From Limosilactobacillus reuteri (lineage in GTDB: Bacteria; Bacillota; Bacilli; Lactobacillales; Lactobacillaceae), in contig NZ_JAJGTZ010000026.1 of NCBI RefSeq assembly GCF_020784725.1, positions 1 to 64,000 of the forward strand: DNA of 64,000 bases, read 5' to 3'. The notes below the pieces were generated by a model, which was not told where the DNA came from, made no database searches, and saw only the letters and a list, made by a program, of their open reading frames with translations. The stretch's first letter is position 1, and the number at the start of each line of letters is the position of its first letter. Below, piece by piece: positions 1 through 64,000 of this stretch. The position numbers and the translations under genes were made by a program.

Positions 1-1
1 T

Positions 2-1351
2 AAGGCTTACCAAGCAGTTAAAGAAGCTAAGGCATTGAACGATGATGCACAAAACAGTGATGCAGAAGATTACATCAAGGAAGGCTATGAAGCAGCTTAC
101 CAAGATGCTCAAAAAGCTTTTGATGACGCTATGGCTGCTTTGCAAAAGGCTAACGATAATGCAGCCGTTGATGTTAAGGATGCAAATGCTAAGTTAGATG
201 CTGCTAAGACTGATCTTAATAACTACTTTGTTAACGCAACTGCTACTGAGCAAAAGGCATACGATGACGCAACTGCTAAGGTAAATGACGCTCAAAAGGC
301 CCTTGAAGATGGTCAAGCTGCTACTAAGAAGGCCCAAGACGCATTCAACCAAGCTAATGAATTTGCAACAGATGCTGCTGCAGCATACAACGAATTGAAA
401 GCTGATCATGCTGAAAATGCATTAAATACTGCTCAAGGCTTATTAAACAAGGTTCAAGGCATTTATGGTCTTAACACTCCACAAGCTAATGCTGCAGAAG
501 CTCTTGTAAGTGCTCTTAAGGATTACTACCTTAACCCAACTTCCCCAGCTGATAAGACAGCAACCTTGAACAAGATTCAAGAATCACAAGATGTATTTAA
601 CAACCTTGTTAATGATGCTAATGCTGCTATGAATGCTGCAGAAACTAAGTATCAAGACGCTCAAAAGAACGCTGATGCTGCTAAGGCAGTTCTTGATCGT
701 GTAAACAACGGTGACTTTAGTGACTTCCCAACTGTTAAGGATGCCGAAGAAGCTCAAAAGCTTGCCCAAACTAATTACGACAATGCATTGGCTAACTTAA
801 AGAATGCTCAAGCTAACTTAGATACTGCTAAGGCTAACCTTGAAGCTGCTAAGAAGGCTGCTAGTGAAAAGCCGGCCGATAAGCCATCAACTGATGACCA
901 AGGCAACAAGGGCGACGACCAAGGCAACAAGCCATCAACTGATGACCAAAGTAACAAGGGCGACGACCAAGGCAACAAGCCATCAACTGATGACCAAAGT
1001 AACAAGGGCGACGACCAAGGCAACAAGCCATCAACTGATCCAAGCAAGGATGAAGACAAGACTGATTCAAAGAAGGATCAAAACACCAACACCCCTGCTA
1101 AGGATAATGGCACAGTTGTAAACGACACTAAGAAGAGTGAAGCTGCTGTTGCTGCACCAACTGACAAGAAGGCTACTGCAACAACTACTAATGTAACTCG
1201 TGCCGAATACAAGGCTGCTAATAAACAAAACAATGCTAAAGCAGAAACATTGCCACAAACTGGTAATGAAAGTGGCGTTGCTGCAGTTGCTTTAGGTGCT
1301 GCTGCTGCAATGTTTGGTCTTGGTTTAGCTGGTAAGAAACGCGAATACTAA
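2..1351 (+). CDS. LPXTG-anchored coiled-coil surface protein, 5' end cut off
   Basis: The reading frame is open from the first bases of the window, so the start and any signal peptide lie outside it. The visible part is rich in Ala, Lys, Asn, Asp and Gln in heptad-like helical repeats, followed by a hydrophilic Lys/Asp/Gln/Ser/Thr linker with 16-residue tandem repeats (nt 881-1039). It ends with LPQTG (about nt 1250), a hydrophobic stretch and a GKKREY tail, the sortase sorting signal. A TRAEYK motif lies about 20 residues before LPQTG. The product should be covalently attached to peptidoglycan by sortase A, with the helical part displayed. Its ligand cannot be read from the sequence. A TTG at nt 35 is internal, not the start. 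Sorting-signal call is firm; adhesin role is only a guess. Confidence 0.9.
   Translation, partial: KAYQAVKEAKALNDDAQNSDAEDYIKEGYEAAYQDAQKAFDDAMAALQKANDNAAVDVKDANAKLDAAKTDLNNYFVNATATEQKAYDDATAKVNDAQKALEDGQAATKKAQDAFNQANEFATDAAAAYNELKADHAENALNTAQGLLNKVQGIYGLNTPQANAAEALVSALKDYYLNPTSPADKTATLNKIQESQDVFNNLVNDANAAMNAAETKYQDAQKNADAAKAVLDRVNNGDFSDFPTVKDAEEAQKLAQTNYDNALANLKNAQANLDTAKANLEAAKKAASEKPADKPSTDDQGNKGDDQGNKPSTDDQSNKGDDQGNKPSTDDQSNKGDDQGNKPSTDPSKDEDKTDSKKDQNTNTPAKDNGTVVNDTKKSEAAVAAPTDKKATATTTNVTRAEYKAANKQNNAKAETLPQTGNESGVAAVALGAAAAMFGLGLAGKKREY
881..1039 (+). repeat. 48-bp in-frame tandem repeats in the LPXTG protein linker
   Basis: Three near-identical 48-bp units (881-928, 929-976, 977-1024) plus 15 bp of a fourth. 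Each encodes 16 residues, KPSTDDQGNKGDDQGN with a G/S change in later units. Such wall-spanning linkers often vary in copy number by slippage between strains. The repeat also creates long open frames on the other strand and in other frames, which are not genes. Confidence 0.9.
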
Positions 1352-1412
1352 TAATCATATTTTGCAATTATTAGTTTGGATTTAATTTTATAATTTGCTC
1401 GGACATACTAGA

Positions 1413-1449
1413 GGGTTGTGGCGAAGGTTTGCTTTGCCACAGCCTTTTA
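1413..1449 (+). terminator. Terminator after LPXTG gene
   Basis: GGTTGTGGC and GCCACAGCC form a 9-bp stem (one G-T pair) followed by TTTTAG. It ends transcription of the surface protein gene about 60 bp past its stop. Confidence 0.75.
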
Positions 1450-1477
1450 GTTTATATCCGAAAAGTGAGGGGAAAAT

Positions 1478-1963
1478 ATGGCTGATGTAAATAAGGCGTT
1501 AAAGCAGGCTCAAGCAACTTATGAGCAAGCTCAGCAGTCCTATGAAAAGTTTAATCAAAAGTACCGTGAAGCAAAACAAGCAGTACTTTCTGCTCAAAGT
1601 ACATTTGCCGGTGTTCAAACGATTGGCGACCGAACGACAATTGAAACAAGCACTCAATTGTTGAAAAACGTTCAAAATAATTTAGACAGAATTTCTGCTA
1701 ATCTATTGGTGGCAAAGGAAAACGTAAAAGCAGCACGTAGTAATTTGGAAAATGCTAAAAAAGCAATTGAATTAGAAGAGAAAAATCATCAACCTCTAAA
1801 ACAACCGCTTTATACTACTATTTCGACAAGCTATGGTGAAATTAAGATTACCAAGAAAAACAAGTCCAAGCCATCACAGGAAAGAGTTGAAAAAGAACTA
1901 AAAGATACTTCCGTTAAAATGACGAGAGCAGAATATCGAAAAAAATTAAACGAACACAAATAG
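1478..1963 (+). CDS. Small coiled-coil protein related to the upstream LPXTG protein, no signal or anchor
   Basis: A 161-residue hydrophilic protein with a GAGGGG ribosome site 7-8 bases before the ATG. Residues 1-110 are helical heptad-like sequence rich in Ala, Gln, Lys and Asn, similar in style to the upstream surface protein. It ends with MTRAEYRKKLNEHK, matching the TRAEYK motif that precedes LPQTG in the neighbour. It has no signal peptide, no LPXTG and no membrane segment, so it is predicted cytoplasmic or exported in an unusual way. It could be a decayed or partner version of the neighbour. No known function recognised. Confidence 0.75.
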   Translation: MADVNKALKQAQATYEQAQQSYEKFNQKYREAKQAVLSAQSTFAGVQTIGDRTTIETSTQLLKNVQNNLDRISANLLVAKENVKAARSNLENAKKAIELEEKNHQPLKQPLYTTISTSYGEIKITKKNKSKPSQERVEKELKDTSVKMTRAEYRKKLNEHK

Positions 1964-1970
1964 TATTAAA

Positions 1971-2006
1971 GAAGGACTTGCAAAACGATGAATGCAAGTC
2001 CTTTTT
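1971..2006. terminator. Bidirectional terminator between convergent genes
   Basis: AAGGACTTGC (1972-1981) pairs perfectly with GCAAGTCCTT (1994-2003), followed by TTT on the + strand and A/T-rich sequence on the other. It serves the small coiled-coil gene and the DUF2252 gene that converge here. Confidence 0.85.
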
Positions 2007-2014
2007 AATTACAG

Positions 2015-3412
2015 TTAATTTATTAGTTTTCCTTCAGCAATTGCTAATTTGAATTGTCCATAGTCTGCTGTAACTTGGTCTACATACTTTAAAGCCCAAT
2101 TTGGTAAAAGGGTATCTAGTTTCTTTTGATGTTTCAAATAACCACGAATCATTGGTGCAGTGGGGCTTTGGAAATGAGCCATCGCGAGCAAGTAAGCACA
2201 CGTTTGGCAGTAGAATTGAAAGCTTTCAAAGTCAAGCTTATTAACATTTATGGATTCTTTCATATCTCGGAACTGTCGGATGTAATAACTACGACCCCCG
2301 AAAGTGGTGCTTCCTAAAAAGCGATCAGATGAGGATTGCAGAATCCGTTGTGCTGCTACAATTCTCTGACCAGCAATGCCTCCATTTCTAATCACTTGTT
2401 GTACAGGAAGGGAGAGTAGGTTATAGCGCAATGGCATCGCTTCTTTGACTTGTAAAACGATGTGACTGTTGTCATTACCAGTGAGCAGGATCAAATAACA
2501 TCGTGTCCCGAAACTGCCAACACCGACACTGTAGCGGATAATATCGGAAATATGAAAGTTTGCTAGAAGAACCCGAACATCTTGACGAACATTTTCGCAA
2601 TATTTGTTATATCCCTTAACAATCTGTTGATAACGCACAGCACTAAGATGACGTGCACGTGGTGGATTATCCCGAAAAACAGGATGCCCTTGATTATTGA
2701 TAGTCGCCATTTTTTGAATTATTTCTTCTGAATTACTACGCTGACTTTTTTTAAGAACCTTATTAAGGACTGTTTGCATTTGCGTTGAAATATCACCAAA
2801 CGACTCAATTGCTTTTCCCATATCTTCATAAGCAAATGAAAAATAAAACAGTTGGGAAAGACTCATCTTATTGGCGCTTTTGATGGTGTGGCGGTAGGTT
2901 TTAGTAGTTAATTGGAGAAGACGATAGAGATCATTGCGATCAAAACTATTCTCTTCTCCTGCCAGCTCAGCACTAACTAATAACCGTTTCAAATCACTTT
3001 CCCAATTTCCGATCCGGGCTTCATCAAAGTCGTTAAGGCCAAAGAGAAGTTTACGTTCAGGAGAGGCGTAAAAGCCAAAATTATTTACATGGGCATCACC
3101 GCAGATAATGATAGGAAGCTTACTTTGTGCTTGCCGTTTAAGGTCATGTTCCATTAATTCGGCCGTTCCACGGAAAAATGCAAAGCGACTGGCAAGCATT
3201 CTTTGATGGCGCAAAGGAAGCAACTCGGGGATCATATTGGCTTCAGTAATCTGAATTATTTTAACAGGGTCCCGATCAACTGGAGTGAAGGTGCCTAACA
3301 TATCACTAGAGACTTCTTTTTGCTGCCGTTTACCATTATTTTCCAATTCAGCTTTAGTTTTATTGATTTGAATTTTTCGTAAGTCAAAGATATCGAGATT
3401 TGGATTAATCAA
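2015..3412 (-). CDS. DUF2252 family protein
   Basis: 465 residues from a TTG start with AAAGGA about 10 bases upstream. The family signature is the segment GDAHVNNFGFYASPERK followed by LNDFDEARIGNWESDLKRL, which resembles the catalytic loop (HxxN) and metal site (DFD) of aminoglycoside-phosphotransferase-like kinases; that relationship is family-level inference. A later segment (SVGVGSFGTRCYLILLTG) is also typical. No signal peptide or membrane segment, so it should be cytoplasmic. Substrate is unknown. It stands alone, convergent with the small coiled-coil gene and divergent from the next gene. Family assignment is good; function is not known. Confidence 0.8.
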   Translation of the reverse strand: MINPNLDIFDLRKIQINKTKAELENNGKRQQKEVSSDMLGTFTPVDRDPVKIIQITEANMIPELLPLRHQRMLASRFAFFRGTAELMEHDLKRQAQSKLPIIICGDAHVNNFGFYASPERKLLFGLNDFDEARIGNWESDLKRLLVSAELAGEENSFDRNDLYRLLQLTTKTYRHTIKSANKMSLSQLFYFSFAYEDMGKAIESFGDISTQMQTVLNKVLKKSQRSNSEEIIQKMATINNQGHPVFRDNPPRARHLSAVRYQQIVKGYNKYCENVRQDVRVLLANFHISDIIRYSVGVGSFGTRCYLILLTGNDNSHIVLQVKEAMPLRYNLLSLPVQQVIRNGGIAGQRIVAAQRILQSSSDRFLGSTTFGGRSYYIRQFRDMKESINVNKLDFESFQFYCQTCAYLLAMAHFQSPTAPMIRGYLKHQKKLDTLLPNWALKYVDQVTADYGQFKLAIAEGKLIN

Positions 3413-3555
3413 AAGTAGCGCATCCTTTCAGAAACAATACTTATGTCTCATTTTAAATCTTTTATTTTATTTGTAAATATGGTTTGATTAAGTTGATAAA
3501 TAATACTTTTCCAAATAAAATTAATATAAATGAAATTATAAGAGGAGTTGATAGA

Positions 3556-5094
3556 GTGATTATTGCAGTGGAAAATTCCCTTGCCCAACATTTGCATATT
3601 AATTCCCAGATGATTGCACCAGCTGATCTATTAGAGACAAACGTTTGGACAATTCGTGTTACTGGTGAATTTATGATTATTATGAATAACTTAATGTCGT
3701 TGCCAATTATTGTACGTTATCCTCAACGCTTTAATGACTCACGAGCTTTTATTGCGGCATTTAAGCGTGAATTCCTAAGTTTATTAGAGGTTTCGCCAAT
3801 TCCTCATGCAAAAATTCGAATGATTCGTGATGCACAATTTAGTAAAGTAGTATTTACACGCCAAATTCAGCCAGAAACTCAACAACAATTGCAGATGTAT
3901 GAGAACTTAATGATGGGGCCTAATTCAATTATTGATTGGGAAAAAGATCCGACCAATGCTGAAATTGCGCTTCAATTAGCGGAACAGACACGCATTACCA
4001 ATAAGACAACCGATCAAGAATATGTTGTAATGGATATTTTTGAAGATTATTCAGTTACGGACTTTAAGGTTGCTACTCATTCTAAACTTAATGAACATAA
4101 TCGTCGCTATCTTTACCGTTCGCTTTCAATTAACGATATCATGAATGCAACAGCGGTGGGAGAAAAGATTTTAGATGATTATCAAGGTTATCTAGAAAGT
4201 TGTGGAAAGAGCGAGAGTATTATTGATCGAGATTTAGATTGTGCTGCAGATTACATCGGTTACTGTGAGGCCTTGGGTGAATCTGTCCTTGATGATATTA
4301 CATTGGTCTATCACTATTTAATTAACTATGAAAAACTACATAATGATCGTCCCACTGACACCGGCTTTCATTCTAAAAGTGATGCCTTTCGCGAATTTGG
4401 AAAGTTTTTGCGGGCAGAAGATCTTTTCTCTAGTGAAGACTACGATTTGTTTGTTCAAGCAATTAGTCAAGGGGTAAAAGATCTCGGTTCTAAACAGCGG
4501 ATGTACCATTTACAACGGATAATTCGTGACATGCAACGTCAAGTGAGAAATCAACGCGAACATGCAATCCAATATGTTAATAAACAATATACTATTTATG
4601 TTGAGCTTAGTGATTATCATCCTAAAATGTGGCGGCGATTTACTGTCAGCGGTGATATGCGTCTAGATATGTTGTGCTTTGCAATTTTAGCAGCCTTTAA
4701 CGCGGACGGGCATCACTTATTTGAATTGCGTCAGGGAAATACGCATTATCAGTTGCCGATTCTTGATAGTGGCTTTGGTCAATCAAAAGATATTACCCAA
4801 AGTTGGGTAGGCGATTGTGATCTTGCCCATGAATATAACCTAATATATGACTTTGGTGATATGTGGAACTTTAAAATTAAGTTTGAGGAAGTAAAGCCGA
4901 AACGACTTCCAGCTCATACCAGTCCCAAAATTGTCGGCGGGTTTGGAACTGGAATCTTGGATGATATCGGAGGAGTAGAAGGACTGAGTCAAGCGGCAAA
5001 GGATGATCCGGTTATTAATGCTCCATTAAACATTTCAAAATTTAAGAATCAATGGTCTCGTCAAATTGAAAAAATACGTCACTCTTATGAATAA
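3556..5094 (+). CDS. Plasmid pRiA4b ORF-3-like domain protein with a long N-terminal extension
   Basis: Start chosen at GTG 3556 because AGAGGAG sits 8 bases upstream; an in-frame TTG at 3484 has no ribosome site. The 512-residue product has three parts. The C-terminal part (about residues 345-500) matches the pRiA4b ORF-3 / IS1096 TnpR-like fold: YTIYVELSDYHPKMWRRF, an HLFEL segment, and YNLIYDFGDMWNFKI. The middle (about 205-320) is helical and resembles a SAM-like helical bundle. The N-terminal 120 residues form an unrecognised domain. Despite the TnpR label used for this family, no recombinase motif or transposon ends are nearby. Cytoplasmic, function unknown. Confidence 0.7.
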   Translation: MIIAVENSLAQHLHINSQMIAPADLLETNVWTIRVTGEFMIIMNNLMSLPIIVRYPQRFNDSRAFIAAFKREFLSLLEVSPIPHAKIRMIRDAQFSKVVFTRQIQPETQQQLQMYENLMMGPNSIIDWEKDPTNAEIALQLAEQTRITNKTTDQEYVVMDIFEDYSVTDFKVATHSKLNEHNRRYLYRSLSINDIMNATAVGEKILDDYQGYLESCGKSESIIDRDLDCAADYIGYCEALGESVLDDITLVYHYLINYEKLHNDRPTDTGFHSKSDAFREFGKFLRAEDLFSSEDYDLFVQAISQGVKDLGSKQRMYHLQRIIRDMQRQVRNQREHAIQYVNKQYTIYVELSDYHPKMWRRFTVSGDMRLDMLCFAILAAFNADGHHLFELRQGNTHYQLPILDSGFGQSKDITQSWVGDCDLAHEYNLIYDFGDMWNFKIKFEEVKPKRLPAHTSPKIVGGFGTGILDDIGGVEGLSQAAKDDPVINAPLNISKFKNQWSRQIEKIRHSYE

Positions 5095-5144
5095 AAAGCA
5101 CTACAATAGAGAATGAAATTTATATTTAATCGAGGTCTTTAAGG

Positions 5145-6191
5145 ATGGAAAAACGCGAAAATGCTATTCCGAGAACAATGAAGGCCTGGGCAGTCACAAC
5201 TCCTGGGCCGATTGATGGTAAAAAATCACCAATCGAATTTACCGAAAAGCCTGTGCCAACTCCTAAACGGGGTGAAGTCCTTGTTAAGGTATTAACGTGT
5301 GGGGTATGTCATACAGATTTACATGTGACAGAAGGAGACTTGCCTGTTCACCATGAACACGTTACTCCTGGTCATGAGATTGTTGGTAAAGTTGTCGGCT
5401 TTGGATCAGAAACACAACGATTTAAGCTTGGTGAGCGAATTGGGATACCATGGTTCCGGCATGCTTGTGGGGTATGCAAGTTTTGTCGATCGGGTCACGA
5501 AAACCTCTGTCCCCACTCACTTTATACCGGTTGGGATCATGATGGCGGTTATGCAGAATACGTCACGGTTCCAGAAGGATTTGCATATCGGCTTCCGGAA
5601 AAGTTTGATTCTCTAGAGGCAGCTCCATTATTATGTGCAGGGATTATTGGTTATCGGGCTTTTGAGCGAGCCAATGTTCCCGCTGGTGGCCGCTTAGGGT
5701 TATATGGTTTCGGTGGCTCAGCGCACATTACGGCCCAGATTGCACTTGCACAAGGGATTGAAGTTCATGTCTTTACTCGTGGTGAGGATGCAAAGAAATT
5801 CGCCCTAGACTTAGGGTGTGCTTCTGTTCAGGGTTCCTATGACCCAGCGCCAGTGCCTTTAGACTCGTCAATCATTTTTGCGCCAGTTGGTGATATGGTA
5901 TTACCGGCCTTAGCTAGTCTAGTTCCAGGTGGGACTTTAGCATTAGCTGGTATTCATATGACTGATATTCCAACAATGAATTACCAAAAAGAAATATTCC
6001 ACGAAAAGACATTAACGAGCGTTGAGAGTAATACCCGCCGTGACGGGGAAGAATTCTTAACATTAGCCGATCGTCTCAACATTCATCCTGAAGTACACGA
6101 ATATCCGCTAGCAAAAGCTGACGAGGCATTGCGCTATGTTAAACGTGGTGATATTAAAGGAGCTTGTGTATTACGTGTTAGCGAGGACTAA
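5145..6191 (+). CDS. Zinc-binding medium-chain alcohol dehydrogenase
   Basis: 348 residues with AAGG directly upstream of the ATG and a weaker GAGG further up. Catalytic zinc ligands are visible as Cys52 in the TCGVCHTDLH motif and His77/Glu78 in PGHE; structural zinc cysteines lie in ACGVCKFCRSGHENLC. The nucleotide loop reads GFGGSA rather than the usual GxGGLG, so NAD versus NADP preference is unclear. It should oxidise or reduce a primary alcohol/aldehyde in the cytoplasm. It stands 50 bp after the previous gene and 72 bp before the cyclophilin gene. It is distinct from the 342-residue alcohol dehydrogenase at 46093. Substrate not predictable. Confidence 0.88.
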   Translation: MEKRENAIPRTMKAWAVTTPGPIDGKKSPIEFTEKPVPTPKRGEVLVKVLTCGVCHTDLHVTEGDLPVHHEHVTPGHEIVGKVVGFGSETQRFKLGERIGIPWFRHACGVCKFCRSGHENLCPHSLYTGWDHDGGYAEYVTVPEGFAYRLPEKFDSLEAAPLLCAGIIGYRAFERANVPAGGRLGLYGFGGSAHITAQIALAQGIEVHVFTRGEDAKKFALDLGCASVQGSYDPAPVPLDSSIIFAPVGDMVLPALASLVPGGTLALAGIHMTDIPTMNYQKEIFHEKTLTSVESNTRRDGEEFLTLADRLNIHPEVHEYPLAKADEALRYVKRGDIKGACVLRVSED

Positions 6192-6263
6192 TGATTGTCT
6201 TTTCCTTTTCATTCCTGCTAAGATAGTTAGAGAGGTTTAGAAGAGAAAAGAGGAGGCTTTTTT

Positions 6264-6857
6264 ATGAAATATCCCCAATTAGCATTGGATGAAGTTAAAG
6301 GACCAAAAGCAGTAATTGAAACTACAATGGGAACAATTACGGCCCAACTTTTTCCAAAATACGCACCTAAAACGGTTGAAAACTTTGTTAAATTAGCAGA
6401 GAAAAATTATTATGACGATGTGATTTTTCACCGGGTTATTCCAGATTTTATGATTCAAGGTGGCGACCCAACGGGAACTGGACGTGGTGGTGAAAGTATT
6501 TATGGTCATCCATTTGAAGACGAGTTCTCTGAAGAATTATTTAACTTCACGGGTGCTCTTTCAATGGCTAATGCTGGTCCAAATACAAATGGCAGTCAAT
6601 TTTTTATTGTCACTAATGAACATGTTCCAGAAAATATGATTGCACAAATGAAGGCCGTTGGGTATCCACAAGAGATTATTGAGTATTATGAAAAACATGG
6701 TGGTACACCGTGGCTTGACTTCCATCACACAGTATTTGGCCAAGTATTATCCGGGATGGATGTTGTCGAAAAGATCAGCAAAGTTAAGCGGGATGCGATG
6801 GATAAGCCTGAAAAAGACGTTATTATTAAAACAATTAAGATTGAAAAAGAGAAGTAA
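6264..6857 (+). CDS. Cyclophilin-type peptidyl-prolyl cis-trans isomerase
   Basis: 197 residues with AGAGGAGG upstream. The cyclophilin core is clear: ETTMGTITAQLFPKYAPKTVENF, then the catalytic FHRVIPDFMIQGGDPTGTG segment and the NGSQFFIV segment. No signal peptide, so it acts in the cytoplasm to speed prolyl bond isomerisation during folding. A short insertion (about residues 130-155) before the FGQVLSGMDVVEKI segment is common in lactobacillus versions. Followed immediately by a hairpin terminator that opens an intergenic repeat element. Confidence 0.93.
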   Translation: MKYPQLALDEVKGPKAVIETTMGTITAQLFPKYAPKTVENFVKLAEKNYYDDVIFHRVIPDFMIQGGDPTGTGRGGESIYGHPFEDEFSEELFNFTGALSMANAGPNTNGSQFFIVTNEHVPENMIAQMKAVGYPQEIIEYYEKHGGTPWLDFHHTVFGQVLSGMDVVEKISKVKRDAMDKPEKDVIIKTIKIEKEK

Positions 6858-6861
6858 TAAA

Positions 6862-7000
6862 AGGGAGCGAGACAGAAGTCACTCGTGACTTCGTTTTTCG
6901 ACGCGAAGCTAGCCTCTGGGAGCCCCCGCAAGCAACAATAGGCCTTCAACGTTTGACTTTGCCGGACGCTGAAGGCCATTGTTGTACTGCGCTGTTCGTA
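6862..7000. repeat. Structured intergenic element, probably a dispersed repeat
   Basis: Non-coding sequence between the cyclophilin and LysR genes. After the terminator it holds the 17-mer CGACGCGAAGCTAGCCT (6899-6915), found inverted at 24675-24691 in another intergenic element. A second hairpin pairs CAACAAT plus GGCCTTCA (933-948 of this kilobase) with TGAAGGCC plus ATTGTTG (6970-6984), a 15-bp stem with one bulged A. No credible open frame. Whether it is a repeat family genome-wide is inference from two copies here. Confidence 0.55.
6875..6898 (+). terminator. Terminator after the cyclophilin gene
   Basis: GAAGTCAC and GTGACTTC form an 8-bp perfect stem with a 2-base loop, then GTTTTT. 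It is the left end of a longer structured intergenic element. Confidence 0.75.
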
Positions 7001-7025
7001 TTTTATGGAAGTGACCTAACTTATA

Positions 7026-7910
7026 TCACAGCTCCTTTTTTGCAGTTAAGAGATCCCATAGTTTTTGCTTGGGTGCTGTTAATAGTTCAGTTGAACGGGT
7101 CACAGCTGAAAGACGGAATGATTGTTTTAGCGGGCTAGTAACATTTATGGAATGGATGTTATCTTCTGGTGTAATAGCCAAACCTGTTAAATAAGCAATT
7201 CCAAGATTTTCTGCAACCATGGTTTTGATAACATGAATATCAGCGGTTCGATAGATGACTTGGGGACGAAAATGAGCCAAATGGCAAATTTGCTTAAAAG
7301 CTTGCTCGTGAAAGAATTCAGTGTCAGGAACAATAAAGCGTTCATTTTTAAGCGTAGCAAAATCAATCTCCTTTTTAACGGCAAGGGGATGACGCTTACT
7401 AACGATAACCTTGAAGGGATACTCAGCCAGCTCAGTAGTTTTTAGCCCCACTTCTTTTAGGGGGTTAAGAGACCCCAGTAATGCCAAATCAAGGTTGCCG
7501 TGTTTAAGCATCTTGAGAATTTCCTTAGAACCGTGCTCAGAAGTTTCTAAGTGGCTTAAAAGGCCTTCTCGCATTAATAGCGGGGTCAATGGCGGAAAGT
7601 AGTAATTGCCGATGATGGGTGGCAATCCAAAGCGAATACTGGATGATTCAGCTTGGTTGATTTCTTGGCGAGCAACCCTTAATTCATTTAAGATAATCTC
7701 AATGTGGACGGCGAATTGCTTACCAGTCGGCGTAATATGTAATTGCTTATGGACATGATCACGAATGAAAAATGATGTGCCAAAGTCTTTTTCTAGTCGC
7801 TGGATAGCCATTGTAATTGTAGGTTGACTGACATTAAATTTGGCTGCAACTTGCGAAAAATTTTTATATTTTACTAGTGCTTGATAATATTTTAGATCGT
7901 TTAATTTCAT
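7026..7910 (-). CDS. LysR family transcriptional regulator of the malate locus
   Basis: 294 residues starting MKLNDLKYYQALVKYKNF; start set at the ATG at 7908-7910 because AGAAAGG precedes it, not at a further upstream ATG. N-terminal helix-turn-helix includes FNVSQPTITMAIQRLEKDFG; the rest is a LysR substrate-binding domain. It is divergent from the malolactic-type enzyme gene with 136 bp between, the usual layout for a LysR activator such as MleR. It is paralogous to the LysR at 14536: both share FGLPPIIG and a LGS motif. Probable co-inducer malate or another dicarboxylate, by context only. Confidence 0.85.
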   Translation of the reverse strand: MKLNDLKYYQALVKYKNFSQVAAKFNVSQPTITMAIQRLEKDFGTSFFIRDHVHKQLHITPTGKQFAVHIEIILNELRVARQEINQAESSSIRFGLPPIIGNYYFPPLTPLLMREGLLSHLETSEHGSKEILKMLKHGNLDLALLGSLNPLKEVGLKTTELAEYPFKVIVSKRHPLAVKKEIDFATLKNERFIVPDTEFFHEQAFKQICHLAHFRPQVIYRTADIHVIKTMVAENLGIAYLTGLAITPEDNIHSINVTSPLKQSFRLSAVTRSTELLTAPKQKLWDLLTAKKEL

Positions 7911-8046
7911 AATAGATACCTTTCTACCAGTGATTATAATGGGTACTATCAATTTTATTTATATCATAGCATACATTTGACTATAAACTAGCACTGGAAT
8001 TACTCTAAGAATGTTGAAACAGATAAAAGGTAAAGGATAGGCGATA

Positions 8047-9675
8047 ATGTTGCGCAAAGGAATGCAAATATTAAATGATCCCTTTAAGAATAAGGGAACT
8101 GCTTTTACAATCGAAGAACGAAAAAAGTATGGTTTATTAGGCTTGTTACCATCTTGTGTAAGAACGATTGAGGAACAGGCAGCCGAAATCTATCGGTTAT
8201 ATCAATCTAAGGACTCACGGATTGAACAACGGCACCTATTGATGGAAGTATTCAATACTAACCGCACTCTTTTTTTCTACTTGATGGAAAAACATATTGC
8301 GGAGTTTATGCCAATTGTGTATGATCCCGTAATTGCTGAGGCGATTGAGCAATATAATGAACGTTACATTAAGCCCCAAGATGCTGCATATTTGAGCATT
8401 GAGCATCCTGGCTTAATTAAAGAAGAACTTGCTGATGCCGCCGATGGTCGTGATATTCGCCTCATCGTTGTTACAGATGCTGAAGGAATCCTTGGTATTG
8501 GTGACTGGGGTGTAAATGGGGTTGACATTTCTGTTGGGAAATTAATGGTTTACACAGCAGCGGCTGGGATTGATCCATCCCAAGTTCTCCCGGTTTCTAT
8601 CGATGCTGGGACTAATAATGAAAAATTGTTGAAGTCCGCTAATTACCTAGGAAATCGAATTAAGCGCGTTGAGGGTCAAGAATACTTTGACTTTATCGAT
8701 AAGTTTGTTGATGCAGTTGAAGAATTATTCCCTAAGAGTTTATTACACTTTGAAGATTTTGGTCGGGGAACGGCTGCGCGGATTCTTGATAAGTACCAGA
8801 ATAAAATTTTAACCTTTAACGATGATATTCAAGGAACCGGAATTATTGCCTTAGCTGGTGTGCTAGGGGCCATGAATATCTCAAAAGAAAAGTTAACGGA
8901 TCAAATATTCTTAACATTCGGTGCTGGTACCGCTGGAATGGGAATCGCTAAGATGCTTTATGACGAATTGATCCGTCAAGGTCTTACACCTGAAGAAGCA
9001 AAGAAACACTTCTACCTTGTTGACAAACAAGGGTTATTATTCGACGATACGCCAGGTTTAACGCCAAAACAAAAACCATTTACCCGTCAACGGAGCGAAT
9101 TTGCTAATGCTGATGAATTAACTAATTTGCTTGCCGTCGTTAAGGCCGTTCATCCAACAGTAATGATTGGGACGTCCACTCAACCAGGAAGTTTTGATGA
9201 AGCGGTGGTAAAGGAAATGGCAGCTCATACTTCACGGCCAGTTATTTTCCCACTCTCTAACCCAACTAAGTTAGCAGAAGCAAAAGCGGCCGACCTTCTC
9301 AAATGGACTGATGGAAGGGCGTTAATTGCGACTGGAATTCCAGTTAAAGATATCGAGTATAATGGAACTGTTTATCAAATCGGGCAAGCTAACAATGCGT
9401 TAATTTATCCTGGAGTTGGTTTTGGGGCCTTGGCTGCTGAAGCTAAAGTGTTAAATGATAATATGTTAGCTGCAGCAGCTCATGCTTTGAGTGGCTTAGT
9501 TGATCCTGAAAAGCCAGGTGCAGCTGTATTACCTCCTGTTTCTAAGTTAACAGAATTTTCTAAGCGAGTAGGTGAACGAGTAGCCGAATCTGCAATCGCT
9601 CAAGGCTTAGCAAGCGATGGAATTACCGATGCAAAGAAAGCGGTAGAAGAGAAAATTTGGAAGCCACAATATTAA
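8047..9675 (+). CDS. mleS: Malolactic-type enzyme (NAD-dependent malic enzyme family)
   Basis: 542 residues. The N-terminus [16 protein letters not shown] is characteristic of malolactic enzymes and NAD malic enzymes. Active-site segments include the [16 protein letters not shown] and FNDDIQGTG regions and a nucleotide loop GAGTAGMG (about residue 291). In the malolactic reaction L-malate is decarboxylated to L-lactate without release of pyruvate; a malic enzyme would give pyruvate and NADH. Sequence style favours malolactic, but the two cannot be separated safely by eye. It lies between a divergent LysR gene and fumC, which also uses malate. TTGACT at about 7975 may be its -35 element. Start ATG 8047 has AAAGGATAGG upstream. 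Confidence 0.75.
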
Positions 9676-9730
9676 TAAGATAGCTTTTAGCTTTGTGAAT
9701 AATAAAACCATATTATTAGACAAGGATAGA

Positions 9731-9770
9731 AAAACATCTAAGAAATTAAAAAATCTTAGGTGTTTTTTTG
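9731..9770 (+). terminator. Terminator after the malolactic-type gene
   Basis: AACATCTAAGA (9733-9743) pairs with TCTTAGGTGTT (9754-9764) with one G-T pair, followed by a T run. It separates mleS from fumC transcription. Confidence 0.85.
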
Positions 9771-9870
9771 TGTATAAGTTTGTGAAACTTTTGCAAACGT
9801 GATTGGAAAAAGCTATTATAACAGTTGGTAAGGCAATAGTTATAAGTGAAATTTATTGAAAATTAAAGAT

Positions 9871-9900
9871 TTGACTATAGCTTTACTTACAAGGTAGGAT
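9871..9900 (+). promoter_or_regulatory. Candidate fumC promoter
   Basis: TTGACT (9871-9876), 18-bp spacer, TAGGAT (9895-9900). The -10 is only 4/6. The context TTTGACTATA is repeated upstream of mleS (about 7974), so it may be a shared promoter or regulator motif. Confidence 0.45.
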
Positions 9901-9913
9901 ATATGTGTAAATG

Positions 9914-9931
9914 ATGTGTAACATTTCACAA
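9914..9931 (+). promoter_or_regulatory. Rex-like operator upstream of fumC
   Basis: ATGTGTAACATTTCACAA agrees with the Gram-positive Rex consensus TTGTGAAATATTTCACAA at 15 of 18 positions. It lies just past the candidate start of transcription, where a bound repressor would block elongation. A weaker 13/18 match lies at 9780-9797. A closely related site is at 45999-46016. Rex itself is not in this window. Confidence 0.55.
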
Positions 9932-9969
9932 GATAAAATTGCTCAATTAATATATTGGAGGTTTTTGAA

Positions 9970-11358
9970 ATGTCAGAATACCGTACTGAAGAAGATACGT
10001 TAGGCCCCGTTAAAATCCCTGCTGAAGCATTATGGGGACCACAAACAGAACGGAGTCGGAATAACTTCCCAACCGGTCAATACATGCCATTAGCAATCAT
10101 CCGTGCTTTATTGAACATTAAAAAGGCAGCGGCTCAAGCTAATATGGAAACTAATGCTATCTCTGAAGAAAAGGGTAACTTAATCGTTAAAGCGATTGAT
10201 GAATTACTCGCATTAAGTGATGAAGAATTGCGGAAGGACTTCCCATTAAAGGTTTACCAAACTGGTTCTGGTACCCAAACTAACATGAACACCAATGAAG
10301 TTGTTGCGCACAAAGCTCATGAAATTAACCCTGACATTGAAATCTTGCCAAATGATGATGTTAACAAGGGTCAAAGTTCAAACGATACATTCCCAACTGC
10401 TATGAATGTGGTTGCTTTAGAAGCGCTTGATAAGTTGAAGCCAGCTGTTCAACACTTAATTGATGAATTAAAGGTTAAGGAAGAGAAGTACATGAAGACT
10501 GTTAAGGTTGGACGTACTCACTTACAAGATGCTGTTCCATTGACATTTGGTCAAGAACTTTCTGGTTACATCGCTTCCTTAGAACATGATCTTGATTACA
10601 TCAAGACCTTGGAACCAACATTAGATGAATTGGCAATTGGTGGTACTGCTGTTGGTACTGGTTTGAATGCTGCAGAAGGAATGCCTGAAAAGATTGCTGA
10701 AAAGCTTAGCGAAGTTTACGGCTTAAACTTAACTGCTGATTCAAACAAGTTCTACGGTTTAGCTAACCACTCTGGTTTGGATGTTGTTCACGGTGCTTTG
10801 AAGACATTAGCAGCCGACATGTTCAAGCTTGCTCAAGATATTCGTTTCTTGGCTTCTGGTCCTCGTGCGGGTTATGGTGAATTAAATATCCCAGCTAACG
10901 AACCAGGTTCATCAATCATGCCAGGAAAGGTTAACCCAACTCAAGCAGAAGCTGTAACAATGGCTGCTTTACGGGTATTTGGTAACGATACAGTAGTAAC
11001 AATGGCTTCATCACAAGGTAACTTCGAAATGAATGTTTACAAGCCAGTATTGATCGATGCATTCCTCGAATCAGCTGACTTATTAACTGGAACAATTACC
11101 GGATTTGCTGACAAGATGATCCATGGAATGACAGTTAATGAAAAGCGGATGGAAGAATTAGTTGATAATTCATTAATGACTGTTACTGCCTTATCACCAC
11201 ACATTGGTTACCATGACAGTGCTAAGATTGCTCAAGCTGCTGATAAAGCTGGTAGCACATTAAAAGAAGCTGCTTTGAAGTCCGGTAAGCTTACAGAAAA
11301 ACAATACGATGAATGGATGGACATGCTTAAGATGACCAACGTTGATCGGGATAAATAA
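9970..11358 (+). CDS. fumC: Class II fumarate hydratase (fumarase C)
   Basis: 462 residues from ATG 9970, with GGAGG 8 bases upstream; the in-frame TTG at 9955 overlaps that ribosome site and is not the start. Conserved segments: TGSGTQTNMNTNEV, VGRTHLQDAVPLTFGQ, and the GSSIMPGKVNPTQ signature (about residue 314). It interconverts malate and fumarate in the cytoplasm. Placed between the malolactic-type gene and the fumarate reductase gene, it should here run malate to fumarate as the first step to succinate. Terminators on both sides and Rex-like sites upstream suggest its own redox-responsive transcription. Confidence 0.96.
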   Translation: MSEYRTEEDTLGPVKIPAEALWGPQTERSRNNFPTGQYMPLAIIRALLNIKKAAAQANMETNAISEEKGNLIVKAIDELLALSDEELRKDFPLKVYQTGSGTQTNMNTNEVVAHKAHEINPDIEILPNDDVNKGQSSNDTFPTAMNVVALEALDKLKPAVQHLIDELKVKEEKYMKTVKVGRTHLQDAVPLTFGQELSGYIASLEHDLDYIKTLEPTLDELAIGGTAVGTGLNAAEGMPEKIAEKLSEVYGLNLTADSNKFYGLANHSGLDVVHGALKTLAADMFKLAQDIRFLASGPRAGYGELNIPANEPGSSIMPGKVNPTQAEAVTMAALRVFGNDTVVTMASSQGNFEMNVYKPVLIDAFLESADLLTGTITGFADKMIHGMTVNEKRMEELVDNSLMTVTALSPHIGYHDSAKIAQAADKAGSTLKEAALKSGKLTEKQYDEWMDMLKMTNVDRDK

Positions 11359-11390
11359 GAATTGAGTTAAAAGTAATGCCAATTTTGGCA

Positions 11391-11434
11391 AGAGTGGAAA
11401 TAAGCAATAAAAAGGACTTGTTCCACTCTTTTTG
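11391..11434 (+). terminator. Terminator after fumC
   Basis: AGAGTGGAA (11391-11399) pairs with TTCCACTCT (11421-11429), followed by TTTTTG. TTGACT overlapping the T run (11432-11437) could be the -35 of a weak promoter for the next gene, with TTTAAG as a poor -10. Confidence 0.8.
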
Positions 11435-11480
11435 ACTGTTAATATATTTAAAATTTAAGAATTAAAAGGAGAGCAATATC

Positions 11481-12875
11481 ATGGCAGAAAAATTCCAACC
11501 ATTATCTGTAAGTAAATTGGATAATGATTACGATGTTATTGTAATTGGTTCTGGTGGAACAGGTCTTTCCGCAGCAATTCAAGCAAACGAATTAGGAATG
11601 AAGACAGTTGTTCTTGAAAAGGAAGAGGAACTTGGAGGAAATACTAACCGGGCTTCTTCAGGAATGAACGCTGCTGAAACCAACGTGCAATTACAACATG
11701 GAGTAATTGATAACGTTGCCGATTTTTACCACGAAACATATAAAGATGGTGGACGGTTAAACGATAAGGATATGCTAGGTTACTTCGTATATCACACAGC
11801 CCCTGCGATTGACTGGTTAGCTGATCATGGAATTAAGCTTGATGACATTACAATTACTGGTGGAATGTCTCGTAAGCGTACTCACCGTCCAGCAAGTATG
11901 GCGCCAATTGGTGGTTTCTTAGTAAAGAGTTTATTGGAAGTTGTTCAAAAGGAAAACATTCCAGTATTTAATAAGGTTAAAGTTAACAAGCTTTTACAAG
12001 ATGATGAAGGTAAGGTAATCGGTGTTGAAGCTAATGCTGATGGCTTGATTAAAACGATTCACGCAAAGGCTGTTATCTTAGCTACTGGTGGATTCGGTGC
12101 TTCTAAAGAATACATGAAGCGGTTCCGCCCTGACCTTGCTGATTACAAGACGACCAACCAACCAGGAGCAACTGGTGATGGTTTGAAGCTTGCTGAAGGC
12201 GTTGGCGGAGAGTTAATGCAAATGGATCTTGTGCAAGTTCACCCAACTGTTCAACAAGATAACCCTCATGTTTACTTGATTGGTGAAGCTGTTCGTGGTG
12301 AAGGTGCAATTTTAGTTAATGCTGAAGGTAATCGGTTTGTAAACGAATTAAACACTCGCAAGATCGTTTCTAATGCTATTACTGCTCTTCCAGAACACAG
12401 CGCTTACTTGATTTTTGACCAAGGTATTCGTGATCATGTAAAGGCAATCGAATTTTACGATAAGGTTGGCCTCGTTGTTCATGGTGATACAATTGAGGAT
12501 CTTGCAAAGAACCTTAAGATGGATCCAGAAACCTTGAAGAAGACTGTTGCAACATGGAATGAAGCAGTTGAAAATCATGATGACAAGGAATTCCACCGGA
12601 CAACAGGAATGGATCGGGGAATTACTAAGCCAGGATTCTTTGCAATTCATATTGCCCCTGCAATTCACTACACTATGGGTGGTATTCACATTAATACTAA
12701 AACTCAAGTGCTTGATGGCAATGGGGATGTAATCAAGGGATTATATGCTGCAGGTGAAGTTGCTGGTGGTTTACATGGTAATAACCGTGTTGGTGGTAAC
12801 TCAATTGCAGAAACAATTGTCTTTGGACGTCAAGCAGGTCAACAAGTAACTGTTTACGCCCGTGGCTTAAAGTAA
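11481..12875 (+). CDS. Soluble fumarate reductase flavoprotein
   Basis: 464 residues, AAAAGGAG before ATG. N-terminal FAD loop VIVIGSGGTGLSAA (about 20-33) and the GGNTNRASSGMNAA segment mark the fumarate reductase/succinate dehydrogenase flavoprotein family. Active-site segments are HRPASMAPIGG, GEAVRGEGAILVN (about 268, holding the conserved Arg proton donor) and HYTMGGI. The C-terminal FAD segment has AAGEVAGGLHGNNRVGGNS. There is no signal peptide, haem or FMN domain and no iron-sulfur or membrane subunit next door, so it is a one-subunit cytoplasmic enzyme reducing fumarate to succinate, probably with reduced flavin or NADH as donor. Confidence 0.9.
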   Translation: MAEKFQPLSVSKLDNDYDVIVIGSGGTGLSAAIQANELGMKTVVLEKEEELGGNTNRASSGMNAAETNVQLQHGVIDNVADFYHETYKDGGRLNDKDMLGYFVYHTAPAIDWLADHGIKLDDITITGGMSRKRTHRPASMAPIGGFLVKSLLEVVQKENIPVFNKVKVNKLLQDDEGKVIGVEANADGLIKTIHAKAVILATGGFGASKEYMKRFRPDLADYKTTNQPGATGDGLKLAEGVGGELMQMDLVQVHPTVQQDNPHVYLIGEAVRGEGAILVNAEGNRFVNELNTRKIVSNAITALPEHSAYLIFDQGIRDHVKAIEFYDKVGLVVHGDTIEDLAKNLKMDPETLKKTVATWNEAVENHDDKEFHRTTGMDRGITKPGFFAIHIAPAIHYTMGGIHINTKTQVLDGNGDVIKGLYAAGEVAGGLHGNNRVGGNSIAETIVFGRQAGQQVTVYARGLK

Positions 12876-12947
12876 AAAATAATGGGCAGTGAGAGACTGC
12901 CTAGAGCAATTATCAATTAATTACTTAACTATATAAGGGATAAGGAA

Positions 12948-14369
12948 ATGAAAAAATTAGAAAGTGTAAATTATAAGGGGTTCATTTGGCCTGTTATTAT
13001 TGGTTTGATTTTATGGTTTATGACTCCTATTAAACCAGCTGCCGTTCCAGTTGCTGGTTGGCATATGTTTGCTTTGTTTGTCGCTACAATCATTGCATGT
13101 ATTACGCGTCCACTTCCAATTGGTGGTGTCTCAATTATTGCTTTTGCCTTAACTGTTTTAACAAAAACAGTTCCAATGGAAAAAGCAATTGTTGGTTTTG
13201 GTAATGCATCAATTTGGATGATTGCAATGGCCTTCTTCATTGCCCGGGGATTCATTAAGACCGGACTAGGTCGGCGGATTGCATTGAACTTTGTTAAGGC
13301 ATTTGGTAAGCGAACTTTAGGACTTGCTTACTCCTTGATCGGTGTTGATTTGATTTTAGCACCAGCTACACCAAGTAACACTGCGCGTGCTGGTGGTGTT
13401 TTATATCCAATTATTGAATCATTATCTCAATCATTTGGCTCAGATCCTAAGAAGGGAACAGAACGTAAAATTGGTTCCTTCTTGATCTTTGCTGAATATC
13501 ATGGTGATATGATTACTGCGGCAATGTTTATGACAGCCATGGCCGCTAACCCATTAGTTCAAACTCTTGCCAAAAGTAATGGCGTAAACATTACTTGGGT
13601 TGGCTGGTTCTTAGCTGCCTTGGTACCAGGAATTATTTCCTTAATCATTGTTCCATGGTTGATCTACAAAATGTATCCACCTGAAATTAAAGAAACTCCT
13701 AATGCTAAACAATGGGCAGAAGACGAACTCTCTAAAATGGGAGCAATGACTTTACCAGAAAAATTAATGGCTATTATCTTCGTTATTGCCTTGGTTCTCT
13801 GGATTGTCGGGAGCTTTATCGGGATTGATGCAACACTTGCTGCATTTATCGCATTAGGACTATTACTCTTATGTGGTGTCTTAAGTTGGCAAGATGTGCT
13901 TCATGAAACAGGCGCTTGGAATACTTTGACTTGGTTCTCTGTTCTTGTTATGATGGCTGGTCAATTGACAACTTTAGGTTTTATTCCATGGTTGAGTAAG
14001 ACTGTTGGTAACTCGCTTCACGGTATGAACTGGATTTTGGTATTAGTTATCTTAATTATCGCTTACTTCTACTCACATTACCTGTTTGCTAGTTCTACTG
14101 CTCACGTAACTGCAATGTATAGTGCATTCTTAGCTGTTGCTATTTCAGCCCATGTTCCACCAATGCTTGCAGCTTTGATGCTTGGTTTCTTCGGTAACTT
14201 AATGGCATCTACTACTCACTACGCTTCTGGTCCAGCTCCTGTTCTCTTTGGTTCAGGTTATGTTCCACAATCAAAGTGGTGGTCATTAAACTTTGTCCTT
14301 GGTATTTTCTACCTTGTCGTATGGATTGGTATTGGTAGTCTTTGGATGAAAGTTATTGGTATGTGGTAA
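12948..14369 (+). CDS. DASS-family dicarboxylate transporter
   Basis: 473 residues, about 12-14 hydrophobic segments, AAGG near the ATG. The two DASS substrate/sodium motifs are visible as APATPSNTARAGG (about residue 140) and ASSTAHVTAMY (about 380). The family moves malate, citrate, 2-oxoglutarate or succinate, by sodium symport or by exchange. In this locus malate uptake, or malate/succinate exchange as with the CitT-like branch, is the natural reading. It lies 72 bp after the fumarate reductase gene with no clear terminator between, so the two are probably cotranscribed, and it is followed by a strong terminator. Confidence 0.9.
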   Translation: MKKLESVNYKGFIWPVIIGLILWFMTPIKPAAVPVAGWHMFALFVATIIACITRPLPIGGVSIIAFALTVLTKTVPMEKAIVGFGNASIWMIAMAFFIARGFIKTGLGRRIALNFVKAFGKRTLGLAYSLIGVDLILAPATPSNTARAGGVLYPIIESLSQSFGSDPKKGTERKIGSFLIFAEYHGDMITAAMFMTAMAANPLVQTLAKSNGVNITWVGWFLAALVPGIISLIIVPWLIYKMYPPEIKETPNAKQWAEDELSKMGAMTLPEKLMAIIFVIALVLWIVGSFIGIDATLAAFIALGLLLLCGVLSWQDVLHETGAWNTLTWFSVLVMMAGQLTTLGFIPWLSKTVGNSLHGMNWILVLVILIIAYFYSHYLFASSTAHVTAMYSAFLAVAISAHVPPMLAALMLGFFGNLMASTTHYASGPAPVLFGSGYVPQSKWWSLNFVLGIFYLVVWIGIGSLWMKVIGMW

Positions 14370-14385
14370 AAATTTATCTTAAAAG

Positions 14386-14421
14386 AAAACTACTTGGTAA
14401 AATTTGCCAAGTAGTTTTTTC
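14386..14421 (+). terminator. Terminator after the dicarboxylate transporter
   Basis: AACTACTTGG (14388-14397) pairs perfectly with CCAAGTAGTT (14407-14416), then TTTT. Confidence 0.9.
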
Positions 14422-14535
14422 ATTAGGATAAAGACGAGTGCAAGCATTATAAGAATATTCAGAATCTTAATTGCAAATGAATACTTAATTGACGTAAGAT
14501 AAAGATATTATTTCGACATAGAAAGGGTTAAGACG

Positions 14536-15423
14536 ATGAATACTCGTGATTTGCAATACTTTGCCATGCTAGTTAAATTAAAAAATTATACGCAAGTAGC
14601 AAAGTATTTTAATGTTTCTCAACCTAGTATTACCCAAGCAATTCGTCGCCTTGAGCAAGAATTTGACACAAAATTAGTGCGCAAAGATCGTGTTCATAGG
14701 GATGAGATGATTACGCGCAGTGGACAGTTACTATATGAAAAAGCGTTGGCGATAAACAAAAAGATAGACATTGCTCATCAAGAAATAGCACGGTCCGATC
14801 AACGCCAAATAAAATTCGGCCTTCCGCCAATCATTGGAAAAATGTATATTTCACACATTATCGGCAATCTTTCTAAGCAGCTTCTCCAACGAATAAAAAT
14901 CGTTTCTGTGGGATCTCATGAATTGCTAAGTGAATTACAAGCGGGAAAGATCGATATTGCTATGTTGGGCTCAATTGCACCAATTGATCAAACAGGTATT
15001 TTTGCGGAATTAATAACTACGCGACCATTTAGTATCATCGTAAGTGCTGATCATCCGCTTGCAAAGAAAAAGGCGGTTAGTTTTCAAGACTTAACTAACG
15101 AAATCTTTATTAATTATGACCAGCAATATGTGCATAAAGCTGCCTTTCAAGCTTATTCTACCTATGCCCAAATTAATCCGCAAACAGCAATTTATAAGGT
15201 ACCAAATGTTTCTTGGATTAAAGAGTTAGTACGGCAAAATAAAGGAATTAGTTTAATGGTTAAAGATGCGGTAAAGGATGAACCAGGAATTGTTGCCTTA
15301 GATATTGAAGACTCAATTCCCGAAAAATTTTTTATTTCGCTTGCCACACGGGAGGATTACATTTTAAGCGATGATGAACAGCAATTAATCACTAAATTAA
15401 AAGAAATCACTCCCATCGCTTGA
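14536..15423 (+). CDS. Second LysR family regulator at the malate locus
   Basis: 295 residues, AAAGGG upstream of ATG. The N-terminal winged helix includes FNVSQPSITQAIRRLEQEF, nearly the same recognition region as the LysR at 7026-7910 (FNVSQPTITMAIQRLEKDF), and both share FGLPPIIG at the start of the effector domain. The pair look like duplicated MleR-type regulators flanking the enzymes they control. This copy is codirectional with the transporter but separated by a terminator, so it is expressed independently. Which of the genes it controls is not visible from sequence. Confidence 0.85.
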   Translation: MNTRDLQYFAMLVKLKNYTQVAKYFNVSQPSITQAIRRLEQEFDTKLVRKDRVHRDEMITRSGQLLYEKALAINKKIDIAHQEIARSDQRQIKFGLPPIIGKMYISHIIGNLSKQLLQRIKIVSVGSHELLSELQAGKIDIAMLGSIAPIDQTGIFAELITTRPFSIIVSADHPLAKKKAVSFQDLTNEIFINYDQQYVHKAAFQAYSTYAQINPQTAIYKVPNVSWIKELVRQNKGISLMVKDAVKDEPGIVALDIEDSIPEKFFISLATREDYILSDDEQQLITKLKEITPIA

Positions 15424-15478
15424 CAGCCGCCGTATAATTAAATAGTTAAGAGAATTGATAAGAGGAGCTGGATGGGTT

Positions 15479-16846
15479 TTGAGTAAGGATAAAGAGATCT
15501 CAGCGAATGATTTTGAGCCGAATGAACATCTGTCTGATAAGCATCATATGGCGATTCCATGGCATGACTTTTTTACAAATGATAATTTCACCCCTGCTTA
15601 TGAGGCTAATTTAGTAGAACGAGCGGCGATTGTCGGGCGAATTGGATTAATGATGCTCTCTTATGGAACTGGGGCATGGCGAGTCCGTGATTCAATGAAT
15701 ACAGTTGCTCGGACGTTAAAAATGACTTGTTCGGTCGATATTGGGTTAGTTTCCCTCGAATATACTTGTATGGATGCCCACCATAGTTACACGCAGGCAA
15801 TATCTTTGCCAAGCACAAGTGTAAATACGACAAAACTTTCGCAGATGGAACGATTTATTAAAGAATTTGACCAGAATGGGAGTGAGATGACAATTGGAGA
15901 AATTCACTCCCGTTTGGAGAAAATTGCCCACTCAAAAGGTAATTATGCTCCTTACCAAGTAGGACTAGCAGCTGCTCTGGCATGTAGCGCCTTTGTCTTT
16001 TTACTCGGTGGTGGACCAGTTGAAATGTTTTGTAGTTTTATCGGGGCTGGCCTCGGAAACTATGCCCGCCGCAAGATGATTGACCATCACATTACCTTAT
16101 TTGCGGGCGTAGCGGTGGCGGTTGCAGTTGCGTGCCTTTCTTACCTGCTGGCATTAAGTTTGATGCAATTAACATTTAATGTGAGTTCGCGTCATGAAGC
16201 AGGGTATATCGGCGCAATGCTGTTTATTATTCCAGGATTTCCGTTCATTACTAGTGGACTTGATATTTCAAAACTTGATATGCGGTCCGGGCTTGAACGA
16301 ATGACCTATGCAATCGCAATTATTACAGTTGCTACCTTGGTCGGGTGGATCGTAGCATTAATGGTTAACCTGCGTCCTGAGAATTTTCAAGCATTGCCGC
16401 TATCTGCATTAATGCTCTTTTTACTCCGGTTGCCAGCCAGCTTTTGTGGGGTGTTTGGCTTCTCAATAATGTTTAACAGTACGCCTAAAATGGCAGCTAT
16501 TGCCGGTTGTATTGGTGCGATTGCTAATACATTACGGTTAGAATTAACAGATTTAACTGGTATTCCAGCAGGAGCGGCTGCATTTTTAGGAGCGCTAGTT
16601 GCTGGACTGTTGGCATCGATTGTTAAACGTAAAATTCAGTATCCGCAAATTTCGATCACGGTTCCATCGATTGTTATTATGGTTCCGGGACTTTATATGT
16701 ATCGGGCAATGTATAATATTGGTTTAACTTCGATTAGTGTAGGAACACTTTGGATGACCAAGGCGCTTATGATTGTTGTGTTCTTACCAATGGGATTGAT
16801 TGCTGCTCGTATTCTTACAGATTCTAAATGGCGACATAATGGATAG
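15479..16846 (+). CDS. Fused threonine/serine exporter (ThrE family)
   Basis: 455 residues from TTG 15479, with AGAGGAG 11 bases upstream; a nearer ATG (15472) is out of frame and stops at once. The N-terminal half (about 40-290) is the ThrE/DUF1212 domain with a soluble part carrying GLMMLSYGTGAWRVRDSMN followed by five hydrophobic segments. The C-terminal half (about 300-455) is the DUF3815-type membrane domain (FLLRLPASFCGVFGFSIMFN, PSIVIMVPGLYMYRAMY). Corynebacterium ThrE of this fused form exports threonine and serine. A split two-gene version is at 39064-40304. Ends 12 bp before the glycosylase gene. Confidence 0.85.
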   Translation: MSKDKEISANDFEPNEHLSDKHHMAIPWHDFFTNDNFTPAYEANLVERAAIVGRIGLMMLSYGTGAWRVRDSMNTVARTLKMTCSVDIGLVSLEYTCMDAHHSYTQAISLPSTSVNTTKLSQMERFIKEFDQNGSEMTIGEIHSRLEKIAHSKGNYAPYQVGLAAALACSAFVFLLGGGPVEMFCSFIGAGLGNYARRKMIDHHITLFAGVAVAVAVACLSYLLALSLMQLTFNVSSRHEAGYIGAMLFIIPGFPFITSGLDISKLDMRSGLERMTYAIAIITVATLVGWIVALMVNLRPENFQALPLSALMLFLLRLPASFCGVFGFSIMFNSTPKMAAIAGCIGAIANTLRLELTDLTGIPAGAAAFLGALVAGLLASIVKRKIQYPQISITVPSIVIMVPGLYMYRAMYNIGLTSISVGTLWMTKALMIVVFLPMGLIAARILTDSKWRHNG

Positions 16847-16858
16847 GAGATTGAGAAC

Positions 16859-17512
16859 ATGATTGCAGAATATCCGCCAACACTCCTAGCAGAGGTAAAA
16901 GAAAAGACGAAGGATCGGCAATTAACAGGGTTTACCCCAGGTCAAGGACCACTTAATCCAGACTTGATGTTAGTGGGAGAGGCTCCTGGGCGTCACGAAG
17001 AAAAAGTAAATATTCCTTTTTCTGGTGCTTCTGGTCAAGAACTGATGAGGTTTATTGAATCAATTGGATATTCACGTTCAACCGTTTATATTACCAGTGT
17101 GGTTCGTCAACGGCCCTATAGTATTAAAAAAACAGTTGATAAGAAGACAGGTGAAGTAATTGAAAAGCGGCCTAACCGGACGCCGACTAAAAAAGAAGTC
17201 TTAGCATTTGCTCCTTTGTTTGATTGGGAACTAGCGCAAGTTAAGCCAAAAATCATTGTTACGCTTGGCAATACGGCTTTACAACGGTTACTTGGTAGTC
17301 AGGCTAATATTGGTAAACTTCATGGGCAACTTCTCCACGAGAAAATTCAACGGACCAATGAAGCGCATGATGGCTATGAGTTGACGACTGACAAGCATTG
17401 GATTATGCCGATGTATCATCCGGCCGCAGTGCTCTATGCCCGCCGATTGGAGCCTACTATTAAAGCTGATTGGCAACAGTTAGGGCAGGACATTAAGAAA
17501 ATGAAAAAATAA
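16859..17512 (+). CDS. Uracil-DNA glycosylase superfamily protein without cysteines
   Basis: 217 residues, AGGAG upstream. Motif 1 is GEAPGRHEEKVNIPFSG and motif 2 is MYHPAAVLY, placing it with family 4-like uracil-DNA glycosylases. Classic family 4 and 5 enzymes bind a 4Fe-4S cluster through four cysteines; this sequence has no cysteine at all, so it must lack the cluster. The basic insert KTVDKKTGEVIEKRPNRTP (about 90-110) occupies the region where a cluster loop would sit. Expected role is removal of uracil or a related lesion from DNA, but catalytic activity is not certain. Probably cotranscribed with the upstream exporter gene. Confidence 0.8.
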   Translation: MIAEYPPTLLAEVKEKTKDRQLTGFTPGQGPLNPDLMLVGEAPGRHEEKVNIPFSGASGQELMRFIESIGYSRSTVYITSVVRQRPYSIKKTVDKKTGEVIEKRPNRTPTKKEVLAFAPLFDWELAQVKPKIIVTLGNTALQRLLGSQANIGKLHGQLLHEKIQRTNEAHDGYELTTDKHWIMPMYHPAAVLYARRLEPTIKADWQQLGQDIKKMKK

Positions 17513-17563
17513 CTATTATACTTTTTGTGACAAAGGTCGTATAATGGGAAACAGTTTGTAATT

Positions 17564-17612
17564 AAAGAGGATGGGACAATGCACTTTGATGCTCTGTTCC
17601 ATCCTCTTTAGT
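17564..17612 (+). terminator. Hairpin between glycosylase and MFS genes
   Basis: AAAGAGGATGG (17564-17574) pairs perfectly with CCATCCTCTTT (17599-17609), with four more inner pairs. There is no long T run after it. It lies after a TATAAT (17540-17545), so it can be either the end of the glycosylase transcript or part of the leader of the next gene. Confidence 0.6.
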
Positions 17613-17639
17613 ACGTAGAAAATTAAGGGAGATGAAAAA

Positions 17640-19148
17640 GTGGAATTACAACAACGACGAACAATAGTTACTGGTGCGTTGTTACTATCTAACATCATGG
17701 CGGGGATGGATGGTACGATTGTAAATACGGCCTTGCCAGCTATTACCAGTGACCTTCATGGGTTGCAATATATGGGGTGGATCATCGCAACTTTTCTTTT
17801 GGGAATGGCTGTTGCAACCCCATTATGGAGTAAGTTTGGTGAGCATAAGGGAAACAAGCAAGCCTATATTACTGCTACCTCTATGTTTTTAGTTGGAGCC
17901 ATCTTTCAAGGATTAGCCCCTAATATTTTATGGTTTATTATTGCGCGAACTGTAATGGGAATTGGTGCTGGCGGAATGAATACAATTCCGTTTATTGTTT
18001 TTGCTGAATTGTACGACAACCTAAAAAAACGAGCTCAAGTATTAGGGATTGCCAGTGCTTGTTTTGGAACTGCTTCGATTATTGGTCCCCTACTCGGTGG
18101 ATGGATTGTGGACGCGTTGAGTTGGCACTGGGTTTTCTATGTTAATGTACCGATTGCCTTAATTGCGATTACGATCATTAGCTTGTTCTATAAGAATGTG
18201 AAAAAGCAAGCTGCCGGTAAGCCGGTTGATTATCTTGGAGCGACCCTATTAGTAGTTAGTTTAGTAATTATTTTAGTAGCGGTTCAACTGATTGGTTCAG
18301 TCTCCGGTTTAGTGGTGGGGTGTTTATTAGTTGTTGGTCTCTTATTGCTTGGCGGAATGATAAAAGTTGACAGTAAGGCAGTAGACCCAATTGTTCCTAG
18401 CCGTCTGTTTAAAAATCGCGAACTAGTAATTGATTTTACTTTATTTGTTATAATTTGGGGCTCATTTATTGCTTTTGTCACTTATATTCCAATGTGGGCT
18501 CAGGGAATTTTAGGTTTAAGTGCGCTCCTTGGCGGGATGACTCAAATTCCAGGTGCGGTTACTAACTTTATTGGTTCAGAATTAGTACCGGTATTGCAGG
18601 AACGATGGGGCAAATACTGGATTGTTACCTGTGGGGCAGTTTCAATTTTTATTGCTTATTTAGGAATAATGATTGGGGGACAAAAAACACCATTCTGGCT
18701 TATTTTATTTATGGGTGCTTTTGAAGGTTTTGGTGTTGGGCTTGTCTTTAATATTTTACAGATTAATGTTCAAACAGATGCTGAATTACGGGATGTGCCA
18801 ATTGCTACTTCACTAGGATACTTATTGCGAATTTTGAGTCAGACCCTTATGTCCGCGGTTTATGGCGTTATTCTTAACCAAGAACTATTCCAGGGAGTCC
18901 AAACACACCACGGACTTACCTTAAAAATGCTAAATAAACTATCAAATGCCCAAACTGCTAGTAGTCTTCCAGATAAGCTTTTACCAACCATGCGTACGAT
19001 ACTTTATAATGGGTATCGAGATATTATCATTGCGGCAGTAGTTTTAATCGTTATTGCCTTAATTTTAGTTGTTGCTTTAGGCTGGCGAAATCATTGTCAC
19101 CAACGCGACCTAATGGCTTTAGGTAATCTTAAAGACATAAAATCTTAA
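17640..19148 (+). CDS. MFS multidrug efflux transporter (DHA2, 14-TM)
   Basis: 502 residues from GTG 17640 with AAGGGAG upstream. About 14 hydrophobic segments. MFS signatures: MAGMDGTIVNTALPAI in the first segment (motif D1 of 14-TM drug pumps), the loop LWSKFGEHKGNKQAY, and the fifth-segment motif GPLLGGWIVDALSWHWVFYVN. It should extrude drugs or toxic organic compounds using the proton gradient. It precedes the esterase gene by 48 bp and may be cotranscribed with it. No regulator is adjacent. Confidence 0.9.
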   Translation: MELQQRRTIVTGALLLSNIMAGMDGTIVNTALPAITSDLHGLQYMGWIIATFLLGMAVATPLWSKFGEHKGNKQAYITATSMFLVGAIFQGLAPNILWFIIARTVMGIGAGGMNTIPFIVFAELYDNLKKRAQVLGIASACFGTASIIGPLLGGWIVDALSWHWVFYVNVPIALIAITIISLFYKNVKKQAAGKPVDYLGATLLVVSLVIILVAVQLIGSVSGLVVGCLLVVGLLLLGGMIKVDSKAVDPIVPSRLFKNRELVIDFTLFVIIWGSFIAFVTYIPMWAQGILGLSALLGGMTQIPGAVTNFIGSELVPVLQERWGKYWIVTCGAVSIFIAYLGIMIGGQKTPFWLILFMGAFEGFGVGLVFNILQINVQTDAELRDVPIATSLGYLLRILSQTLMSAVYGVILNQELFQGVQTHHGLTLKMLNKLSNAQTASSLPDKLLPTMRTILYNGYRDIIIAAVVLIVIALILVVALGWRNHCHQRDLMALGNLKDIKS

Positions 19149-19196
19149 ATCATGATAGGATAATAGTAAGATTTTAAATGAGGAGCGATCGTTTCA

Positions 19197-20180
19197 GTGG
19201 AGAAAATAAAGAAATTTAATACTCAAATTGCTAGTCATTTGGCTAACAATATTGAGAATAGTTTACGGGAGTTACGACGATGTGGTGCGCATCGTTCTAG
19301 TAAAGCAACCTTTACTGAAATGGGAATCCAATTAAGCGGATTTAAAAATGATCTTGCAGAAAACAATAAATTTAATGCTTTAGTGGGCAACGCATGGATT
19401 GACAATGAAGCTGATTACTATTTACCTGCTGCCGTAATGACGGTTGGTGTTCAACGTCAAGAACATGAATTGACAACATATGTCTTAAATGATCACGGAA
19501 ATAATCAACGAGTAATCATGTATCTAACCGGTGGAGCCTATATTCAGCGCCCCGATAAGCCTCATTGGCAATATTTAAATCGGTTGGCACTCGCCACGGA
19601 TGCGAAGATTTATGTCCCAATTTATTCTTTAGTTCCGCATGCTACTTATCGTACTGCCTACCAAGAAATTGCTAGTCTCTATAGCAAAATTTATGCCCTT
19701 ATGCCTGCTAGTAAAGTAACTATTATGGGCGATTCAGCTGGCGGAGGATTAGCAGCTGGTTTTTGTGAGTATCTTGGTAAAAAGGGGCTTCCACAGCCTG
19801 GCCACCTCATCTTATTTTCTCCTTGGCTTGACCTTGACCTCACAAATCCCCTCATTAGCAAATATGAGGATAAAGATGTTACACTAGCAGTGAACGGTTT
19901 ACGAAAAATTGGGACAATGTGGGCTGGTGATACAAACCATCAAGACTATCGTTTAAGTCCTTTATATGGGAATCTTGAGCAGTTGCGAGATGTGACTATT
20001 TTTGTGGGAACAAAGGAAATATTGTATCCTGATGTGACTTTGTTTGTTCAAAAATTGCGTGACGCTGGGATTACTGTAAACTCATATATTGGTCGTGGAC
20101 TGTTTCATATTTACCCGCTTTATCCCATTCCAGAAGCAAAGGGTGTAATGAAACGGGTAGTGACAATAATTAATAATTGA
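19197..20180 (+). CDS. Alpha/beta hydrolase (hormone-sensitive-lipase-like esterase)
   Basis: 327 residues from GTG 19197, GAGGAG 11 bases upstream. The nucleophile elbow is GDSAGGG (about residue 178), typical of the alpha/beta hydrolase fold-3 family; the catalytic Asp is probably in the YPDVTLFV segment and His in GLFHIYP. The oxyanion motif usually HGGG reads TGGA (YLTGGAYIQRP), an odd loss of the His. Cytoplasmic carboxylesterase acting on short acyl esters is likely. Twelve bases separate it from the DJ-1 gene. Confidence 0.85.
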   Translation: MEKIKKFNTQIASHLANNIENSLRELRRCGAHRSSKATFTEMGIQLSGFKNDLAENNKFNALVGNAWIDNEADYYLPAAVMTVGVQRQEHELTTYVLNDHGNNQRVIMYLTGGAYIQRPDKPHWQYLNRLALATDAKIYVPIYSLVPHATYRTAYQEIASLYSKIYALMPASKVTIMGDSAGGGLAAGFCEYLGKKGLPQPGHLILFSPWLDLDLTNPLISKYEDKDVTLAVNGLRKIGTMWAGDTNHQDYRLSPLYGNLEQLRDVTIFVGTKEILYPDVTLFVQKLRDAGITVNSYIGRGLFHIYPLYPIPEAKGVMKRVVTIINN

Positions 20181-20192
20181 TGGGGTGATATT

Positions 20193-20765
20193 TTGGCTAA
20201 AGTTGCTGTAGTGTTTGCACCAGGTTGTGAAGAAGTTGAAGGACTTACAATTGTGGACGTTCTCCGCCGAATGGGAATTGATACCACAATGGTTGGATTA
20301 GAAGATATTCATGTTCCCGGTGCTCATGGGATTGAATTAACTTGTGACGAAGTAATTAGTGATCAGCTTCTCGACTATGATGTGGTGGCCTTTCCTGGTG
20401 GTCGCGGGGGTGCCCAAAAGCTCCGCGATAATGACAAGTTGATGAAATTGATGCAAAAACGTAATGCAGAAAACAAGTGGGATGCCGCAATGTGTGCTGC
20501 TCCGATTGCCTTGGCGCGGTATGGTTTGCTTGATAATCATAACTATACTTGCTTCCCAGGAATTAACGAAGAAATTGCTAAGGTAGCCCCAACAGCAAAT
20601 TTTGAAGAGGATATTACGGTTGTTGATAATGATGGGAAAATTATTACCAGTCGTGGTCCCGCAACTGCCTTAGCTTTTGCTTATCAGATTGCAGAGGTAT
20701 TAGGATATAATACTGATAAGATTAAGCATGAGATGCTATACGACTACTTAATGGATCAGAAATAA
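20193..20765 (+). CDS. DJ-1/PfpI family protein
   Basis: 190 residues from TTG 20193 with GGGGTGA upstream. The fold motifs are VAVVFAPGCEEVEG near the N-terminus (Glu facing the reactive Cys), DYDVVAFPGGRGGAQ, and AAMCAAPIAL with the conserved nucleophilic Cys (about residue 100). Members act as stress-related glyoxalases/deglycases or chaperones; the exact activity cannot be predicted. It ends the MFS-esterase-DJ-1 run and converges on mprF. Confidence 0.9.
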   Translation: MAKVAVVFAPGCEEVEGLTIVDVLRRMGIDTTMVGLEDIHVPGAHGIELTCDEVISDQLLDYDVVAFPGGRGGAQKLRDNDKLMKLMQKRNAENKWDAAMCAAPIALARYGLLDNHNYTCFPGINEEIAKVAPTANFEEDITVVDNDGKIITSRGPATALAFAYQIAEVLGYNTDKIKHEMLYDYLMDQK

Positions 20766-20777
20766 TCGATAAAAGTA

Positions 20778-20822
20778 AAGAGGGTGAGGAAAAACGAAAA
20801 AGTTTTTCCTCACCCTCTTAAT
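20778..20822. terminator. Strong bidirectional terminator
   Basis: An 18-bp perfect stem: AAGAGGGTGAGGAAAAAC (20778-20795) with its complement at 20802-20819, 6-base loop. It lies between the convergent DJ-1 and mprF genes and ends both. Confidence 0.9.
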
Positions 20823-20823
20823 A

Positions 20824-23409
20824 TTATTTAATCAACCACCAGAAGATTGAACGGTGGTTTTGCTGATCAACACGTTGGTTAACAACGCTAACTAAAATCA
20901 TCATGGTGGCAATAATTGAATTCTTCTTGCGGAAGGCAGTATAACGTGAATACCAAACTGTCGCATATTTATCTTTGTATCGCCGTAGTCCTTGAAAGCC
21001 ATACAAATGGTAGCCATATTCATAAATGAAGTGCGCAGCTTTTTCTTCAATAAAACTAAATTGATATTCCCCGACATTCGAAAGAGGTGCCATTCCGAGA
21101 TCAAAGTAGGTATAGCCGTTTTCCTGACCATACTGGAACATACTGATGAAAATTTTATCCATTATTCCAGAAGGAGCATCTTTGCTATGACGCATGAGGT
21201 CAATTGTTAAAATCTTTTTACCTCCTGTCGGCATAAACGTTGCAAAGGCGACCATTTTGCCCTCTTTATCACGGATAATGCCAACTGGTGCCTGATTAAT
21301 ATAGTAAGAGTCAAAGAAACCAAGAGAGAATCCTTTTTCAGTTTCGTTTCCTAACCAACTATTGGAGACCTGTTTCATCTCCTGCATTAATTCTTTACTA
21401 AATGGTGGCTTTTCAACGGAGAAAGTATACCCTTCACGATCAAATTTATGCATCAATGCTCGCTGTGATCGTTGGCGCTTACCAGCAAGTGTAAAGTCTG
21501 CTAGCTTAACGAGGCCAGTTTCACCAGTTTTAATAAAGTCGAAGCCGAATTCATGGAGAAGCATTGTCATATCGCTAGAGACTTCATAAAAGACAAGCTG
21601 ATAGCCATACTTATCAGCTTCTAAAACAAATTGCCGAAGAGCTGGTCGCCAACTATCCTTGTCCCCAACTGGATTGCCCATTACGATCAGGCGATCATAT
21701 TTACGGCGATACATGAAAAAGAGCTTATCATGATCGTCAACACTGTAATAGTAGATATTCTTATCTTTTAAGAAGGCGAGGTGACTAGTTTCATTTCCTC
21801 CATATTCTTTAATAACATTGCGGATCCGTTCAGCATCAAATACGCTTTTAATATTGAAAGGATCAGTTCCTGCCATAAAGTAGCGCAGAATGACGAAAAT
21901 TAATAAGAGACCGAGAATTAATCCAAAGAGTCCTGAAATCCAAATCTTTTCACCAGGGAAAAATAGAAAATCAGGGATGTGGTGCTTACTGGAATATTGA
22001 GGAGCGTTAATAACTCCGACAATTACATAGAGGATACATGCCCCAGCAAAGATAAGACTATCAATTGCAAATTTTCCAATTGAGTATTCCAATTTCTTCC
22101 GGTACAACACATGGCGAGAGAGTAAAACAAGTATCAAAACAATGACTAGATAAATTGTTAAACTCAATGTTCCCAAATTCCAAATGGTATTAGCGATTCC
22201 AATTACTAATAATATTAAAGTGGGAAGGTATGCCTTTTTCACCTTTGATTGAAGACCGCGAGCACAGGCAAGCATAGCAAGTGCAAATAAGATGGTTGTC
22301 AATTGGTGGAGAAAGAAGAAGGTATAGGGATAAAGGTTTGCGATAATCTTATTTTGTGCAGTGATGTCTGGAATTGAGGCAGTAATAAGCATTAAAATTC
22401 CAGAAACATACATAAACGTTGTAATTAAATAGTAAGCAAGTTTGCGGACCATTAGCAATGGTAATCCGTCGAAAAAATGGTTAACTTGTGATGCCAGTGA
22501 GTGCAAGAACATAAATCCGGCAATAATTAATGGAACTATGTAGTAAAAAATTCGGAATAATAATAGCCAGATAACAGAGGTAGTTTGTGAAACACCAAGT
22601 AATGACAGTTCTAACATCATTAAAAGATCAAACGAACCAAGTGCCCCTGGAATCATCGAAAGGACCCCGAGAACTTGGGCAACTACATATAACGGCAGAA
22701 CGCTAATAAGATTATGCCGAACCCCTAAGCACCACCCGACGAGTAAGAAAAAAAGTGCTACAAATAGCCATTCACAAGTTGAACTGGTGACTAAAAAGGT
22801 TCCTACCATTGGCGTAATATCCTTAAAGATTTTACTATTATGAATAACAGTAAAATAAAAAACGATTGGAAAATATAGTCCGCCCCCAACAAGCCAAAGT
22901 GCGTATTGATTGAAGTGCCCACCATCATGAAACACAAACATGATAATCAAAGCGACCCAACAAAGAACTGATAAGCCAGAAAGTAAGAAAACGGCGATTT
23001 TAGAGATAGCAAGTAGTATCTCTTTTTTACTGGCATTCTTTCGATAGAAGTATGCTCGTAAGGTAGAACCAAGAATTCCGCCAAATCCAGCAATATTTGT
23101 TAAAGTGTTTGTAATCCATCCACAACGAATAATATATGATTTCTTAAATTTCCCGGGTAATAAATGGGTGATTACAAAATCATATCCCAACATGGGGATA
23201 ACAGCGATACATCCAGTGATTAGGAGTAGGATGATGCTTTCCCAAGACAGGTTTGCTAAGCCAACTCCTACTTCATGCCATTTAACTGTTTTAAAAAAGT
23301 TACCTAAAGCGAGAATAACAAAGACTAGGACTGAAGTTACAAACACTACCTTTATGATTTTTGAATACTTAGACCACCAGTTTAATAGGCGCTTGCCCAA
23401 CTGCTGCAT
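20824..23409 (-). CDS. mprF: Phosphatidylglycerol lysyltransferase/flippase MprF
   Basis: 861 residues starting MQQLGKRLLNWW; start chosen at the ATG with AAGGAGGAG 6 bases upstream rather than an ATG 36 bases earlier. The N-terminal two thirds hold about 14 hydrophobic segments (flippase), and residues from about 530 on form the soluble GNAT-like DUF2156 synthase domain. It transfers lysine (or another amino acid) from charged tRNA to phosphatidylglycerol and flips the product outward, lowering negative surface charge and raising resistance to cationic peptides. Length is normal for a complete bifunctional enzyme. It stands alone. Confidence 0.93.
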   Translation of the reverse strand: MQQLGKRLLNWWSKYSKIIKVVFVTSVLVFVILALGNFFKTVKWHEVGVGLANLSWESIILLLITGCIAVIPMLGYDFVITHLLPGKFKKSYIIRCGWITNTLTNIAGFGGILGSTLRAYFYRKNASKKEILLAISKIAVFLLSGLSVLCWVALIIMFVFHDGGHFNQYALWLVGGGLYFPIVFYFTVIHNSKIFKDITPMVGTFLVTSSTCEWLFVALFFLLVGWCLGVRHNLISVLPLYVVAQVLGVLSMIPGALGSFDLLMMLELSLLGVSQTTSVIWLLLFRIFYYIVPLIIAGFMFLHSLASQVNHFFDGLPLLMVRKLAYYLITTFMYVSGILMLITASIPDITAQNKIIANLYPYTFFFLHQLTTILFALAMLACARGLQSKVKKAYLPTLILLVIGIANTIWNLGTLSLTIYLVIVLILVLLSRHVLYRKKLEYSIGKFAIDSLIFAGACILYVIVGVINAPQYSSKHHIPDFLFFPGEKIWISGLFGLILGLLLIFVILRYFMAGTDPFNIKSVFDAERIRNVIKEYGGNETSHLAFLKDKNIYYYSVDDHDKLFFMYRRKYDRLIVMGNPVGDKDSWRPALRQFVLEADKYGYQLVFYEVSSDMTMLLHEFGFDFIKTGETGLVKLADFTLAGKRQRSQRALMHKFDREGYTFSVEKPPFSKELMQEMKQVSNSWLGNETEKGFSLGFFDSYYINQAPVGIIRDKEGKMVAFATFMPTGGKKILTIDLMRHSKDAPSGIMDKIFISMFQYGQENGYTYFDLGMAPLSNVGEYQFSFIEEKAAHFIYEYGYHLYGFQGLRRYKDKYATVWYSRYTAFRKKNSIIATMMILVSVVNQRVDQQNHRSIFWWLIK

Positions 23410-23516
23410 TAAAAACTCCTCCTTAATAATAGCTAATACTTTCATTATAAACTATTGGGAATTTTTGCGGTATAGATAGGAAAAACGAAAAATTAAAAAT
23501 AAATTGCAAATTTTTG

Positions 23517-23545
23517 TTGACTAATTTCGATAAATCTCGTATACT
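23517..23545 (+). promoter_or_regulatory. Promoter of tRNA-Asp
   Basis: TTGACT (23517-23522), 17-bp spacer, TATACT (23540-23545), about 19 bp before the tRNA. A near-consensus sigma-A promoter. Confidence 0.85.
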
Positions 23546-23563
23546 TTTATTTGTTGTCAAGTT

Positions 23564-23638
23564 GGTCCGTTGGTCTAGTTGGTTTAGGACGCATCCCTGT
23601 CACGGATGAGATCACGAGTTCGAGTCTCGTACGGACCG
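23564..23638 (+). tRNA. tRNA-Asp (GUC)
   Basis: Acceptor arms GGTCCGT and ACGGACC pair fully, anticodon arm CATCC-CTGTCAC-GGATG gives anticodon GTC, T arm CGAG-TTCGAGT-CTCG. Discriminator G. CCA is not encoded. A single gene with its own promoter and terminator; the flanks show no integrase or attachment-site repeat. Confidence 0.96.
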
Positions 23639-23645
23639 TTCTATA

Positions 23646-23683
23646 TTAAAGAGCTGTGATTTAGGTCATCAGCTCTTTTTTTG
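23646..23683 (+). terminator. Terminator after tRNA-Asp
   Basis: AAAGAGCTG (23648-23656) pairs with CAGCTCTTT (23670-23678), followed by TTTT. Confidence 0.88.
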
Positions 23684-23715
23684 TATCTTTTATAATGTCG
23701 ATGGAGGGAATTAAG

Positions 23716-24582
23716 ATGGAAAATACGTGGATATACCAAGGAACCGAACCGATTAAAATAAAGAAGTATCTTCAGTCATTGGGGATGGGGCATCGTTTAT
23801 TTAACGATCTAAAAAACGGTGAAGGAGAATTTCTTGTTGATCATCGGAAGGTACGACCAACAACCCAGATTCTTCCTAATCAGCCCTTAACCATTAAAGC
23901 TCAGCCGGAATTAGCTGATGAGACTGTTGAAATTAGTAATGAGCCCTTAAATGTTGTGTATGAAGATGATAATTGGTTGGTAGTAGATAAGCCGGCAGGT
24001 GTGACTTCTATCCCGGGACCAACCGTTCAAAATGATACAGTTTTGAATCGGGTAAAGGGATACTTAATCGCAAATAATTCTGCAGATCTCCGTCCTCATT
24101 TAATTACACGACTGGATCGCTTTACGGGGGGATTACTTCTTATCGCTAAGCATCATATCGCCTCAAGTATGATCAGTCAGCAAGTGCAGCATCATCAAAT
24201 GCTGAAGGAGTACACTGCCTTAGTAGAAGGACAAATTATGGACGACCATGGCGAGATTAACAAGCCGATTGGAAGACAGGATGGTCAAGCAGCCCGGGTA
24301 ATTGACAAGAATGGGCAACGAGCTTTGACTGAGTATTGGGTTGAAGAACGAGGTGCAGAGTGGACACAAGTACGGGTAAGACTCCACACTGGACGAACCC
24401 ACCAAATTAGAGTTCACTTTGCTTCTATTGGTCATCCCCTGATTGGTGACCATCTTTATGGGGGCGATACTGGTAAGTATAATCATCAGTTGCTTCACGC
24501 AAGTAAAATTAGTTTTAATGATCCTTTCACTCTTAAACAAATGACATTTACCTCAGAATTACCATCAGTATTTTTGAATTAG
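23716..24582 (+). CDS. RluA family pseudouridine synthase
   Basis: 288 residues from ATG 23716 with GGAGGG upstream; an ATG 21 bases earlier has no ribosome site. The catalytic motif is HLITRLDRFTGGLLLIAK, where the Asp attacks the uridine ring; further conserved parts are VVDKPAGVTSIPG and the GRTHQIRVHFASIGHPLIGDHLYG segment. It converts uridine to pseudouridine in rRNA or tRNA in the cytoplasm. The target position cannot be assigned. Confidence 0.92.
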   Translation: MENTWIYQGTEPIKIKKYLQSLGMGHRLFNDLKNGEGEFLVDHRKVRPTTQILPNQPLTIKAQPELADETVEISNEPLNVVYEDDNWLVVDKPAGVTSIPGPTVQNDTVLNRVKGYLIANNSADLRPHLITRLDRFTGGLLLIAKHHIASSMISQQVQHHQMLKEYTALVEGQIMDDHGEINKPIGRQDGQAARVIDKNGQRALTEYWVEERGAEWTQVRVRLHTGRTHQIRVHFASIGHPLIGDHLYGGDTGKYNHQLLHASKISFNDPFTLKQMTFTSELPSVFLN

Positions 24583-24591
24583 TTTAAATAC

Positions 24592-24638
24592 AAAATAGAG
24601 AGGCTGAAAAAACTTCGTTTTTTTAGCCTCTCTATTTA
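24592..24638 (+). terminator. Terminator after the pseudouridine synthase
   Basis: AAATAGAGAGGCT (24593-24605) pairs with AGCCTCTCTATTT (24625-24637), with inner A/T pairs extending the stem. Confidence 0.85.
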
Positions 24639-24655
24639 TGTGAAGATTATTTAAG

Positions 24656-24800
24656 ATATCGTGGAAATCCTCGTAGGCTAGCTTCGCGTCGTAACTACAA
24701 GGCTTGAGCCTAAGTCCGAACGGTAATCAGCCCGTGCCGTGCTAATCACCGTTCTATCCTTAGCCCACCGCCTTGTCGAGAAAGTTAATTTCCACTCACT
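24656..24800. ncRNA. Structured intergenic element with five nested stems
   Basis: No gene in this stretch. Collinear complementary pairs nest one inside another: GTGGAAAT (24661) with ATTTCCAC (24788); CTCG (24670) with CGAG (24777); ACAAGGC (24697) with GCCTTGT (24770); CTAAG (24710) with CTTAG (24759); GAACGGT (24718) with ACCGTTC (24748). This gives one long interrupted stem. It also carries, inverted, the 17-mer found at 6899-6915. It may be a dispersed intergenic repeat, a small RNA, or a palindromic element without coding capacity; strand is unknown. Confidence 0.5.
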
Positions 24801-24805
24801 ATTTT

Positions 24806-25534
24806 TTACTTAATTTGTTTTAAAATTTGTTTAACGCTTTGGGTCTGAAATTCTTGTTCTGCTTGTGCTGATATTTCGTGGATTTGCTTAGCAGTCATGT
24901 TAGGATTCTTAGCCATTGCTGCTTGAACCTTTGATGTAACAAAAGCGCGTCCTTGTTCTGCGGCTTGTGCTTGTAGTTTGGTTCCTGTAGCAGATTTAGC
25001 AACTCTGGCAAGTTTAGTAGCTTGACTCGTTGTGAGTTTAACATACATTCGTGGATATTCTAACACATTAGTTCGCTTAACCAATGTATTGTTCATTCCT
25101 GACCATGCATATAGGACTTTATAAAAATTATTACGATATTGCCAACGTGTCTCAGTTGTTACGAGCCGAGGCGTAGTATCATTAGTCCATTTAATCCGAC
25201 TAGTGGTATATTCGTTTGCTTGGGTATGGTTAGGCGTTTTTTGTTTAACTTTGGTGTTATAAATATAAACATCATCATGGCCGCTTTTACCAACCGGTTG
25301 ATAAATTGCCAGGGGCATTGAGGAATTTGAAGCAGAGTAAATCCGCTTGGTGGTTGTTGTCGTAACTTTTTGCATTCCAAAATGGTGACTGTAGTTCAAT
25401 GTCATTAAAAGAGTCGAGCCTACAAAGGTAATTCCCGTGAGTGTGGCTAAAATGATTCGCAGGTTTTTTTGCTGAATAAACATCATGCAAGCAAAAAAGG
25501 CAATTGCTCCCAGAAAAGTTAAAATAATAACCAT
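24806..25534 (-). CDS. DUF4811 family membrane protein
   Basis: 242 residues, GGAGGGATG upstream of ATG. Two hydrophobic segments at residues 1-20 and about 28-50, then a Lys/Gln/Ala-rich soluble part likely outside the membrane. Lactobacilli often carry this family directly after a DHA2 MFS pump gene with a MerR regulator divergent, exactly as here. Its ATG overlaps the MFS stop by one base, so the two are translationally coupled. It may assist or stabilise the pump; function is unknown. Confidence 0.8.
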   Translation of the reverse strand: MVIILTFLGAIAFFACMMFIQQKNLRIILATLTGITFVGSTLLMTLNYSHHFGMQKVTTTTTKRIYSASNSSMPLAIYQPVGKSGHDDVYIYNTKVKQKTPNHTQANEYTTSRIKWTNDTTPRLVTTETRWQYRNNFYKVLYAWSGMNNTLVKRTNVLEYPRMYVKLTTSQATKLARVAKSATGTKLQAQAAEQGRAFVTSKVQAAMAKNPNMTAKQIHEISAQAEQEFQTQSVKQILKQIK

Positions 25535-27042
25535 TATTTCATCCCTCCTTTATCAGCTGAGTTTGCTATCTCCTCACTATCCAGCCGAATGTGAATTCCA
25601 TTACCATTTGTAACAAAGAATGTGAGGAATAAACCGATGAGTGAGAAGGCGATTGCAAACCAGAACGCTGCATGATAACCCATCAAAGTAGCATCAAACA
25701 TCTTTGCCTTATATTGCAAAGGAGATTGAGTAAGTAATGAATGAGCAGGGCGATTGCTATTGGTAATATTTGTCAAAACAGAGATCATGATTGCTGTTCC
25801 CACAGAAGTAGCAACTTGACGAATGGTGTTGTTAACAGCTGTACCGTGCGAGATTAAATTGTAAGGAAGAGAATTCATTCCCGCCGTAGTAACTGGCATC
25901 ATTACCATCGAAATACCAAACATCCGGACTGCATATAAGAAGACAATATAAATAGTTGGGGTATCACGAGTAATAAAGGCAAAAGGAATTGTTCCAACAG
26001 TTAAGATAAACATTCCTGTAAAGGCTAAGCGCTTAGCACCGTGACGGTCAAATAAGTTCCCAGTAATTGGACTCATAATTCCCATAAAAAGGGCCCCAAA
26101 TAAAAGGGTAAGACCTGAATGGAAGGCAGACATTCCGTGAATAATTTGAAGGTAAAGAGGGATGACGAATTCCACCCCAACCATGGCCATCATTACAATT
26201 GAACTAAGGATAGTTGCGAGGGAGAATTCTTTGCTTTCAAAGACTTTGAATTCAAGGAATGGGTCGTCTAGCTTGTTTTGACGCATGATTAGAATTACAA
26301 CTAAAATCGCCCCAATGATAATGGTTGAAAGAACAACTGGATCGGACCAACCTTTATCACCGACGCTTGAGAATCCATAAAGCATGCTTCCAAATCCTAA
26401 TGTTGAAATAACAACAGAAAGCCAGTCAAGATGCGGCTTTTTGTTAGGGATAACATTCTTAACTGCAAAAAAACTAACAATGATGACTAAAGCAGTGATT
26501 GGGGCAATCATTCCGAAAAGCCACCGCCAGCTATAACTATCGATAACCCACCCAGATAGAGCAGGACCGATTGCTGGTGCTAATCCAATAACTAAGCCAT
26601 TCACTCCCATCGCAGCTCCACGCTTTTCAGGAGGATAAACAGTCAGCATGATATTCTGCATTAAGGGCATGTTGATCCCTACTCCGACTGCTTGAATAAG
26701 ACGACCAGCTAATAGAACGGCAAATGATGGAGCAATCCATGCTAGAATTGTCCCAACTTCAAAGGTTGACATAGCAATGATAAAAAGACTTTTAGTATTA
26801 AAACGACTGGTTAGGTAGGCACTGACGGGGATCATAATCCCATTAACCATTAAGAAACCGGTAGTTAACCACTGAACGGTGGCTGTACTAATATTAAAAG
26901 CATCCATTAATGCTGGAAAGGCTGTTGAAAGAATAGTTTGGTTTAAAATGGTACAAAAAGCTCCAATTAATAAGACAAAGATCATTAAGGAACGATTATA
27001 AGTTTGACCATTAATATCAACAGGTTGTGGCTCTTGATTCAC
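25534..27042 (-). CDS. DHA2 family MFS efflux transporter
   Basis: 502 residues from GTG 27042, AAAGGAGGA 8 bases upstream. About 14 hydrophobic segments; motif C-like GPALSGWIVDSYSWRWLFG and the first-segment FCTILNQTILSTAFPALMDAF are typical of EmrB/QacA pumps. It probably exports toxic organic compounds using the proton gradient. Transcribed divergently from a MerR regulator, from a promoter overlapped by a large palindrome (27092-27132), so it is likely repressed until an inducing drug is sensed. Confidence 0.92.
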   Translation of the reverse strand: MNQEPQPVDINGQTYNRSLMIFVLLIGAFCTILNQTILSTAFPALMDAFNISTATVQWLTTGFLMVNGIMIPVSAYLTSRFNTKSLFIIAMSTFEVGTILAWIAPSFAVLLAGRLIQAVGVGINMPLMQNIMLTVYPPEKRGAAMGVNGLVIGLAPAIGPALSGWVIDSYSWRWLFGMIAPITALVIIVSFFAVKNVIPNKKPHLDWLSVVISTLGFGSMLYGFSSVGDKGWSDPVVLSTIIIGAILVVILIMRQNKLDDPFLEFKVFESKEFSLATILSSIVMMAMVGVEFVIPLYLQIIHGMSAFHSGLTLLFGALFMGIMSPITGNLFDRHGAKRLAFTGMFILTVGTIPFAFITRDTPTIYIVFLYAVRMFGISMVMMPVTTAGMNSLPYNLISHGTAVNNTIRQVATSVGTAIMISVLTNITNSNRPAHSLLTQSPLQYKAKMFDATLMGYHAAFWFAIAFSLIGLFLTFFVTNGNGIHIRLDSEEIANSADKGGMK

Positions 27043-27080
27043 TAATAGAATCCTCCTTTACATTTTTTACAATGTGAAAA

Positions 27081-27109
27081 ATAATAATACTATTTGATAT
27101 CTTTGTCAA
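27081..27109 (-). promoter_or_regulatory. Promoter of the MFS-DUF4811 operon
   Basis: On the minus strand TTGACA (plus 27104-27109), 17-bp spacer, TATTAT (plus 27081-27086). The -35 lies inside the 41-bp palindrome. Confidence 0.8.
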
Positions 27110-27132
27110 ATAATTTGACAAAGATATCAAAT
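27092..27132. promoter_or_regulatory. 41-bp perfect palindrome, probable MerR operator
   Basis: Two 20-base arms that are exact complements around a single A at 27112; the right arm begins ATTTGACAAAGATATCAAA. It overlaps the -35 boxes of the MFS promoter (minus) and of the regulator's own candidate promoter (plus; TTGACA 27115-27120, 18-bp spacer, TAATTT). This is the expected place for the dimeric MerR protein encoded 40 bp downstream to act on both genes. Confidence 0.75.
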
Positions 27133-27172
27133 TTTTGGTAATTTATGATTAAAACATACACTTTGGAGGAAA

Positions 27173-27622
27173 ATGATGGATCCGCTTTCTGGAAGAATTA
27201 GAAAAATAATCGCTAGTAAACAATTAAAAATTAGTATGAGTGAAGTGGCACGTGTAACTGGTGTCTCTACTAGTCAATTAAGATACTGGGAGAAAAAAGG
27301 TTACATTAAATCTGAACAAGATGAGCAGAATAAAAATCACTATTTTAGTTTTCCAACAATTTTTCAAGTATTAACGATTAAAGTATTTTTGGAGCAAGGC
27401 TTTACTTTAGCAATGGCTGTAAAAAAGGAACGTAAACGGCGCGAACTTCATAAGATTTTTACCCGTTTTATTACGGACGGCATCAAAGAGGTAGAACAAA
27501 CTGGGGAAGATAGTGGAGAAGTTAGGTTGGGCCCATTAGCTGAGGATCTCACAAAAGAAGTATATGCAGTGATTGATGGTGATAAGACTCGTCTTCGTAT
27601 TCGGGATCGGAAAGAAAATTAA
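27173..27622 (+). CDS. MerR family transcriptional regulator
   Basis: 149 residues, TTGGAGG upstream of two adjacent ATG codons (27173 or 27176). N-terminal MerR helix-turn-helix: MSEVARVTGVSTSQLRYWEKKGYI (about 20-43, motif split by Ser/Thr residues), then a HYFSFPTIFQVL segment. The C-terminal part (about 95-149) is short with no cysteines, so it senses an organic ligand rather than a metal through Cys. Divergent from the MFS pump, which it should control through the 41-bp palindrome. Confidence 0.88.
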   Translation: MMDPLSGRIRKIIASKQLKISMSEVARVTGVSTSQLRYWEKKGYIKSEQDEQNKNHYFSFPTIFQVLTIKVFLEQGFTLAMAVKKERKRRELHKIFTRFITDGIKEVEQTGEDSGEVRLGPLAEDLTKEVYAVIDGDKTRLRIRDRKEN

Positions 27623-27700
27623 CGGATAATAAACTTTGTGTTAAGGTTAAAATGTAGAGGATAATCAAAGTAAATTAATTTGAGAAAGGAAGAATACTAA

Positions 27701-28048
27701 TTGGCTACAACAGGTTTAAGTTATAGTGAGTTAAGCGACGATGCTAAAGAAGTTGCCCTTAATTCCTTTATTAATTTTTATGTTGATCAATATCGTAGGG
27801 GTAGTTTAGAGATCCTTAGCTCACAAGTATCTAATGAACTAATGGCTACAATTAATCAAATCTTGCGCGATAATGCTTTTATGGGTCATCAAGAATTAGT
27901 TAATGTAAGCACGCGGCTAAGTAAGCCAGCTTATCAAAAAATTTTAACCGCATTGACTAATGTTAAATTTCATGAAGATGGGGAACCGGTTGTTGATTGG
28001 ATGAAGGCTTGGGAACAAAAAGAGGAACAGTTACCAGAAGAAGATTAG
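27701..28048 (+). CDS. Small hypothetical protein
   Basis: 115 residues from TTG 27701 with AAAGGAAG upstream. Acidic, helical, no signal peptide or membrane segment; the end is Glu/Asp rich (KEEQLPEED). It begins ATTGLSYSELSDDAKEVAL. I do not recognise the family. It follows the MerR gene by 78 bp and is closed by its own terminator, so it may be transcribed separately or with merR. Confidence 0.65.
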   Translation: MATTGLSYSELSDDAKEVALNSFINFYVDQYRRGSLEILSSQVSNELMATINQILRDNAFMGHQELVNVSTRLSKPAYQKILTALTNVKFHEDGEPVVDWMKAWEQKEEQLPEED

Positions 28049-28080
28049 GCAAATAACTAGTGGAAAAGCCCTTATTAATA

Positions 28081-28126
28081 AGGAAGGTGGAGTAAAGATA
28101 TATACTTTCTCCCACCTTCTTTTTTA
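28081..28126 (+). terminator. Terminator before the RNase J gene
   Basis: GAAGGTGG (28083-28090) pairs with CCACCTTC (28112-28119), followed by TTTTTT. Confidence 0.85.
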
Positions 28127-28330
28127 ATCAAAGAATTAGGCAATTACTACCTTCAATTTTGTAGATGTGGTAAAATAATAGTTAGTTTTACGTACGGATT
28201 AAATAATTAAGATTAAGTGCCAATAATAAAATGAATATTAATAACCGACCTTGCCAAAACAAAGCGGTTCTTTTGGCTTACTTAAATTCCGTTAATTAAC
28301 ATGATAAAAATCTATAGAAGGAAAGGTATT

Positions 28331-30187
28331 ATGACAAAATTAAAGATTAAAAACAATGAAGTTGCCTTTTACGCCATGGGTGGTCTTGGTGAAATTGGTA
28401 AAAATATGTATTGTGTACAATTCCAAGATGAAATTATTGTTATTGATTGTGGGGTTTTATTCCCCGAAGATGAATTACTAGGAGTAGATTACGTAATTCA
28501 AAATTATGATTACCTAATTGAAAATAAAGATAAGATTAAGGGAATCTTTATCACACACGGTCACGAAGACCACATTGGAGGCTTACCATTCTTCTTGCAA
28601 AAGGTCAACGCACCTATTTATGCAGGACCCTTTGCCATGTCATTGATTAAGGGTAAGTTAGAAGAAAAACACTTGCTAAGAAATGCCGAATTGCATGAAA
28701 TTAATGAATTCGATGAAGTTCACTTTAAAAAGCTATGGGTTAGTTTCTTCAGAACAACCCACTCAATCCCTGATACACTGGGTGTGGCTGTTCATACTCC
28801 TCAAGGAACAATTGTCCAGACTGGTGACTTTAAGTTTGATTTAACACCAGTTGGTAATTTACCAGGTCCTAATCTTCAACAGATGGCTAAGTTAGGGGAT
28901 GATGGAGTTCTCCTCCTAACATCAGATAGTACAAACGCTGAACGACCAGAATTTACAAAGTCTGAACGCTGGGTTGATATCCATATTCGCCGGATCTTTG
29001 AACGAATTAAGGGGCGCATTATCTTTGCTTCATTTGCATCTAACGTTTATCGATTACGTGAAGCATCTGATGCCGCGATTGCGCAAGGCCGAAAGATTGC
29101 GGTTTTTGGTCGCAGTATGGAAAATGCAATCACTGCTGGTCAAGAATTAGGTTACCTTAACATTCCTAAAGATTCACTTATTGACCAAAATGAAATTAAC
29201 AATTACCCACCAGAGAAAGTATTGATCATGTGTACTGGATCGCAGGGGGAACCAATGGCAGCCCTTAGTCGAATTGCTAATGGTACTCACCGCCAAATTA
29301 CTATTCAGCCAGAAGATACAGTTGTTTTCTCTAGTAACCCAATTCCAGGAAATACTACTAGTGTTAACGCCCTCATCAATAAGCTTGAAGAAAGCGAGGC
29401 TAATGTAATTCACGGGTATGTTAATAATATCCACACATCAGGACACGGTGGGCAAGTCGATGAAGAATTTATGCTACGGTTAATGAAACCTAAGTTCTTT
29501 GCTCCGGTTCACGGTGAATACCGAATGCAAAAAATTCACACTAAATTGGCTGAAATGACTGGTGTACCAAAGGAAAATAGCTTTGTCCTTGCAAATGGGG
29601 ATGTTTTAGCTCTTACAAAGGATTCTTGCCGAGTAGCGGACCATATTGATAGCGTTAGCGATGTTTATATTGATGGTCGTGATGCGGGAGATACAGTTGG
29701 GAACCCAGAAATTCGCGAACGGCGCTTACTTTCGGAAGAAGGAGTCGTAACAGCGATTGCGGTTGTTGACTTAAAGGATTACCAAATTGTTGCGGGACCT
29801 GATATTGTTTCTCGTGGCTTTGTTTATATGCATGAGTCACAAGAACTAATTAAGGCCGCCAATCATGAAGTATTCTGGGCAATACTCAATACATTTAAGA
29901 ATCACAAACACGTTGATCAACGAGTATTAAACCGGACAATTATCAGCCGTTTACAAAAATTACTCTATGATCGCACTGGTCGTCGTCCAGTGATTATTCC
30001 GATGGTGACAATTTTGAATGGTAATAATCGTTCCGAAAACCAACACTATCGTCGACCAAACAATAAAAATAATCAAACACATAAAAACGAACGACAAAAT
30101 AATCATTCCCACCGAAACTCTCAACAACATTCTAAAAAGAAGAATGGTAAAGAGAAGCAACCAGTTGCAACAGGAAACACAGAATAA
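28331..30187 (+). CDS. Ribonuclease J
   Basis: 618 residues from ATG 28331 (GAAAGG upstream; an earlier ATG lacks a ribosome site). Metallo-beta-lactamase core with the full zinc motif THGHEDHIGG (about residue 75), a beta-CASP domain with the SDSTNAERPEF segment, and the HTSGHGGQ segment. The intact His/Asp motif points to an active 5'-3' exo/endoribonuclease of J1 type rather than a degenerate J2. The last 60 residues are a low-complexity Asn/His/Lys/Gln tail likely to bind RNA or partners. Acts in mRNA decay and rRNA maturation. A GCCAAAA/TTTTGGC hairpin (28254-28278) lies in its leader. Confidence 0.92.
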   Translation: MTKLKIKNNEVAFYAMGGLGEIGKNMYCVQFQDEIIVIDCGVLFPEDELLGVDYVIQNYDYLIENKDKIKGIFITHGHEDHIGGLPFFLQKVNAPIYAGPFAMSLIKGKLEEKHLLRNAELHEINEFDEVHFKKLWVSFFRTTHSIPDTLGVAVHTPQGTIVQTGDFKFDLTPVGNLPGPNLQQMAKLGDDGVLLLTSDSTNAERPEFTKSERWVDIHIRRIFERIKGRIIFASFASNVYRLREASDAAIAQGRKIAVFGRSMENAITAGQELGYLNIPKDSLIDQNEINNYPPEKVLIMCTGSQGEPMAALSRIANGTHRQITIQPEDTVVFSSNPIPGNTTSVNALINKLEESEANVIHGYVNNIHTSGHGGQVDEEFMLRLMKPKFFAPVHGEYRMQKIHTKLAEMTGVPKENSFVLANGDVLALTKDSCRVADHIDSVSDVYIDGRDAGDTVGNPEIRERRLLSEEGVVTAIAVVDLKDYQIVAGPDIVSRGFVYMHESQELIKAANHEVFWAILNTFKNHKHVDQRVLNRTIISRLQKLLYDRTGRRPVIIPMVTILNGNNRSENQHYRRPNNKNNQTHKNERQNNHSHRNSQQHSKKKNGKEKQPVATGNTE

Positions 30188-30240
30188 ACCATAAAAGAAC
30201 TTGCAGTTTTTTTGCCTGCAGGTTCTTTTATGGTTTAAAC
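30186..30240 (+). terminator. Long terminator overlapping the RNase J stop
   Basis: A stem of about 21 bp: AAACCATAAAAGAAC with GTTCTTTTATGGTTT plus five inner pairs (TGCAG/CTGCA). The left arm starts inside the stop codon. Confidence 0.85.
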
Positions 30241-30334
30241 TAAAAAAAGAAGATTTGTTCTTAAAACTAAGGAGATTGTTTGGTATGATCATATTTAGCA
30301 ATTATTTTAGATTTCCCAGAGAGGATGAGGAAAA

Positions 30335-31522
30335 ATGACCGGAAACGATTATCTTAGGATCTGGTACCGGGTTCAAATTGGGGCGACCCTGGTCATTTTA
30401 GCAATGATGATGATTCGTAATTACGAATTTAATCGTCAGACCGTTGCATTAGCATTATTGATCATGGTTATTATTTTAGGAATTGGTTTAGTCTTTGAAC
30501 TCTTACCTAATGTATCCTTGTTAGTTAAAAAGCTGAATGCATGGCTACAAGTGATTACTCAGCCGATAATTTTAGTATTTGCTTGGGATGTAATGGTTCG
30601 AGAAATTATTGTTTTATTACATTTACCATCCCGGGGCGTTGTGACAATGATGATTTTTTATTACTTTATTATGTTTGCACCATTTGCAAGCGTAATTGGT
30701 GAACTCATGCATTGGAGCATTGAACGATTAATCTTTATTGCTTGGTTAGCTCTGGTGGTTTTTACGCCATTGATTGCCTTGCCAACAGACTTGATTGATA
30801 ATCACTTCTTATTATTAGCATTATCCACTGGTGCAGTTGGCGCAGTTGCCTTTTTTATTCTTACGACAACTGTCATGCGGACGTGGCACTTATCATGGCC
30901 AGGCTTAAAGCCACATTGGAGCGGTGATTTTAATTGGGGGATATTTGCTGGATTAGTTGTTGTTGATATTATCTTTATGGCTTTAAATACAGGAGAAATG
31001 CCAAATCTCCATCGTGCTAATTGGGATTTTACCTTTTCGGCATTTGAAGCTGCGGTAATGGAAGAGACTTTGTTCCGCTTTGCTATTCTGGGCATCTTAT
31101 TCTATGCTTGGCGTAATGTAAAACAACGACTTCCATTAGCATTAGCAACTAGCTCAATTTTATTTGGAATTGTTCACCTTACCAACTATGGTCCTCAAGA
31201 ATGGTCAATGACTGTTTTACAAGCAGTTAGCGCAGCGGGAATTGGATTATTTTTTGCAACTGTTTATGTTTACACTGGTCAATTATGGCTAGCAATGGTA
31301 ATGCACTTCCTATTAGATTGGACAGCATTTGTTGCTTCTGATTCAACATTGATGACTGGAAAAGTAACAGTTCAAGATTGGATTGGGACGGGAATTGAAT
31401 TAGTGGTATTTATTGGAATTGCCGTTTGGATGATGTTTGGACAACGACGTCAAGTGATGGAACGGCATGTTAATCGCTTAACCGGAGAGCACCAACGGTT
31501 TGACTTTATGATTCAGTATTAA
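30335..31522 (+). CDS. CPBP family intramembrane metalloprotease
   Basis: 395 residues, GAGGATGAGG upstream of ATG, about 9-10 hydrophobic segments. The CPBP (Abi) motifs are in order: MEETLFRFAILG (about 247), then GIVHLTNYG, then MVMHFLLDWT. These supply the catalytic Glu and metal-site His residues. Members process membrane or exported peptides, or protect producers from bacteriocins; no bacteriocin gene is nearby. It stands alone between terminators. Confidence 0.87.
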   Translation: MTGNDYLRIWYRVQIGATLVILAMMMIRNYEFNRQTVALALLIMVIILGIGLVFELLPNVSLLVKKLNAWLQVITQPIILVFAWDVMVREIIVLLHLPSRGVVTMMIFYYFIMFAPFASVIGELMHWSIERLIFIAWLALVVFTPLIALPTDLIDNHFLLLALSTGAVGAVAFFILTTTVMRTWHLSWPGLKPHWSGDFNWGIFAGLVVVDIIFMALNTGEMPNLHRANWDFTFSAFEAAVMEETLFRFAILGILFYAWRNVKQRLPLALATSSILFGIVHLTNYGPQEWSMTVLQAVSAAGIGLFFATVYVYTGQLWLAMVMHFLLDWTAFVASDSTLMTGKVTVQDWIGTGIELVVFIGIAVWMMFGQRRQVMERHVNRLTGEHQRFDFMIQY

Positions 31523-31565
31523 AAATGGCGAGATTAGAAAAATTTTCTAGTCTCGCCATTTTTAA
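31521..31565. terminator. Bidirectional terminator
   Basis: AAAAATGGCGAGA (31521-31533) pairs with TCTCGCCATTTTT (31551-31563), extended by TAGAAAA/TTTTCTA. Serves the protease gene and the convergent ABC operon. Confidence 0.92.
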
Positions 31566-31568
31566 TGC

Positions 31569-32222
31569 TTAGGCAATGTGTTTATGCAAATAACGTGCAA
31601 ACAATGATAATGAGTAGCAGACAATAAAGTATAGGACTGCTAAAGCAACGAACATTGGAATAATATAATTTGTATTTTGTCCATAGATGATCTGGGCGTG
31701 GTACATTAACTCTGGCAAGACAATAATTGTTGCTAGTGAAGTATCCTTAACCAATGAAATAAACTGGCTAACGAGGGCCGGCATCATATTCTTAATTGCT
31801 TGTGGTAAGACAATAATTCGTAAAGCTTGCCACTTGGTTAATCCATTAGCTAATGCTCCTTCTGTTTGACCATAATCAATCGAATTTATTCCTGAGCGAA
31901 CAATTTCGGCAACCATTGCCGATTCGAAAATTGAAAGCGCCATAATTGCAGCCGGAATAATTTCTGGTTTAATTCCGATATTCGGGAGACCAAAGTAGGT
32001 GAAGAAAATTATTAGCAGGAGGGGAAGGTTACGGATAATATCGATAATGAACCCAACAATTGCTGATAAGTATTTGATATTAGCGTAACGAATAATTCCG
32101 AGAAAAGTTCCCAAAATAAAGCTGATTATAATTGAAATTACGGAAACTTCAATTGTAATCCAAAGTCCTTCTAGGAGGAAACGGATATTAATCCATGAAT
32201 AAGCGTCAATAAAATTTTGCAT
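31569..32222 (-). CDS. Amino acid ABC transporter permease (second)
   Basis: 217 residues, GGAGGGATG upstream, about five hydrophobic segments. The EAA loop is EGALANGLTKWQALRIIVLPQAI, the mark of polar amino acid permeases (HisM/GlnP type). Last gene of a four-gene minus-strand operon (ATPase, binding protein, permease, permease). It should pair with the permease encoded 12 bp upstream to form the membrane channel. Confidence 0.93.
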   Translation of the reverse strand: MQNFIDAYSWINIRFLLEGLWITIEVSVISIIISFILGTFLGIIRYANIKYLSAIVGFIIDIIRNLPLLLIIFFTYFGLPNIGIKPEIIPAAIMALSIFESAMVAEIVRSGINSIDYGQTEGALANGLTKWQALRIIVLPQAIKNMMPALVSQFISLVKDTSLATIIVLPELMYHAQIIYGQNTNYIIPMFVALAVLYFIVCYSLSLFARYLHKHIA

Positions 32223-32234
32223 TGATCATCCCTC

Positions 32235-32873
32235 CTAGGCTAATTTCTTTTCAAGGTGTCGCATATAATAACTTAACGGAAGCGTAATGATGAGGTACAT
32301 GATACCGATAATGAAATAAGTGGGCATAGTTGCTAAGGTATCATTTGCAATTAGATTTCCCTGGTACATAAGATCAAAGCCAGCGACAAAGGCAAGAACT
32401 GATGAGTTTTTAACCAAGTTGATAAATTGATTGCCAAGTGGCGGAATAACAACGCGAAATGCTTGTGGTAAAACAATGTAGCGCATCGTTTGCCCATAAG
32501 TAAGTCCATTGGCAAGGGCTCCTTCCATTTGACCAGGATCAATTGAATTAATTCCAGCACGCACAGTCTCAGCAATAAATGCGGACGTATAAAGAGTTAA
32601 GCCGATTGTTCCCGCAGTAAATCCATTAATTTTCACTACATACATTGGGATGATCAGGAAAAAAGCCATTGTAATTACCAATAATGGGATATTACGAAAG
32701 ACCTCCACATAGACATGACCGATGATTTTTAAAACCCGATGCTGCGAAATCTCGAGAAGGGCAAAAAAGGTTCCAATAATAAGGCTCCCGATTAGTGCAA
32801 TAAGGCTACATAGAATAGTATTCCAGAGGCCGGTTAAAAGGGGATGCCACTCATTTATAATTAAATTTAACAT
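32235..32873 (-). CDS. Amino acid ABC transporter permease (first)
   Basis: 212 residues, about five hydrophobic segments. EAA loop EGALANGLTYGQTMRYIVLPQAF. Its ATG overlaps the stop of the binding-protein gene by one base (TAATG), so translation is coupled. The gene order of ATPase, binding protein and two permeases matches the gluABCD-type glutamate/glutamine importer. Confidence 0.93.
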   Translation of the reverse strand: MLNLIINEWHPLLTGLWNTILCSLIALIGSLIIGTFFALLEISQHRVLKIIGHVYVEVFRNIPLLVITMAFFLIIPMYVVKINGFTAGTIGLTLYTSAFIAETVRAGINSIDPGQMEGALANGLTYGQTMRYIVLPQAFRVVIPPLGNQFINLVKNSSVLAFVAGFDLMYQGNLIANDTLATMPTYFIIGIMYLIITLPLSYYMRHLEKKLA

Positions 32874-33703
32874 TAGCGCTTCATCTCCTGATAATTAAAT
32901 CCTTTAACATTGCCAAACCATTTAAGAAGAAGACGGTTGTAGGTTCCATCCTTTTCAACTTCTCTTAACGCCCAGTTTAATTTGTTGCGAAAACGCGTTT
33001 GATTTTTGTTAACGGCGATTCCATAAGGTTCTTTGGTAAAGTTACCGCCAACAACTTCATAGCCTGGGTTTTCAGCTGCCATCCCATAGAGAATCCCATT
33101 ATCAGTGGTAAGGGCATCCCCCTGTTTAGATTTAAGGGCCGTCATCGCTTGAGCATAGTCAGATAATTGAAGGACGCGGGCTTTAGGAGCAAACTTCGCA
33201 ACGTTTTTAACTGAATTTGATCCAGAAACCCCAAGAATTACAGCGCCTCGTCGATTTAAATCGCTGATGTTTTTGATTGGACTTCCCTTCTTAACTAGGA
33301 GAGATTGACCAGCATCAAAGTAAGAATGGGTAAAATCAACTTGCTTTTCTCGCTCAGGAGTGATCGTCATGGTTGCCATAATCGCATCAATATTACCATT
33401 TTTTAATAGGGGCACCCGGGTTCCGCTAGTTACAGGAACAAAAATTGGTTTTCCTTGTGGACCTAGAATTTTTTTGGTAAGAGCTGTTGCGAGGTCAATT
33501 TCAAATCCTTCTAGTTTTCCTGTCCGGATATTTTCCAGCCCAAATAGGCGGGTATCTGCTTTAACTCCCCAAGTAATTCGTTGACTACGCATATCTTCAG
33601 TCAGGACATCTTTTTTTGCAATTGAGGTACCACAAGCAGAAAGGGTAAGGAGAGTAACAAAGAGGAGGGCGCTAAGAGTAACTAATCGCCAATACTTTTT
33701 CAT
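32873..33703 (-). CDS. Polar amino acid-binding lipoprotein of ABC importer
   Basis: 276 residues, GGAGG upstream. Signal peptide with lipobox LSAC (Cys about residue 24), so the mature protein is lipid-anchored on the outer face. SBP family 3 features: LEGFEIDLATALTKKI, ATMTITPEREKQVDFTHSYF, and EPYGIAVNKNQ. It delivers a polar amino acid, probably glutamate or glutamine, to the permeases. Substrate is inferred from gene order and not from a decisive residue. Confidence 0.92.
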   Translation of the reverse strand: MKKYWRLVTLSALLFVTLLTLSACGTSIAKKDVLTEDMRSQRITWGVKADTRLFGLENIRTGKLEGFEIDLATALTKKILGPQGKPIFVPVTSGTRVPLLKNGNIDAIMATMTITPEREKQVDFTHSYFDAGQSLLVKKGSPIKNISDLNRRGAVILGVSGSNSVKNVAKFAPKARVLQLSDYAQAMTALKSKQGDALTTDNGILYGMAAENPGYEVVGGNFTKEPYGIAVNKNQTRFRNKLNWALREVEKDGTYNRLLLKWFGNVKGFNYQEMKR

Positions 33704-33715
33704 TGTAATTCCTCC

Positions 33716-34456
33716 TTAGTGGCCACTGATCTTACTCATAAATTCGCGAGCACGCTCTGTAGAAGGCTGATCACCAAAGAATTTTTCGGTTGAATCGTCT
33801 TCTAAGATCCGACCATCTGCCATAAAAATAACCCGGTCAGCAACTGCCCGCGCAAAGCCCATTTCGTGGGTTACTACTAACATTGTCATGTTGGAGTTTT
33901 TAGCGATATCTTTCATAACGTCTAAAACATCATCAATCATTTCCGGATCGAGAGCACTTGTTGGTTCATCAAATAGGAGGCATTTAGGCTTCATAGCCAG
34001 ACTGCGGGCAATCGCAATTCGTTGTTTTTGGCCTCCAGATAGCTGAGCAGGCATACTTTCAGCTTTATTTGCAAGCCCAACTTTATCAAGCAGTTTCATT
34101 GCTAACTCACGGTTCTCGTCTTCTGGGCGCTTTAATACGATTCGTGGTGCGAGCATGATGTTCTCGATAATACTTTTATTGTTATATAGGTTAAAGTGTT
34201 GAAAGACCATCCCGACATCTTTTCGAATTAAATTAACATTGGTTTTCTTATCTGCAAGGTCAAACCCGTTGACGATTAATTGACCATCTCTAATAGGATC
34301 TAATCCATTGATTGTTCGAATCAGACTACTTTTCCCCGAACCAGATGGCCCGATTAAAACAACCGTTTCGCCAGCATCAATTGTTAAATTAATATCTTTT
34401 AATGCATGGAAATTACCATAGTATTTTTGCACATTATGAAATTCAATCATTGACAT
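33716..34456 (-). CDS. Amino acid ABC transporter ATP-binding protein
   Basis: 246 residues. Walker A GPSGSGKSS (about 36-44), Q-loop MVFQHFNLYNN, signature LSGGQKQRIAIARSL, Walker B CLLFDEPTSALD, and switch His in VVTHEMGFA. The polar amino acid (GlnQ/HisP) subfamily. First gene of the operon; GGGGG about 9 bases upstream of ATG 34456; an alternative ATG lies two codons in. A 280-bp intergenic region separates it from the divergent uspA-type gene. Confidence 0.95.
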   Translation of the reverse strand: MSMIEFHNVQKYYGNFHALKDINLTIDAGETVVLIGPSGSGKSSLIRTINGLDPIRDGQLIVNGFDLADKKTNVNLIRKDVGMVFQHFNLYNNKSIIENIMLAPRIVLKRPEDENRELAMKLLDKVGLANKAESMPAQLSGGQKQRIAIARSLAMKPKCLLFDEPTSALDPEMIDDVLDVMKDIAKNSNMTMLVVTHEMGFARAVADRVIFMADGRILEDDSTEKFFGDQPSTERAREFMSKISGH

Positions 34457-34626
34457 GTGTAGCTAACCCCCATTTCATTTGTATTTATAATAAGCAGTAA
34501 ACATCCTTAATTATATATTTTGTTCTATACCCCGTCAAAAGCTGCATTGTGTAATTATTAATTTGCTAAAATAATTATAAAATTCTTTAATAAACCACTT
34601 TTATTTTAGGAAGACCGAAATAATTA

Positions 34627-34654
34627 TTTACAAAATTGAGATAAGTAGTAACAT
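34627..34654 (+). promoter_or_regulatory. Candidate promoter of the universal stress gene
   Basis: TTTACA (34627-34632), 16-bp spacer, TAACAT (34649-34654). Downstream leader carries a two-codon open frame (ATGACTTAA, 34669) and a TTAACGA/TCGTTAA inverted repeat (34674-34716 region). Confidence 0.5.
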
Positions 34655-34736
34655 AAGGAGTGAAGAATATGACTTAACGAAGAGGAGCGAGTAATGCTTC
34701 ATCGTTAAAGTGTAGAACATAGGGAGGAGAATACTA

Positions 34737-35213
34737 ATGTTCGAAATAAAGCCAAAGAAGTTCAAGAAGATCCTCGTTGGTGTTGACGATGCACCAGATG
34801 CCCGTGCCGCTTTCTCATACGCGGTTGATAAGGCGAAACGTGATGGTTCAGAATTAGGAATTGTATCGATTCTTGAAACTGACCGGGTAAATGTATATCA
34901 AATCTTAGATAAGGATTACGTTCATAGCAGTGAAGATGAATTACGTCAACGAGTAAATGAATATGTCCAAGCAGCAATTGATTATGGTGTTGATCCAGAA
35001 AAGATTACGGCGATTGTTGATCGTGGTGAGCGGCCAGCTGAGCGGATTTGTAATCATGTCATCCCTGCTTTTCAGCCAGATTTATTAGTCGTTGGTTCAA
35101 TTGGTAAGAAGGGTAATCGTAAGGCGGTTGGTTCTCAGGCATCATACATGGCTCGCCATGCTGGAACGTCAGTATTTGTTATTCGGACAAATACTGTTCA
35201 GGCTTATGAATAA
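34737..35213 (+). CDS. Universal stress protein (UspA family)
   Basis: 158 residues, AGGGAGGAG upstream. Typical single UspA domain: KKILVGVDDAPDARAAFSYA at the N-terminus and the ATP-binding type LLVVGSIGKKGNRKAVGSQASYMARH near the end (G2xG9xG(S/T)-like). Cytoplasmic dimer, role in stress survival. Stand-alone gene with an 80-base leader and its own terminator. Confidence 0.93.
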   Translation: MFEIKPKKFKKILVGVDDAPDARAAFSYAVDKAKRDGSELGIVSILETDRVNVYQILDKDYVHSSEDELRQRVNEYVQAAIDYGVDPEKITAIVDRGERPAERICNHVIPAFQPDLLVVGSIGKKGNRKAVGSQASYMARHAGTSVFVIRTNTVQAYE

Positions 35214-35235
35214 ATAATTTAATTTTTTTAGATTA

Positions 35236-35270
35236 TTGCGATAGTTCTGATTAGGACTATCGCTTTTTAT
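35236..35270 (+). terminator. Terminator after the universal stress gene
   Basis: GCGATAGT (35238-35245) pairs with ACTATCGC (35256-35263), followed by TTTTT. Confidence 0.9.
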
Positions 35271-35283
35271 ATGAATAGATATA

Positions 35284-35298
35284 TTTTAATGATTCTAA
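35284..35298 (+). promoter_or_regulatory. PerR/Fur-like box, upstream copy
   Basis: TTTTAATGATTCTAA matches the PerR consensus TTATAATNATTATAA at all but two defined positions. It shares the 12-mer TAATGATTCTAA with the promoter-overlapping copy 64 bp downstream. Confidence 0.45.
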
Positions 35299-35326
35299 TC
35301 TAGGATATCATTTGAAATTTATTTGG

Positions 35327-35362
35327 TTGTTTTTAGCCATCCCTATGTTATAATGATTCTAA
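35327..35362 (+). promoter_or_regulatory. Promoter of the vit gene pair with overlapping PerR/Fur-like box
   Basis: TTGTTT (35327-35332), 16-bp spacer, TATAAT (35349-35354). The -10 is embedded in TTATAATGATTCTAA (35348-35362), which differs from the PerR consensus at one defined position. Binding here would block polymerase. Inference only; perR is not in the window. Confidence 0.55.
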
Positions 35363-35385
35363 ATTAAAAGAGGAGAGGGATAAAT

Positions 35386-36069
35386 GTGTCCAAGAAAAAG
35401 ATGTCATTAGCACAAAAGGTAAATGTTCTGCGTGCGAGTGTAATGGGGGCTAATGATGGGATTATTTCAATTGCCGGAATTGTTATCGGGGTGGCAGCAG
35501 CGACGAGTAATGCTCGTTCCATCTTAATTGCAGGTTTGTCCGGAACGCTTGCCGGGATGATTTCGATGTGTATGGGGGAGTATGTCTCGGTTTCAACCCA
35601 AAAAGACTCACAAAAAATGGCTTTGATTAGTGAAAAGCAGCGACTTCAAAATCAATACCAGCATGAATTTGACTATGTTCAAAAGAAATATGAAGCTCAA
35701 GATATTGATCCGCAACTAGCTAAACAAGCGACGAAAGAATTAATGGAAAAAGATGCTTTAGGAACAGCTGTTCAAGAGCGCTATGGCTTTAATCCCAATG
35801 AGTTTACAAGTCCATATGCGGCGGCGATCGCTTCTTTTATATCTTTTCCAACCGGTTCAATTTTACCGATGGTGGCGGTTACCGTTTCCCCTGCAAATGT
35901 TCGAATTTTAGCAACCGCAATTGCAGTTCTGATTGCTTTATTAATTACTGGTTATTTTGCGGCGGTTTTAGGAAAATCTAACCGGATTAAATCGATGATC
36001 AGGAATGCAGCTGCTGGATTATTAACAATGGGAGTTACGTACCTGATTGGACAATTATTTGCGCGGTAG
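35386..36069 (+). CDS. VIT1/CCC1 family divalent metal transporter (first of tandem pair)
   Basis: 227 residues from GTG 35386, GAGGAGAGGG upstream. VIT family signature: RASVMGANDGIISIAGIVIGVAA then the GMISMCMGEYVSVSTQKDS segment; about five membrane segments with a charged cytoplasmic metal-binding region (about 75-135). Members export Fe(II) or Mn(II), in bacteria usually as detoxifiers. The second copy follows 14 bp downstream, so they form one operon, followed by a convergent CDF exporter gene. Confidence 0.9.
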   Translation: MSKKKMSLAQKVNVLRASVMGANDGIISIAGIVIGVAAATSNARSILIAGLSGTLAGMISMCMGEYVSVSTQKDSQKMALISEKQRLQNQYQHEFDYVQKKYEAQDIDPQLAKQATKELMEKDALGTAVQERYGFNPNEFTSPYAAAIASFISFPTGSILPMVAVTVSPANVRILATAIAVLIALLITGYFAAVLGKSNRIKSMIRNAAAGLLTMGVTYLIGQLFAR

Positions 36070-36083
36070 GGAGATGAGATTAA

Positions 36084-36776
36084 ATGAGTATTAAGGTGAA
36101 AAAGCAACAGAAGCAAACAATGGAAGAAAAACTGAATACGTTACGAGCTGGGGTACTAGGTTCAAATGATGGAATTCTGACTGTTGTCGGTGTCCTGGTA
36201 TCAGTAGCAGCAGCGACAAGTGACCGCTTTACTATCTTCATTGCTGGCTTATCTGATTTGCTTGCCTGTGCATTTTCAATGGCTTCTGGCGAATATGCCT
36301 CTGTATCTACTCAAAAGGATACGGAAAAAGCGGCCGTTGCTAAAGAAGAGCAGCTCTTAAAAAACGATTATGAAAGGGAGCTTGCGGCAGTAAGAGACTA
36401 TTATGTAAATAAAGGAGTTACCCCTGAAACATCAATCAAAATTGCTAAGGACCTCCTTAATAAAAAGCCCCTTGAGACGGTTGTTCGGATTAAGTATGAT
36501 ATTGAGCTTGGTCACTATCTTAATCCTTGGGATGCTGCCTTTTCTTCTCTTTTTTCAGCAGCTGCTGGAGGATTGATTCCGTTGATGGCAATGACTTTTG
36601 CTCCCGAAGCATATAAGTGGTATGCCGTGATTTTGGCGGTTGCCTTTACTAGTGCCCTAACTGGTTATATCAGTTCTAAGCTTGGTAACGGGCTTGTAAA
36701 AGTGGCAGTTATTCGAAATATTATTATTGGTTTGATTACAATTACGATTCACTACGGAGTCGGAAAATTATTTTAA
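36084..36776 (+). CDS. VIT1/CCC1 family divalent metal transporter (second of tandem pair)
   Basis: 230 residues, GGGAGATGAG upstream. Same architecture as its neighbour: RAGVLGSNDGILTVVGVLVSVAA, then LACAFSMASGEYASVSTQKDTEK, a charged middle region and three C-terminal membrane segments. The two are paralogues from a tandem duplication and could form a heteromer. Metal could be iron or manganese; no residue here decides it. Confidence 0.9.
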   Translation: MSIKVKKQQKQTMEEKLNTLRAGVLGSNDGILTVVGVLVSVAAATSDRFTIFIAGLSDLLACAFSMASGEYASVSTQKDTEKAAVAKEEQLLKNDYERELAAVRDYYVNKGVTPETSIKIAKDLLNKKPLETVVRIKYDIELGHYLNPWDAAFSSLFSAAAGGLIPLMAMTFAPEAYKWYAVILAVAFTSALTGYISSKLGNGLVKVAVIRNIIIGLITITIHYGVGKLF

Positions 36777-36784
36777 TTTATATA

Positions 36785-36840
36785 AAAATTAGGAAGCAAG
36801 AAGGTGAGTTTTCGCTCAACTTTTTGCTTCCTTTAATTTT
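36785..36840. terminator. Bidirectional terminator
   Basis: GGAAGCAA plus further pairs (36792-36808) with the complement ending TTGCTTCC (36815-36831), flanked by A and T runs. Lies between the convergent VIT and CDF genes and touches the CDF stop. Confidence 0.88.
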
Positions 36841-37759
36841 AGTCCTGTTTGAAGTCGTTATTAATAACATTTTTTTCATCAACGGGAGTATTGAATAGTT
36901 CTTCATCTTTCCCTCGGTGATATTCTGCTTGAATAGTAACATGACAGATCCCATATTTTTCATGCAAGATTTTTTCTACTTGACTATAGATTCGCTCAAC
37001 TTGGCTTAGTGGCAAGTCATCACAATTAAGATGGACAGAGAAAATGATTCGGTGTTCATCCATCATCCATGCATGAACGTGATGAACTGCTGTAACCCCG
37101 TCGACTTGCTTTAAATCATTTTCGATGGAATTATAATCAAGATCTGGGGAGGACTGCATGAGAATTTTGATGGTTTGATTAATAATTGGCCAAGCTTCAT
37201 AAGCAATATAAAGAGCAACCCCGATTGTCAAGGCGGGATCAAGCCATGGAACATTAACAAAGGTAAGAATGATTCCTCCAATGATAATAGCGACAGAAGA
37301 GAGCGCGTCACTTAGAATATGGAGATAAGTTGCTTTGACATTTAAGCTGTCTTCGCTGCCAGCATGTAAAAGGGCTGCGGAAATAAAGTTTGCAAGCAGA
37401 CCAATCACGGCCACGGTTAACATAATGCCCCCGTTAATATGCTGGGGATGCTCTAACCGTTTAATAGCTTCAATAATTAAAAAGACAGAGATAACAATTA
37501 AAAAGATACTATTAGTTAATGCTGAGAGGATTTCAGCTCGCCGGTAGCCATAGGTTCGCTGCCGATTCTCTGGCTGTCCGCCAATATGCTGGGCAAAATA
37601 GCCTAGTACAATGGAAAGCGAATCCCCTAAATTATGAAAAGCATCTGATAGTAAGGCTAAACTTCCAGAGAGGATACCTCCGAGGATTTCAACAATTGTA
37701 ATTATTATATTTAGGAGGGTAACTGCTAAAAAGCGTTTCCCTGTTACTTTTTCGTCCAT
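36839..37759 (-). CDS. Cation diffusion facilitator (CDF) metal exporter
   Basis: 306 residues, GGAGTAGG upstream of ATG. Six membrane segments; metal sites are DAFHNLGD in segment 2 and HILSD in segment 5, both HxxxD. That pair is typical of zinc-type CDF proteins (CzcD-like) rather than manganese types. The C-terminal domain (about 205-285) contains the metal-binding HHVHAWMMDEHR. It exports Zn(II) or similar in exchange for protons. Divergent from the DtxR-type regulator across a region with an 18-bp dyad. Confidence 0.92.
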   Translation of the reverse strand: MDEKVTGKRFLAVTLLNIIITIVEILGGILSGSLALLSDAFHNLGDSLSIVLGYFAQHIGGQPENRQRTYGYRRAEILSALTNSIFLIVISVFLIIEAIKRLEHPQHINGGIMLTVAVIGLLANFISAALLHAGSEDSLNVKATYLHILSDALSSVAIIIGGIILTFVNVPWLDPALTIGVALYIAYEAWPIINQTIKILMQSSPDLDYNSIENDLKQVDGVTAVHHVHAWMMDEHRIIFSVHLNCDDLPLSQVERIYSQVEKILHEKYGICHVTIQAEYHRGKDEELFNTPVDEKNVINNDFKQD

Positions 37760-37805
37760 GATTTACCTACTCCTCCGTAAAGATCGATTGCGGGTTTATA
37801 AAAAG

Positions 37806-37836
37806 CTTATAACAAAAAAGTTAGGCTTTCCAAACT
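37806..37836 (-). promoter_or_regulatory. CDF promoter with overlapping 18-bp dyad
   Basis: Minus-strand promoter TTGGAA (plus 37828-37833), 16-bp spacer, TATAAG (plus 37806-37811). The dyad AGTTAGGCTTTCCAAACT (37819-37836; 7-base arms, one mismatch) covers the -35. The plus-strand regulator gene has an extended -10 TGCTATAAT (37852-37860) just beyond, so one bound protein could control both. Confidence 0.5.
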
Positions 37837-37941
37837 ACACTTTTAATAATATGCTATAATCAATTTGGGTTCAATGTTAATATATAAAAACACATAATGA
37901 CCGATCGTAGGCCAAATTTTAATACCCAGAGGTGAAAAAAT

Positions 37942-38616
37942 TTGACTCCAATGAAGGAAGACTATCTAAAAATTATTTTTGAATTAGGTGGTAGTCATAA
38001 AAAAGTTTCTAATAAAGAGATTTCCCTTGGACTAGGAATTGCCGCTGGATCAGTAACCGAGATGATTTCTAAGTTGGCTGACGAAGGGCTAGTTGTTCAT
38101 GAACCATATGCCGGTATTTCTTTAACTGAAAAAGGACAAAAGTATGCTGCAGAATTAGTTCGAAAGCATCGTTTATGGGAAACGTTTTTAGTGGATAAGC
38201 TTCACTACAATTTTGCCGACGTCCATTCAGAAGCGGAAATTCTTGAACATCAGACAAGTGATCGACTAGCAACGGCCTTAGATGCTTTTCTTCAACACCC
38301 TGATCATTGTCCGCATGGTGGAGTAATTCCATCAGCTAATGGCAAGTTCCCAGATGTAACACATCGTTTATTAGCAGATGCTGATGATGGGGAAAAAGTT
38401 GAACTAGAGCGATTCTTAGATAATCATGAACTTCTCACTTACTTAGAAGAGTTAGGATTACGACCTCAGGAACAAGTTACTGTAATTCGCCATGAGCCTT
38501 TTGAAGGACCAATTGTGATTCAAAAAGAGGATAGCGACCAAGAAATTAATGTTTCATATAAGGCCTCACATAATATTTTTATTGAACCGGATACAGCTCA
38601 AGAAAATAAAGATTAA
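37942..38616 (+). CDS. DtxR/MntR family metal-dependent regulator
   Basis: 224 residues from TTG 37942, AGAGGTGA upstream. N-terminal winged helix (MKEDYLKIIFELGG, then GIAAGSVTEMISKLADEGLV), metal-binding dimer domain with RKHRLWETFL, HSEAEILEH and HCPHGGVIP, and a C-terminal FeoA/SH3-like domain (about 150-215). This three-domain form senses Mn(II) or Fe(II) and represses uptake genes. Divergent from the CDF gene and next to two VIT genes, suggesting a local metal-balance role; its targets may also lie elsewhere. Confidence 0.88.
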   Translation: MTPMKEDYLKIIFELGGSHKKVSNKEISLGLGIAAGSVTEMISKLADEGLVVHEPYAGISLTEKGQKYAAELVRKHRLWETFLVDKLHYNFADVHSEAEILEHQTSDRLATALDAFLQHPDHCPHGGVIPSANGKFPDVTHRLLADADDGEKVELERFLDNHELLTYLEELGLRPQEQVTVIRHEPFEGPIVIQKEDSDQEINVSYKASHNIFIEPDTAQENKD

Positions 38617-38762
38617 TTATGTAAATGATTGCTTATGTGATACAATGGTTTTTGTAGTTTTTTTAAGTGCGGTTGGTTCGATTGTTTCATTGCAAATGGA
38701 TCTCTTCACCTGAGACGAATTACAAATTATATTAGTGCTTAATGCACAGGAGGATTTCCAAC

Positions 38763-38963
38763 ATGGAACAAGGAACTGTTAAATGGTTTAATGACGATAA
38801 GGGATATGGCTTCATTACTCGTGAAAGCGGCGATGACGTGTTTGTTCATTTTTCTGCTATTCAAGGGGATGGCTTTAAGTCATTGAGCGAAGGACAACAT
38901 GTTACGTTTGAAGTTGAAGAAGGCGAACGTGGCCTTCAAGCTGCAAATGTAGTTAAAGACTAA
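38763..38963 (+). CDS. Cold shock protein (CspA family)
   Basis: 66 residues from ATG 38763 with AGGAGGA upstream; an in-frame ATG 21 bases earlier precedes the ribosome site. RNA-binding motifs [16 protein letters not shown] (RNP1-like KGYGFI) and DVFVHFSAI (RNP2 VFVHF). Binds single-stranded RNA/DNA and melts mRNA structure. The leader from the candidate promoter (TGATACAAT, about 38639) is about 115 bases, long as usual for csp mRNAs, which often control their own translation by temperature. Confidence 0.96.
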
Positions 38964-39006
38964 ATACAAAAAACGACTGGATTTTTCCGGCCGTTTTTTT
39001 GTATTG
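38963..39006 (+). terminator. Terminator after the cold shock gene
   Basis: AATACAAAAAACG plus CTGG pair with CCGG plus CGTTTTTTTGTATT (one internal mismatch), giving a stem with a T-rich end. Confidence 0.85.
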
Positions 39007-39063
39007 AGCTCCTTATCTAAACAGAGGATAATAATAATATCTTTGAACAGAGAAGGCGAAAAG

Positions 39064-39819
39064 ATGTTAACGAAACGACGACAAGCACTAGCACTAAAGA
39101 CTTGTTTGCTAGCTGGGAGACTTTTAATTGAAAATGGATCAAATATGGAACGAGTTAACGACACCTTATCCCGAATGGCAAAAAGTGCAGGACTTCATGG
39201 CTTTCAGGCTTTTACAACCGTAACTGGAATTGTAGTTGGGACGATTAATGAACCCGATGCCCAAGTAATTACTATTCGTCATCGCAAAAACAATTTAAGT
39301 AAAATTGCGGATGTCAATGAAGTTTCTCGTGAACTAGCACGGCGCAAAATTGATGTTCCACAAGCATTTGCTAAATTAAAAAAGATTGATCGCCAAAAGA
39401 TGTCAAGATGGCAAAACTGGTATGAATCATTTGCTGCTGCGATTTTAAGTGGTGCATTAATGATTGTCTTTACAGGTAATGTTTCTGATTCTTGGGCTGG
39501 CTTTCTTGCAGGTGGCGTAGGTTACGGAGCATTTTCATACCTTTTACGAAAGTTTAAGATTCAGTATTTAGGAGAGTTTTGTTCTTCCTTAATTATAGGT
39601 GTTTTGGCGGTGATCTTTGTTAAAATGCATCTTGCTAATAATATTAATGATATTATTATTGGTGCGGTTATGCCTCTGGTTCCTGGAGTGCCCTTAACTA
39701 ATGCGGCACGGGATTTAGTTTCCGGAAACTTAATTAGTGGACCTACAAGAGGAATTGAGGCGATTTTAACTGCTGTTTCGATTGGTAGTGCAATTGTAAT
39801 TGTTCTGCACTTTAATTAG
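39064..39819 (+). CDS. Threonine/serine exporter, ThrE N-domain subunit
   Basis: 251 residues from ATG 39064, GAGAAGG upstream; the longer frame from 39004 has no ribosome site and overlaps the csp terminator. DUF1212/ThrE N-terminal domain: LLAGRLLIENGSNMERVNDT, then HGFQAFTTVTGIVVG, and five hydrophobic segments with AVMPLVPGVPLTNAARDL. Pairs with the next gene (11 bp gap), which holds the C-terminal half. The fused form is at 15479-16846 in this window. Confidence 0.87.
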   Translation: MLTKRRQALALKTCLLAGRLLIENGSNMERVNDTLSRMAKSAGLHGFQAFTTVTGIVVGTINEPDAQVITIRHRKNNLSKIADVNEVSRELARRKIDVPQAFAKLKKIDRQKMSRWQNWYESFAAAILSGALMIVFTGNVSDSWAGFLAGGVGYGAFSYLLRKFKIQYLGEFCSSLIIGVLAVIFVKMHLANNINDIIIGAVMPLVPGVPLTNAARDLVSGNLISGPTRGIEAILTAVSIGSAIVIVLHFN

Positions 39820-39830
39820 GAGGGTAGGAG

Positions 39831-40304
39831 ATGAATTGGGGTAACCTATTATTACAATTTTTCTTATGCTATGTTTCGACAGTTTGTTTTGGTATCCTCT
39901 TAAATATTCCTAAACGTGCCTATCATACTGCGGGGATGATTGGTGGAGGCGTATGGGTAGTGTACTGGATAATGTATTATTGCAGTGGCATTGGCCTTGC
40001 GTTTAGTAATTTAGTTGCTGCAATCTTAATTTCGGTATTAAGCCAGGCAGCAGCTCGGCGAAAACGAATGCCAATTATTGTTTTTAATGTGCCCGCGCTA
40101 GTTCCATTCGTGCCTGGAGGACAGGCTTATAAAATGGTTCGTAATTTTGCTATTGGTAATTACCATCTTGTTAATGTTTATTTCTACCAGGTAGTTGTCA
40201 TTGTTGGTGCAATTACGCTTGGCTTTGGTTTGGGAGAGCTTTTAAATCGTGTTTTGAACTATCTTCATAAATATTTAATTAAAAAGTCACGATGGAATTT
40301 TTGA
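39831..40304 (+). CDS. Threonine/serine exporter, ThrE C-domain (DUF3815) subunit
   Basis: 157 residues, GGAGGG upstream. Four to five hydrophobic segments with FLCYVSTVCFGILLNIPKRA, PIIVFNVPALVPFVPGGQAY and MVRNFAIGNY, the usual ThrE C-domain pattern. With the preceding gene it should make a two-protein exporter equivalent to fused ThrE. Substrate (threonine, serine or, in some relatives, dicarboxylates) is not certain. Confidence 0.85.
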   Translation: MNWGNLLLQFFLCYVSTVCFGILLNIPKRAYHTAGMIGGGVWVVYWIMYYCSGIGLAFSNLVAAILISVLSQAAARRKRMPIIVFNVPALVPFVPGGQAYKMVRNFAIGNYHLVNVYFYQVVVIVGAITLGFGLGELLNRVLNYLHKYLIKKSRWNF

Positions 40305-40359
40305 CACTGTGGTATACTCATTTTTGATTAATTAATTTAAGTTAGGAGAATCCTTGATT

Positions 40360-41034
40360 ATGTTTATTGAACGTGATGATCATCGGTGGTGGCGCTTTGC
40401 CTTAAGCGGTGGTTTCTTTATCGCATTGATGCTATTAATTATGTTTAATTCATCAGTGCTAACAATGATTGATGCTGTTCTGCAGTCGTTATTTACTAGT
40501 CAGCGCCTGGAAGGAATTGGCTGGTTCCATGCTTTGATGAGCTTACTTTCATTTTTAGCTAAACCGGTCTTAGATTTAGTATGGGTATTTATTATTGCAG
40601 GTGTTTTATGGTTGAAGGGCTATCGCATCCCGGCTTTATGGTCATTAGGAACGATTTTTGGTGGTGATGTGATTGGGACAATTATTAAACACATCGTTAA
40701 GCGGGTCCGTCCTGCACAACACTTGGCAGCAGATGATGGCTATAGTTTCCCTAGTGGTCACACTTTAGGATTCTTCTTGGTAGTAGCAATTTTATTCTTA
40801 ATTGTAATTCCACTTATTCAAAAAGCATCTGTCCGCACAATTTTGCAAATCTTATTAATATTTGCAGTCTTCTTTCTGGCGGTATCGCGGGTATATCTTT
40901 ATGCTCACTGGCCATTTGATACTATTGGTGCAATGTTATTAGCTTATGCATGGTTACAAGTAGCTGAATGGCTCTATGTCGCTTGGGCACCACGATTGCA
41001 ACGAATTCCGTTCTTCCGTAGTATTGAAATTTAA
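40360..41034 (+). CDS. PAP2 family membrane phosphatase
   Basis: 224 residues from ATG 40360, TAGGAG 11 bases upstream; a TTG at 40354 would be only 5 bases from it. Six hydrophobic segments. The acid phosphatase motifs are KRVRPAQHL (motif 1), PSGHT (motif 2) and SRVYLYAHWPFDTIGA (motif 3), all intact. It dephosphorylates lipid phosphates such as undecaprenyl pyrophosphate or phosphatidic/PG phosphate at the membrane. Substrate is inferred from family. Confidence 0.92.
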   Translation: MFIERDDHRWWRFALSGGFFIALMLLIMFNSSVLTMIDAVLQSLFTSQRLEGIGWFHALMSLLSFLAKPVLDLVWVFIIAGVLWLKGYRIPALWSLGTIFGGDVIGTIIKHIVKRVRPAQHLAADDGYSFPSGHTLGFFLVVAILFLIVIPLIQKASVRTILQILLIFAVFFLAVSRVYLYAHWPFDTIGAMLLAYAWLQVAEWLYVAWAPRLQRIPFFRSIEI

Positions 41035-41106
41035 TAATCGAAATTGATGGAGGGCAATCTTTTTGGGTTGCTTCTCTTTTTTATTTCCCGGGAAATAGGA
41101 GAAAAA

Positions 41107-41562
41107 ATGAGTGAAATTATAATTGAACCAGCAAAAACTAATAACAATTTAGGAGCAATAGTTAAATTATTGGATAATGAAAACTTAACACAAGCAGTGG
41201 GACTGCTTTTACCACTTCAAAGAGAAAAACGTGTGCAAGCTATTAAGATGTTTGTTCGCCAGAATCATGTAATGGTAGTGAAACTAAATGAAGATGTAGT
41301 GGGGATGATTGTATTAAGTGCTTGGTATGGGGATGAAGGAAAAAGAATTGCTCATCATTATGAATTAGGTTATCTTTTGCAGCAAAACCAATGGAATAAA
41401 GGCATAATGACAACTGCACTTCAAAAATTTATTTCTATTTTGCCATCTAAAATTACGATTCATGCGGAGTGCAAACAAAGTAATTATCGTTCTCAGCGAG
41501 TACTTGTTAAATGCGGTTTTACTTATGACAAGGATGACTTATGGCAACGTATTATTAAATAA
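41107..41562 (+). CDS. GNAT family N-acetyltransferase
   Basis: 151 residues from ATG 41107 with ATAGGAGA upstream; the longer frame from 41044 runs through a terminator-like hairpin (41049-41085). Features: ELGYLLQQNQWNKGIMTTALQKF (acetyl-CoA site, though the usual Q/RxxGxG/A loop reads QNQWNKG) and the end ECKQSNYRSQRVLVKCGFTY typical of the RimJ/RimL-like group. Acceptor unknown. It lies just before the lysine riboswitch and is transcribed separately. Confidence 0.8.
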   Translation: MSEIIIEPAKTNNNLGAIVKLLDNENLTQAVGLLLPLQREKRVQAIKMFVRQNHVMVVKLNEDVVGMIVLSAWYGDEGKRIAHHYELGYLLQQNQWNKGIMTTALQKFISILPSKITIHAECKQSNYRSQRVLVKCGFTYDKDDLWQRIIK

Positions 41563-41568
41563 TCGGAC

Positions 41569-41596
41569 TTGCATTTTTATTTGAGTGGGGTATAAT
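41569..41596 (+). promoter_or_regulatory. Promoter of the lysine riboswitch-lysP transcript
   Basis: TTGCAT (41569-41574), 16-bp spacer, TATAAT (41591-41596). RNA would start about 41603, at the first base of the riboswitch. Confidence 0.8.
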
Positions 41597-41602
41597 TTCA
41601 TT

Positions 41603-41843
41603 CGATGAAGAGGTTGCATATTTTATCAGTAACTAGTATTAGGTGAATAAGCACCGGAGTATTAGTGAAAGGGAAATATGCCGAAACACTACTTAGCTTA
41701 TTTCTGGTAGATGTTGGGCTATAGTCACAATAGGCTATAGACTGTCGCAATAATTGCGGGGCGCTTCCTAAATTGATTCAACGATTAATTATAGGTATTA
41801 AGTTGGGTCTTCTGGTGGGGTTACCGATCAGAAGACCCTTTTA
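41603..41843 (+). promoter_or_regulatory. Lysine riboswitch (L box) with terminator
   Basis: The 339-bp gap before lysP holds this element. Conserved L-box parts in order: GAAGAGGTTGCAT, a stem region ending in AGGTGAATAAGCACCGGAGT, the core AAAGGGAAATATGCCGAAA, a TTGGGCTATAGTC segment, and GGGGCGCTTCC closing helix P1 (GAAG with CTTC). The expression platform is a terminator: GGGTCTTCTG (41805-41814) with CAGAAGACCC (41829-41838) and TTTT. Lysine binding should favour the terminator and turn off the lysine permease gene that follows. Class assignment is by eye from the family consensus. Confidence 0.85.
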
Positions 41844-41901
41844 ATTTATCCTCTTCGAAAATGTTGACGTTAAGGCACACAAATTTGGAGGAAATATATT
41901 T

Positions 41902-43377
41902 ATGGCAGATGAATCTAAGTCGACGGGTCATATGGAACGGACATTACAGACACGTCACTTGTCCATGATTGCTCTTGGTGGGACAATCGGTACTGGACTT
42001 TTTATTGCCAGTGGATCCGCTATTTCAACTGCAGGACCTGGTGGAGCATTAGTTGCATATGGAATTATGGGAATTATGGTTTATTTCCTAATGACGAGTC
42101 TAGGTGAAATGGCAACATATATGCCATTGACGGGGTCGTTTTCAGCTTATTCGACGAAATTTGTTGATCCAGCACTAGGTTTTGCTCTTGGTTGGAACTA
42201 TTGGTTTAACTGGGCAATTACAATCCCCGTTGATGTTACAACTGCGGGTATTGTAATGAATTATTGGCTTCCCAATGTTCCAGGCTGGATTTTTAGTGTA
42301 ACAGTGATGGCGTTAATTTTCTTAATCAATTATTTATCGGTACGATCCTATGGTGAAACTGAATTTTGGCTTGCTTTAATCAAAGTGGTCACAGTTATCG
42401 TATTTTTAATTGTTGGTGTTGCAATTATTTTTGGAATTATGGGCGGCAAGCCTGTTGGATTAAGCAACTTCCACTACAAGCAAGCACCGTTTGTTGGGGG
42501 AGTGCCAGCAATTATTAGTGTTTTCTTAGTTGCTGGTTTCTCATTCCAAGGAACAGAATTAGTTGGAATTACTGCTGGTGAAGCTGCTACACCAGAAAAG
42601 TCTGTCTCCAAGGCAATCCATTCAACTTTCTGGCGAATTTTACTTTTTTATATTTTTGCTATTTTTGTTATTGCTTGTATCCTGCCTTACACAGATAAGA
42701 ACTTATTGAATCAAGATGTTTCAAACATTACAATGAGTCCATTTACAATTGTGTTTAAGCGAGCGGGATTAGCCTTTGCAGCTAGTGCAATGAATGCGGT
42801 TATCTTAACTGCCGTCATTTCTGCTGCTAACTCTGGTTTATATGCCTCAACCCGGATGCTTTATTCACAAGCACGTGAAGGATATGCATGGCGGATTTTT
42901 GGTTATGTAAACCGGCGTGGTATTCCAATTTATGCTTTACTAGGAACAATGGTTGTCTCATTAGCAGCCTATGCAACCCAATTTATTGGTCCAAAAGCTT
43001 ATAACTATTTAATTGGTGCATCAGGATTGTGTGGATTTATTGCATGGTTAGGAATTGCAGTTTCCCATTATCGTTTTAGAAAAGCTTTCCTTAAGCAGGG
43101 ACATACGCTTTCCGAATTGAAGTATCACGCAACAGGATTCCCATTCGGTCCAGTATTCGCACTTGCTTTATGTATTATCGTTATTTGTGGTCAAAACATC
43201 GATGCTTTTGTAAAAATGGATTGGCAAAACATCTTGATTACTTACATGGGAATTCCATTATTCTTAATTCTTTTCTTCTACTACAAGATTCGTTATAAGA
43301 CGCACTTGATTCCGCTTGATAAGGTTGATTTATCACGGCGAACAAAGGGTGAATCGTACGAACCAGAAGATGATTAA
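41902..43377 (+). CDS. lysP: Lysine-specific amino acid permease
   Basis: 491 residues, GGAGGAAA upstream. Twelve hydrophobic segments, APC superfamily amino acid transporter (AAT) family: LSMIALGGTIGTGLFIASG in segment 1, then LGEMATYMPLTGSFSAYSTKFVDPALGF, and GFSFQGTELVGITAGE. The substrate call rests on close resemblance to LysP and on the lysine riboswitch directly upstream. It imports lysine with protons. Stand-alone transcript with a terminator after it. Confidence 0.93.
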   Translation: MADESKSTGHMERTLQTRHLSMIALGGTIGTGLFIASGSAISTAGPGGALVAYGIMGIMVYFLMTSLGEMATYMPLTGSFSAYSTKFVDPALGFALGWNYWFNWAITIPVDVTTAGIVMNYWLPNVPGWIFSVTVMALIFLINYLSVRSYGETEFWLALIKVVTVIVFLIVGVAIIFGIMGGKPVGLSNFHYKQAPFVGGVPAIISVFLVAGFSFQGTELVGITAGEAATPEKSVSKAIHSTFWRILLFYIFAIFVIACILPYTDKNLLNQDVSNITMSPFTIVFKRAGLAFAASAMNAVILTAVISAANSGLYASTRMLYSQAREGYAWRIFGYVNRRGIPIYALLGTMVVSLAAYATQFIGPKAYNYLIGASGLCGFIAWLGIAVSHYRFRKAFLKQGHTLSELKYHATGFPFGPVFALALCIIVICGQNIDAFVKMDWQNILITYMGIPLFLILFFYYKIRYKTHLIPLDKVDLSRRTKGESYEPEDD

Positions 43378-43378
43378 T

Positions 43379-43421
43379 AAAATAAAAAGGAACGAGAAAA
43401 TACTCGCTCCTTTTTATTTTA
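43379..43421 (+). terminator. Terminator after lysP
   Basis: AAATAAAAAGGA plus CGAG pair with CTCG plus TCCTTTTTATTT (one A/C mismatch). Confidence 0.85.
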
Positions 43422-43475
43422 AATGTTAGAATTGTTTTCGTTACTTTTTGAATTTGAAACAGGGGGAAATAACTA

Positions 43476-44117
43476 ATGATTGCTTTAGCCGGGACAATCG
43501 GTGCAGGAAAGACTAGTTTGACAAAGCTGTTGGCAGACCATCTTAATAGTCAGGCTTTCTATGAATCTGTTGACGATAATAAAATTTTGCCGCTTTTTTA
43601 TAAAGATCCTAAAAAATATGGTTTCTTATTACAGATTTACTTTTTAAACAAGCGGCTTGATGAGATTAAAGATTCATACTCGAATGATTTAAATGTTTTG
43701 GACCGGTCAATTTTTGAAGATGCCTTATTATTCAAGTTAAACGCGGATATGGGCCGAGCTACGGAAACAGAGTCAAATATTTATTCTTCATTATTAGGTA
43801 ATATGATGGAAGAATTACCAGAGCAACCACACCAAAAAGCCCCCAACCTTTTAATTACAATTAGGGTTTCATTTGAGACAATGCTTGAACGGATTAAGAA
43901 GCGGGGACGTTCATTTGAACAAATCGCTAATGATCCTTCCTTATATTCATATTATAAGAATTTAAACGAACGTTATGTTCAATGGTATGAGGATTATAAT
44001 GAAAGCCCTAAGATGGTTATTGATGGCGATAAATATGATTTTGTTGAAGATCCGGCTGCAGCTAAGAAGGTCTTAGCCATGATTGATGAAAAATTAATTG
44101 AATTAAATCTTAAATAG
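43476..44117 (+). CDS. Deoxynucleoside kinase
   Basis: 213 residues, AGGGGG upstream. P-loop LAGTIGAGKTSL (about 4-15), the LDRSIFEDALLF motif (DRS, about 75) and a lid-like IKKRGRSFEQ segment place it with the deoxyadenosine/deoxyguanosine kinases of lactobacilli. It phosphorylates deoxynucleosides with ATP for salvage. In lactobacilli these kinases often come as two-gene dAK/dGK pairs; only one copy is here. Specificity is not assigned. Confidence 0.9.
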   Translation: MIALAGTIGAGKTSLTKLLADHLNSQAFYESVDDNKILPLFYKDPKKYGFLLQIYFLNKRLDEIKDSYSNDLNVLDRSIFEDALLFKLNADMGRATETESNIYSSLLGNMMEELPEQPHQKAPNLLITIRVSFETMLERIKKRGRSFEQIANDPSLYSYYKNLNERYVQWYEDYNESPKMVIDGDKYDFVEDPAAAKKVLAMIDEKLIELNLK

Positions 44118-44120
44118 GAT

Positions 44121-44149
44121 TTGACAAAAAAGTATATAGATGATATATT
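44121..44149 (+). promoter_or_regulatory. Promoter of tRNA-Val and tRNA-Leu
   Basis: TTGACA (44121-44126), 17-bp spacer, TATATT (44144-44149). Begins only 3 bp after the kinase stop codon. Confidence 0.82.
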
Positions 44150-44182
44150 AAATAGGCTGATTTATATAGCAAGCCTATTTAT

Positions 44183-44255
44183 GGAGGATTAGCTCAGTTG
44201 GGAGAGCATCTGCCTTACAAGCAGGGGGTCACAGGTTCGAGCCCTGTATCCTCCA
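44183..44255 (+). tRNA. tRNA-Val (UAC)
   Basis: Acceptor GGAGGAT with ATCCTCC, anticodon arm CTGCC-TTACAA-GCAG gives TAC, T arm ACAGG-TTCGAGC-CCTGT. No encoded CCA. Confidence 0.96.
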
Positions 44256-44262
44256 TTAATTT

Positions 44263-44345
44263 GCGGATGTGGCGGAATTGGCAGACGCGCAAGATTTAGG
44301 ATCTTGTATCATTTTGATGTAAGGGTTCAAGTCCCTTCATCCGCA
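44263..44345 (+). tRNA. tRNA-Leu (UAG)
   Basis: Acceptor GCGGATG with CATCCGC, anticodon arm AAGAT-TTAGG-ATCTT gives TAG, long variable arm (TGTATCATTTTGATGTA), T arm AGGG-TTCAAGT-CCCT. 83 bases, class II tRNA. Confidence 0.95.
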
Positions 44346-44368
44346 TTTAATATTTTTTGAAATTCTTG

Positions 44369-44397
44369 TTGACATTGATGAGATTTTCGTGTAATAT
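44369..44397 (+). promoter_or_regulatory. Internal promoter before tRNA-Gly
   Basis: TTGACA (44369-44374), 17-bp spacer, TAATAT (44392-44397). Splits the tRNA cluster into two transcription units. Confidence 0.78.
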
Positions 44398-44434
44398 TAA
44401 TAATCGTTGATAGGAAATAACTTATCAGAGACAT

Positions 44435-44506
44435 GCGGAAGTAGTTCAGTGGTAGAACATCACCTTGCCATGGTGGGGGTCGCGGGTTCGAATCCCGTCT
44501 TCCGCT
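44435..44506 (+). tRNA. tRNA-Gly (GCC)
   Basis: Acceptor GCGGAAG with CTTCCGC, anticodon loop TTGCCAT gives GCC, T arm GCGGG-TTCGAAT-CCCGT, discriminator T. Confidence 0.96.
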
Positions 44507-44511
44507 TATAT

Positions 44512-44585
44512 GCACCCATAGCGCAATTGGATAGAGTGTCTGACTACGAATCAGAAGGTTGAAGGTTCGACTCCTTCTGGGTGCA
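44512..44585 (+). tRNA. tRNA-Arg (ACG)
   Basis: Acceptor GCACCCA with TGGGTGC, anticodon arm TCTGA-CTACGAA-TCAGA gives ACG, read as ICG after editing by TadA. T arm GAAGG-TTCGACT-CCTTC. Confidence 0.96.
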
Positions 44586-44596
44586 CTAATTATAGT

Positions 44597-44630
44597 AAGC
44601 GTGACAGTTTAACTGTTACGCTTATTTTTT
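44597..44630 (+). terminator. Terminator between tRNA-Arg and tRNA-Pro
   Basis: AAGCGTGACAGT (44597-44608), 3-base loop, ACTGTTACGCTT (44612-44623; one G-T pair), then ATTTTTT. The T run ends at the first base of tRNA-Pro. Confidence 0.85.
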
Positions 44631-44704
44631 CGGAATTTAGCTCAGCTTGGTAGAGCGCTGCGTTCGGGACGCAGAGGTCGCAAGTTCAAATCTTGTAATT
44701 CCGA
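44631..44704 (+). tRNA. tRNA-Pro (CGG)
   Basis: Acceptor CGGAATT with AATTCCG, anticodon arm CTGCG-TTCGGGA-CGCAG gives CGG, T arm CAAG-TTCAAAT-CTTG. Cloverleaf is complete. It sits directly behind a terminator with no room for its own promoter, see findings. Confidence 0.93.
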
Positions 44705-44709
44705 TAAGT

Positions 44710-44758
44710 TAAAAAGACTGTTATCACTCCTATACATAGAAGTGATAGCAGTCTTTTA
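44710..44758 (+). terminator. Terminator after tRNA-Pro
   Basis: AAAAGACTGTTATCACT (44712-44728) pairs with AGTGATAGCAGTCTTTT (44741-44757), one G-T pair, 17-bp stem. Confidence 0.88.
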
Positions 44759-44774
44759 CTATTAACTTCCGAAA

Positions 44775-44830
44775 ATATTAAAAATAAAATGCCAATCAGC
44801 ATTCTATAATTGAGATGCTGATTGGCATTC
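44775..44830 (-). terminator. Terminator of the alpha/beta hydrolase gene
   Basis: AATGCCAATCAGCAT (44788-44802) pairs perfectly with ATGCTGATTGGCATT (44815-44829). On the minus strand it is followed by a T-rich stretch (complement of 44767-44787). Confidence 0.88.
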
Positions 44831-44840
44831 TGTCATTTGA

Positions 44841-45800
44841 TTATGCATTGAAACTATCTTTTATAAACTTCGAAATTTGATCTACTGGAATTTTCTCCAT
44901 CTTATCATAAAGATCAATATGCTCACAGTCTTCTACGATCAATCGTTGCTTTGGTTGGTTAGCAAGGTAATAAGCTCGTTCGGAATAAGATCGGGAGTGA
45001 GCTTTGTCTCCATAAATAAATAGGATTGGTCGTGGTGAAATTTCTTTAATATAGTCTAAGGCAGAAAATTCAAGCATGGCTAAATTAGAAGTAGTTGTTG
45101 CGGTTCCACGTGCATTTGGATGGAAACCGCGCTTAAGAGCATAAAAACGAAGCCACTCGTTTGTTAATTCATCATGATTTGGCAAATCGTCAATACTATC
45201 ATATGGTTCTTCTGGGAAGGATGGATGATAGTCAGGTTGTCCATCTTCAAAATCATCCCACCGTTGTTTTGATAATTGATCTTTAAGTTGGAATAATTGT
45301 TCAGGAGCAAGATTAGCCATTTCACGAATATCTGTCATATCATACATTGAAATTGTCACAACAGATTTAATTCGTGTATCAACAGCTGCAGCACTAAGAG
45401 CAAACCCAGCTCCCCCACTGATACCGATAACACTAATTTGATCACGATTGACATGTTTTGCTTTTGTGCCTAAATAGTCAACTGCGGCACTGAAGGATTC
45501 TGCATACAAATCTGGAGAAGCAACATGACGAGGTTCGCCGGCTGACTCGCCCATGTACACTTGATCAAATGCGAGGGTAACAAAACCTAATTGAGCAAAC
45601 GTATTTGCATAAATTGCGGCTGCCTGTTCTTTTGTGCTTCCATACGGTGCCCCGATTATGATGGCAGGTAACAATTTGTCTTCTTCTAGATCCTTAGGGG
45701 TATAGACATCAGCAGCAATTGCCATTCCATAACGATTATTGTAACGAACATGTTGCCGTTCTACATTTTCGCTTAGTTTGGTGATATATCCATAAGACAT
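44841..45800 (-). CDS. Alpha/beta hydrolase
   Basis: 319 residues beginning MSYGYITKLSENVERQ, from the ATG at 45798-45800 with AAAGGAG 11 bases upstream. The nucleophile elbow is GISGGAGF (Ser in GxSxG), catalytic Asp in FIYGDKAHSRS and His in CEHIDLYD. The segment ADVYTPKDL with APYGSTKEQ resembles the YafA/DUF1100-like dienelactone hydrolase group. Cytoplasmic; substrate unknown. Divergent from the second alcohol dehydrogenase gene across 292 bp. Confidence 0.88.
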   Translation of the reverse strand: MSYGYITKLSENVERQHVRYNNRYGMAIAADVYTPKDLEEDKLLPAIIIGAPYGSTKEQAAAIYANTFAQLGFVTLAFDQVYMGESAGEPRHVASPDLYAESFSAAVDYLGTKAKHVNRDQISVIGISGGAGFALSAAAVDTRIKSVVTISMYDMTDIREMANLAPEQLFQLKDQLSKQRWDDFEDGQPDYHPSFPEEPYDSIDDLPNHDELTNEWLRFYALKRGFHPNARGTATTTSNLAMLEFSALDYIKEISPRPILFIYGDKAHSRSYSERAYYLANQPKQRLIVEDCEHIDLYDKMEKIPVDQISKFIKDSFNA

Positions 45801-45991
45801 TATTATACTCACTCCTTTATCTAATTGATTAAATTATAACATTCATTATTAATAGGGAACGTCTAAAGTTATAACGATAAAGTTTTAGAGATAATTAGTA
45901 AGTGATTTACTATACAATATGAATTAAATTGATTTACTGAGTTTTGTCATTGTTATATCAATATTTTAAATAGAAAAGAAAATTATTCATT

Positions 45992-46020
45992 TTGACAAAT
46001 GTGCAAAATTTCACTTTAAA
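45992..46020 (+). promoter_or_regulatory. Candidate promoter of the second alcohol dehydrogenase gene
   Basis: TTGACA (45992-45997), 17-bp spacer, TTTAAA (46015-46020; 4/6). The remainder of the 292-bp intergenic region is A/T rich with no other feature seen except the minus-strand TATAAT-like site near 45837. Confidence 0.5.
45999..46016 (+). promoter_or_regulatory. Rex-like operator upstream of the alcohol dehydrogenase gene
   Basis: ATGTGCAAAATTTCACTT matches the Rex consensus at 13 of 18 positions and fills the promoter spacer. Its first 16 bases differ from the fumC site (9914-9929) at only two positions. Alcohol dehydrogenase genes are classical Rex targets. Confidence 0.5.
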
Positions 46021-46092
46021 TTTGTCTAGGAGTTATGGTACTATAAGCATTGTAAAAAGTAATTTGTTTATTAATAAAGGAGATCTTACCTT

Positions 46093-47121
46093 ATGAAAGC
46101 TGCTGTTATTAATGATCCAGTAGACGGTTTTGTTACTGTTAAAGATGTTCAACTGCGGGATTTGAAGCCCGGTGAAGCTTTAGTTGACATGGAATATTGT
46201 GGCCTTTGTCACACTGATTTACACGTTGCTGCTGGAGACTTTGGTAAGAAGCCAGGTCGTATTATCGGTCATGAAGGGGTTGGCCGTGTATCTAAAGTTG
46301 CCCCTGGAGTTACTTCCTTAAAAGTTGGCGATCGTGTATCAATTGCATGGTTCTTCAAGGGGTGTGGACACTGTGAATATTGTTTAACAGGTCGTGAAAC
46401 TCTTTGTCGTAACGTTCTTAATGCAGGTTACACTGCTGACGGTGCAATGGCTGAGCAATGTATCGTGCCAGCTGATTACGCTGTTAAGGTTCCAGAAGGT
46501 CTTGATCCTGTTGAAGCTACTTCATTAACTTGTGCTGGTGTTACGATGTACAAAGCATTAAAGGTTGCTGACATCAAACCAGGTCAATGGGTATCAATCG
46601 TTGGTGCCGGTGGTTTAGGTAACTTGGGAATTCAATTTGCTCACAACGTATTTGGTGCTCATGTTATCGCCGTTGATGGTAATCCTGATAAGCTTGAAGC
46701 TGCTAAGAAGAATGGTGCTGAAATTTTAATTAACCGTCATGACGGTGATGTTGATAAGCAAATTCAAGAAAAGGTTGGCGGTGTTAATGCTGCTGTAGTA
46801 ACAGCTGTTTCTGCATCAGCATTTGACCAAGCGGTTGATTCACTTCGCCCAGATGGTAAACTTGTTGCTGTTGCTCTTCCACAAGGTGACATGAAGCTTA
46901 ACATTGCTAAGACGGTTCTTGATGGTATCATTGTTGCTGGTTCACTAGTTGGTACCCGTCAAGACTTAGCTGAATGTTTCCAATTTGGTGCCGAAGGTAA
47001 GGTTCACCCAATTGTTAAGACTCGTAAGTTAAGCGAAATTAATGATATGATCCAAGAACTTAAGGATAACAAGGTTGTTGGTCGGAATGTTGTTGATTTT
47101 GTTCACAACGATAACGATTAA
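46093..47121 (+). CDS. Zinc-dependent alcohol dehydrogenase (AdhP type)
   Basis: 342 residues, AAAGGAGA upstream. Catalytic zinc ligands Cys36 ([10 protein letters not shown]), His60 and Glu61 (IIGHEG); structural zinc cysteines in [16 protein letters not shown] (about 91-106). The nucleotide loop is [10 protein letters not shown], followed by [10 protein letters not shown] with an acidic residue favouring NAD(H). It should reduce acetaldehyde to ethanol, regenerating NAD in heterofermentation. Codon use resembles highly expressed genes. A terminator-like ACTAGTGT repeat lies after it (47156-47188). Confidence 0.94.
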
Positions 47122-47251
47122 TTAAAAAAGTAGTTCATATTTAATTCTCTAAAAGACTAGTGTTGCACTTGAATGCTTCACTAGTCTTTATTATTTTCTT
47201 AAATGTGTAACTGAATGGTCATACAGGTAGGCGCCGACTCTAAAAGTGTGT

Positions 47252-47277
47252 TAAAATAATGGTCAAGATTAGTCAAA
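47252..47277 (+). promoter_or_regulatory. CtsR operator and -10 of the ctsR-clpC operon
   Basis: GGTCAAGATTAGTCAAA (47261-47277) matches the CtsR heptad repeat RGTCAAA-N3-RGTCAAA with one change. It directly follows an extended -10 TGTTAAAAT (47249-47257). CtsR would repress its own operon here until heat or protein stress. Confidence 0.8.
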
Positions 47278-47294
47278 AGAGCCGAGGTGATATA

Positions 47295-47762
47295 ATGGAA
47301 AATAAAAGTATTTCAGATATTATCGAAGCATACTTAAAAGAAATACTTGGTGACTCAGCTCAGGTCGAAATTCGTCGTTCTGAGATTGCCAACCAGTTTG
47401 ATGTGGTACCGTCACAAATTAATTATGTTATTAAGACTAGGTTTACCATTCAAAATGGTTATTTAGTAAAGAGTAAGCGTGGAGGCGGCGGATACATTCG
47501 AATCGAGCGAGTTAATTTACTTGATGATGTAAACGTGCTAAACTCACTTATTCAAGCAATTGGCGACTCGGTTCGTGAACGTGATGCTTTTGATATTGTT
47601 CGAACGTTATATGAAGAAGACGTGATTACGAGGCGTGAAGGAGACCTTATGCTTGTTGCATTATCTAAACAAGCGCTAGCAGTTAATGATAGTAAGATTG
47701 AAGATCAACTTCGCGCTCGTATATTAGTATCATTCTTGAATCGACTTCGCTATGAAAGTTAA
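47295..47762 (+). CDS. ctsR: Transcriptional repressor CtsR
   Basis: 155 residues from ATG 47295, GAGGTGA upstream. N-terminal winged helix with RRSEIANQFDVVPSQINYVIKTRFT and the glycine-rich wing SKRGGGGYIRI (the heat-sensing tetraglycine, about 57-67). The C-terminal dimer domain follows. It represses class III heat shock genes. Unlike Bacillus there is no mcsA-mcsB between ctsR and clpC, usual for lactobacilli. Confidence 0.97.
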   Translation: MENKSISDIIEAYLKEILGDSAQVEIRRSEIANQFDVVPSQINYVIKTRFTIQNGYLVKSKRGGGGYIRIERVNLLDDVNVLNSLIQAIGDSVRERDAFDIVRTLYEEDVITRREGDLMLVALSKQALAVNDSKIEDQLRARILVSFLNRLRYES

Positions 47763-47776
47763 AAGGGGGATTGTAC

Positions 47777-50269
47777 ATGGATAATATGTTCACGCCAAGT
47801 GCAAAGCATGTTCTAGCAATTGCACAAGAACAAGCGAAATACTTTAAACACCAAGCAGTAGGGACTGAACACCTTTTGCTTGCCCTCTCAATGGATAAAG
47901 ATGGGATTGCTAACAAAATATTTGAACAATTTTCTATTACAAGCGATGATATTCGTGAAGAAATTGAACGCTTGATTGGCTATGGAACGCTGGAAAATCT
48001 GGGAGCTTCAGATTATCTTCCATATTCACCAAAAGCAAAGCAGGTATTATCATTAGCTGGGCGAGAAGCTCAACAAATGCATGCATTAAAAATTGGCACT
48101 GAACACTTGTTATTAGCATTAATTGCGGATGAAAGTGTCCTATCTTCACGAATCTTGTATAGTTTAGATGTTGTTCCGCGGCAGATGAGAAAAGTAATCT
48201 TACGTCGGTTGGGGATTGCTGATAGTCAGCAACGCAATTCTAATCGTCAATCATCTCGTCGACGGCCCCAGCAAACTGGTACACCAACATTAGATAAACT
48301 AGCTCGTGATATGACAGCACTTGCTCGGAACGGCCAGCTTGATCCTGTAATTGGTCGAAATAAGGAAGTTAAACGTGTGGAACAAATTCTCAGTCGCCGT
48401 ACCAAGAATAACCCTGTTTTGATTGGAGAACCGGGGGTAGGGAAAACGGCGATTGCTGAAGGACTTGCTCAGCGGATGGTTGATGGTAAGGTTCCAGCTG
48501 AATTGGCTAATAAACGTTTGATGATGCTTGATATGGGATCATTAGTTGCAGGTACCAAGTATCGAGGAGAATTTGAAGATCGTCTTAAAAAAGTAATTGA
48601 TGAAATTCAAAATGACGGGCATGTGATTCTTTTTATTGATGAACTCCATACCTTAATTGGTGCTGGTGGCGCTGAAGGTGCAATTGATGCATCCAATATT
48701 TTGAAACCTGCCTTGGCACGAGGCGAGTTGCAAACAATTGGTGCTACTACGCTTGATGAATATCAGAAATATATAGAATCGGATGCGGCACTTGAACGAC
48801 GCTTTGCCACTGTTCAAGTTGATGAGCCGACTACTGACCAAACTCTACAAATCCTGCGAGGACTGCGACCAAAGTATGAGGAGCACCATCATGCTAAGAT
48901 TACCGATGAAGCGCTAGAAGAAGCAGTTAAATTGTCAGATCGTTATATTTCGGATCGGTTCTTGCCGGATAAAGCAATTGACCTTATTGATGAATCGGCA
49001 GCTATGGTTCGAATTGATGCTGAAGATAAGAAAAATCATCAGCCTTCATTAGAAAGTCAGTTAGAAGATTTGAGAACCCAAAAAGAAGAAGCAATTGATA
49101 ATCAAGACTTTGATCGTGCAGCTACTCTTCGTCAACAAGAATTAGCACTAAAAGATAAGATTGACCGCAAAAAGCAACGCACTCAACAAAAGGAATCTCA
49201 TAACTATAAATTGAAAGTAACTGGTGAAAACATTGCGCAAGTTGTTGCTGAATGGACAGGGGTTCCTTTAACTCAATTGAAGAAGAGTGAGAGTGAACGA
49301 CTGGTTAACTTGGAAAAGGTTCTTCATCAACGAGTAATTGGTCAGGATGAAGCAGTTACCGTAGTCGCTAAAGCAATTCGTCGTGCACGAAGCGGTCTTA
49401 AGGATCCTAGTCGGCCAATTGGTTCTTTTATGTTTTTAGGACCAACTGGGGTAGGAAAAACAGAGCTTGCCAAGGCATTAGCTGCTGCAATGTTTGGCTC
49501 GGAAGATAATATGATTCGGATCGATATGTCAGAATACATGGAAAAATATAGTACTAGTCGCTTGATTGGTGCTGCTCCAGGATATGTCGGTTATGACGAG
49601 GGTGGCCAATTAACTGAAAAAGTACGGCAACATCCATATTCAGTTGTCTTATTAGATGAAGCTGAAAAGGCACATCCCGATGTATTTAATTTATTACTTC
49701 AAGTTTTAGATGATGGTTACTTAACTGATGCAAAAGGTCGACGCGTTGATTTTAGAAATACCATTATTATTATGACTTCTAACCTTGGAGCAACTCAGCT
49801 TCAGGATGAAAAAGAAGTTGGTTTTGGGGCCAAAGATATGTCACAAGACTATAATGCGATGGCAGCGGCGATTAAGCAACAAATGAGGTTATACTTCCGC
49901 CCAGAATTTCTTAATCGGATTGATGAAACGATTATCTTCCATGCATTACAAAAGAACGAACTTCATCAAATCGTTAAACTCATGGTTAATGATTTAAATA
50001 AACGGGTAAGTGAGCAAGGCATTAACTTGAAAGTTACGCCTGCTGCAATTGATGTAATCGCAAAACTTGGTTACAATCCTGCTTATGGAGCTCGTCCGCT
50101 TCGTCGTGCTTTACAAGATCATATTGAAGATGATTTGAGTACTGGACTACTTAGTGGTGAAATCAATGTTGGGGATGACGTAACAGTAGGTGCGCGTCAA
50201 GGTAAAATTACTTTTAAAGTGAAAAAGCCGGATGAAGATAAAGCTGTTGAATTAAAATTGAATAGGTAA
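47777..50269 (+). CDS. clpC: ATP-dependent Clp protease ATP-binding subunit ClpC
   Basis: 830 residues from ATG 47777, GGGGG upstream; the in-frame TTG at 47771 is too close to it. Two N-terminal Clp repeats (about 1-145), AAA domain 1 with GEPGVGKT (about 217), a UVR-like coiled middle (about 435-462), AAA domain 2 with GPTGVGKT (about 555), and a C-terminal D2-small domain. The VGFGAK loop (about 680) is the ClpP-docking type motif. Unfolds substrates for ClpP. Fourteen bases after ctsR, same operon. Confidence 0.96.
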
Positions 50270-50271
50270 AA

Positions 50272-50316
50272 AGAACGGTAAATTATTCTGAAAGTGCAGA
50301 GTAATTTACCGTTTTG
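50272..50316 (+). terminator. Terminator after clpC
   Basis: AACGGTAAATTA (50274-50285) pairs perfectly with TAATTTACCGTT (50302-50313), then TTG. Confidence 0.85.
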
Positions 50317-50478
50317 TATTCTAGCTTCATTAAATCTAAAATACACAAAATGAACATTTAAGTTTTATGTAGTTTAAAAAACGTTATAATTGTAACTTTT
50401 GTTCTCTAATGATAATAGAAGAGAAGGCTACCGAATTGCATTCATTTATCGCATTTGATGATTATTTTTCTAAAACGG

Positions 50479-50508
50479 TTGTCAAAAGATAAGTTATAGT
50501 CTTATAAT
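50479..50508 (+). promoter_or_regulatory. Promoter of the TetR regulator gene
   Basis: TTGTCA (50479-50484), 18-bp spacer, TATAAT (50503-50508). The rest of the 285-bp gap after clpC holds another TATAAT (50385) and a doubtful 27-codon frame, see rejected items. Confidence 0.65.
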
Positions 50509-50554
50509 GTGTTTATCAGATAATTAATGATTAAAAATAGGGGATGAACAATAA

Positions 50555-51157
50555 ATGAAGCGAGCGGAACAATTAGAAAAGACAAGACAAGCAATCTTAA
50601 AAACCGCTACAAAGTTATTTTTACAAAAGGGATTTGGTGAAACTTCAACACGGGATATTGCCAAACAGATTGGAATTACACAACCGGCTTTATACCACCA
50701 CTTCAGCGATAAAGAGGTTTTATATCTGGATGTAATGACTAATTTATGTGGAAAAGTTCGCCAAGATATTAATAAAGTAATGCGTAAACATGATTTGTCA
50801 CCGAATGAACAATTATGGCAAATCACCAAGGCATTAAAAAAACATCATCCATTAAGTATTTACGACCAATACAATCAGGCAATGCGCTTATTATCGAAAA
50901 GTGCACAGCAAAAACTTAATATGATTTTTACAATGGATTATCTAGAACCGATTGCAGCATTTTTCCGTCAACCAGATGTAGGGTTACGGCCTGATATTCT
51001 TCCTAAAGAAGCTGCTGAATTATTTATTGCAGGATTAACTCCAATTTTTGGTACTTCTCAATTAATTGGTGGTCATTCAATTACCCCAGAACAACGTGAC
51101 CAATTAATCCTAGATTGCATTATTAACGGTTTATCAAATTGGGGCGGAAAAAATTAA
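50555..51157 (+). CDS. TetR family transcriptional regulator
   Basis: 200 residues, GGGGATGA upstream. N-terminal TetR helix-turn-helix: AILKTATKLFLQKGFGETST then RDIAKQIGITQPALYHHFSDKEVLY (split here), about residues 12-55. The helical C-terminal half is ligand-binding and unassignable. No divergent partner gene is adjacent; clpC precedes it and rpoB follows. It may control a distant gene or only itself. Confidence 0.9.
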   Translation: MKRAEQLEKTRQAILKTATKLFLQKGFGETSTRDIAKQIGITQPALYHHFSDKEVLYLDVMTNLCGKVRQDINKVMRKHDLSPNEQLWQITKALKKHHPLSIYDQYNQAMRLLSKSAQQKLNMIFTMDYLEPIAAFFRQPDVGLRPDILPKEAAELFIAGLTPIFGTSQLIGGHSITPEQRDQLILDCIINGLSNWGGKN

Positions 51158-51175
51158 AAAATATAAAAATAATTG

Positions 51176-51204
51176 TTGACAAAATCTAATAGAACTTGTA
51201 TACT
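51176..51204 (+). promoter_or_regulatory. Strong promoter of the rpoB-rpoC operon
   Basis: TTGACA (51176-51181), exact 17-bp spacer, TATACT (51199-51204). RNA would start about 51211, giving a leader of about 180 bases before rpoB. Confidence 0.9.
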
Positions 51205-51272
51205 TTAATAGTATATAATTGTGAGTTCATTTGAACCTGGTGATCTATTGTCCATCAGATTCTGCATAAAAG

Positions 51273-51333
51273 CCAAAGACAGTCGTTAAACTGTTTTTGG
51301 ATTTTTTTTGCCCAAAAGTTGTATTTTGGGCAA
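51273..51333 (+). terminator. Terminator-like attenuator in the rpoB leader
   Basis: CCAAAGACAGT (51273-51283) pairs with ACTGTTTTTGG (51290-51300), followed by A and eight Ts. The T run's last bases start a second hairpin, TTGCCCAAAA (51308) with TTTTGGGCAA (51324-51333). An intrinsic terminator between a strong promoter and rpoB implies read-through control. Confidence 0.8.
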
Positions 51334-51393
51334 ATTGTAATCAAATTGTAATATTTAAATGAGCTCGCGGAATAAATTAGAGAGGTGAACAGT

Positions 51394-54300
51394 TTGGCTG
51401 GACATTTAGTTAAATACGGTAAACACCGTACCCGTCGTAGCTACTCGCGAATTAAAGAAGTTCTCGAATTGCCAAACCTTATTGAAATCCAAACCGATTC
51501 TTACAATTGGTTCATGGAAAAAGGTTTGCGGGAAATGTTTGATGATATTATGCCAATTGATGATTTTCAAGGAAAGCTTTCTTTGGAATTCGTTGACTAT
51601 CAACTTTTAGAACCTAAGTATACTGTTGACGAAGCTCGTGAACACGATGCTAATTACTCAGCACCACTTCATGTTACGTTACGGTTAACTAACCATGAAA
51701 CTGGTGAGATTAAGTCTCAAGATGTATTCTTTGGTGACTTCCCATTAATGACTGACCAAGGTACATTCATTATTAATGGTGCCGAACGGGTTATTGTTTC
51801 ACAATTAGTTCGTTCACCAGGGGTCTACTATAGTGAAGAAAATGATAAAAATGGTCGGCCAAACTACGGTGCTACCTTTATTCCAAACCGTGGTGCATGG
51901 TTAGAATACGAAACTGATGCTAAGAATGTTTCATATGTTCGAATCGACCGGACTCGTAAGTTGCCGATGACTGAATTAATTCGTGCATTGGGCTTTGGTT
52001 CTGACGATGAAATTATTGACATGTTCGGTGGCGATAGTGAGACATTATCATTAACCTTGGATAAAGATGTTCACAAAAATGCTGAAGATTCTCGAGTTGA
52101 AGAGGCTTTAAAGGATATTTATGAACGGCTTCGTCCTGGTGAACCAAAGACTGCTGATTCAGCACGGAGCTTATTAACAGCTCGTTTCTTTGATCCAAAG
52201 CGTTATGATATGGCACCAGTTGGTCGTTACAAGACGAATAAGAAGTTAATGCTTAAGTACCGTTTACTTGGACAAACTTTAGCTGAAACTTTAGCCGATC
52301 CTGATACTGGTGAAGTATTAGCACAAAAGGGTGATACGGTAACTAAGGAATTGCTTAATAAGCTTGAACCTTACTTAGACCGTGATGACTTTAAGACTAT
52401 TACTTACACCCCATCAGATGAAGCAGTTGTAACTGAACCAGTTAAGTTACAAAAGATTTTAGTATATTCTAAGACTGATCCTGATCGAGTTGTACCTATT
52501 ATTGGTAACGGTCATATCCCATTAGAATACAAGCACATTGAACCAGCTGATATTCTTGCTTCCTTAAACTACTTCTTTAACTTACAAGAAGGTATTGGTA
52601 GTACAGACGATATCGACCACTTAGGTAACCGTCGTATTCGATCAGTTGGCGAATTACTTCAAAACCAATTCCGGATTGGTCTTGCACGGATGGAACGGGT
52701 TGTTCGTGAACGGATGTCAATTCAAGATCCTGACACTGTTACTCCACAGCAATTAATTAATATTCGGCCAGTGGTTGCTTCTATTAAAGAGTTCTTTGGT
52801 TCATCCCAACTTTCCCAGTTCATGGACCAAACTAACCCATTAGGTGAATTAACTCATAAGCGTCGTCTTTCAGCTCTTGGTCCTGGTGGTTTAACTCGTG
52901 ACCGGGCTGGATATGAAGTGCGGGACGTTCACTATACTCACTATGGCCGGATGTGCCCTATTGAAACACCAGAAGGTCCTAACATTGGTCTTATTAACAG
53001 TCTTTCATCTTACGCACGAGTAAACAAATATGGATTCATCGAAACTCCATACCGTCGTGTTTCCTGGAAGGATCACAAGGTAACTGATAAGATTGATTAC
53101 TTAACCGCTGATGAAGAAGATAATTTCATCATTGCGCAGGCTAACACACCATTAAATGATGATGGTTCATTTGTTGACGATCAAGTAATGGCTCGTGATA
53201 AGGATGACTACATCGAAACCAGTGTTGAAAACATTGATTACATGGATGTTTCTCCTAAGCAAGTTGTTTCTGTTGCCTCTGCATGTATCCCATTCCTTGA
53301 AAACGATGACTCTAATCGTGCCTTGATGGGTGCTAACATGCAACGGCAAGCTGTTCCTTTGATCAATCCTCATGCCCCATTGGTAAGTACTGGGATTGAC
53401 TACAAGGCTGCCCATGACTCTGGGGTTGCAATGATTGCTAAGAAGCCAGGAACGGTTGAATATGTTGATGCTCGTGAAGTACGGGTTCGTGAAGAAGATG
53501 GAACACTTGATACCTACAAGTTAATGAAGTTCCGTCGTTCAAACGGTGGTAAGAACTACAACCAACGTCCGATTGTTAAAGTTGGTGAACACGTTGACGC
53601 TGATGATGTATTAGCCGATGGTCCATCAATGGAACAAGGTGAATTAGCTCTTGGACAAAATCCGTTAATCGCCTTCATGACTTGGCAAGGATACAACTTC
53701 GAAGATGCCATCGCTATTAATGAACGATTAGTTAAAGACGATGTTTATACTTCTATCCACATTGAATCATACGAATCTGAAGCACGTGAAACCAAGCTTG
53801 GACCTGAGGAAATGACGCGGGAAATTCCAAACGTCGGTGATGATGCGTTGAAAGATCTTGATGAAAACGGGATCGTTCGTGTCGGTGCTGAAGTTCATGA
53901 TGGAGATATTTTAGTAGGTAAGGTTACTCCAAAAGGAATGACTGAATTATCTGCCGAAGAACGCCTTCTGCACGCTATCTTTGGTGAAAAGTCACGTGAA
54001 GTTCGTGATACTTCATTACGTGTTCCTCATGGTGGTGGCGGAATCATTCAAGATGTTAAAGTCTTCACTCGTGAAAATGGGGATGAATTATCACCAGGTG
54101 TAAATACAATGGTTCGTGTTTACATTGCACAAAAGCGGAAGATCCAAGTTGGGGATAAGATGTCTGGACGTCATGGTAACAAGGGTACGGTTTCTATCGT
54201 TGTGCCAGAAGAAGATATGCCATACATGCCAGATGGAACCCCTATTGATATTATGCTTAGTCCAATGGGTGTGCCAAGTCGTATGAACATTGGTCAGCTT

Positions 54301-55002
54301 CTTGAATTGCACCTAGGAATGGCTGCTCGTCGTCTTGGAATTCATATGGCTACTCCAGTATTCGATGGCGCATCTGATAAAGATGTTTGGGATGCTGTTC
54401 GTGAATCTGGATTCCCAGAAGACGGTAAGACAATTCTTTATGACGGTCGTACCGGTGAACCATTTGAAAATCGGATTGCTGTTGGTTCAATGCACTATCT
54501 TAAGTTAGCTCACATGGTTGATGATAAGATTCACGCTCGGTCAACTGGTCCTTACTCACTTGTTACTCAACAGCCATTAGGTGGTAAGGCACAATTTGGT
54601 GGACAGCGTTTCGGTGAAATGGAAGTTTGGGCTCTTGAAGCTTATGGTGCTGCCTACACTCTTCAAGAAATCCTTACTTACAAGTCAGACGATACTGTTG
54701 GTCGTGTTCGGACTTATGATGCAATCATCAATGGTCAACCAATTCCTAAGCCAGGTGTTCCAGAATCATTCCGTGTTCTTGTTAAGGAATTACAAGCATT
54801 AGGTCTTGATATGAAGGTTCTTGATGGTAACAACAAGGAAATTCAGTTAAAGAACATGGACGAAGATGACGATGAAGTTGTAAATGTTGATGCATTAGCT
54901 AAATATGCAGAAGAACATAAAACAGACGATAAGAAGAACGAAGAAGAAAATAAGTCTGAAGCAACTTCAACAACTACCGATGACAAAACTAATCAAAATT
55001 AA
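51394..55002 (+). CDS. rpoB: DNA-directed RNA polymerase subunit beta
   Basis: 1202 residues from TTG 51394 ([16 protein letters not shown]), with AGAGGTGA 6-7 bases upstream; the GTG at 51385 overlaps that site. The rifampicin region (about 460-500) reads [10 protein letters not shown] then [10 protein letters not shown] with the wild-type Asp, His and Ser at the usual resistance positions. The end is an acidic low-complexity tail ([16 protein letters not shown]) common in lactobacilli. Forms the catalytic core with RpoC; rpoC follows 43 bp downstream. Confidence 0.98.
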
Positions 55003-55045
55003 TATTTAGGTTGCTACGGTTTACTGAAAGAAGGAGGAACATCCT

Positions 55046-58000
55046 TTGATTGATGTCAATAAATTTGAAAGTATGCAGATCGGTCTGGCATCTCCAGATA
55101 AGATCCGTAGTTGGTCATATGGGGAAGTTAAAAAGCCCGAGACTATTAACTACCGGACATTAAAGCCAGAAAAGCAGGGTCTGTTTGACGAACGAATCTT
55201 TGGCCCAACCAAGGATTACGAATGTGCGTGTGGAAAGTACAAGCGTATCCGTTACAAAGGTCGTGTTTGTGACCGTTGTGGTGTTGAGGTTACTAGTGCA
55301 AAAGTTCGTCGTGAACGGATGGGGCACATTGAATTAGCTGCTCCTGTATCTCACATTTGGTACTTTAAAGGAATTCCAAGTCGAATGGGACTTGTATTAG
55401 ATATGAGTCCCCGTTCGCTTGAAGAAGTTATTTACTTTGCTTCATATGTTGTTCTTGATCCAGGTGATACTCCACTTGAAAAGAAACAACTTTTAACTGA
55501 AGCTGAATATCGTGATAAAAAAGCAGAATATGGTGACCGTTTCAAAGCTGAAATGGGAGCTGCTGCTATTCAAAAACTTTTAGCTGATGTTGACTTAGAA
55601 AAGGAAGCTGCTGAATTAAAAGAAGAATTGAAAGAAGCTACTGGTCAAAAACGGACTCGTGCTATTCGTCGTCTTGATATTCTTGAAGCTTTCATTAAGT
55701 CAGGAAACAAGCCTGAATGGATGGTTATGGATGTAATTCCAGTTATGCCACCTGACTTGCGGCCAATGGTACAACTTGAAGGGGGACGTTTTGCTACCTC
55801 CGATTTGAACGATTTATATCGGCGGGTTATTAACCGTAATAACCGGTTAAAGCGACTTCTTAAATTACAAGCACCTGGAATTATTGTTCAAAATGAAAAA
55901 CGGATGCTTCAAGAAGCTGTTGATGCCTTAATCGATAATGGTCGCCGCGGACGTCCAGTAGCTGGACCAGGTAACCGTCCATTGAAGTCACTTTCTCACT
56001 TACTTAAGGGTAAGCAAGGACGTTTCCGTCAAAACTTACTTGGTAAACGTGTTGACTACTCTGGTCGTTCCGTTATTGATGTTGGTCCATCATTGAAGTT
56101 GAACCAAATGGGATTACCAGTTCCAATGGCACTTGAATTATTTAAGCCATTTATTATGCATGAACTGGTAAAGCGTGGTCTTTCCGCTAACGTTAAAGCT
56201 GCTAAGCGTAAGATTGATCGCAGTGATGATGATGTCTTTGATGTATTGGAAGACGTTATTAAGGAACACCCAGTTCTATTGAACCGGGCACCTACTCTTC
56301 ACCGGTTAGGTATCCAAGCGTTTGAACCAATCTTGGTTTCCGGTAAGTCAATGCGTCTTCACCCATTAGTATGTTCAGCATATAACGCTGACTTTGATGG
56401 GGACCAGATGGCTATTCACGTTCCATTATCTGATGAAGCTCAAGCGGAAGCACGTTTGTTAATGCTTGCTGCTCACCATATTCTTAGTCCTCGTGACGGA
56501 GAACCTATTGTTTCACCATCACAGGATATGGTTATTGGTAACTACTACATGACTACTGAAGATAAGGGTCGTGAAGGTGAAGGAATGATCTTCAAGGATA
56601 CTGATGAAGCTGAACTTGCTTACCGCAATGACTATGTTTCATTACAAACTCGTGTTGGAGTTCAAGTATCTGCGTTTCCTGAAAAGCCATTTACTGATGA
56701 ACAACGAGGCAAGATCATGGTGACAACTGTTGGTAAGCTTCTTTTCAACCGAATTATGCCAAAAGATTTTGCTTACATTAACGAACCAACAGATGCAAAT
56801 ATTCAAAATGGTGTTGATGATCGTTTCTTCCTTGAACCTGGTCAAGATATCCATGAATATCTTGAAAATGCACCATTAGTTCCACCATTTAAGAAGGGCT
56901 TCTTATCTGACTTGATCGCTGAAGTATATAAGCGTTATAAAGTTACGAAGACTTCTCAATTCTTAGACCGTATTAAGGACTTAGGTTACTACGAATCAAC
57001 TATTTCTGGTTTAACTACTGCTATGTCTGATATTCATGATTTACCAGAAAAACCAGAAATTCTTGATAAGGCACAAAAGCAAGTTGCTTTAATTACTAAG
57101 CAATTCCGTCGTGGGTTAATTACAGACGATGAACGTTATGAACGAGTAATCGGTGCATGGAACGATGCGAAGGATGAAGTTCAAAACAAGTTGATTGAAC
57201 ATATGGATATCCATAATCCAATTAACATGATGTCCGACTCTGGTGCGCGGGGGAACATTTCAAACTTTACTCAGTTAGCCGGAATGCGTGGATTGATGGC
57301 ATCACCAAACGGTAAGATTATGGAATTACCTGTTAAGTCAAACTTCTATGAAGGACTTTCAGTGTTGGAAATGTTTATTTCATCACACGGTGCTCGTAAA
57401 GGTATGACTGATACAGCCTTGAAGACTGCCAACTCAGGTTACTTAACTCGTCGTCTGGTTGATGTTGCGCAAGATGTAGTTGTTCGTGAAAAAGACTGTG
57501 GCACTGATCGTGGACTTGAAGTTACTGCTATTACAAACGGTAACGAAATGATTGAACCACTTTATGATCGAATCATGGGCCGTTACACTATGAAGTCTGT
57601 CTTTGATCCTAAGACTGGGGAAAAGATTGTTGGTAAGAATGTCCTTATCAACGAAGAAATGGCTCAAAAGATTGTTGATGCAGGCGTAAAGAAAGTAACT
57701 ATTCGTTCAGCATTTACTTGCAACACTGAACATGGTGTATGTGAACGTTGTTATGGACGAAATGCAGCTACTGGTGACCGTGTAGAAGCTGGTGAAGCTG
57801 TCGGAACGGTTGCCGCTCAATCAATTGGTGAACCAGGTACTCAGTTAACCCTTCGTAACTTCCACACTGGTGGGGTTGCTGGTAACGATGATATTACGCA
57901 AGGTCTTCCACGTATCCAAGAAATTGTTGAAGCACGTAATCCTAAAGGTCGGGCCACAATTACAGAGGTTACTGGTGAAGTTGTGTCTATCGAAGAAAAT

Positions 58001-58681
58001 CCAGCTGAACGGACGAAGGATATTACGATTAAGGGTGAAACTGATACCCGAACTTACACCCTTCCAATTACAGCACGGATGAAAGTTGCTGAAGGTGATT
58101 TCATTCACCGTGGAGCACCACTAAATGAAGGTTCGATTGATCCTAAGGAATTAATCCAGGTTCGTGATGTTCTTTCTACTGAAACTTACCTCTTATCGCA
58201 AGTTCAAGGTGTTTATCGGATGCAGGGTATTGACTTGTTAGATAAACACGTTGAAATTATGATTCGTCAAATGATGCGGAAAGTTCGTGTCATGGATCCA
58301 GGTGATACTGACCTTCTACCGGGTCAATTAATGGATATCAGTCAATTCCGTGATGCTAACAAGGATACTTTAGTTGCTGGTAATATTCCTGCAACCGCTC
58401 GTCCTGTTATTCTTGGTATTACTAAGGCTGCCTTAGAGACAAACAGTTTCTTGTCAGCTGCTTCTTTCCAAGAAACTACACGTGTATTAACGGATGCTGC
58501 TATTCGTGGTAAGAACGATCCGTTGGTTGGATTGAAAGAAAATGTTATTATTGGTAAGATTATTCCTGCAGGTACTGGTATGAGTGCTTACCGGAATATC
58601 AAGCCAAAAGAAGTTAGTGTAGCTGCTTACTCAATTAAAGATATTGAGGCTAAGTTAAAAGAAGAAGATAAGCAAAACTAA
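55046..58681 (+). CDS. rpoC: DNA-directed RNA polymerase subunit beta'
   Basis: 1211 residues from TTG 55046, AAGGAGGAA upstream. N-terminal zinc site [20 protein letters not shown], the catalytic magnesium loop [12 protein letters not shown] (about 447), the second zinc site [19 protein letters not shown] and the trigger-loop region [20 protein letters not shown]. Full length for a lactobacillus beta' subunit. Ends with a strong terminator, so rpoBC is a two-gene operon. Confidence 0.98.
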
Positions 58682-58685
58682 TTTA

Positions 58686-58731
58686 TAAAAAAGGCAATGG
58701 TTAACCTGTGAAGGGGCCATTGCCTTTTTAG
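58686..58731 (+). terminator. Terminator after rpoC
   Basis: AAAAAGGCAATGG (58688-58700) pairs perfectly with CCATTGCCTTTTT (58717-58729). Confidence 0.93.
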
Positions 58732-58750
58732 TTTAAAATGAGGTGATTAT

Positions 58751-59926
58751 TTGGCAAAAAAATATCAGATAGAAATTCCTGACTCAGCATTTAAAAAGAC
58801 AGATTTCTCTACCAATGAAGAACTCTCTCTTAGTGTTAACCATAAGCAAATTAACATCCGTCCAATAAATGTGAGTGATCAACTACCTAAAATTAACATT
58901 TTCTGGTATGTGATTCCTTCAATTATTTTAGCTGCAATATTTTTAGCTTTTTTTAGCGCTAAAAAAATTAACACAGTCCCGATAACAGGTGATGATTATT
59001 CCATTGCCAATGGTGCTTTAATCTTAGGAGTATGTAGTGGAATTCTATCGTTTTTGATAACTTTTATTATTACTAAAATTCTCGGAAAAGGGCCTAGCAA
59101 AGATTTTCATTGGCGGAGTTTGCCAACAATTACGATTGCATGCGGCCTAATCATTGCATTTTCGCTATCGGCAATTTTTTGGCTGTTCGGTCAGATGTTT
59201 AAGGATGCGCGGTTTGATATTTATACAGCAACTGCTTTTATATTTGTGATTATTGCGGCAATAAACTATATTATGATTAATTTAGCGTTAACATTATCAT
59301 CGGGAGTTATCACCAATTTATTAACAATAATGATTATTGGTGGAATGCTTTTTTCAATGTTGACGAATTCTAAACGAGACTGGTGGCGTTATAATTTCAG
59401 TTTTTTAGGAACAGCGAAAAATTCCACAAGTCTGCAATTTAATATAACTTTGATTTTTACCGGATTGTTAATGATTGCTTTAGTTGATTACTTATTTGTA
59501 AATATTCAACGTCGGTATCACGGTTATAAAATTCAAGTATTGCGGTGGCTGTTAATTATGTTAGCTATCTGTATTGCTTCTATTGGCCTTTTTCCCAATA
59601 ATCCAGAATTTCATGTTTTACATGACCGAATTTCAATGTGGCTTGTGTATATTATGCTAATTCTGATTGTAGTTATTAGGTGGGTTCTACCTGAAGTTAC
59701 TAAACAATTTTTGGTGATTTCTTATACGATTGGAGCCGTAATGAGTATTGAATATATTGTTTTTAAGTTAACAAACTATCTTTCCTTAACAGCATTCGAA
59801 TTGTTTGAATTTGGCTTAGCCTTTTCTTGGTTGCTTTTATTACTACAAAATATTGAAAATCTCGCTCAATTTGGGCAAAACTTATTTGTAGTAAAACTCA
59901 AACCGGTAAAAGATGATACTAATTAA
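58751..59926 (+). CDS. Polytopic membrane protein with DUF998-like region
   Basis: 391 residues from TTG 58751, AGGTGA upstream. About 55 hydrophilic residues, then eight to ten hydrophobic segments. The segment RYNFSFLGTAKNSTSLQFNI with the following hydrophobic stretch resembles the DUF998 family of lactic acid bacteria. Function unknown. It lies 69 bp after rpoC, past the terminator, and converges on comC. No clear promoter was found in the short gap, so it may depend on read-through from rpoC. Confidence 0.72.
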   Translation: MAKKYQIEIPDSAFKKTDFSTNEELSLSVNHKQINIRPINVSDQLPKINIFWYVIPSIILAAIFLAFFSAKKINTVPITGDDYSIANGALILGVCSGILSFLITFIITKILGKGPSKDFHWRSLPTITIACGLIIAFSLSAIFWLFGQMFKDARFDIYTATAFIFVIIAAINYIMINLALTLSSGVITNLLTIMIIGGMLFSMLTNSKRDWWRYNFSFLGTAKNSTSLQFNITLIFTGLLMIALVDYLFVNIQRRYHGYKIQVLRWLLIMLAICIASIGLFPNNPEFHVLHDRISMWLVYIMLILIVVIRWVLPEVTKQFLVISYTIGAVMSIEYIVFKLTNYLSLTAFELFEFGLAFSWLLLLLQNIENLAQFGQNLFVVKLKPVKDDTN

Positions 59927-59933
59927 ACATTGT

Positions 59934-59968
59934 AAAAGACTAGGGTATCCTGGTCTTTTATTTTTTAA
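59934..59968. terminator. Bidirectional terminator
   Basis: AAAAGACTAGG (59934-59944) pairs with CCTGGTCTTTT (59949-59959), one T-G pair, followed by ATTTTTT. Lies between the membrane protein gene and comC and overlaps the comC stop. Confidence 0.85.
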
Positions 59969-60639
59969 CAGCCTTGTATAAAAAGACACAGAATAGTAAC
60001 AAGGGATAGGGCGGGGATAAATGGTAGTTTCTTTTTTCTTGTAAATACAAAGATAAATAGCATGATTAGAGAACTCCATTGGATAATTAAGAGTGTTTGA
60101 TACCATCCCCATATCAGACATGTTACAAACAAAAACTCAATATCACCAATTCCTAGTGTCTTAGTAAAAGTAGCAAACAATAGTAAACTGACTACTAGAA
60201 TGCAGGCAAAAACCAAATTGTAAAAATAATTTTGTGGAATAGATAGTAAGGCAATCGGAACCAATCCCAATAGTGAATAAGAATAGATTACATGACTAAA
60301 AAAATCAGTAGAAGTTAAAAAGATTAAGCTAGTGAGAAAGAGAAGAATAATTAAGTCATGAATAGGTTCATAAATGAGGAAAGTAGTGAAAGCAATACCA
60401 GATAAAAACTCAATTACTGGCAAATATAAACTGATTTTTTGTTTACAATAAAAACATTGACCGCGAAGGATGATAAAACTAAAAATAGGGATAAGATGCC
60501 ACCATCGCAAAATAGAATGGCAATTATCACAATATGATCGCTGAGGAATGGTTAAAGAGTGGTTATTACCAAGACGATAGCAACAAGAAGTAATAAATGA
60601 AGCGACAGAAGCCCCAAATAAAAATGATAAAAATAACAT
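59965..60639 (-). CDS. comC: Type IV prepilin peptidase (ComC)
   Basis: 224 residues, TTGGGAGG upstream of ATG. Seven to eight membrane segments. The N-terminal methyltransferase-type domain keeps the four zinc cysteines (CDNC and CFYC, about 37-66); aspartyl protease residues are in FLTSTDFFSH and GIGDIEF. It cleaves and may N-methylate the ComGC-type pseudopilins of the DNA uptake machine. Other competence genes are not nearby. The protein looks intact, so pseudopilus assembly is possible. Confidence 0.92.
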   Translation of the reverse strand: MLFLSFLFGASVASFITSCCYRLGNNHSLTIPQRSYCDNCHSILRWWHLIPIFSFIILRGQCFYCKQKISLYLPVIEFLSGIAFTTFLIYEPIHDLIILLFLTSLIFLTSTDFFSHVIYSYSLLGLVPIALLSIPQNYFYNLVFACILVVSLLLFATFTKTLGIGDIEFLFVTCLIWGWYQTLLIIQWSSLIMLFIFVFTRKKKLPFIPALSLVTILCLFIQGC

Positions 60640-60724
60640 AAAAAACCTCCCAATAAATAAATACGTGATTTTTAATGAAATTCACTTTTAAATTAACGAT
60701 TTAAAAGAAATCGATGAGGATACG

Positions 60725-60753
60725 TTGACATTCATTTGTGAGCATGATAATCT
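60725..60753 (+). promoter_or_regulatory. Promoter of the str operon
   Basis: TTGACA (60725-60730), 17-bp spacer, TAATCT (60748-60753). RNA would start about 60760, giving a leader of about 147 bases before rpsL. Confidence 0.82.
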
Positions 60754-60758
60754 ATTTA

Positions 60759-60880
60759 AGGTGCTTTTTTAGCAACGGAGTGTCTGTCGTTGGGCAGATG
60801 CGTCAACGAAGGCACAAAAATTGTATAAATACATACAGGTCTTTTTTTATTCATAAAAAAGAACCGCCTGGATGTGTGGA
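60759..60880 (+). promoter_or_regulatory. Structured leader of the str operon
   Basis: CAACG (60773), CGTTG (60788) and CAACG (60804) can form two mutually exclusive hairpins, bracketed by GTGC (60761) and GCAC (60812). A second long stem-loop pairs CAGG plus a T run (60836-60847) with an A run plus CCTG (60855-60870). Likely a site of control, perhaps by a ribosomal protein; that is inference. Confidence 0.45.
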
Positions 60881-60906
60881 CTTAAATTAAGGAAGGGGAA
60901 AAAATA

Positions 60907-61326
60907 ATGCCAACCATTAACCAATTGGTACGTAAAGGCCGTAAGAGCCACAAGGGCAAGTCAAAGTCACCAGCTCTTGGTTATGTTTACAACACTTTCA
61001 AGAAAGAAGAAATTAAGACTCCATCACCACAAAAGCGTGGAGTTGCTACTCGTGTGGGTACTATGACTCCTAAGAAGCCTAACTCAGCTTTACGGAAGTA
61101 CGCCCGTGTACGTCTTTCAAACTTAATCGAAGTTACTGCTTACATTCCTGGTATTGGACACAACCTCCAAGAACACTCAGTTGTTTTAATTCGTGGTGGT
61201 CGTGTTAAGGATTTACCTGGGGTTCGTTACCACATCATCCGTGGTACTCTAGATACTGCTGGTGTTGAAGGCCGTATGCAATCACGTTCTAAGTACGGTG
61301 CTAAGAAGCCTAAAGATAAGAAGTAA
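60907..61326 (+). CDS. rpsL: 30S ribosomal protein S12
   Basis: 139 residues, GGAAGGGGA upstream. Begins [21 protein letters not shown]. The decoding-site loops [11 protein letters not shown] and [12 protein letters not shown] keep the lysines whose change gives streptomycin resistance. First gene of rpsL-rpsG-fusA, 20 bp before rpsG. Confidence 0.98.
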
Positions 61327-61346
61327 TTTTAAGGAGGAGTTAAGTA

Positions 61347-61817
61347 ATGCCACGTAAAGGACATGTACAAAAGCGTGAAATTTTACCAGATCCAATGTAC
61401 AACTCAAAGTTGGTTACTAGCTTAATTGATCACTTAATGATTGATGGTAAGCGTGGAACTGCTACTAAGATTTTATACGCTGCTTTTGATGAAATTAAGA
61501 ACGAAACTGGTAATGATCCAGTTGAAGTATTCCAACAAGCAATGGAAAATGTTATGCCTGTCTTGGAAGTTAAGGCTCGTCGTGTTGGTGGTTCTAACTA
61601 CCAAGTTCCGATTGAAGTTCGTCCAGACCGTCGTACTACATTAGGTCTTCGTTGGATTGTTCAATACGCACGTTTGCGCGGTGAACATACAATGGTTGAA
61701 CGTCTTGCACGTGAAATCATCGATGCTTCAAACAATACTGGTGCTTCAGTTAAAAAGCGTGAAGATACGCACCGTATGGCAGAAGCCAACCGTGCATTCG
61801 CACACTACCGCTGGTAA
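61347..61817 (+). CDS. rpsG: 30S ribosomal protein S7
   Basis: 156 residues, AAGGAGGAG upstream. Begins [20 protein letters not shown] and ends [15 protein letters not shown], normal S7 length. It nucleates assembly of the 16S rRNA 3' domain. In other bacteria S7 is the feedback repressor of the str operon. Followed by a strong terminator before fusA. Confidence 0.98.
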
Positions 61818-61860
61818 TAATCACTGTCATTTGATTCTGGTTATTTAACTAGTTTCAGTG

Positions 61861-61900
61861 AAGGGGTGACGTTAAAACATCGATTACGTCACCCCTTTTT
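61861..61900 (+). terminator. Terminator between rpsG and fusA
   Basis: AAGGGGTGACGT (61861-61872) pairs perfectly with ACGTCACCCCTT (61886-61897), followed by TTT. Confidence 0.9.
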
Positions 61901-61926
61901 GAAAATAATGGTAAAATAAGTATAAC
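61899..61926 (+). promoter_or_regulatory. Candidate promoter of fusA
   Basis: TTGAAA (61899-61904), 16-bp spacer, TATAAC (61921-61926), directly behind the rpsG terminator. It would allow fusA expression apart from the ribosomal protein genes. Confidence 0.6.
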
Positions 61927-61955
61927 CATATTTCGGAAGGAGATACTCTTTTAAG

Positions 61956-64000
61956 ATGGCTAATAAACGTGAATACCCACTTGCTAAAACTCGTAACATC
62001 GGTATCATGGCACACATCGATGCTGGTAAGACGACTGCAACTGAGCGGATTCTTTACTATACTGGTAAAATCCACAAGATTGGTGAAACCCATGATGGTG
62101 CTTCACAAATGGACTGGATGGATGAAGAAAAGGAACGTGGTATCACTATTACTTCTGCAGCTACAACTGCTGTTTGGAATGACCACCGTATCAACATTAT
62201 TGATACTCCAGGACACGTGGACTTCACTGTCGAAGTTGAACGTTCACTCCGGGTTCTTGATGGTGCCGTAACTGTTCTTGATGCGCAAGCTGGTGTTGAA
62301 CCACAAACTGAAACCGTTTGGCGTCAAGCTGATGACTTTGATGTTCCTCGGATTGTTTTTGCTAACAAGATGGACAAGGTTGGGGCTAACTTTGATTATT
62401 CTGTTCAAACTATTAAAGACCGTTTGAACGTTACTCCTCTCCCTATTCAAATGCCAATTGGTGCTGAAGATGACTTTATCGGTTTAGTTGACCTTGTTAA
62501 GATGGTTGCCTATGTTTATGACGAAGATAAGCTCGGTACTAACTGGGATACTGTTGAAATTCCTGATGATATGAAGGAAGAAGCTCAAAAGCGTCATGAC
62601 GAAATGGTTGAAACATTAGCTGATATTGATGATAACTTAATGGAAAAGTACCTTGAAGGTGAAGAAATTTCTGTTGACGAAATCAAAGCAGCTATTCGTA
62701 AGGGTACTTTGGAAGAAAAGATCTTCCCTGTATTAGCTGGTTCAGCTTACAAAGATAAAGGTATCCAAATGATGCTTGATGCTGTTATCGATTACTTACC
62801 ATCACCACTTGATGTTAAGCCTTTTGTTGCACATGATGCTGAGGGTAATGAAGTTGAATTAACTGCTGGAGACAACAAACCTTTCGCTGCTTTAGCATTT
62901 AAGATTGCTACTGACCCATTTGTTGGTCGTTTAACATTCTTACGTGTCTACACTGGTTCACTTCAATCAGGTTCATATGTTCTTAATGCCACTAAGGATA
63001 AGCGTGAACGTGTTGGTCGTTTACTTCAAATGCACTCTAACCAACAACAAGAAATTCCAGAAGTGTTCTCTGGTGATATCGCTGCCGCTATCGGTTTGAA
63101 GAATACTACTACTGGTGATTCTTTAACTGATCCTGACAATCCACTTCAACTTGAATCCATGGACTTCCCAGAACCAGTTATTCAAGTTTCTGTTGAACCT
63201 AAGTCTAAGGCTGACCAAGACAAGATGGACAAAGGACTTCAAAAGCTTGCTGAAGAAGATCCAACTTTCAAAGCTGAAACTAACCCAGAAACTGGTGAAA
63301 CATTAATCGCTGGTATGGGTGAATTACACTTAGACATCATTGTTGAACGTCTTCGTCGGGAATTCCATGCTGAAGTTACTGTTGGTAAGCCACAAGTTTC
63401 CTACCGTGAAGCATTTACTAAGCAAGCAAGTGCTCAAGGTAAGTTCGTTCGTCAATCTGGTGGTAAAGGTCAATATGGTGATGTATGGATCGAATTTACA
63501 CCACTTAAAGAAGGGGAAGGATTCGAATTTGAAGATGCCATCGTTGGTGGTGTTGTTCCTCGTGAATTTATTCCTGCTGTTGAACAAGGATTAAAGGAAG
63601 CTATGCAAAATGGTGTTCTTGCAGGTTACCCACTTGTTGACATGCATGCTAAGCTTTATGATGGTAGTTACCACGAAGTCGACTCTAGTGAAGCTGCCTT
63701 TAAGGTTGCAGCATCATTAGCACTTAAGAATGCTGCTAAGAAAGCTGATCCTGTTATCCTTGAACCAATTATGAAGGTTGACATTGTTGTACCACAAGAC
63801 AACATGGGTGATGTTATGGGTCAAGTAACAGCTCGTCGTGGTACCATTGATGGTATGGAAGAACGTGGTAATGCTCAATTAATCCACTCATTTGTTCCAC
63901 TTTCTGAAATGTTTGGATACGCTACTGCATTGCGTTCAGCTACTCAAGGTCGTGGTACCTTCACTATGACTTTCGATCACTACTCAGCTGTTCCTAAGTC
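61956..64000 (+). CDS. fusA: Elongation factor G, 3' end cut off
   Basis: Starts ATG 61956 with GGAAGGAG upstream and stays open to the window end: 681 codons, close to the usual length of about 695. GTPase motifs: G1 AHIDAGKTT (about 18-26), the [10 protein letters not shown] switch region, G3 DTPGH (about 83) and G4 NKMDK (about 137). The later domains include the [16 protein letters not shown] segment. It moves tRNAs and mRNA through the ribosome after peptide bond formation. Confidence 0.97.

Follow-up and report, generated by a model that had tools for sequence, protein, structure and literature searches.

Between the gene of a MerR-family regulator and a divergent gene pair for an efflux permease and a DUF4811 protein, the genome of Limosilactobacillus reuteri carries an unusually long perfect palindrome, and the question that this locus raises is which protein uses it and to what effect. 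In this study, we closely examined the palindrome within a stretch of 64,000 nucleotides (here named the window; contig NZ_JAJGTZ010000026.1 of assembly GCF_020784725.1) and in related loci of the order Lactobacillales. An initial annotation had described a 41-bp perfect palindrome with twenty pairs around one base, and exactly this was found: the arms 27092-27111 and 27113-27132 are complementary in 20 of 20 pairs about A27112 (ATTTGATATCTTTGTCAAAT-A-ATTTGACAAAGATATCAAAT). It is the longest perfect palindrome of the window with a 0- or 1-nt center, the runner-up having an arm of 10 (58948-58967). According to base frequencies, arms of at least 20 are expected 2.9e-7 times in 64 kb and about 9e-6 times in 2.0 Mb. 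Elsewhere in the window, an 18-bp perfect stem with a 6-nt loop (20778-20819) lies between convergent gene ends and is likely a bidirectional terminator.

Judged by its sequence and position, the palindrome is most likely the operator of the adjoining MerR-family protein. That it instead works as a hairpin in DNA or RNA, i.e., as a terminator, cruciform, or recombination site, is extremely improbable: although a terminator scan picks it out on either strand, each predicted start site lies downstream of it, so that neither promoter should transcribe it, and neither a second genome copy nor, around the operator, an Rfam hit reaching the gathering score was obtained. The merR-MFS intergenic region is single-copy in the genome, the second match being the palindrome pairing with its own opposite strand. 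The features of the locus are compiled in Table 1.

Table 1. Predicted features of the merR-MFS-DUF4811 locus (window positions)
Feature	Position	Strand	Basis
DUF4811 protein, 242 aa	24806..25534	-	Pfam
DHA2/EmrB-type MFS efflux permease, 502 aa, GTG start	25534..27042	-	NCBIfam, Pfam
-10 (TATTAT), MFS-DUF4811 promoter, spacer 17	27081..27086	-	promoter scan, conserved
Perfect palindrome, 41 bp, 20-bp arms + one central A	27092..27132		self-complementarity
Extended operator (putative), 33 bp, genus consensus GATATC-TTTGTCAAATAATTTGACAAA-GATANC	27096..27128		conservation
Core operator (putative) TTGTCAA-N5-TTGACAA, 19 bp	27103..27121		conservation
-35 (TTGACA), MFS-DUF4811 promoter	27104..27109	-	promoter scan, conserved
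-35 (TTGACA), merR promoter	27115..27120	+	inside palindrome, conserved
Weak -10 (GGTAAT), merR promoter, spacer 16	27137..27142	+	best match here
merR, MerR-family regulator, 149 aa (ATG 27173) or 148 aa (ATG 27176)	27173..27622	+	Pfam, frame

Both -35 boxes lie inside the palindrome, as had been claimed at the outset. The MFS promoter, then called optimal, does combine TTGACA and TATTAT at a normal 17-bp spacer but matches the consensus at 11 of 12 positions and is hence near-optimal. The left arm takes in 27092-27103, i.e., 12 of the 17 bp of its spacer. At the position of the weak merR -10, many relatives have TATAAT or TATACT.

We analyzed whether the site accompanies the regulator in other genomes and found a 19-bp core to be conserved throughout. 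A match to the regulator is present in 47 of 50 genomes of the genus, and the core with at most two mismatches was found upstream of merR at all 46 genus loci, a count that leaves out two duplicates of the window (L031 and L032), two second MerR copies with no site within two mismatches (L071 and L072), and L037, a joined-CDS record with no intergenic DNA. In L037, the coding sequences around merR follow one another directly on a single strand, which is likely an artefact, and such records are to be avoided in promoter studies. Family loci were restricted to the 30 best from 182 genomes with a MerR match, including 9 of the genus itself. Among the other 21 best-scoring loci, all 18 with a divergent MFS gene carry the core (at most two mismatches), and in the remaining 3, without the core, no MFS gene was seen.

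A larger set, the best 80 of 478 loci, shares many genomes with the genus and family sets. A divergent MFS gene is present in 73 of these best 80 loci, 72 of which also have DUF4811, and the core occurs in 73 of 73 (63 exact, 9 with one mismatch, and 1 with two), whereas it is absent from 6 of the 7 loci without a divergent MFS gene. The seventh, L131 of Ligilactobacillus ruminis, has the merR match and an exact core with no divergent pump found alongside, which would fit autoregulation. In Levilactobacillus brevis CD0817 (L147), merR and an operator with one mismatch are present, and the MFS frame is only 157 codons long and ends close to an ORF that looks transposase-like by eye.

Across the order, DUF4811 was found in 34 of 148 genomes, of which 19 lie outside the family; of the 20 loci that were then read, 18 come from these 19 genomes. 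MerR, recognized by eye from its frame (RQLRYWE motif), is divergently encoded in 16 of these 18 loci of other families, and all 16 MerR-MFS loci carry the core (1 exact, 14 with one mismatch, 1 with two). The three of the 20 loci that have DUF4811 and no divergent MerR contain no core at two mismatches: L206 has none, L203 only a place with three mismatches, and L201, inside the family, has a MarR-like gene (again by eye) and no core. In L203, an MFS-DUF4811 locus with no MerR in the stretch read, the MFS gene is split into two overlapping frames. L207, also inside the family, has MerR and MFS genes, yet only sites with three mismatches.

Within the L. reuteri genome, the exact core has a single copy (Table 1). 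With up to two mismatches, the pattern occurs at 38 places in 2.0 Mb against 45 in a control; it is thus unenriched genome-wide, and no wider regulon is therefore claimed. The 38 places also give the level to be expected by chance for the cores counted above. Positions 27104-27120 fit the GlnR/TnrA box TGTNAN7TNACA, which is likewise unenriched (52 sites versus 49 for the reversed control). This fit is not independent of the promoters, because two back-to-back TTGACA boxes 5 bp apart create such a box. The informative feature of the putative core is therefore its conserved spacing and not the GlnR-box match itself. Use of the box by another regulator, e.g., GlnR, is scarcely credible despite that fit, since the core accompanies a divergent MerR gene and the only weak matches at E ≤10 were the window MerR and a MerR-type protein (268-codon frame). 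A search of the 99.96% complete genome gave no TnrA/GlnR-family protein over the cut-off, and GlnR was rejected as the binder.

The spacing of the promoters is conserved as well. Measured to the best -10 match, the MFS spacer is 17 bp long in 71 of the 73 MFS-bearing loci (best 80 of 478), at 62 of 64 genus and family sites, and at 15 of 16 order sites, while shuffled flanks reach this value in 25-27%, with 27% for the 73 loci. For merR, a spacer of 16-17 bp was found at 69 of 74 sites in the 80-locus set, at 57 of 64 genus and family sites, and at 16 of 16 order sites, compared to 43-49% for shuffled flanks, with 44% for the 74 sites. One dyad with a fixed 5-bp center therefore holds both -35 boxes, and the lasting feature of this predicted control region is that dyad, not the length of 41 bp.

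Since both -35 boxes fall within the core and the spacer is 17 bp, versus the 19-20 bp of classical MerR activation, we consider it highly probable that the regulator represses the pump and itself through one dimeric site. From the observed site, its conservation, the promoter overlap, and the gene pairing, we infer binding, repression, and induction as follows. A MerR dimer would occupy the 19-bp core, in which the -35 hexamer of the MFS-DUF4811 promoter forms one half-site and that of the divergent merR promoter the other, and would shut RNA polymerase out of both promoters, resulting in repression of the pump and autorepression. In this lineage, further symmetric contacts may be made at the outer GATATC arms, by the wings or by two additional subunits, and cover a large part of the MFS spacer. 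The protein would be freed from the operator by an inducer, perhaps acting via the C-terminal beta-domain, and upon release the strong pump promoter with its 17-bp spacer should fire. Because the merR -10 is weak in this genome, we are less confident of autorepression than of pump repression. The early suggestion of a plain repressor thus gains from the anatomy, i.e., both -35 boxes inside the dyad and a 17-bp spacer conserved across several families, while repression itself is deduced from that anatomy.

Two modes of activation were weighed against repression. In the classical one, a MerR protein bound within an over-long spacer untwists the DNA upon drug binding. This would suit a MerR wHTH protein beside an efflux-type gene, a position that BmrR has as well, and the left arm does extend into the MFS spacer. 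We nevertheless regard it as very unlikely, because the core is centered between the two -35 boxes and outside the spacer, and because a spacer of 19-20 bp, called essential for MerR activators in a review (PMC9909328), is replaced by the 17 bp given above; the palindrome over both -35 boxes and the conserved 17-bp spacer argue for plain repression and against such a twist. In the other mode, MerR bound near -38 would recruit polymerase to the pump promoter in a class II-like manner. The inferred center of the core at about -38 of the MFS promoter agrees with this, and GlnR, which can act in this way from an upstream site, is described as activating as well as repressing (PMC6191146). A near-consensus -35 and -10 need no help, though, and the site holds the -35 itself and serves two promoters, which makes upstream activation just as improbable.

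Since the core is common to many lactic acid bacteria, the locus holds a clear but fairly ordinary putative repressor site. The initial description of a dyad far beyond those usual for MerR proteins is apt for the variable outer arms only, while the conserved part of the putative operator is a dyad of 19 bp with the geometry of GlnR/TnrA sites. In a consensus built from 22 genus representatives that are less than 80% identical, a 33-bp extended operator emerges, with a left arm better conserved than the right. On each side, 13-16 of the 22 retain C/G at ±11 and G/C at ±16 (p 2.5e-6 to 2e-9 versus a 15% background, the rows being related and p only a guide). In the clade to which the window belongs, 5 of 10 loci have perfect 20-bp arms, in three versions (ATTTGA/TCAAAT, ATTCGA/TCGAAT, and ATCTGA/TCAGAT).

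We read the outer arms as putative extra symmetric contacts in this lineage. Alternatively, they could be unbound and owe their symmetry to template switching in a quasi-palindrome, with only the 19-bp core being functional. The arms vary between clades, and pairs 17-18 are T.G mismatches in some species and T-A or C-G in others, as such mutation would allow; moreover, pairs 10-20 all match within their own arms at 5 of the 10 clade loci, whereas cross-pairing gave 8 of 88 (p 0.003 by Fisher test, on rows that are not independent). Against this, the positions ±11 and ±16 are kept on both sides, as contacts predict, and outer-pair covariation across the genus is weak: over 42 distinct sites, 6.6 of the pairs 10-20 were matched per locus versus 6.1 when cross-paired, and no single outer pair except pair 20 covaried convincingly. 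Taken together, a purely mutational origin of the arms is unlikely. At the window site, symmetry over d10-31 is unremarkable (13 of 22, z 0.96). In another family of the order (L189 and L190; also L198 and L199), the divergent promoters are near mirror images past the core, and 18 of 22 (L190) and 17 of 22 (L189) outer pairs at d10-31 are matched, both -10 regions included, with different letters.

The regulator itself was characterized at the protein level. Of its two possible starts, ATG 27176 is better spaced from GGAGG (27165-27169), and several orthologues align from it. With 48.3 bits for MerR_1 (Pfam; cut-off 21.6), it belongs to the MerR superfamily, and the MerR match recurs in all 63 members of an alignment of the window protein with proteins from 62 of the 80 loci, L128 being left out for an internal stop codon. 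Having no cysteine, the window protein lacks the cysteine-based metal or redox sensing of metal and SoxR-type MerR proteins; 32 of the 63 rows are without cysteine, and the number of rows with cysteine in any one column is at most 6. In the predicted structure (pLDDT 88), the wHTH is joined by a short helix and, at the C terminus, by a beta-sheet of four strands. In NCBIfam, a choline regulator model came first and SoxR was level with TnrA, all far below the cut-off; with 28 bits for the TnrA model NF053740 (cut-off 140), the protein falls outside the full-length GlnR/TnrA family. Among solved structures, GlnR chains were best by sequence (7tea and 7tec), and 4r4e came fourth in a profile search. 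VIA comparison of the wHTH gave Z 11.6 for CueR (rmsd 2.4, 74 aligned), 10.3 for CvkR, 10.2 for GlnR (4r4e), 9.7 for SoxR, and 9.5 for BmrR. As CueR scores at least as high as GlnR, the fold does not single out GlnR. The C-terminal domain folded alone had no Foldseek match at E ≤0.001 and a best VIA Z of 4.1, a search that says little because the pLDDT of this model is 78. A 115-aa ORF with a TTG start (27701-28048), located after merR and before the large gene that follows (by eye, RNase J-like), had no match in Pfam or NCBIfam, and a relative of it is a coding piece in the joined-CDS record L037.

On the other side of the operator, the permease scored 368.4 bits for TIGR00711 (cut-off 230.2), placing it in the DHA2/EmrB group, and its partner scored 185.7 bits for PF16069 (DUF4811; cut-off 27). 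The first base of the DUF4811 gene is the last base of the MFS frame. A strongly folding element at 24640-24810 (RNA fold of 24640-24805 on the minus strand, z -5.5) is repeated genome-wide, with at least 26 matches including itself among 40 scored of 51 candidates and at least 20 other copies exceeding 80 bp at 76-96% identity; it had no convincing Rfam family and is possibly a miniature mobile repeat or a structured RNA. The L. reuteri transporter lr1584 is a possible candidate for the permease of the window. According to a review, lr1584 is a bile-tolerance transporter (PMC3872040). The same pairing of an EmrB-family MFS and DUF4811 as in the window forms part of the operon rmaX-llmg1210-llmg1211 of Lactococcus lactis, where export is described as lowering intracellular c-di-AMP (PMC6108528). 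That account places a MarR-type gene in the operon, names a tetR mutant for MdrT, and cites Listeria MdrT as an exporter of c-di-AMP and bile (PMC6108528), whereas the neighbor in the window is a divergent MerR gene. For Latilactobacillus sakei, one predicted network includes both a DUF4811 protein and a MerR regulator, and their locus tags are close to each other.

The operator of the window was absent from the open-licence literature searched, in which nothing joined MerR with reuteri, efflux, and bile or with EmrB, Lactobacillus, and repressor; the combination of MerR, c-di-AMP, efflux, and Enterococcus led to a soil resistome only. In the part consulted of a regulon survey of lactic acid bacteria, MerR is among the larger families and such a regulon is not described (PMC3616900). 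The component parts of the locus are all of known kinds. Their combination provides a precise, testable putative operator for a pump family tied elsewhere to c-di-AMP and bile export, with the same kind of regulator beside this family in several Lactobacillales families. The locus is also of interest as a natural switch of the MerR superfamily that is expected to function without twisting of DNA, and its small C-terminal domain is a candidate sensor. A more far-reaching scheme is doubtful, namely, a subfamily of pure-repressor MerR proteins across several Lactobacillales families that would use a GlnR-like box, sense the substrate of the pump, possibly c-di-AMP or bile acids, through an undescribed C-terminal beta-domain, and thereby exert feedback on the EmrB-DUF4811 exporter.

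Compared to known systems, the window protein has the wHTH fold in common with BmrR, CueR, SoxR, and other MerR activators. These are described as binding inside spacers of 19-20 bp (PMC9909328), whereas the window locus has a 17-bp spacer and a site that lies over the -35, not inside a long spacer as is typical of classical activators. The nitrogen regulators GlnR and TnrA of the Bacillota, also of the MerR superfamily, share with the window core the consensus box TGTNAN7TNACA (PMC6191146). For glnRA of B. subtilis, repression is reported to involve a GlnR site that overlaps the -35 (PMC6191146), and the window core also overlaps a -35; the window protein differs in its single target, the pump, and the absence of any nitrogen link seen. 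It also differs at the C terminus, where GlnR and TnrA have a tail responding to glutamine synthetase and the window protein has its predicted four-strand beta-sheet. CvkR is described as a MerR-type plain repressor of a type V-K CAST (PMC9938897) and is, like the window regulator, a small protein. Its structure 7xn2 ranked first in Foldseek (rmsd 12.7 over 131 columns), and VIA (Z 10.3) aligned 82 residues at rmsd 2.1, covering model residues 17-99 and leaving the C-terminal part unaligned. CvkR recognizes another motif (AnnACATnATGTnnT) at another target, and its C terminus ends in a helix, versus the predicted beta-sheet of the window regulator.
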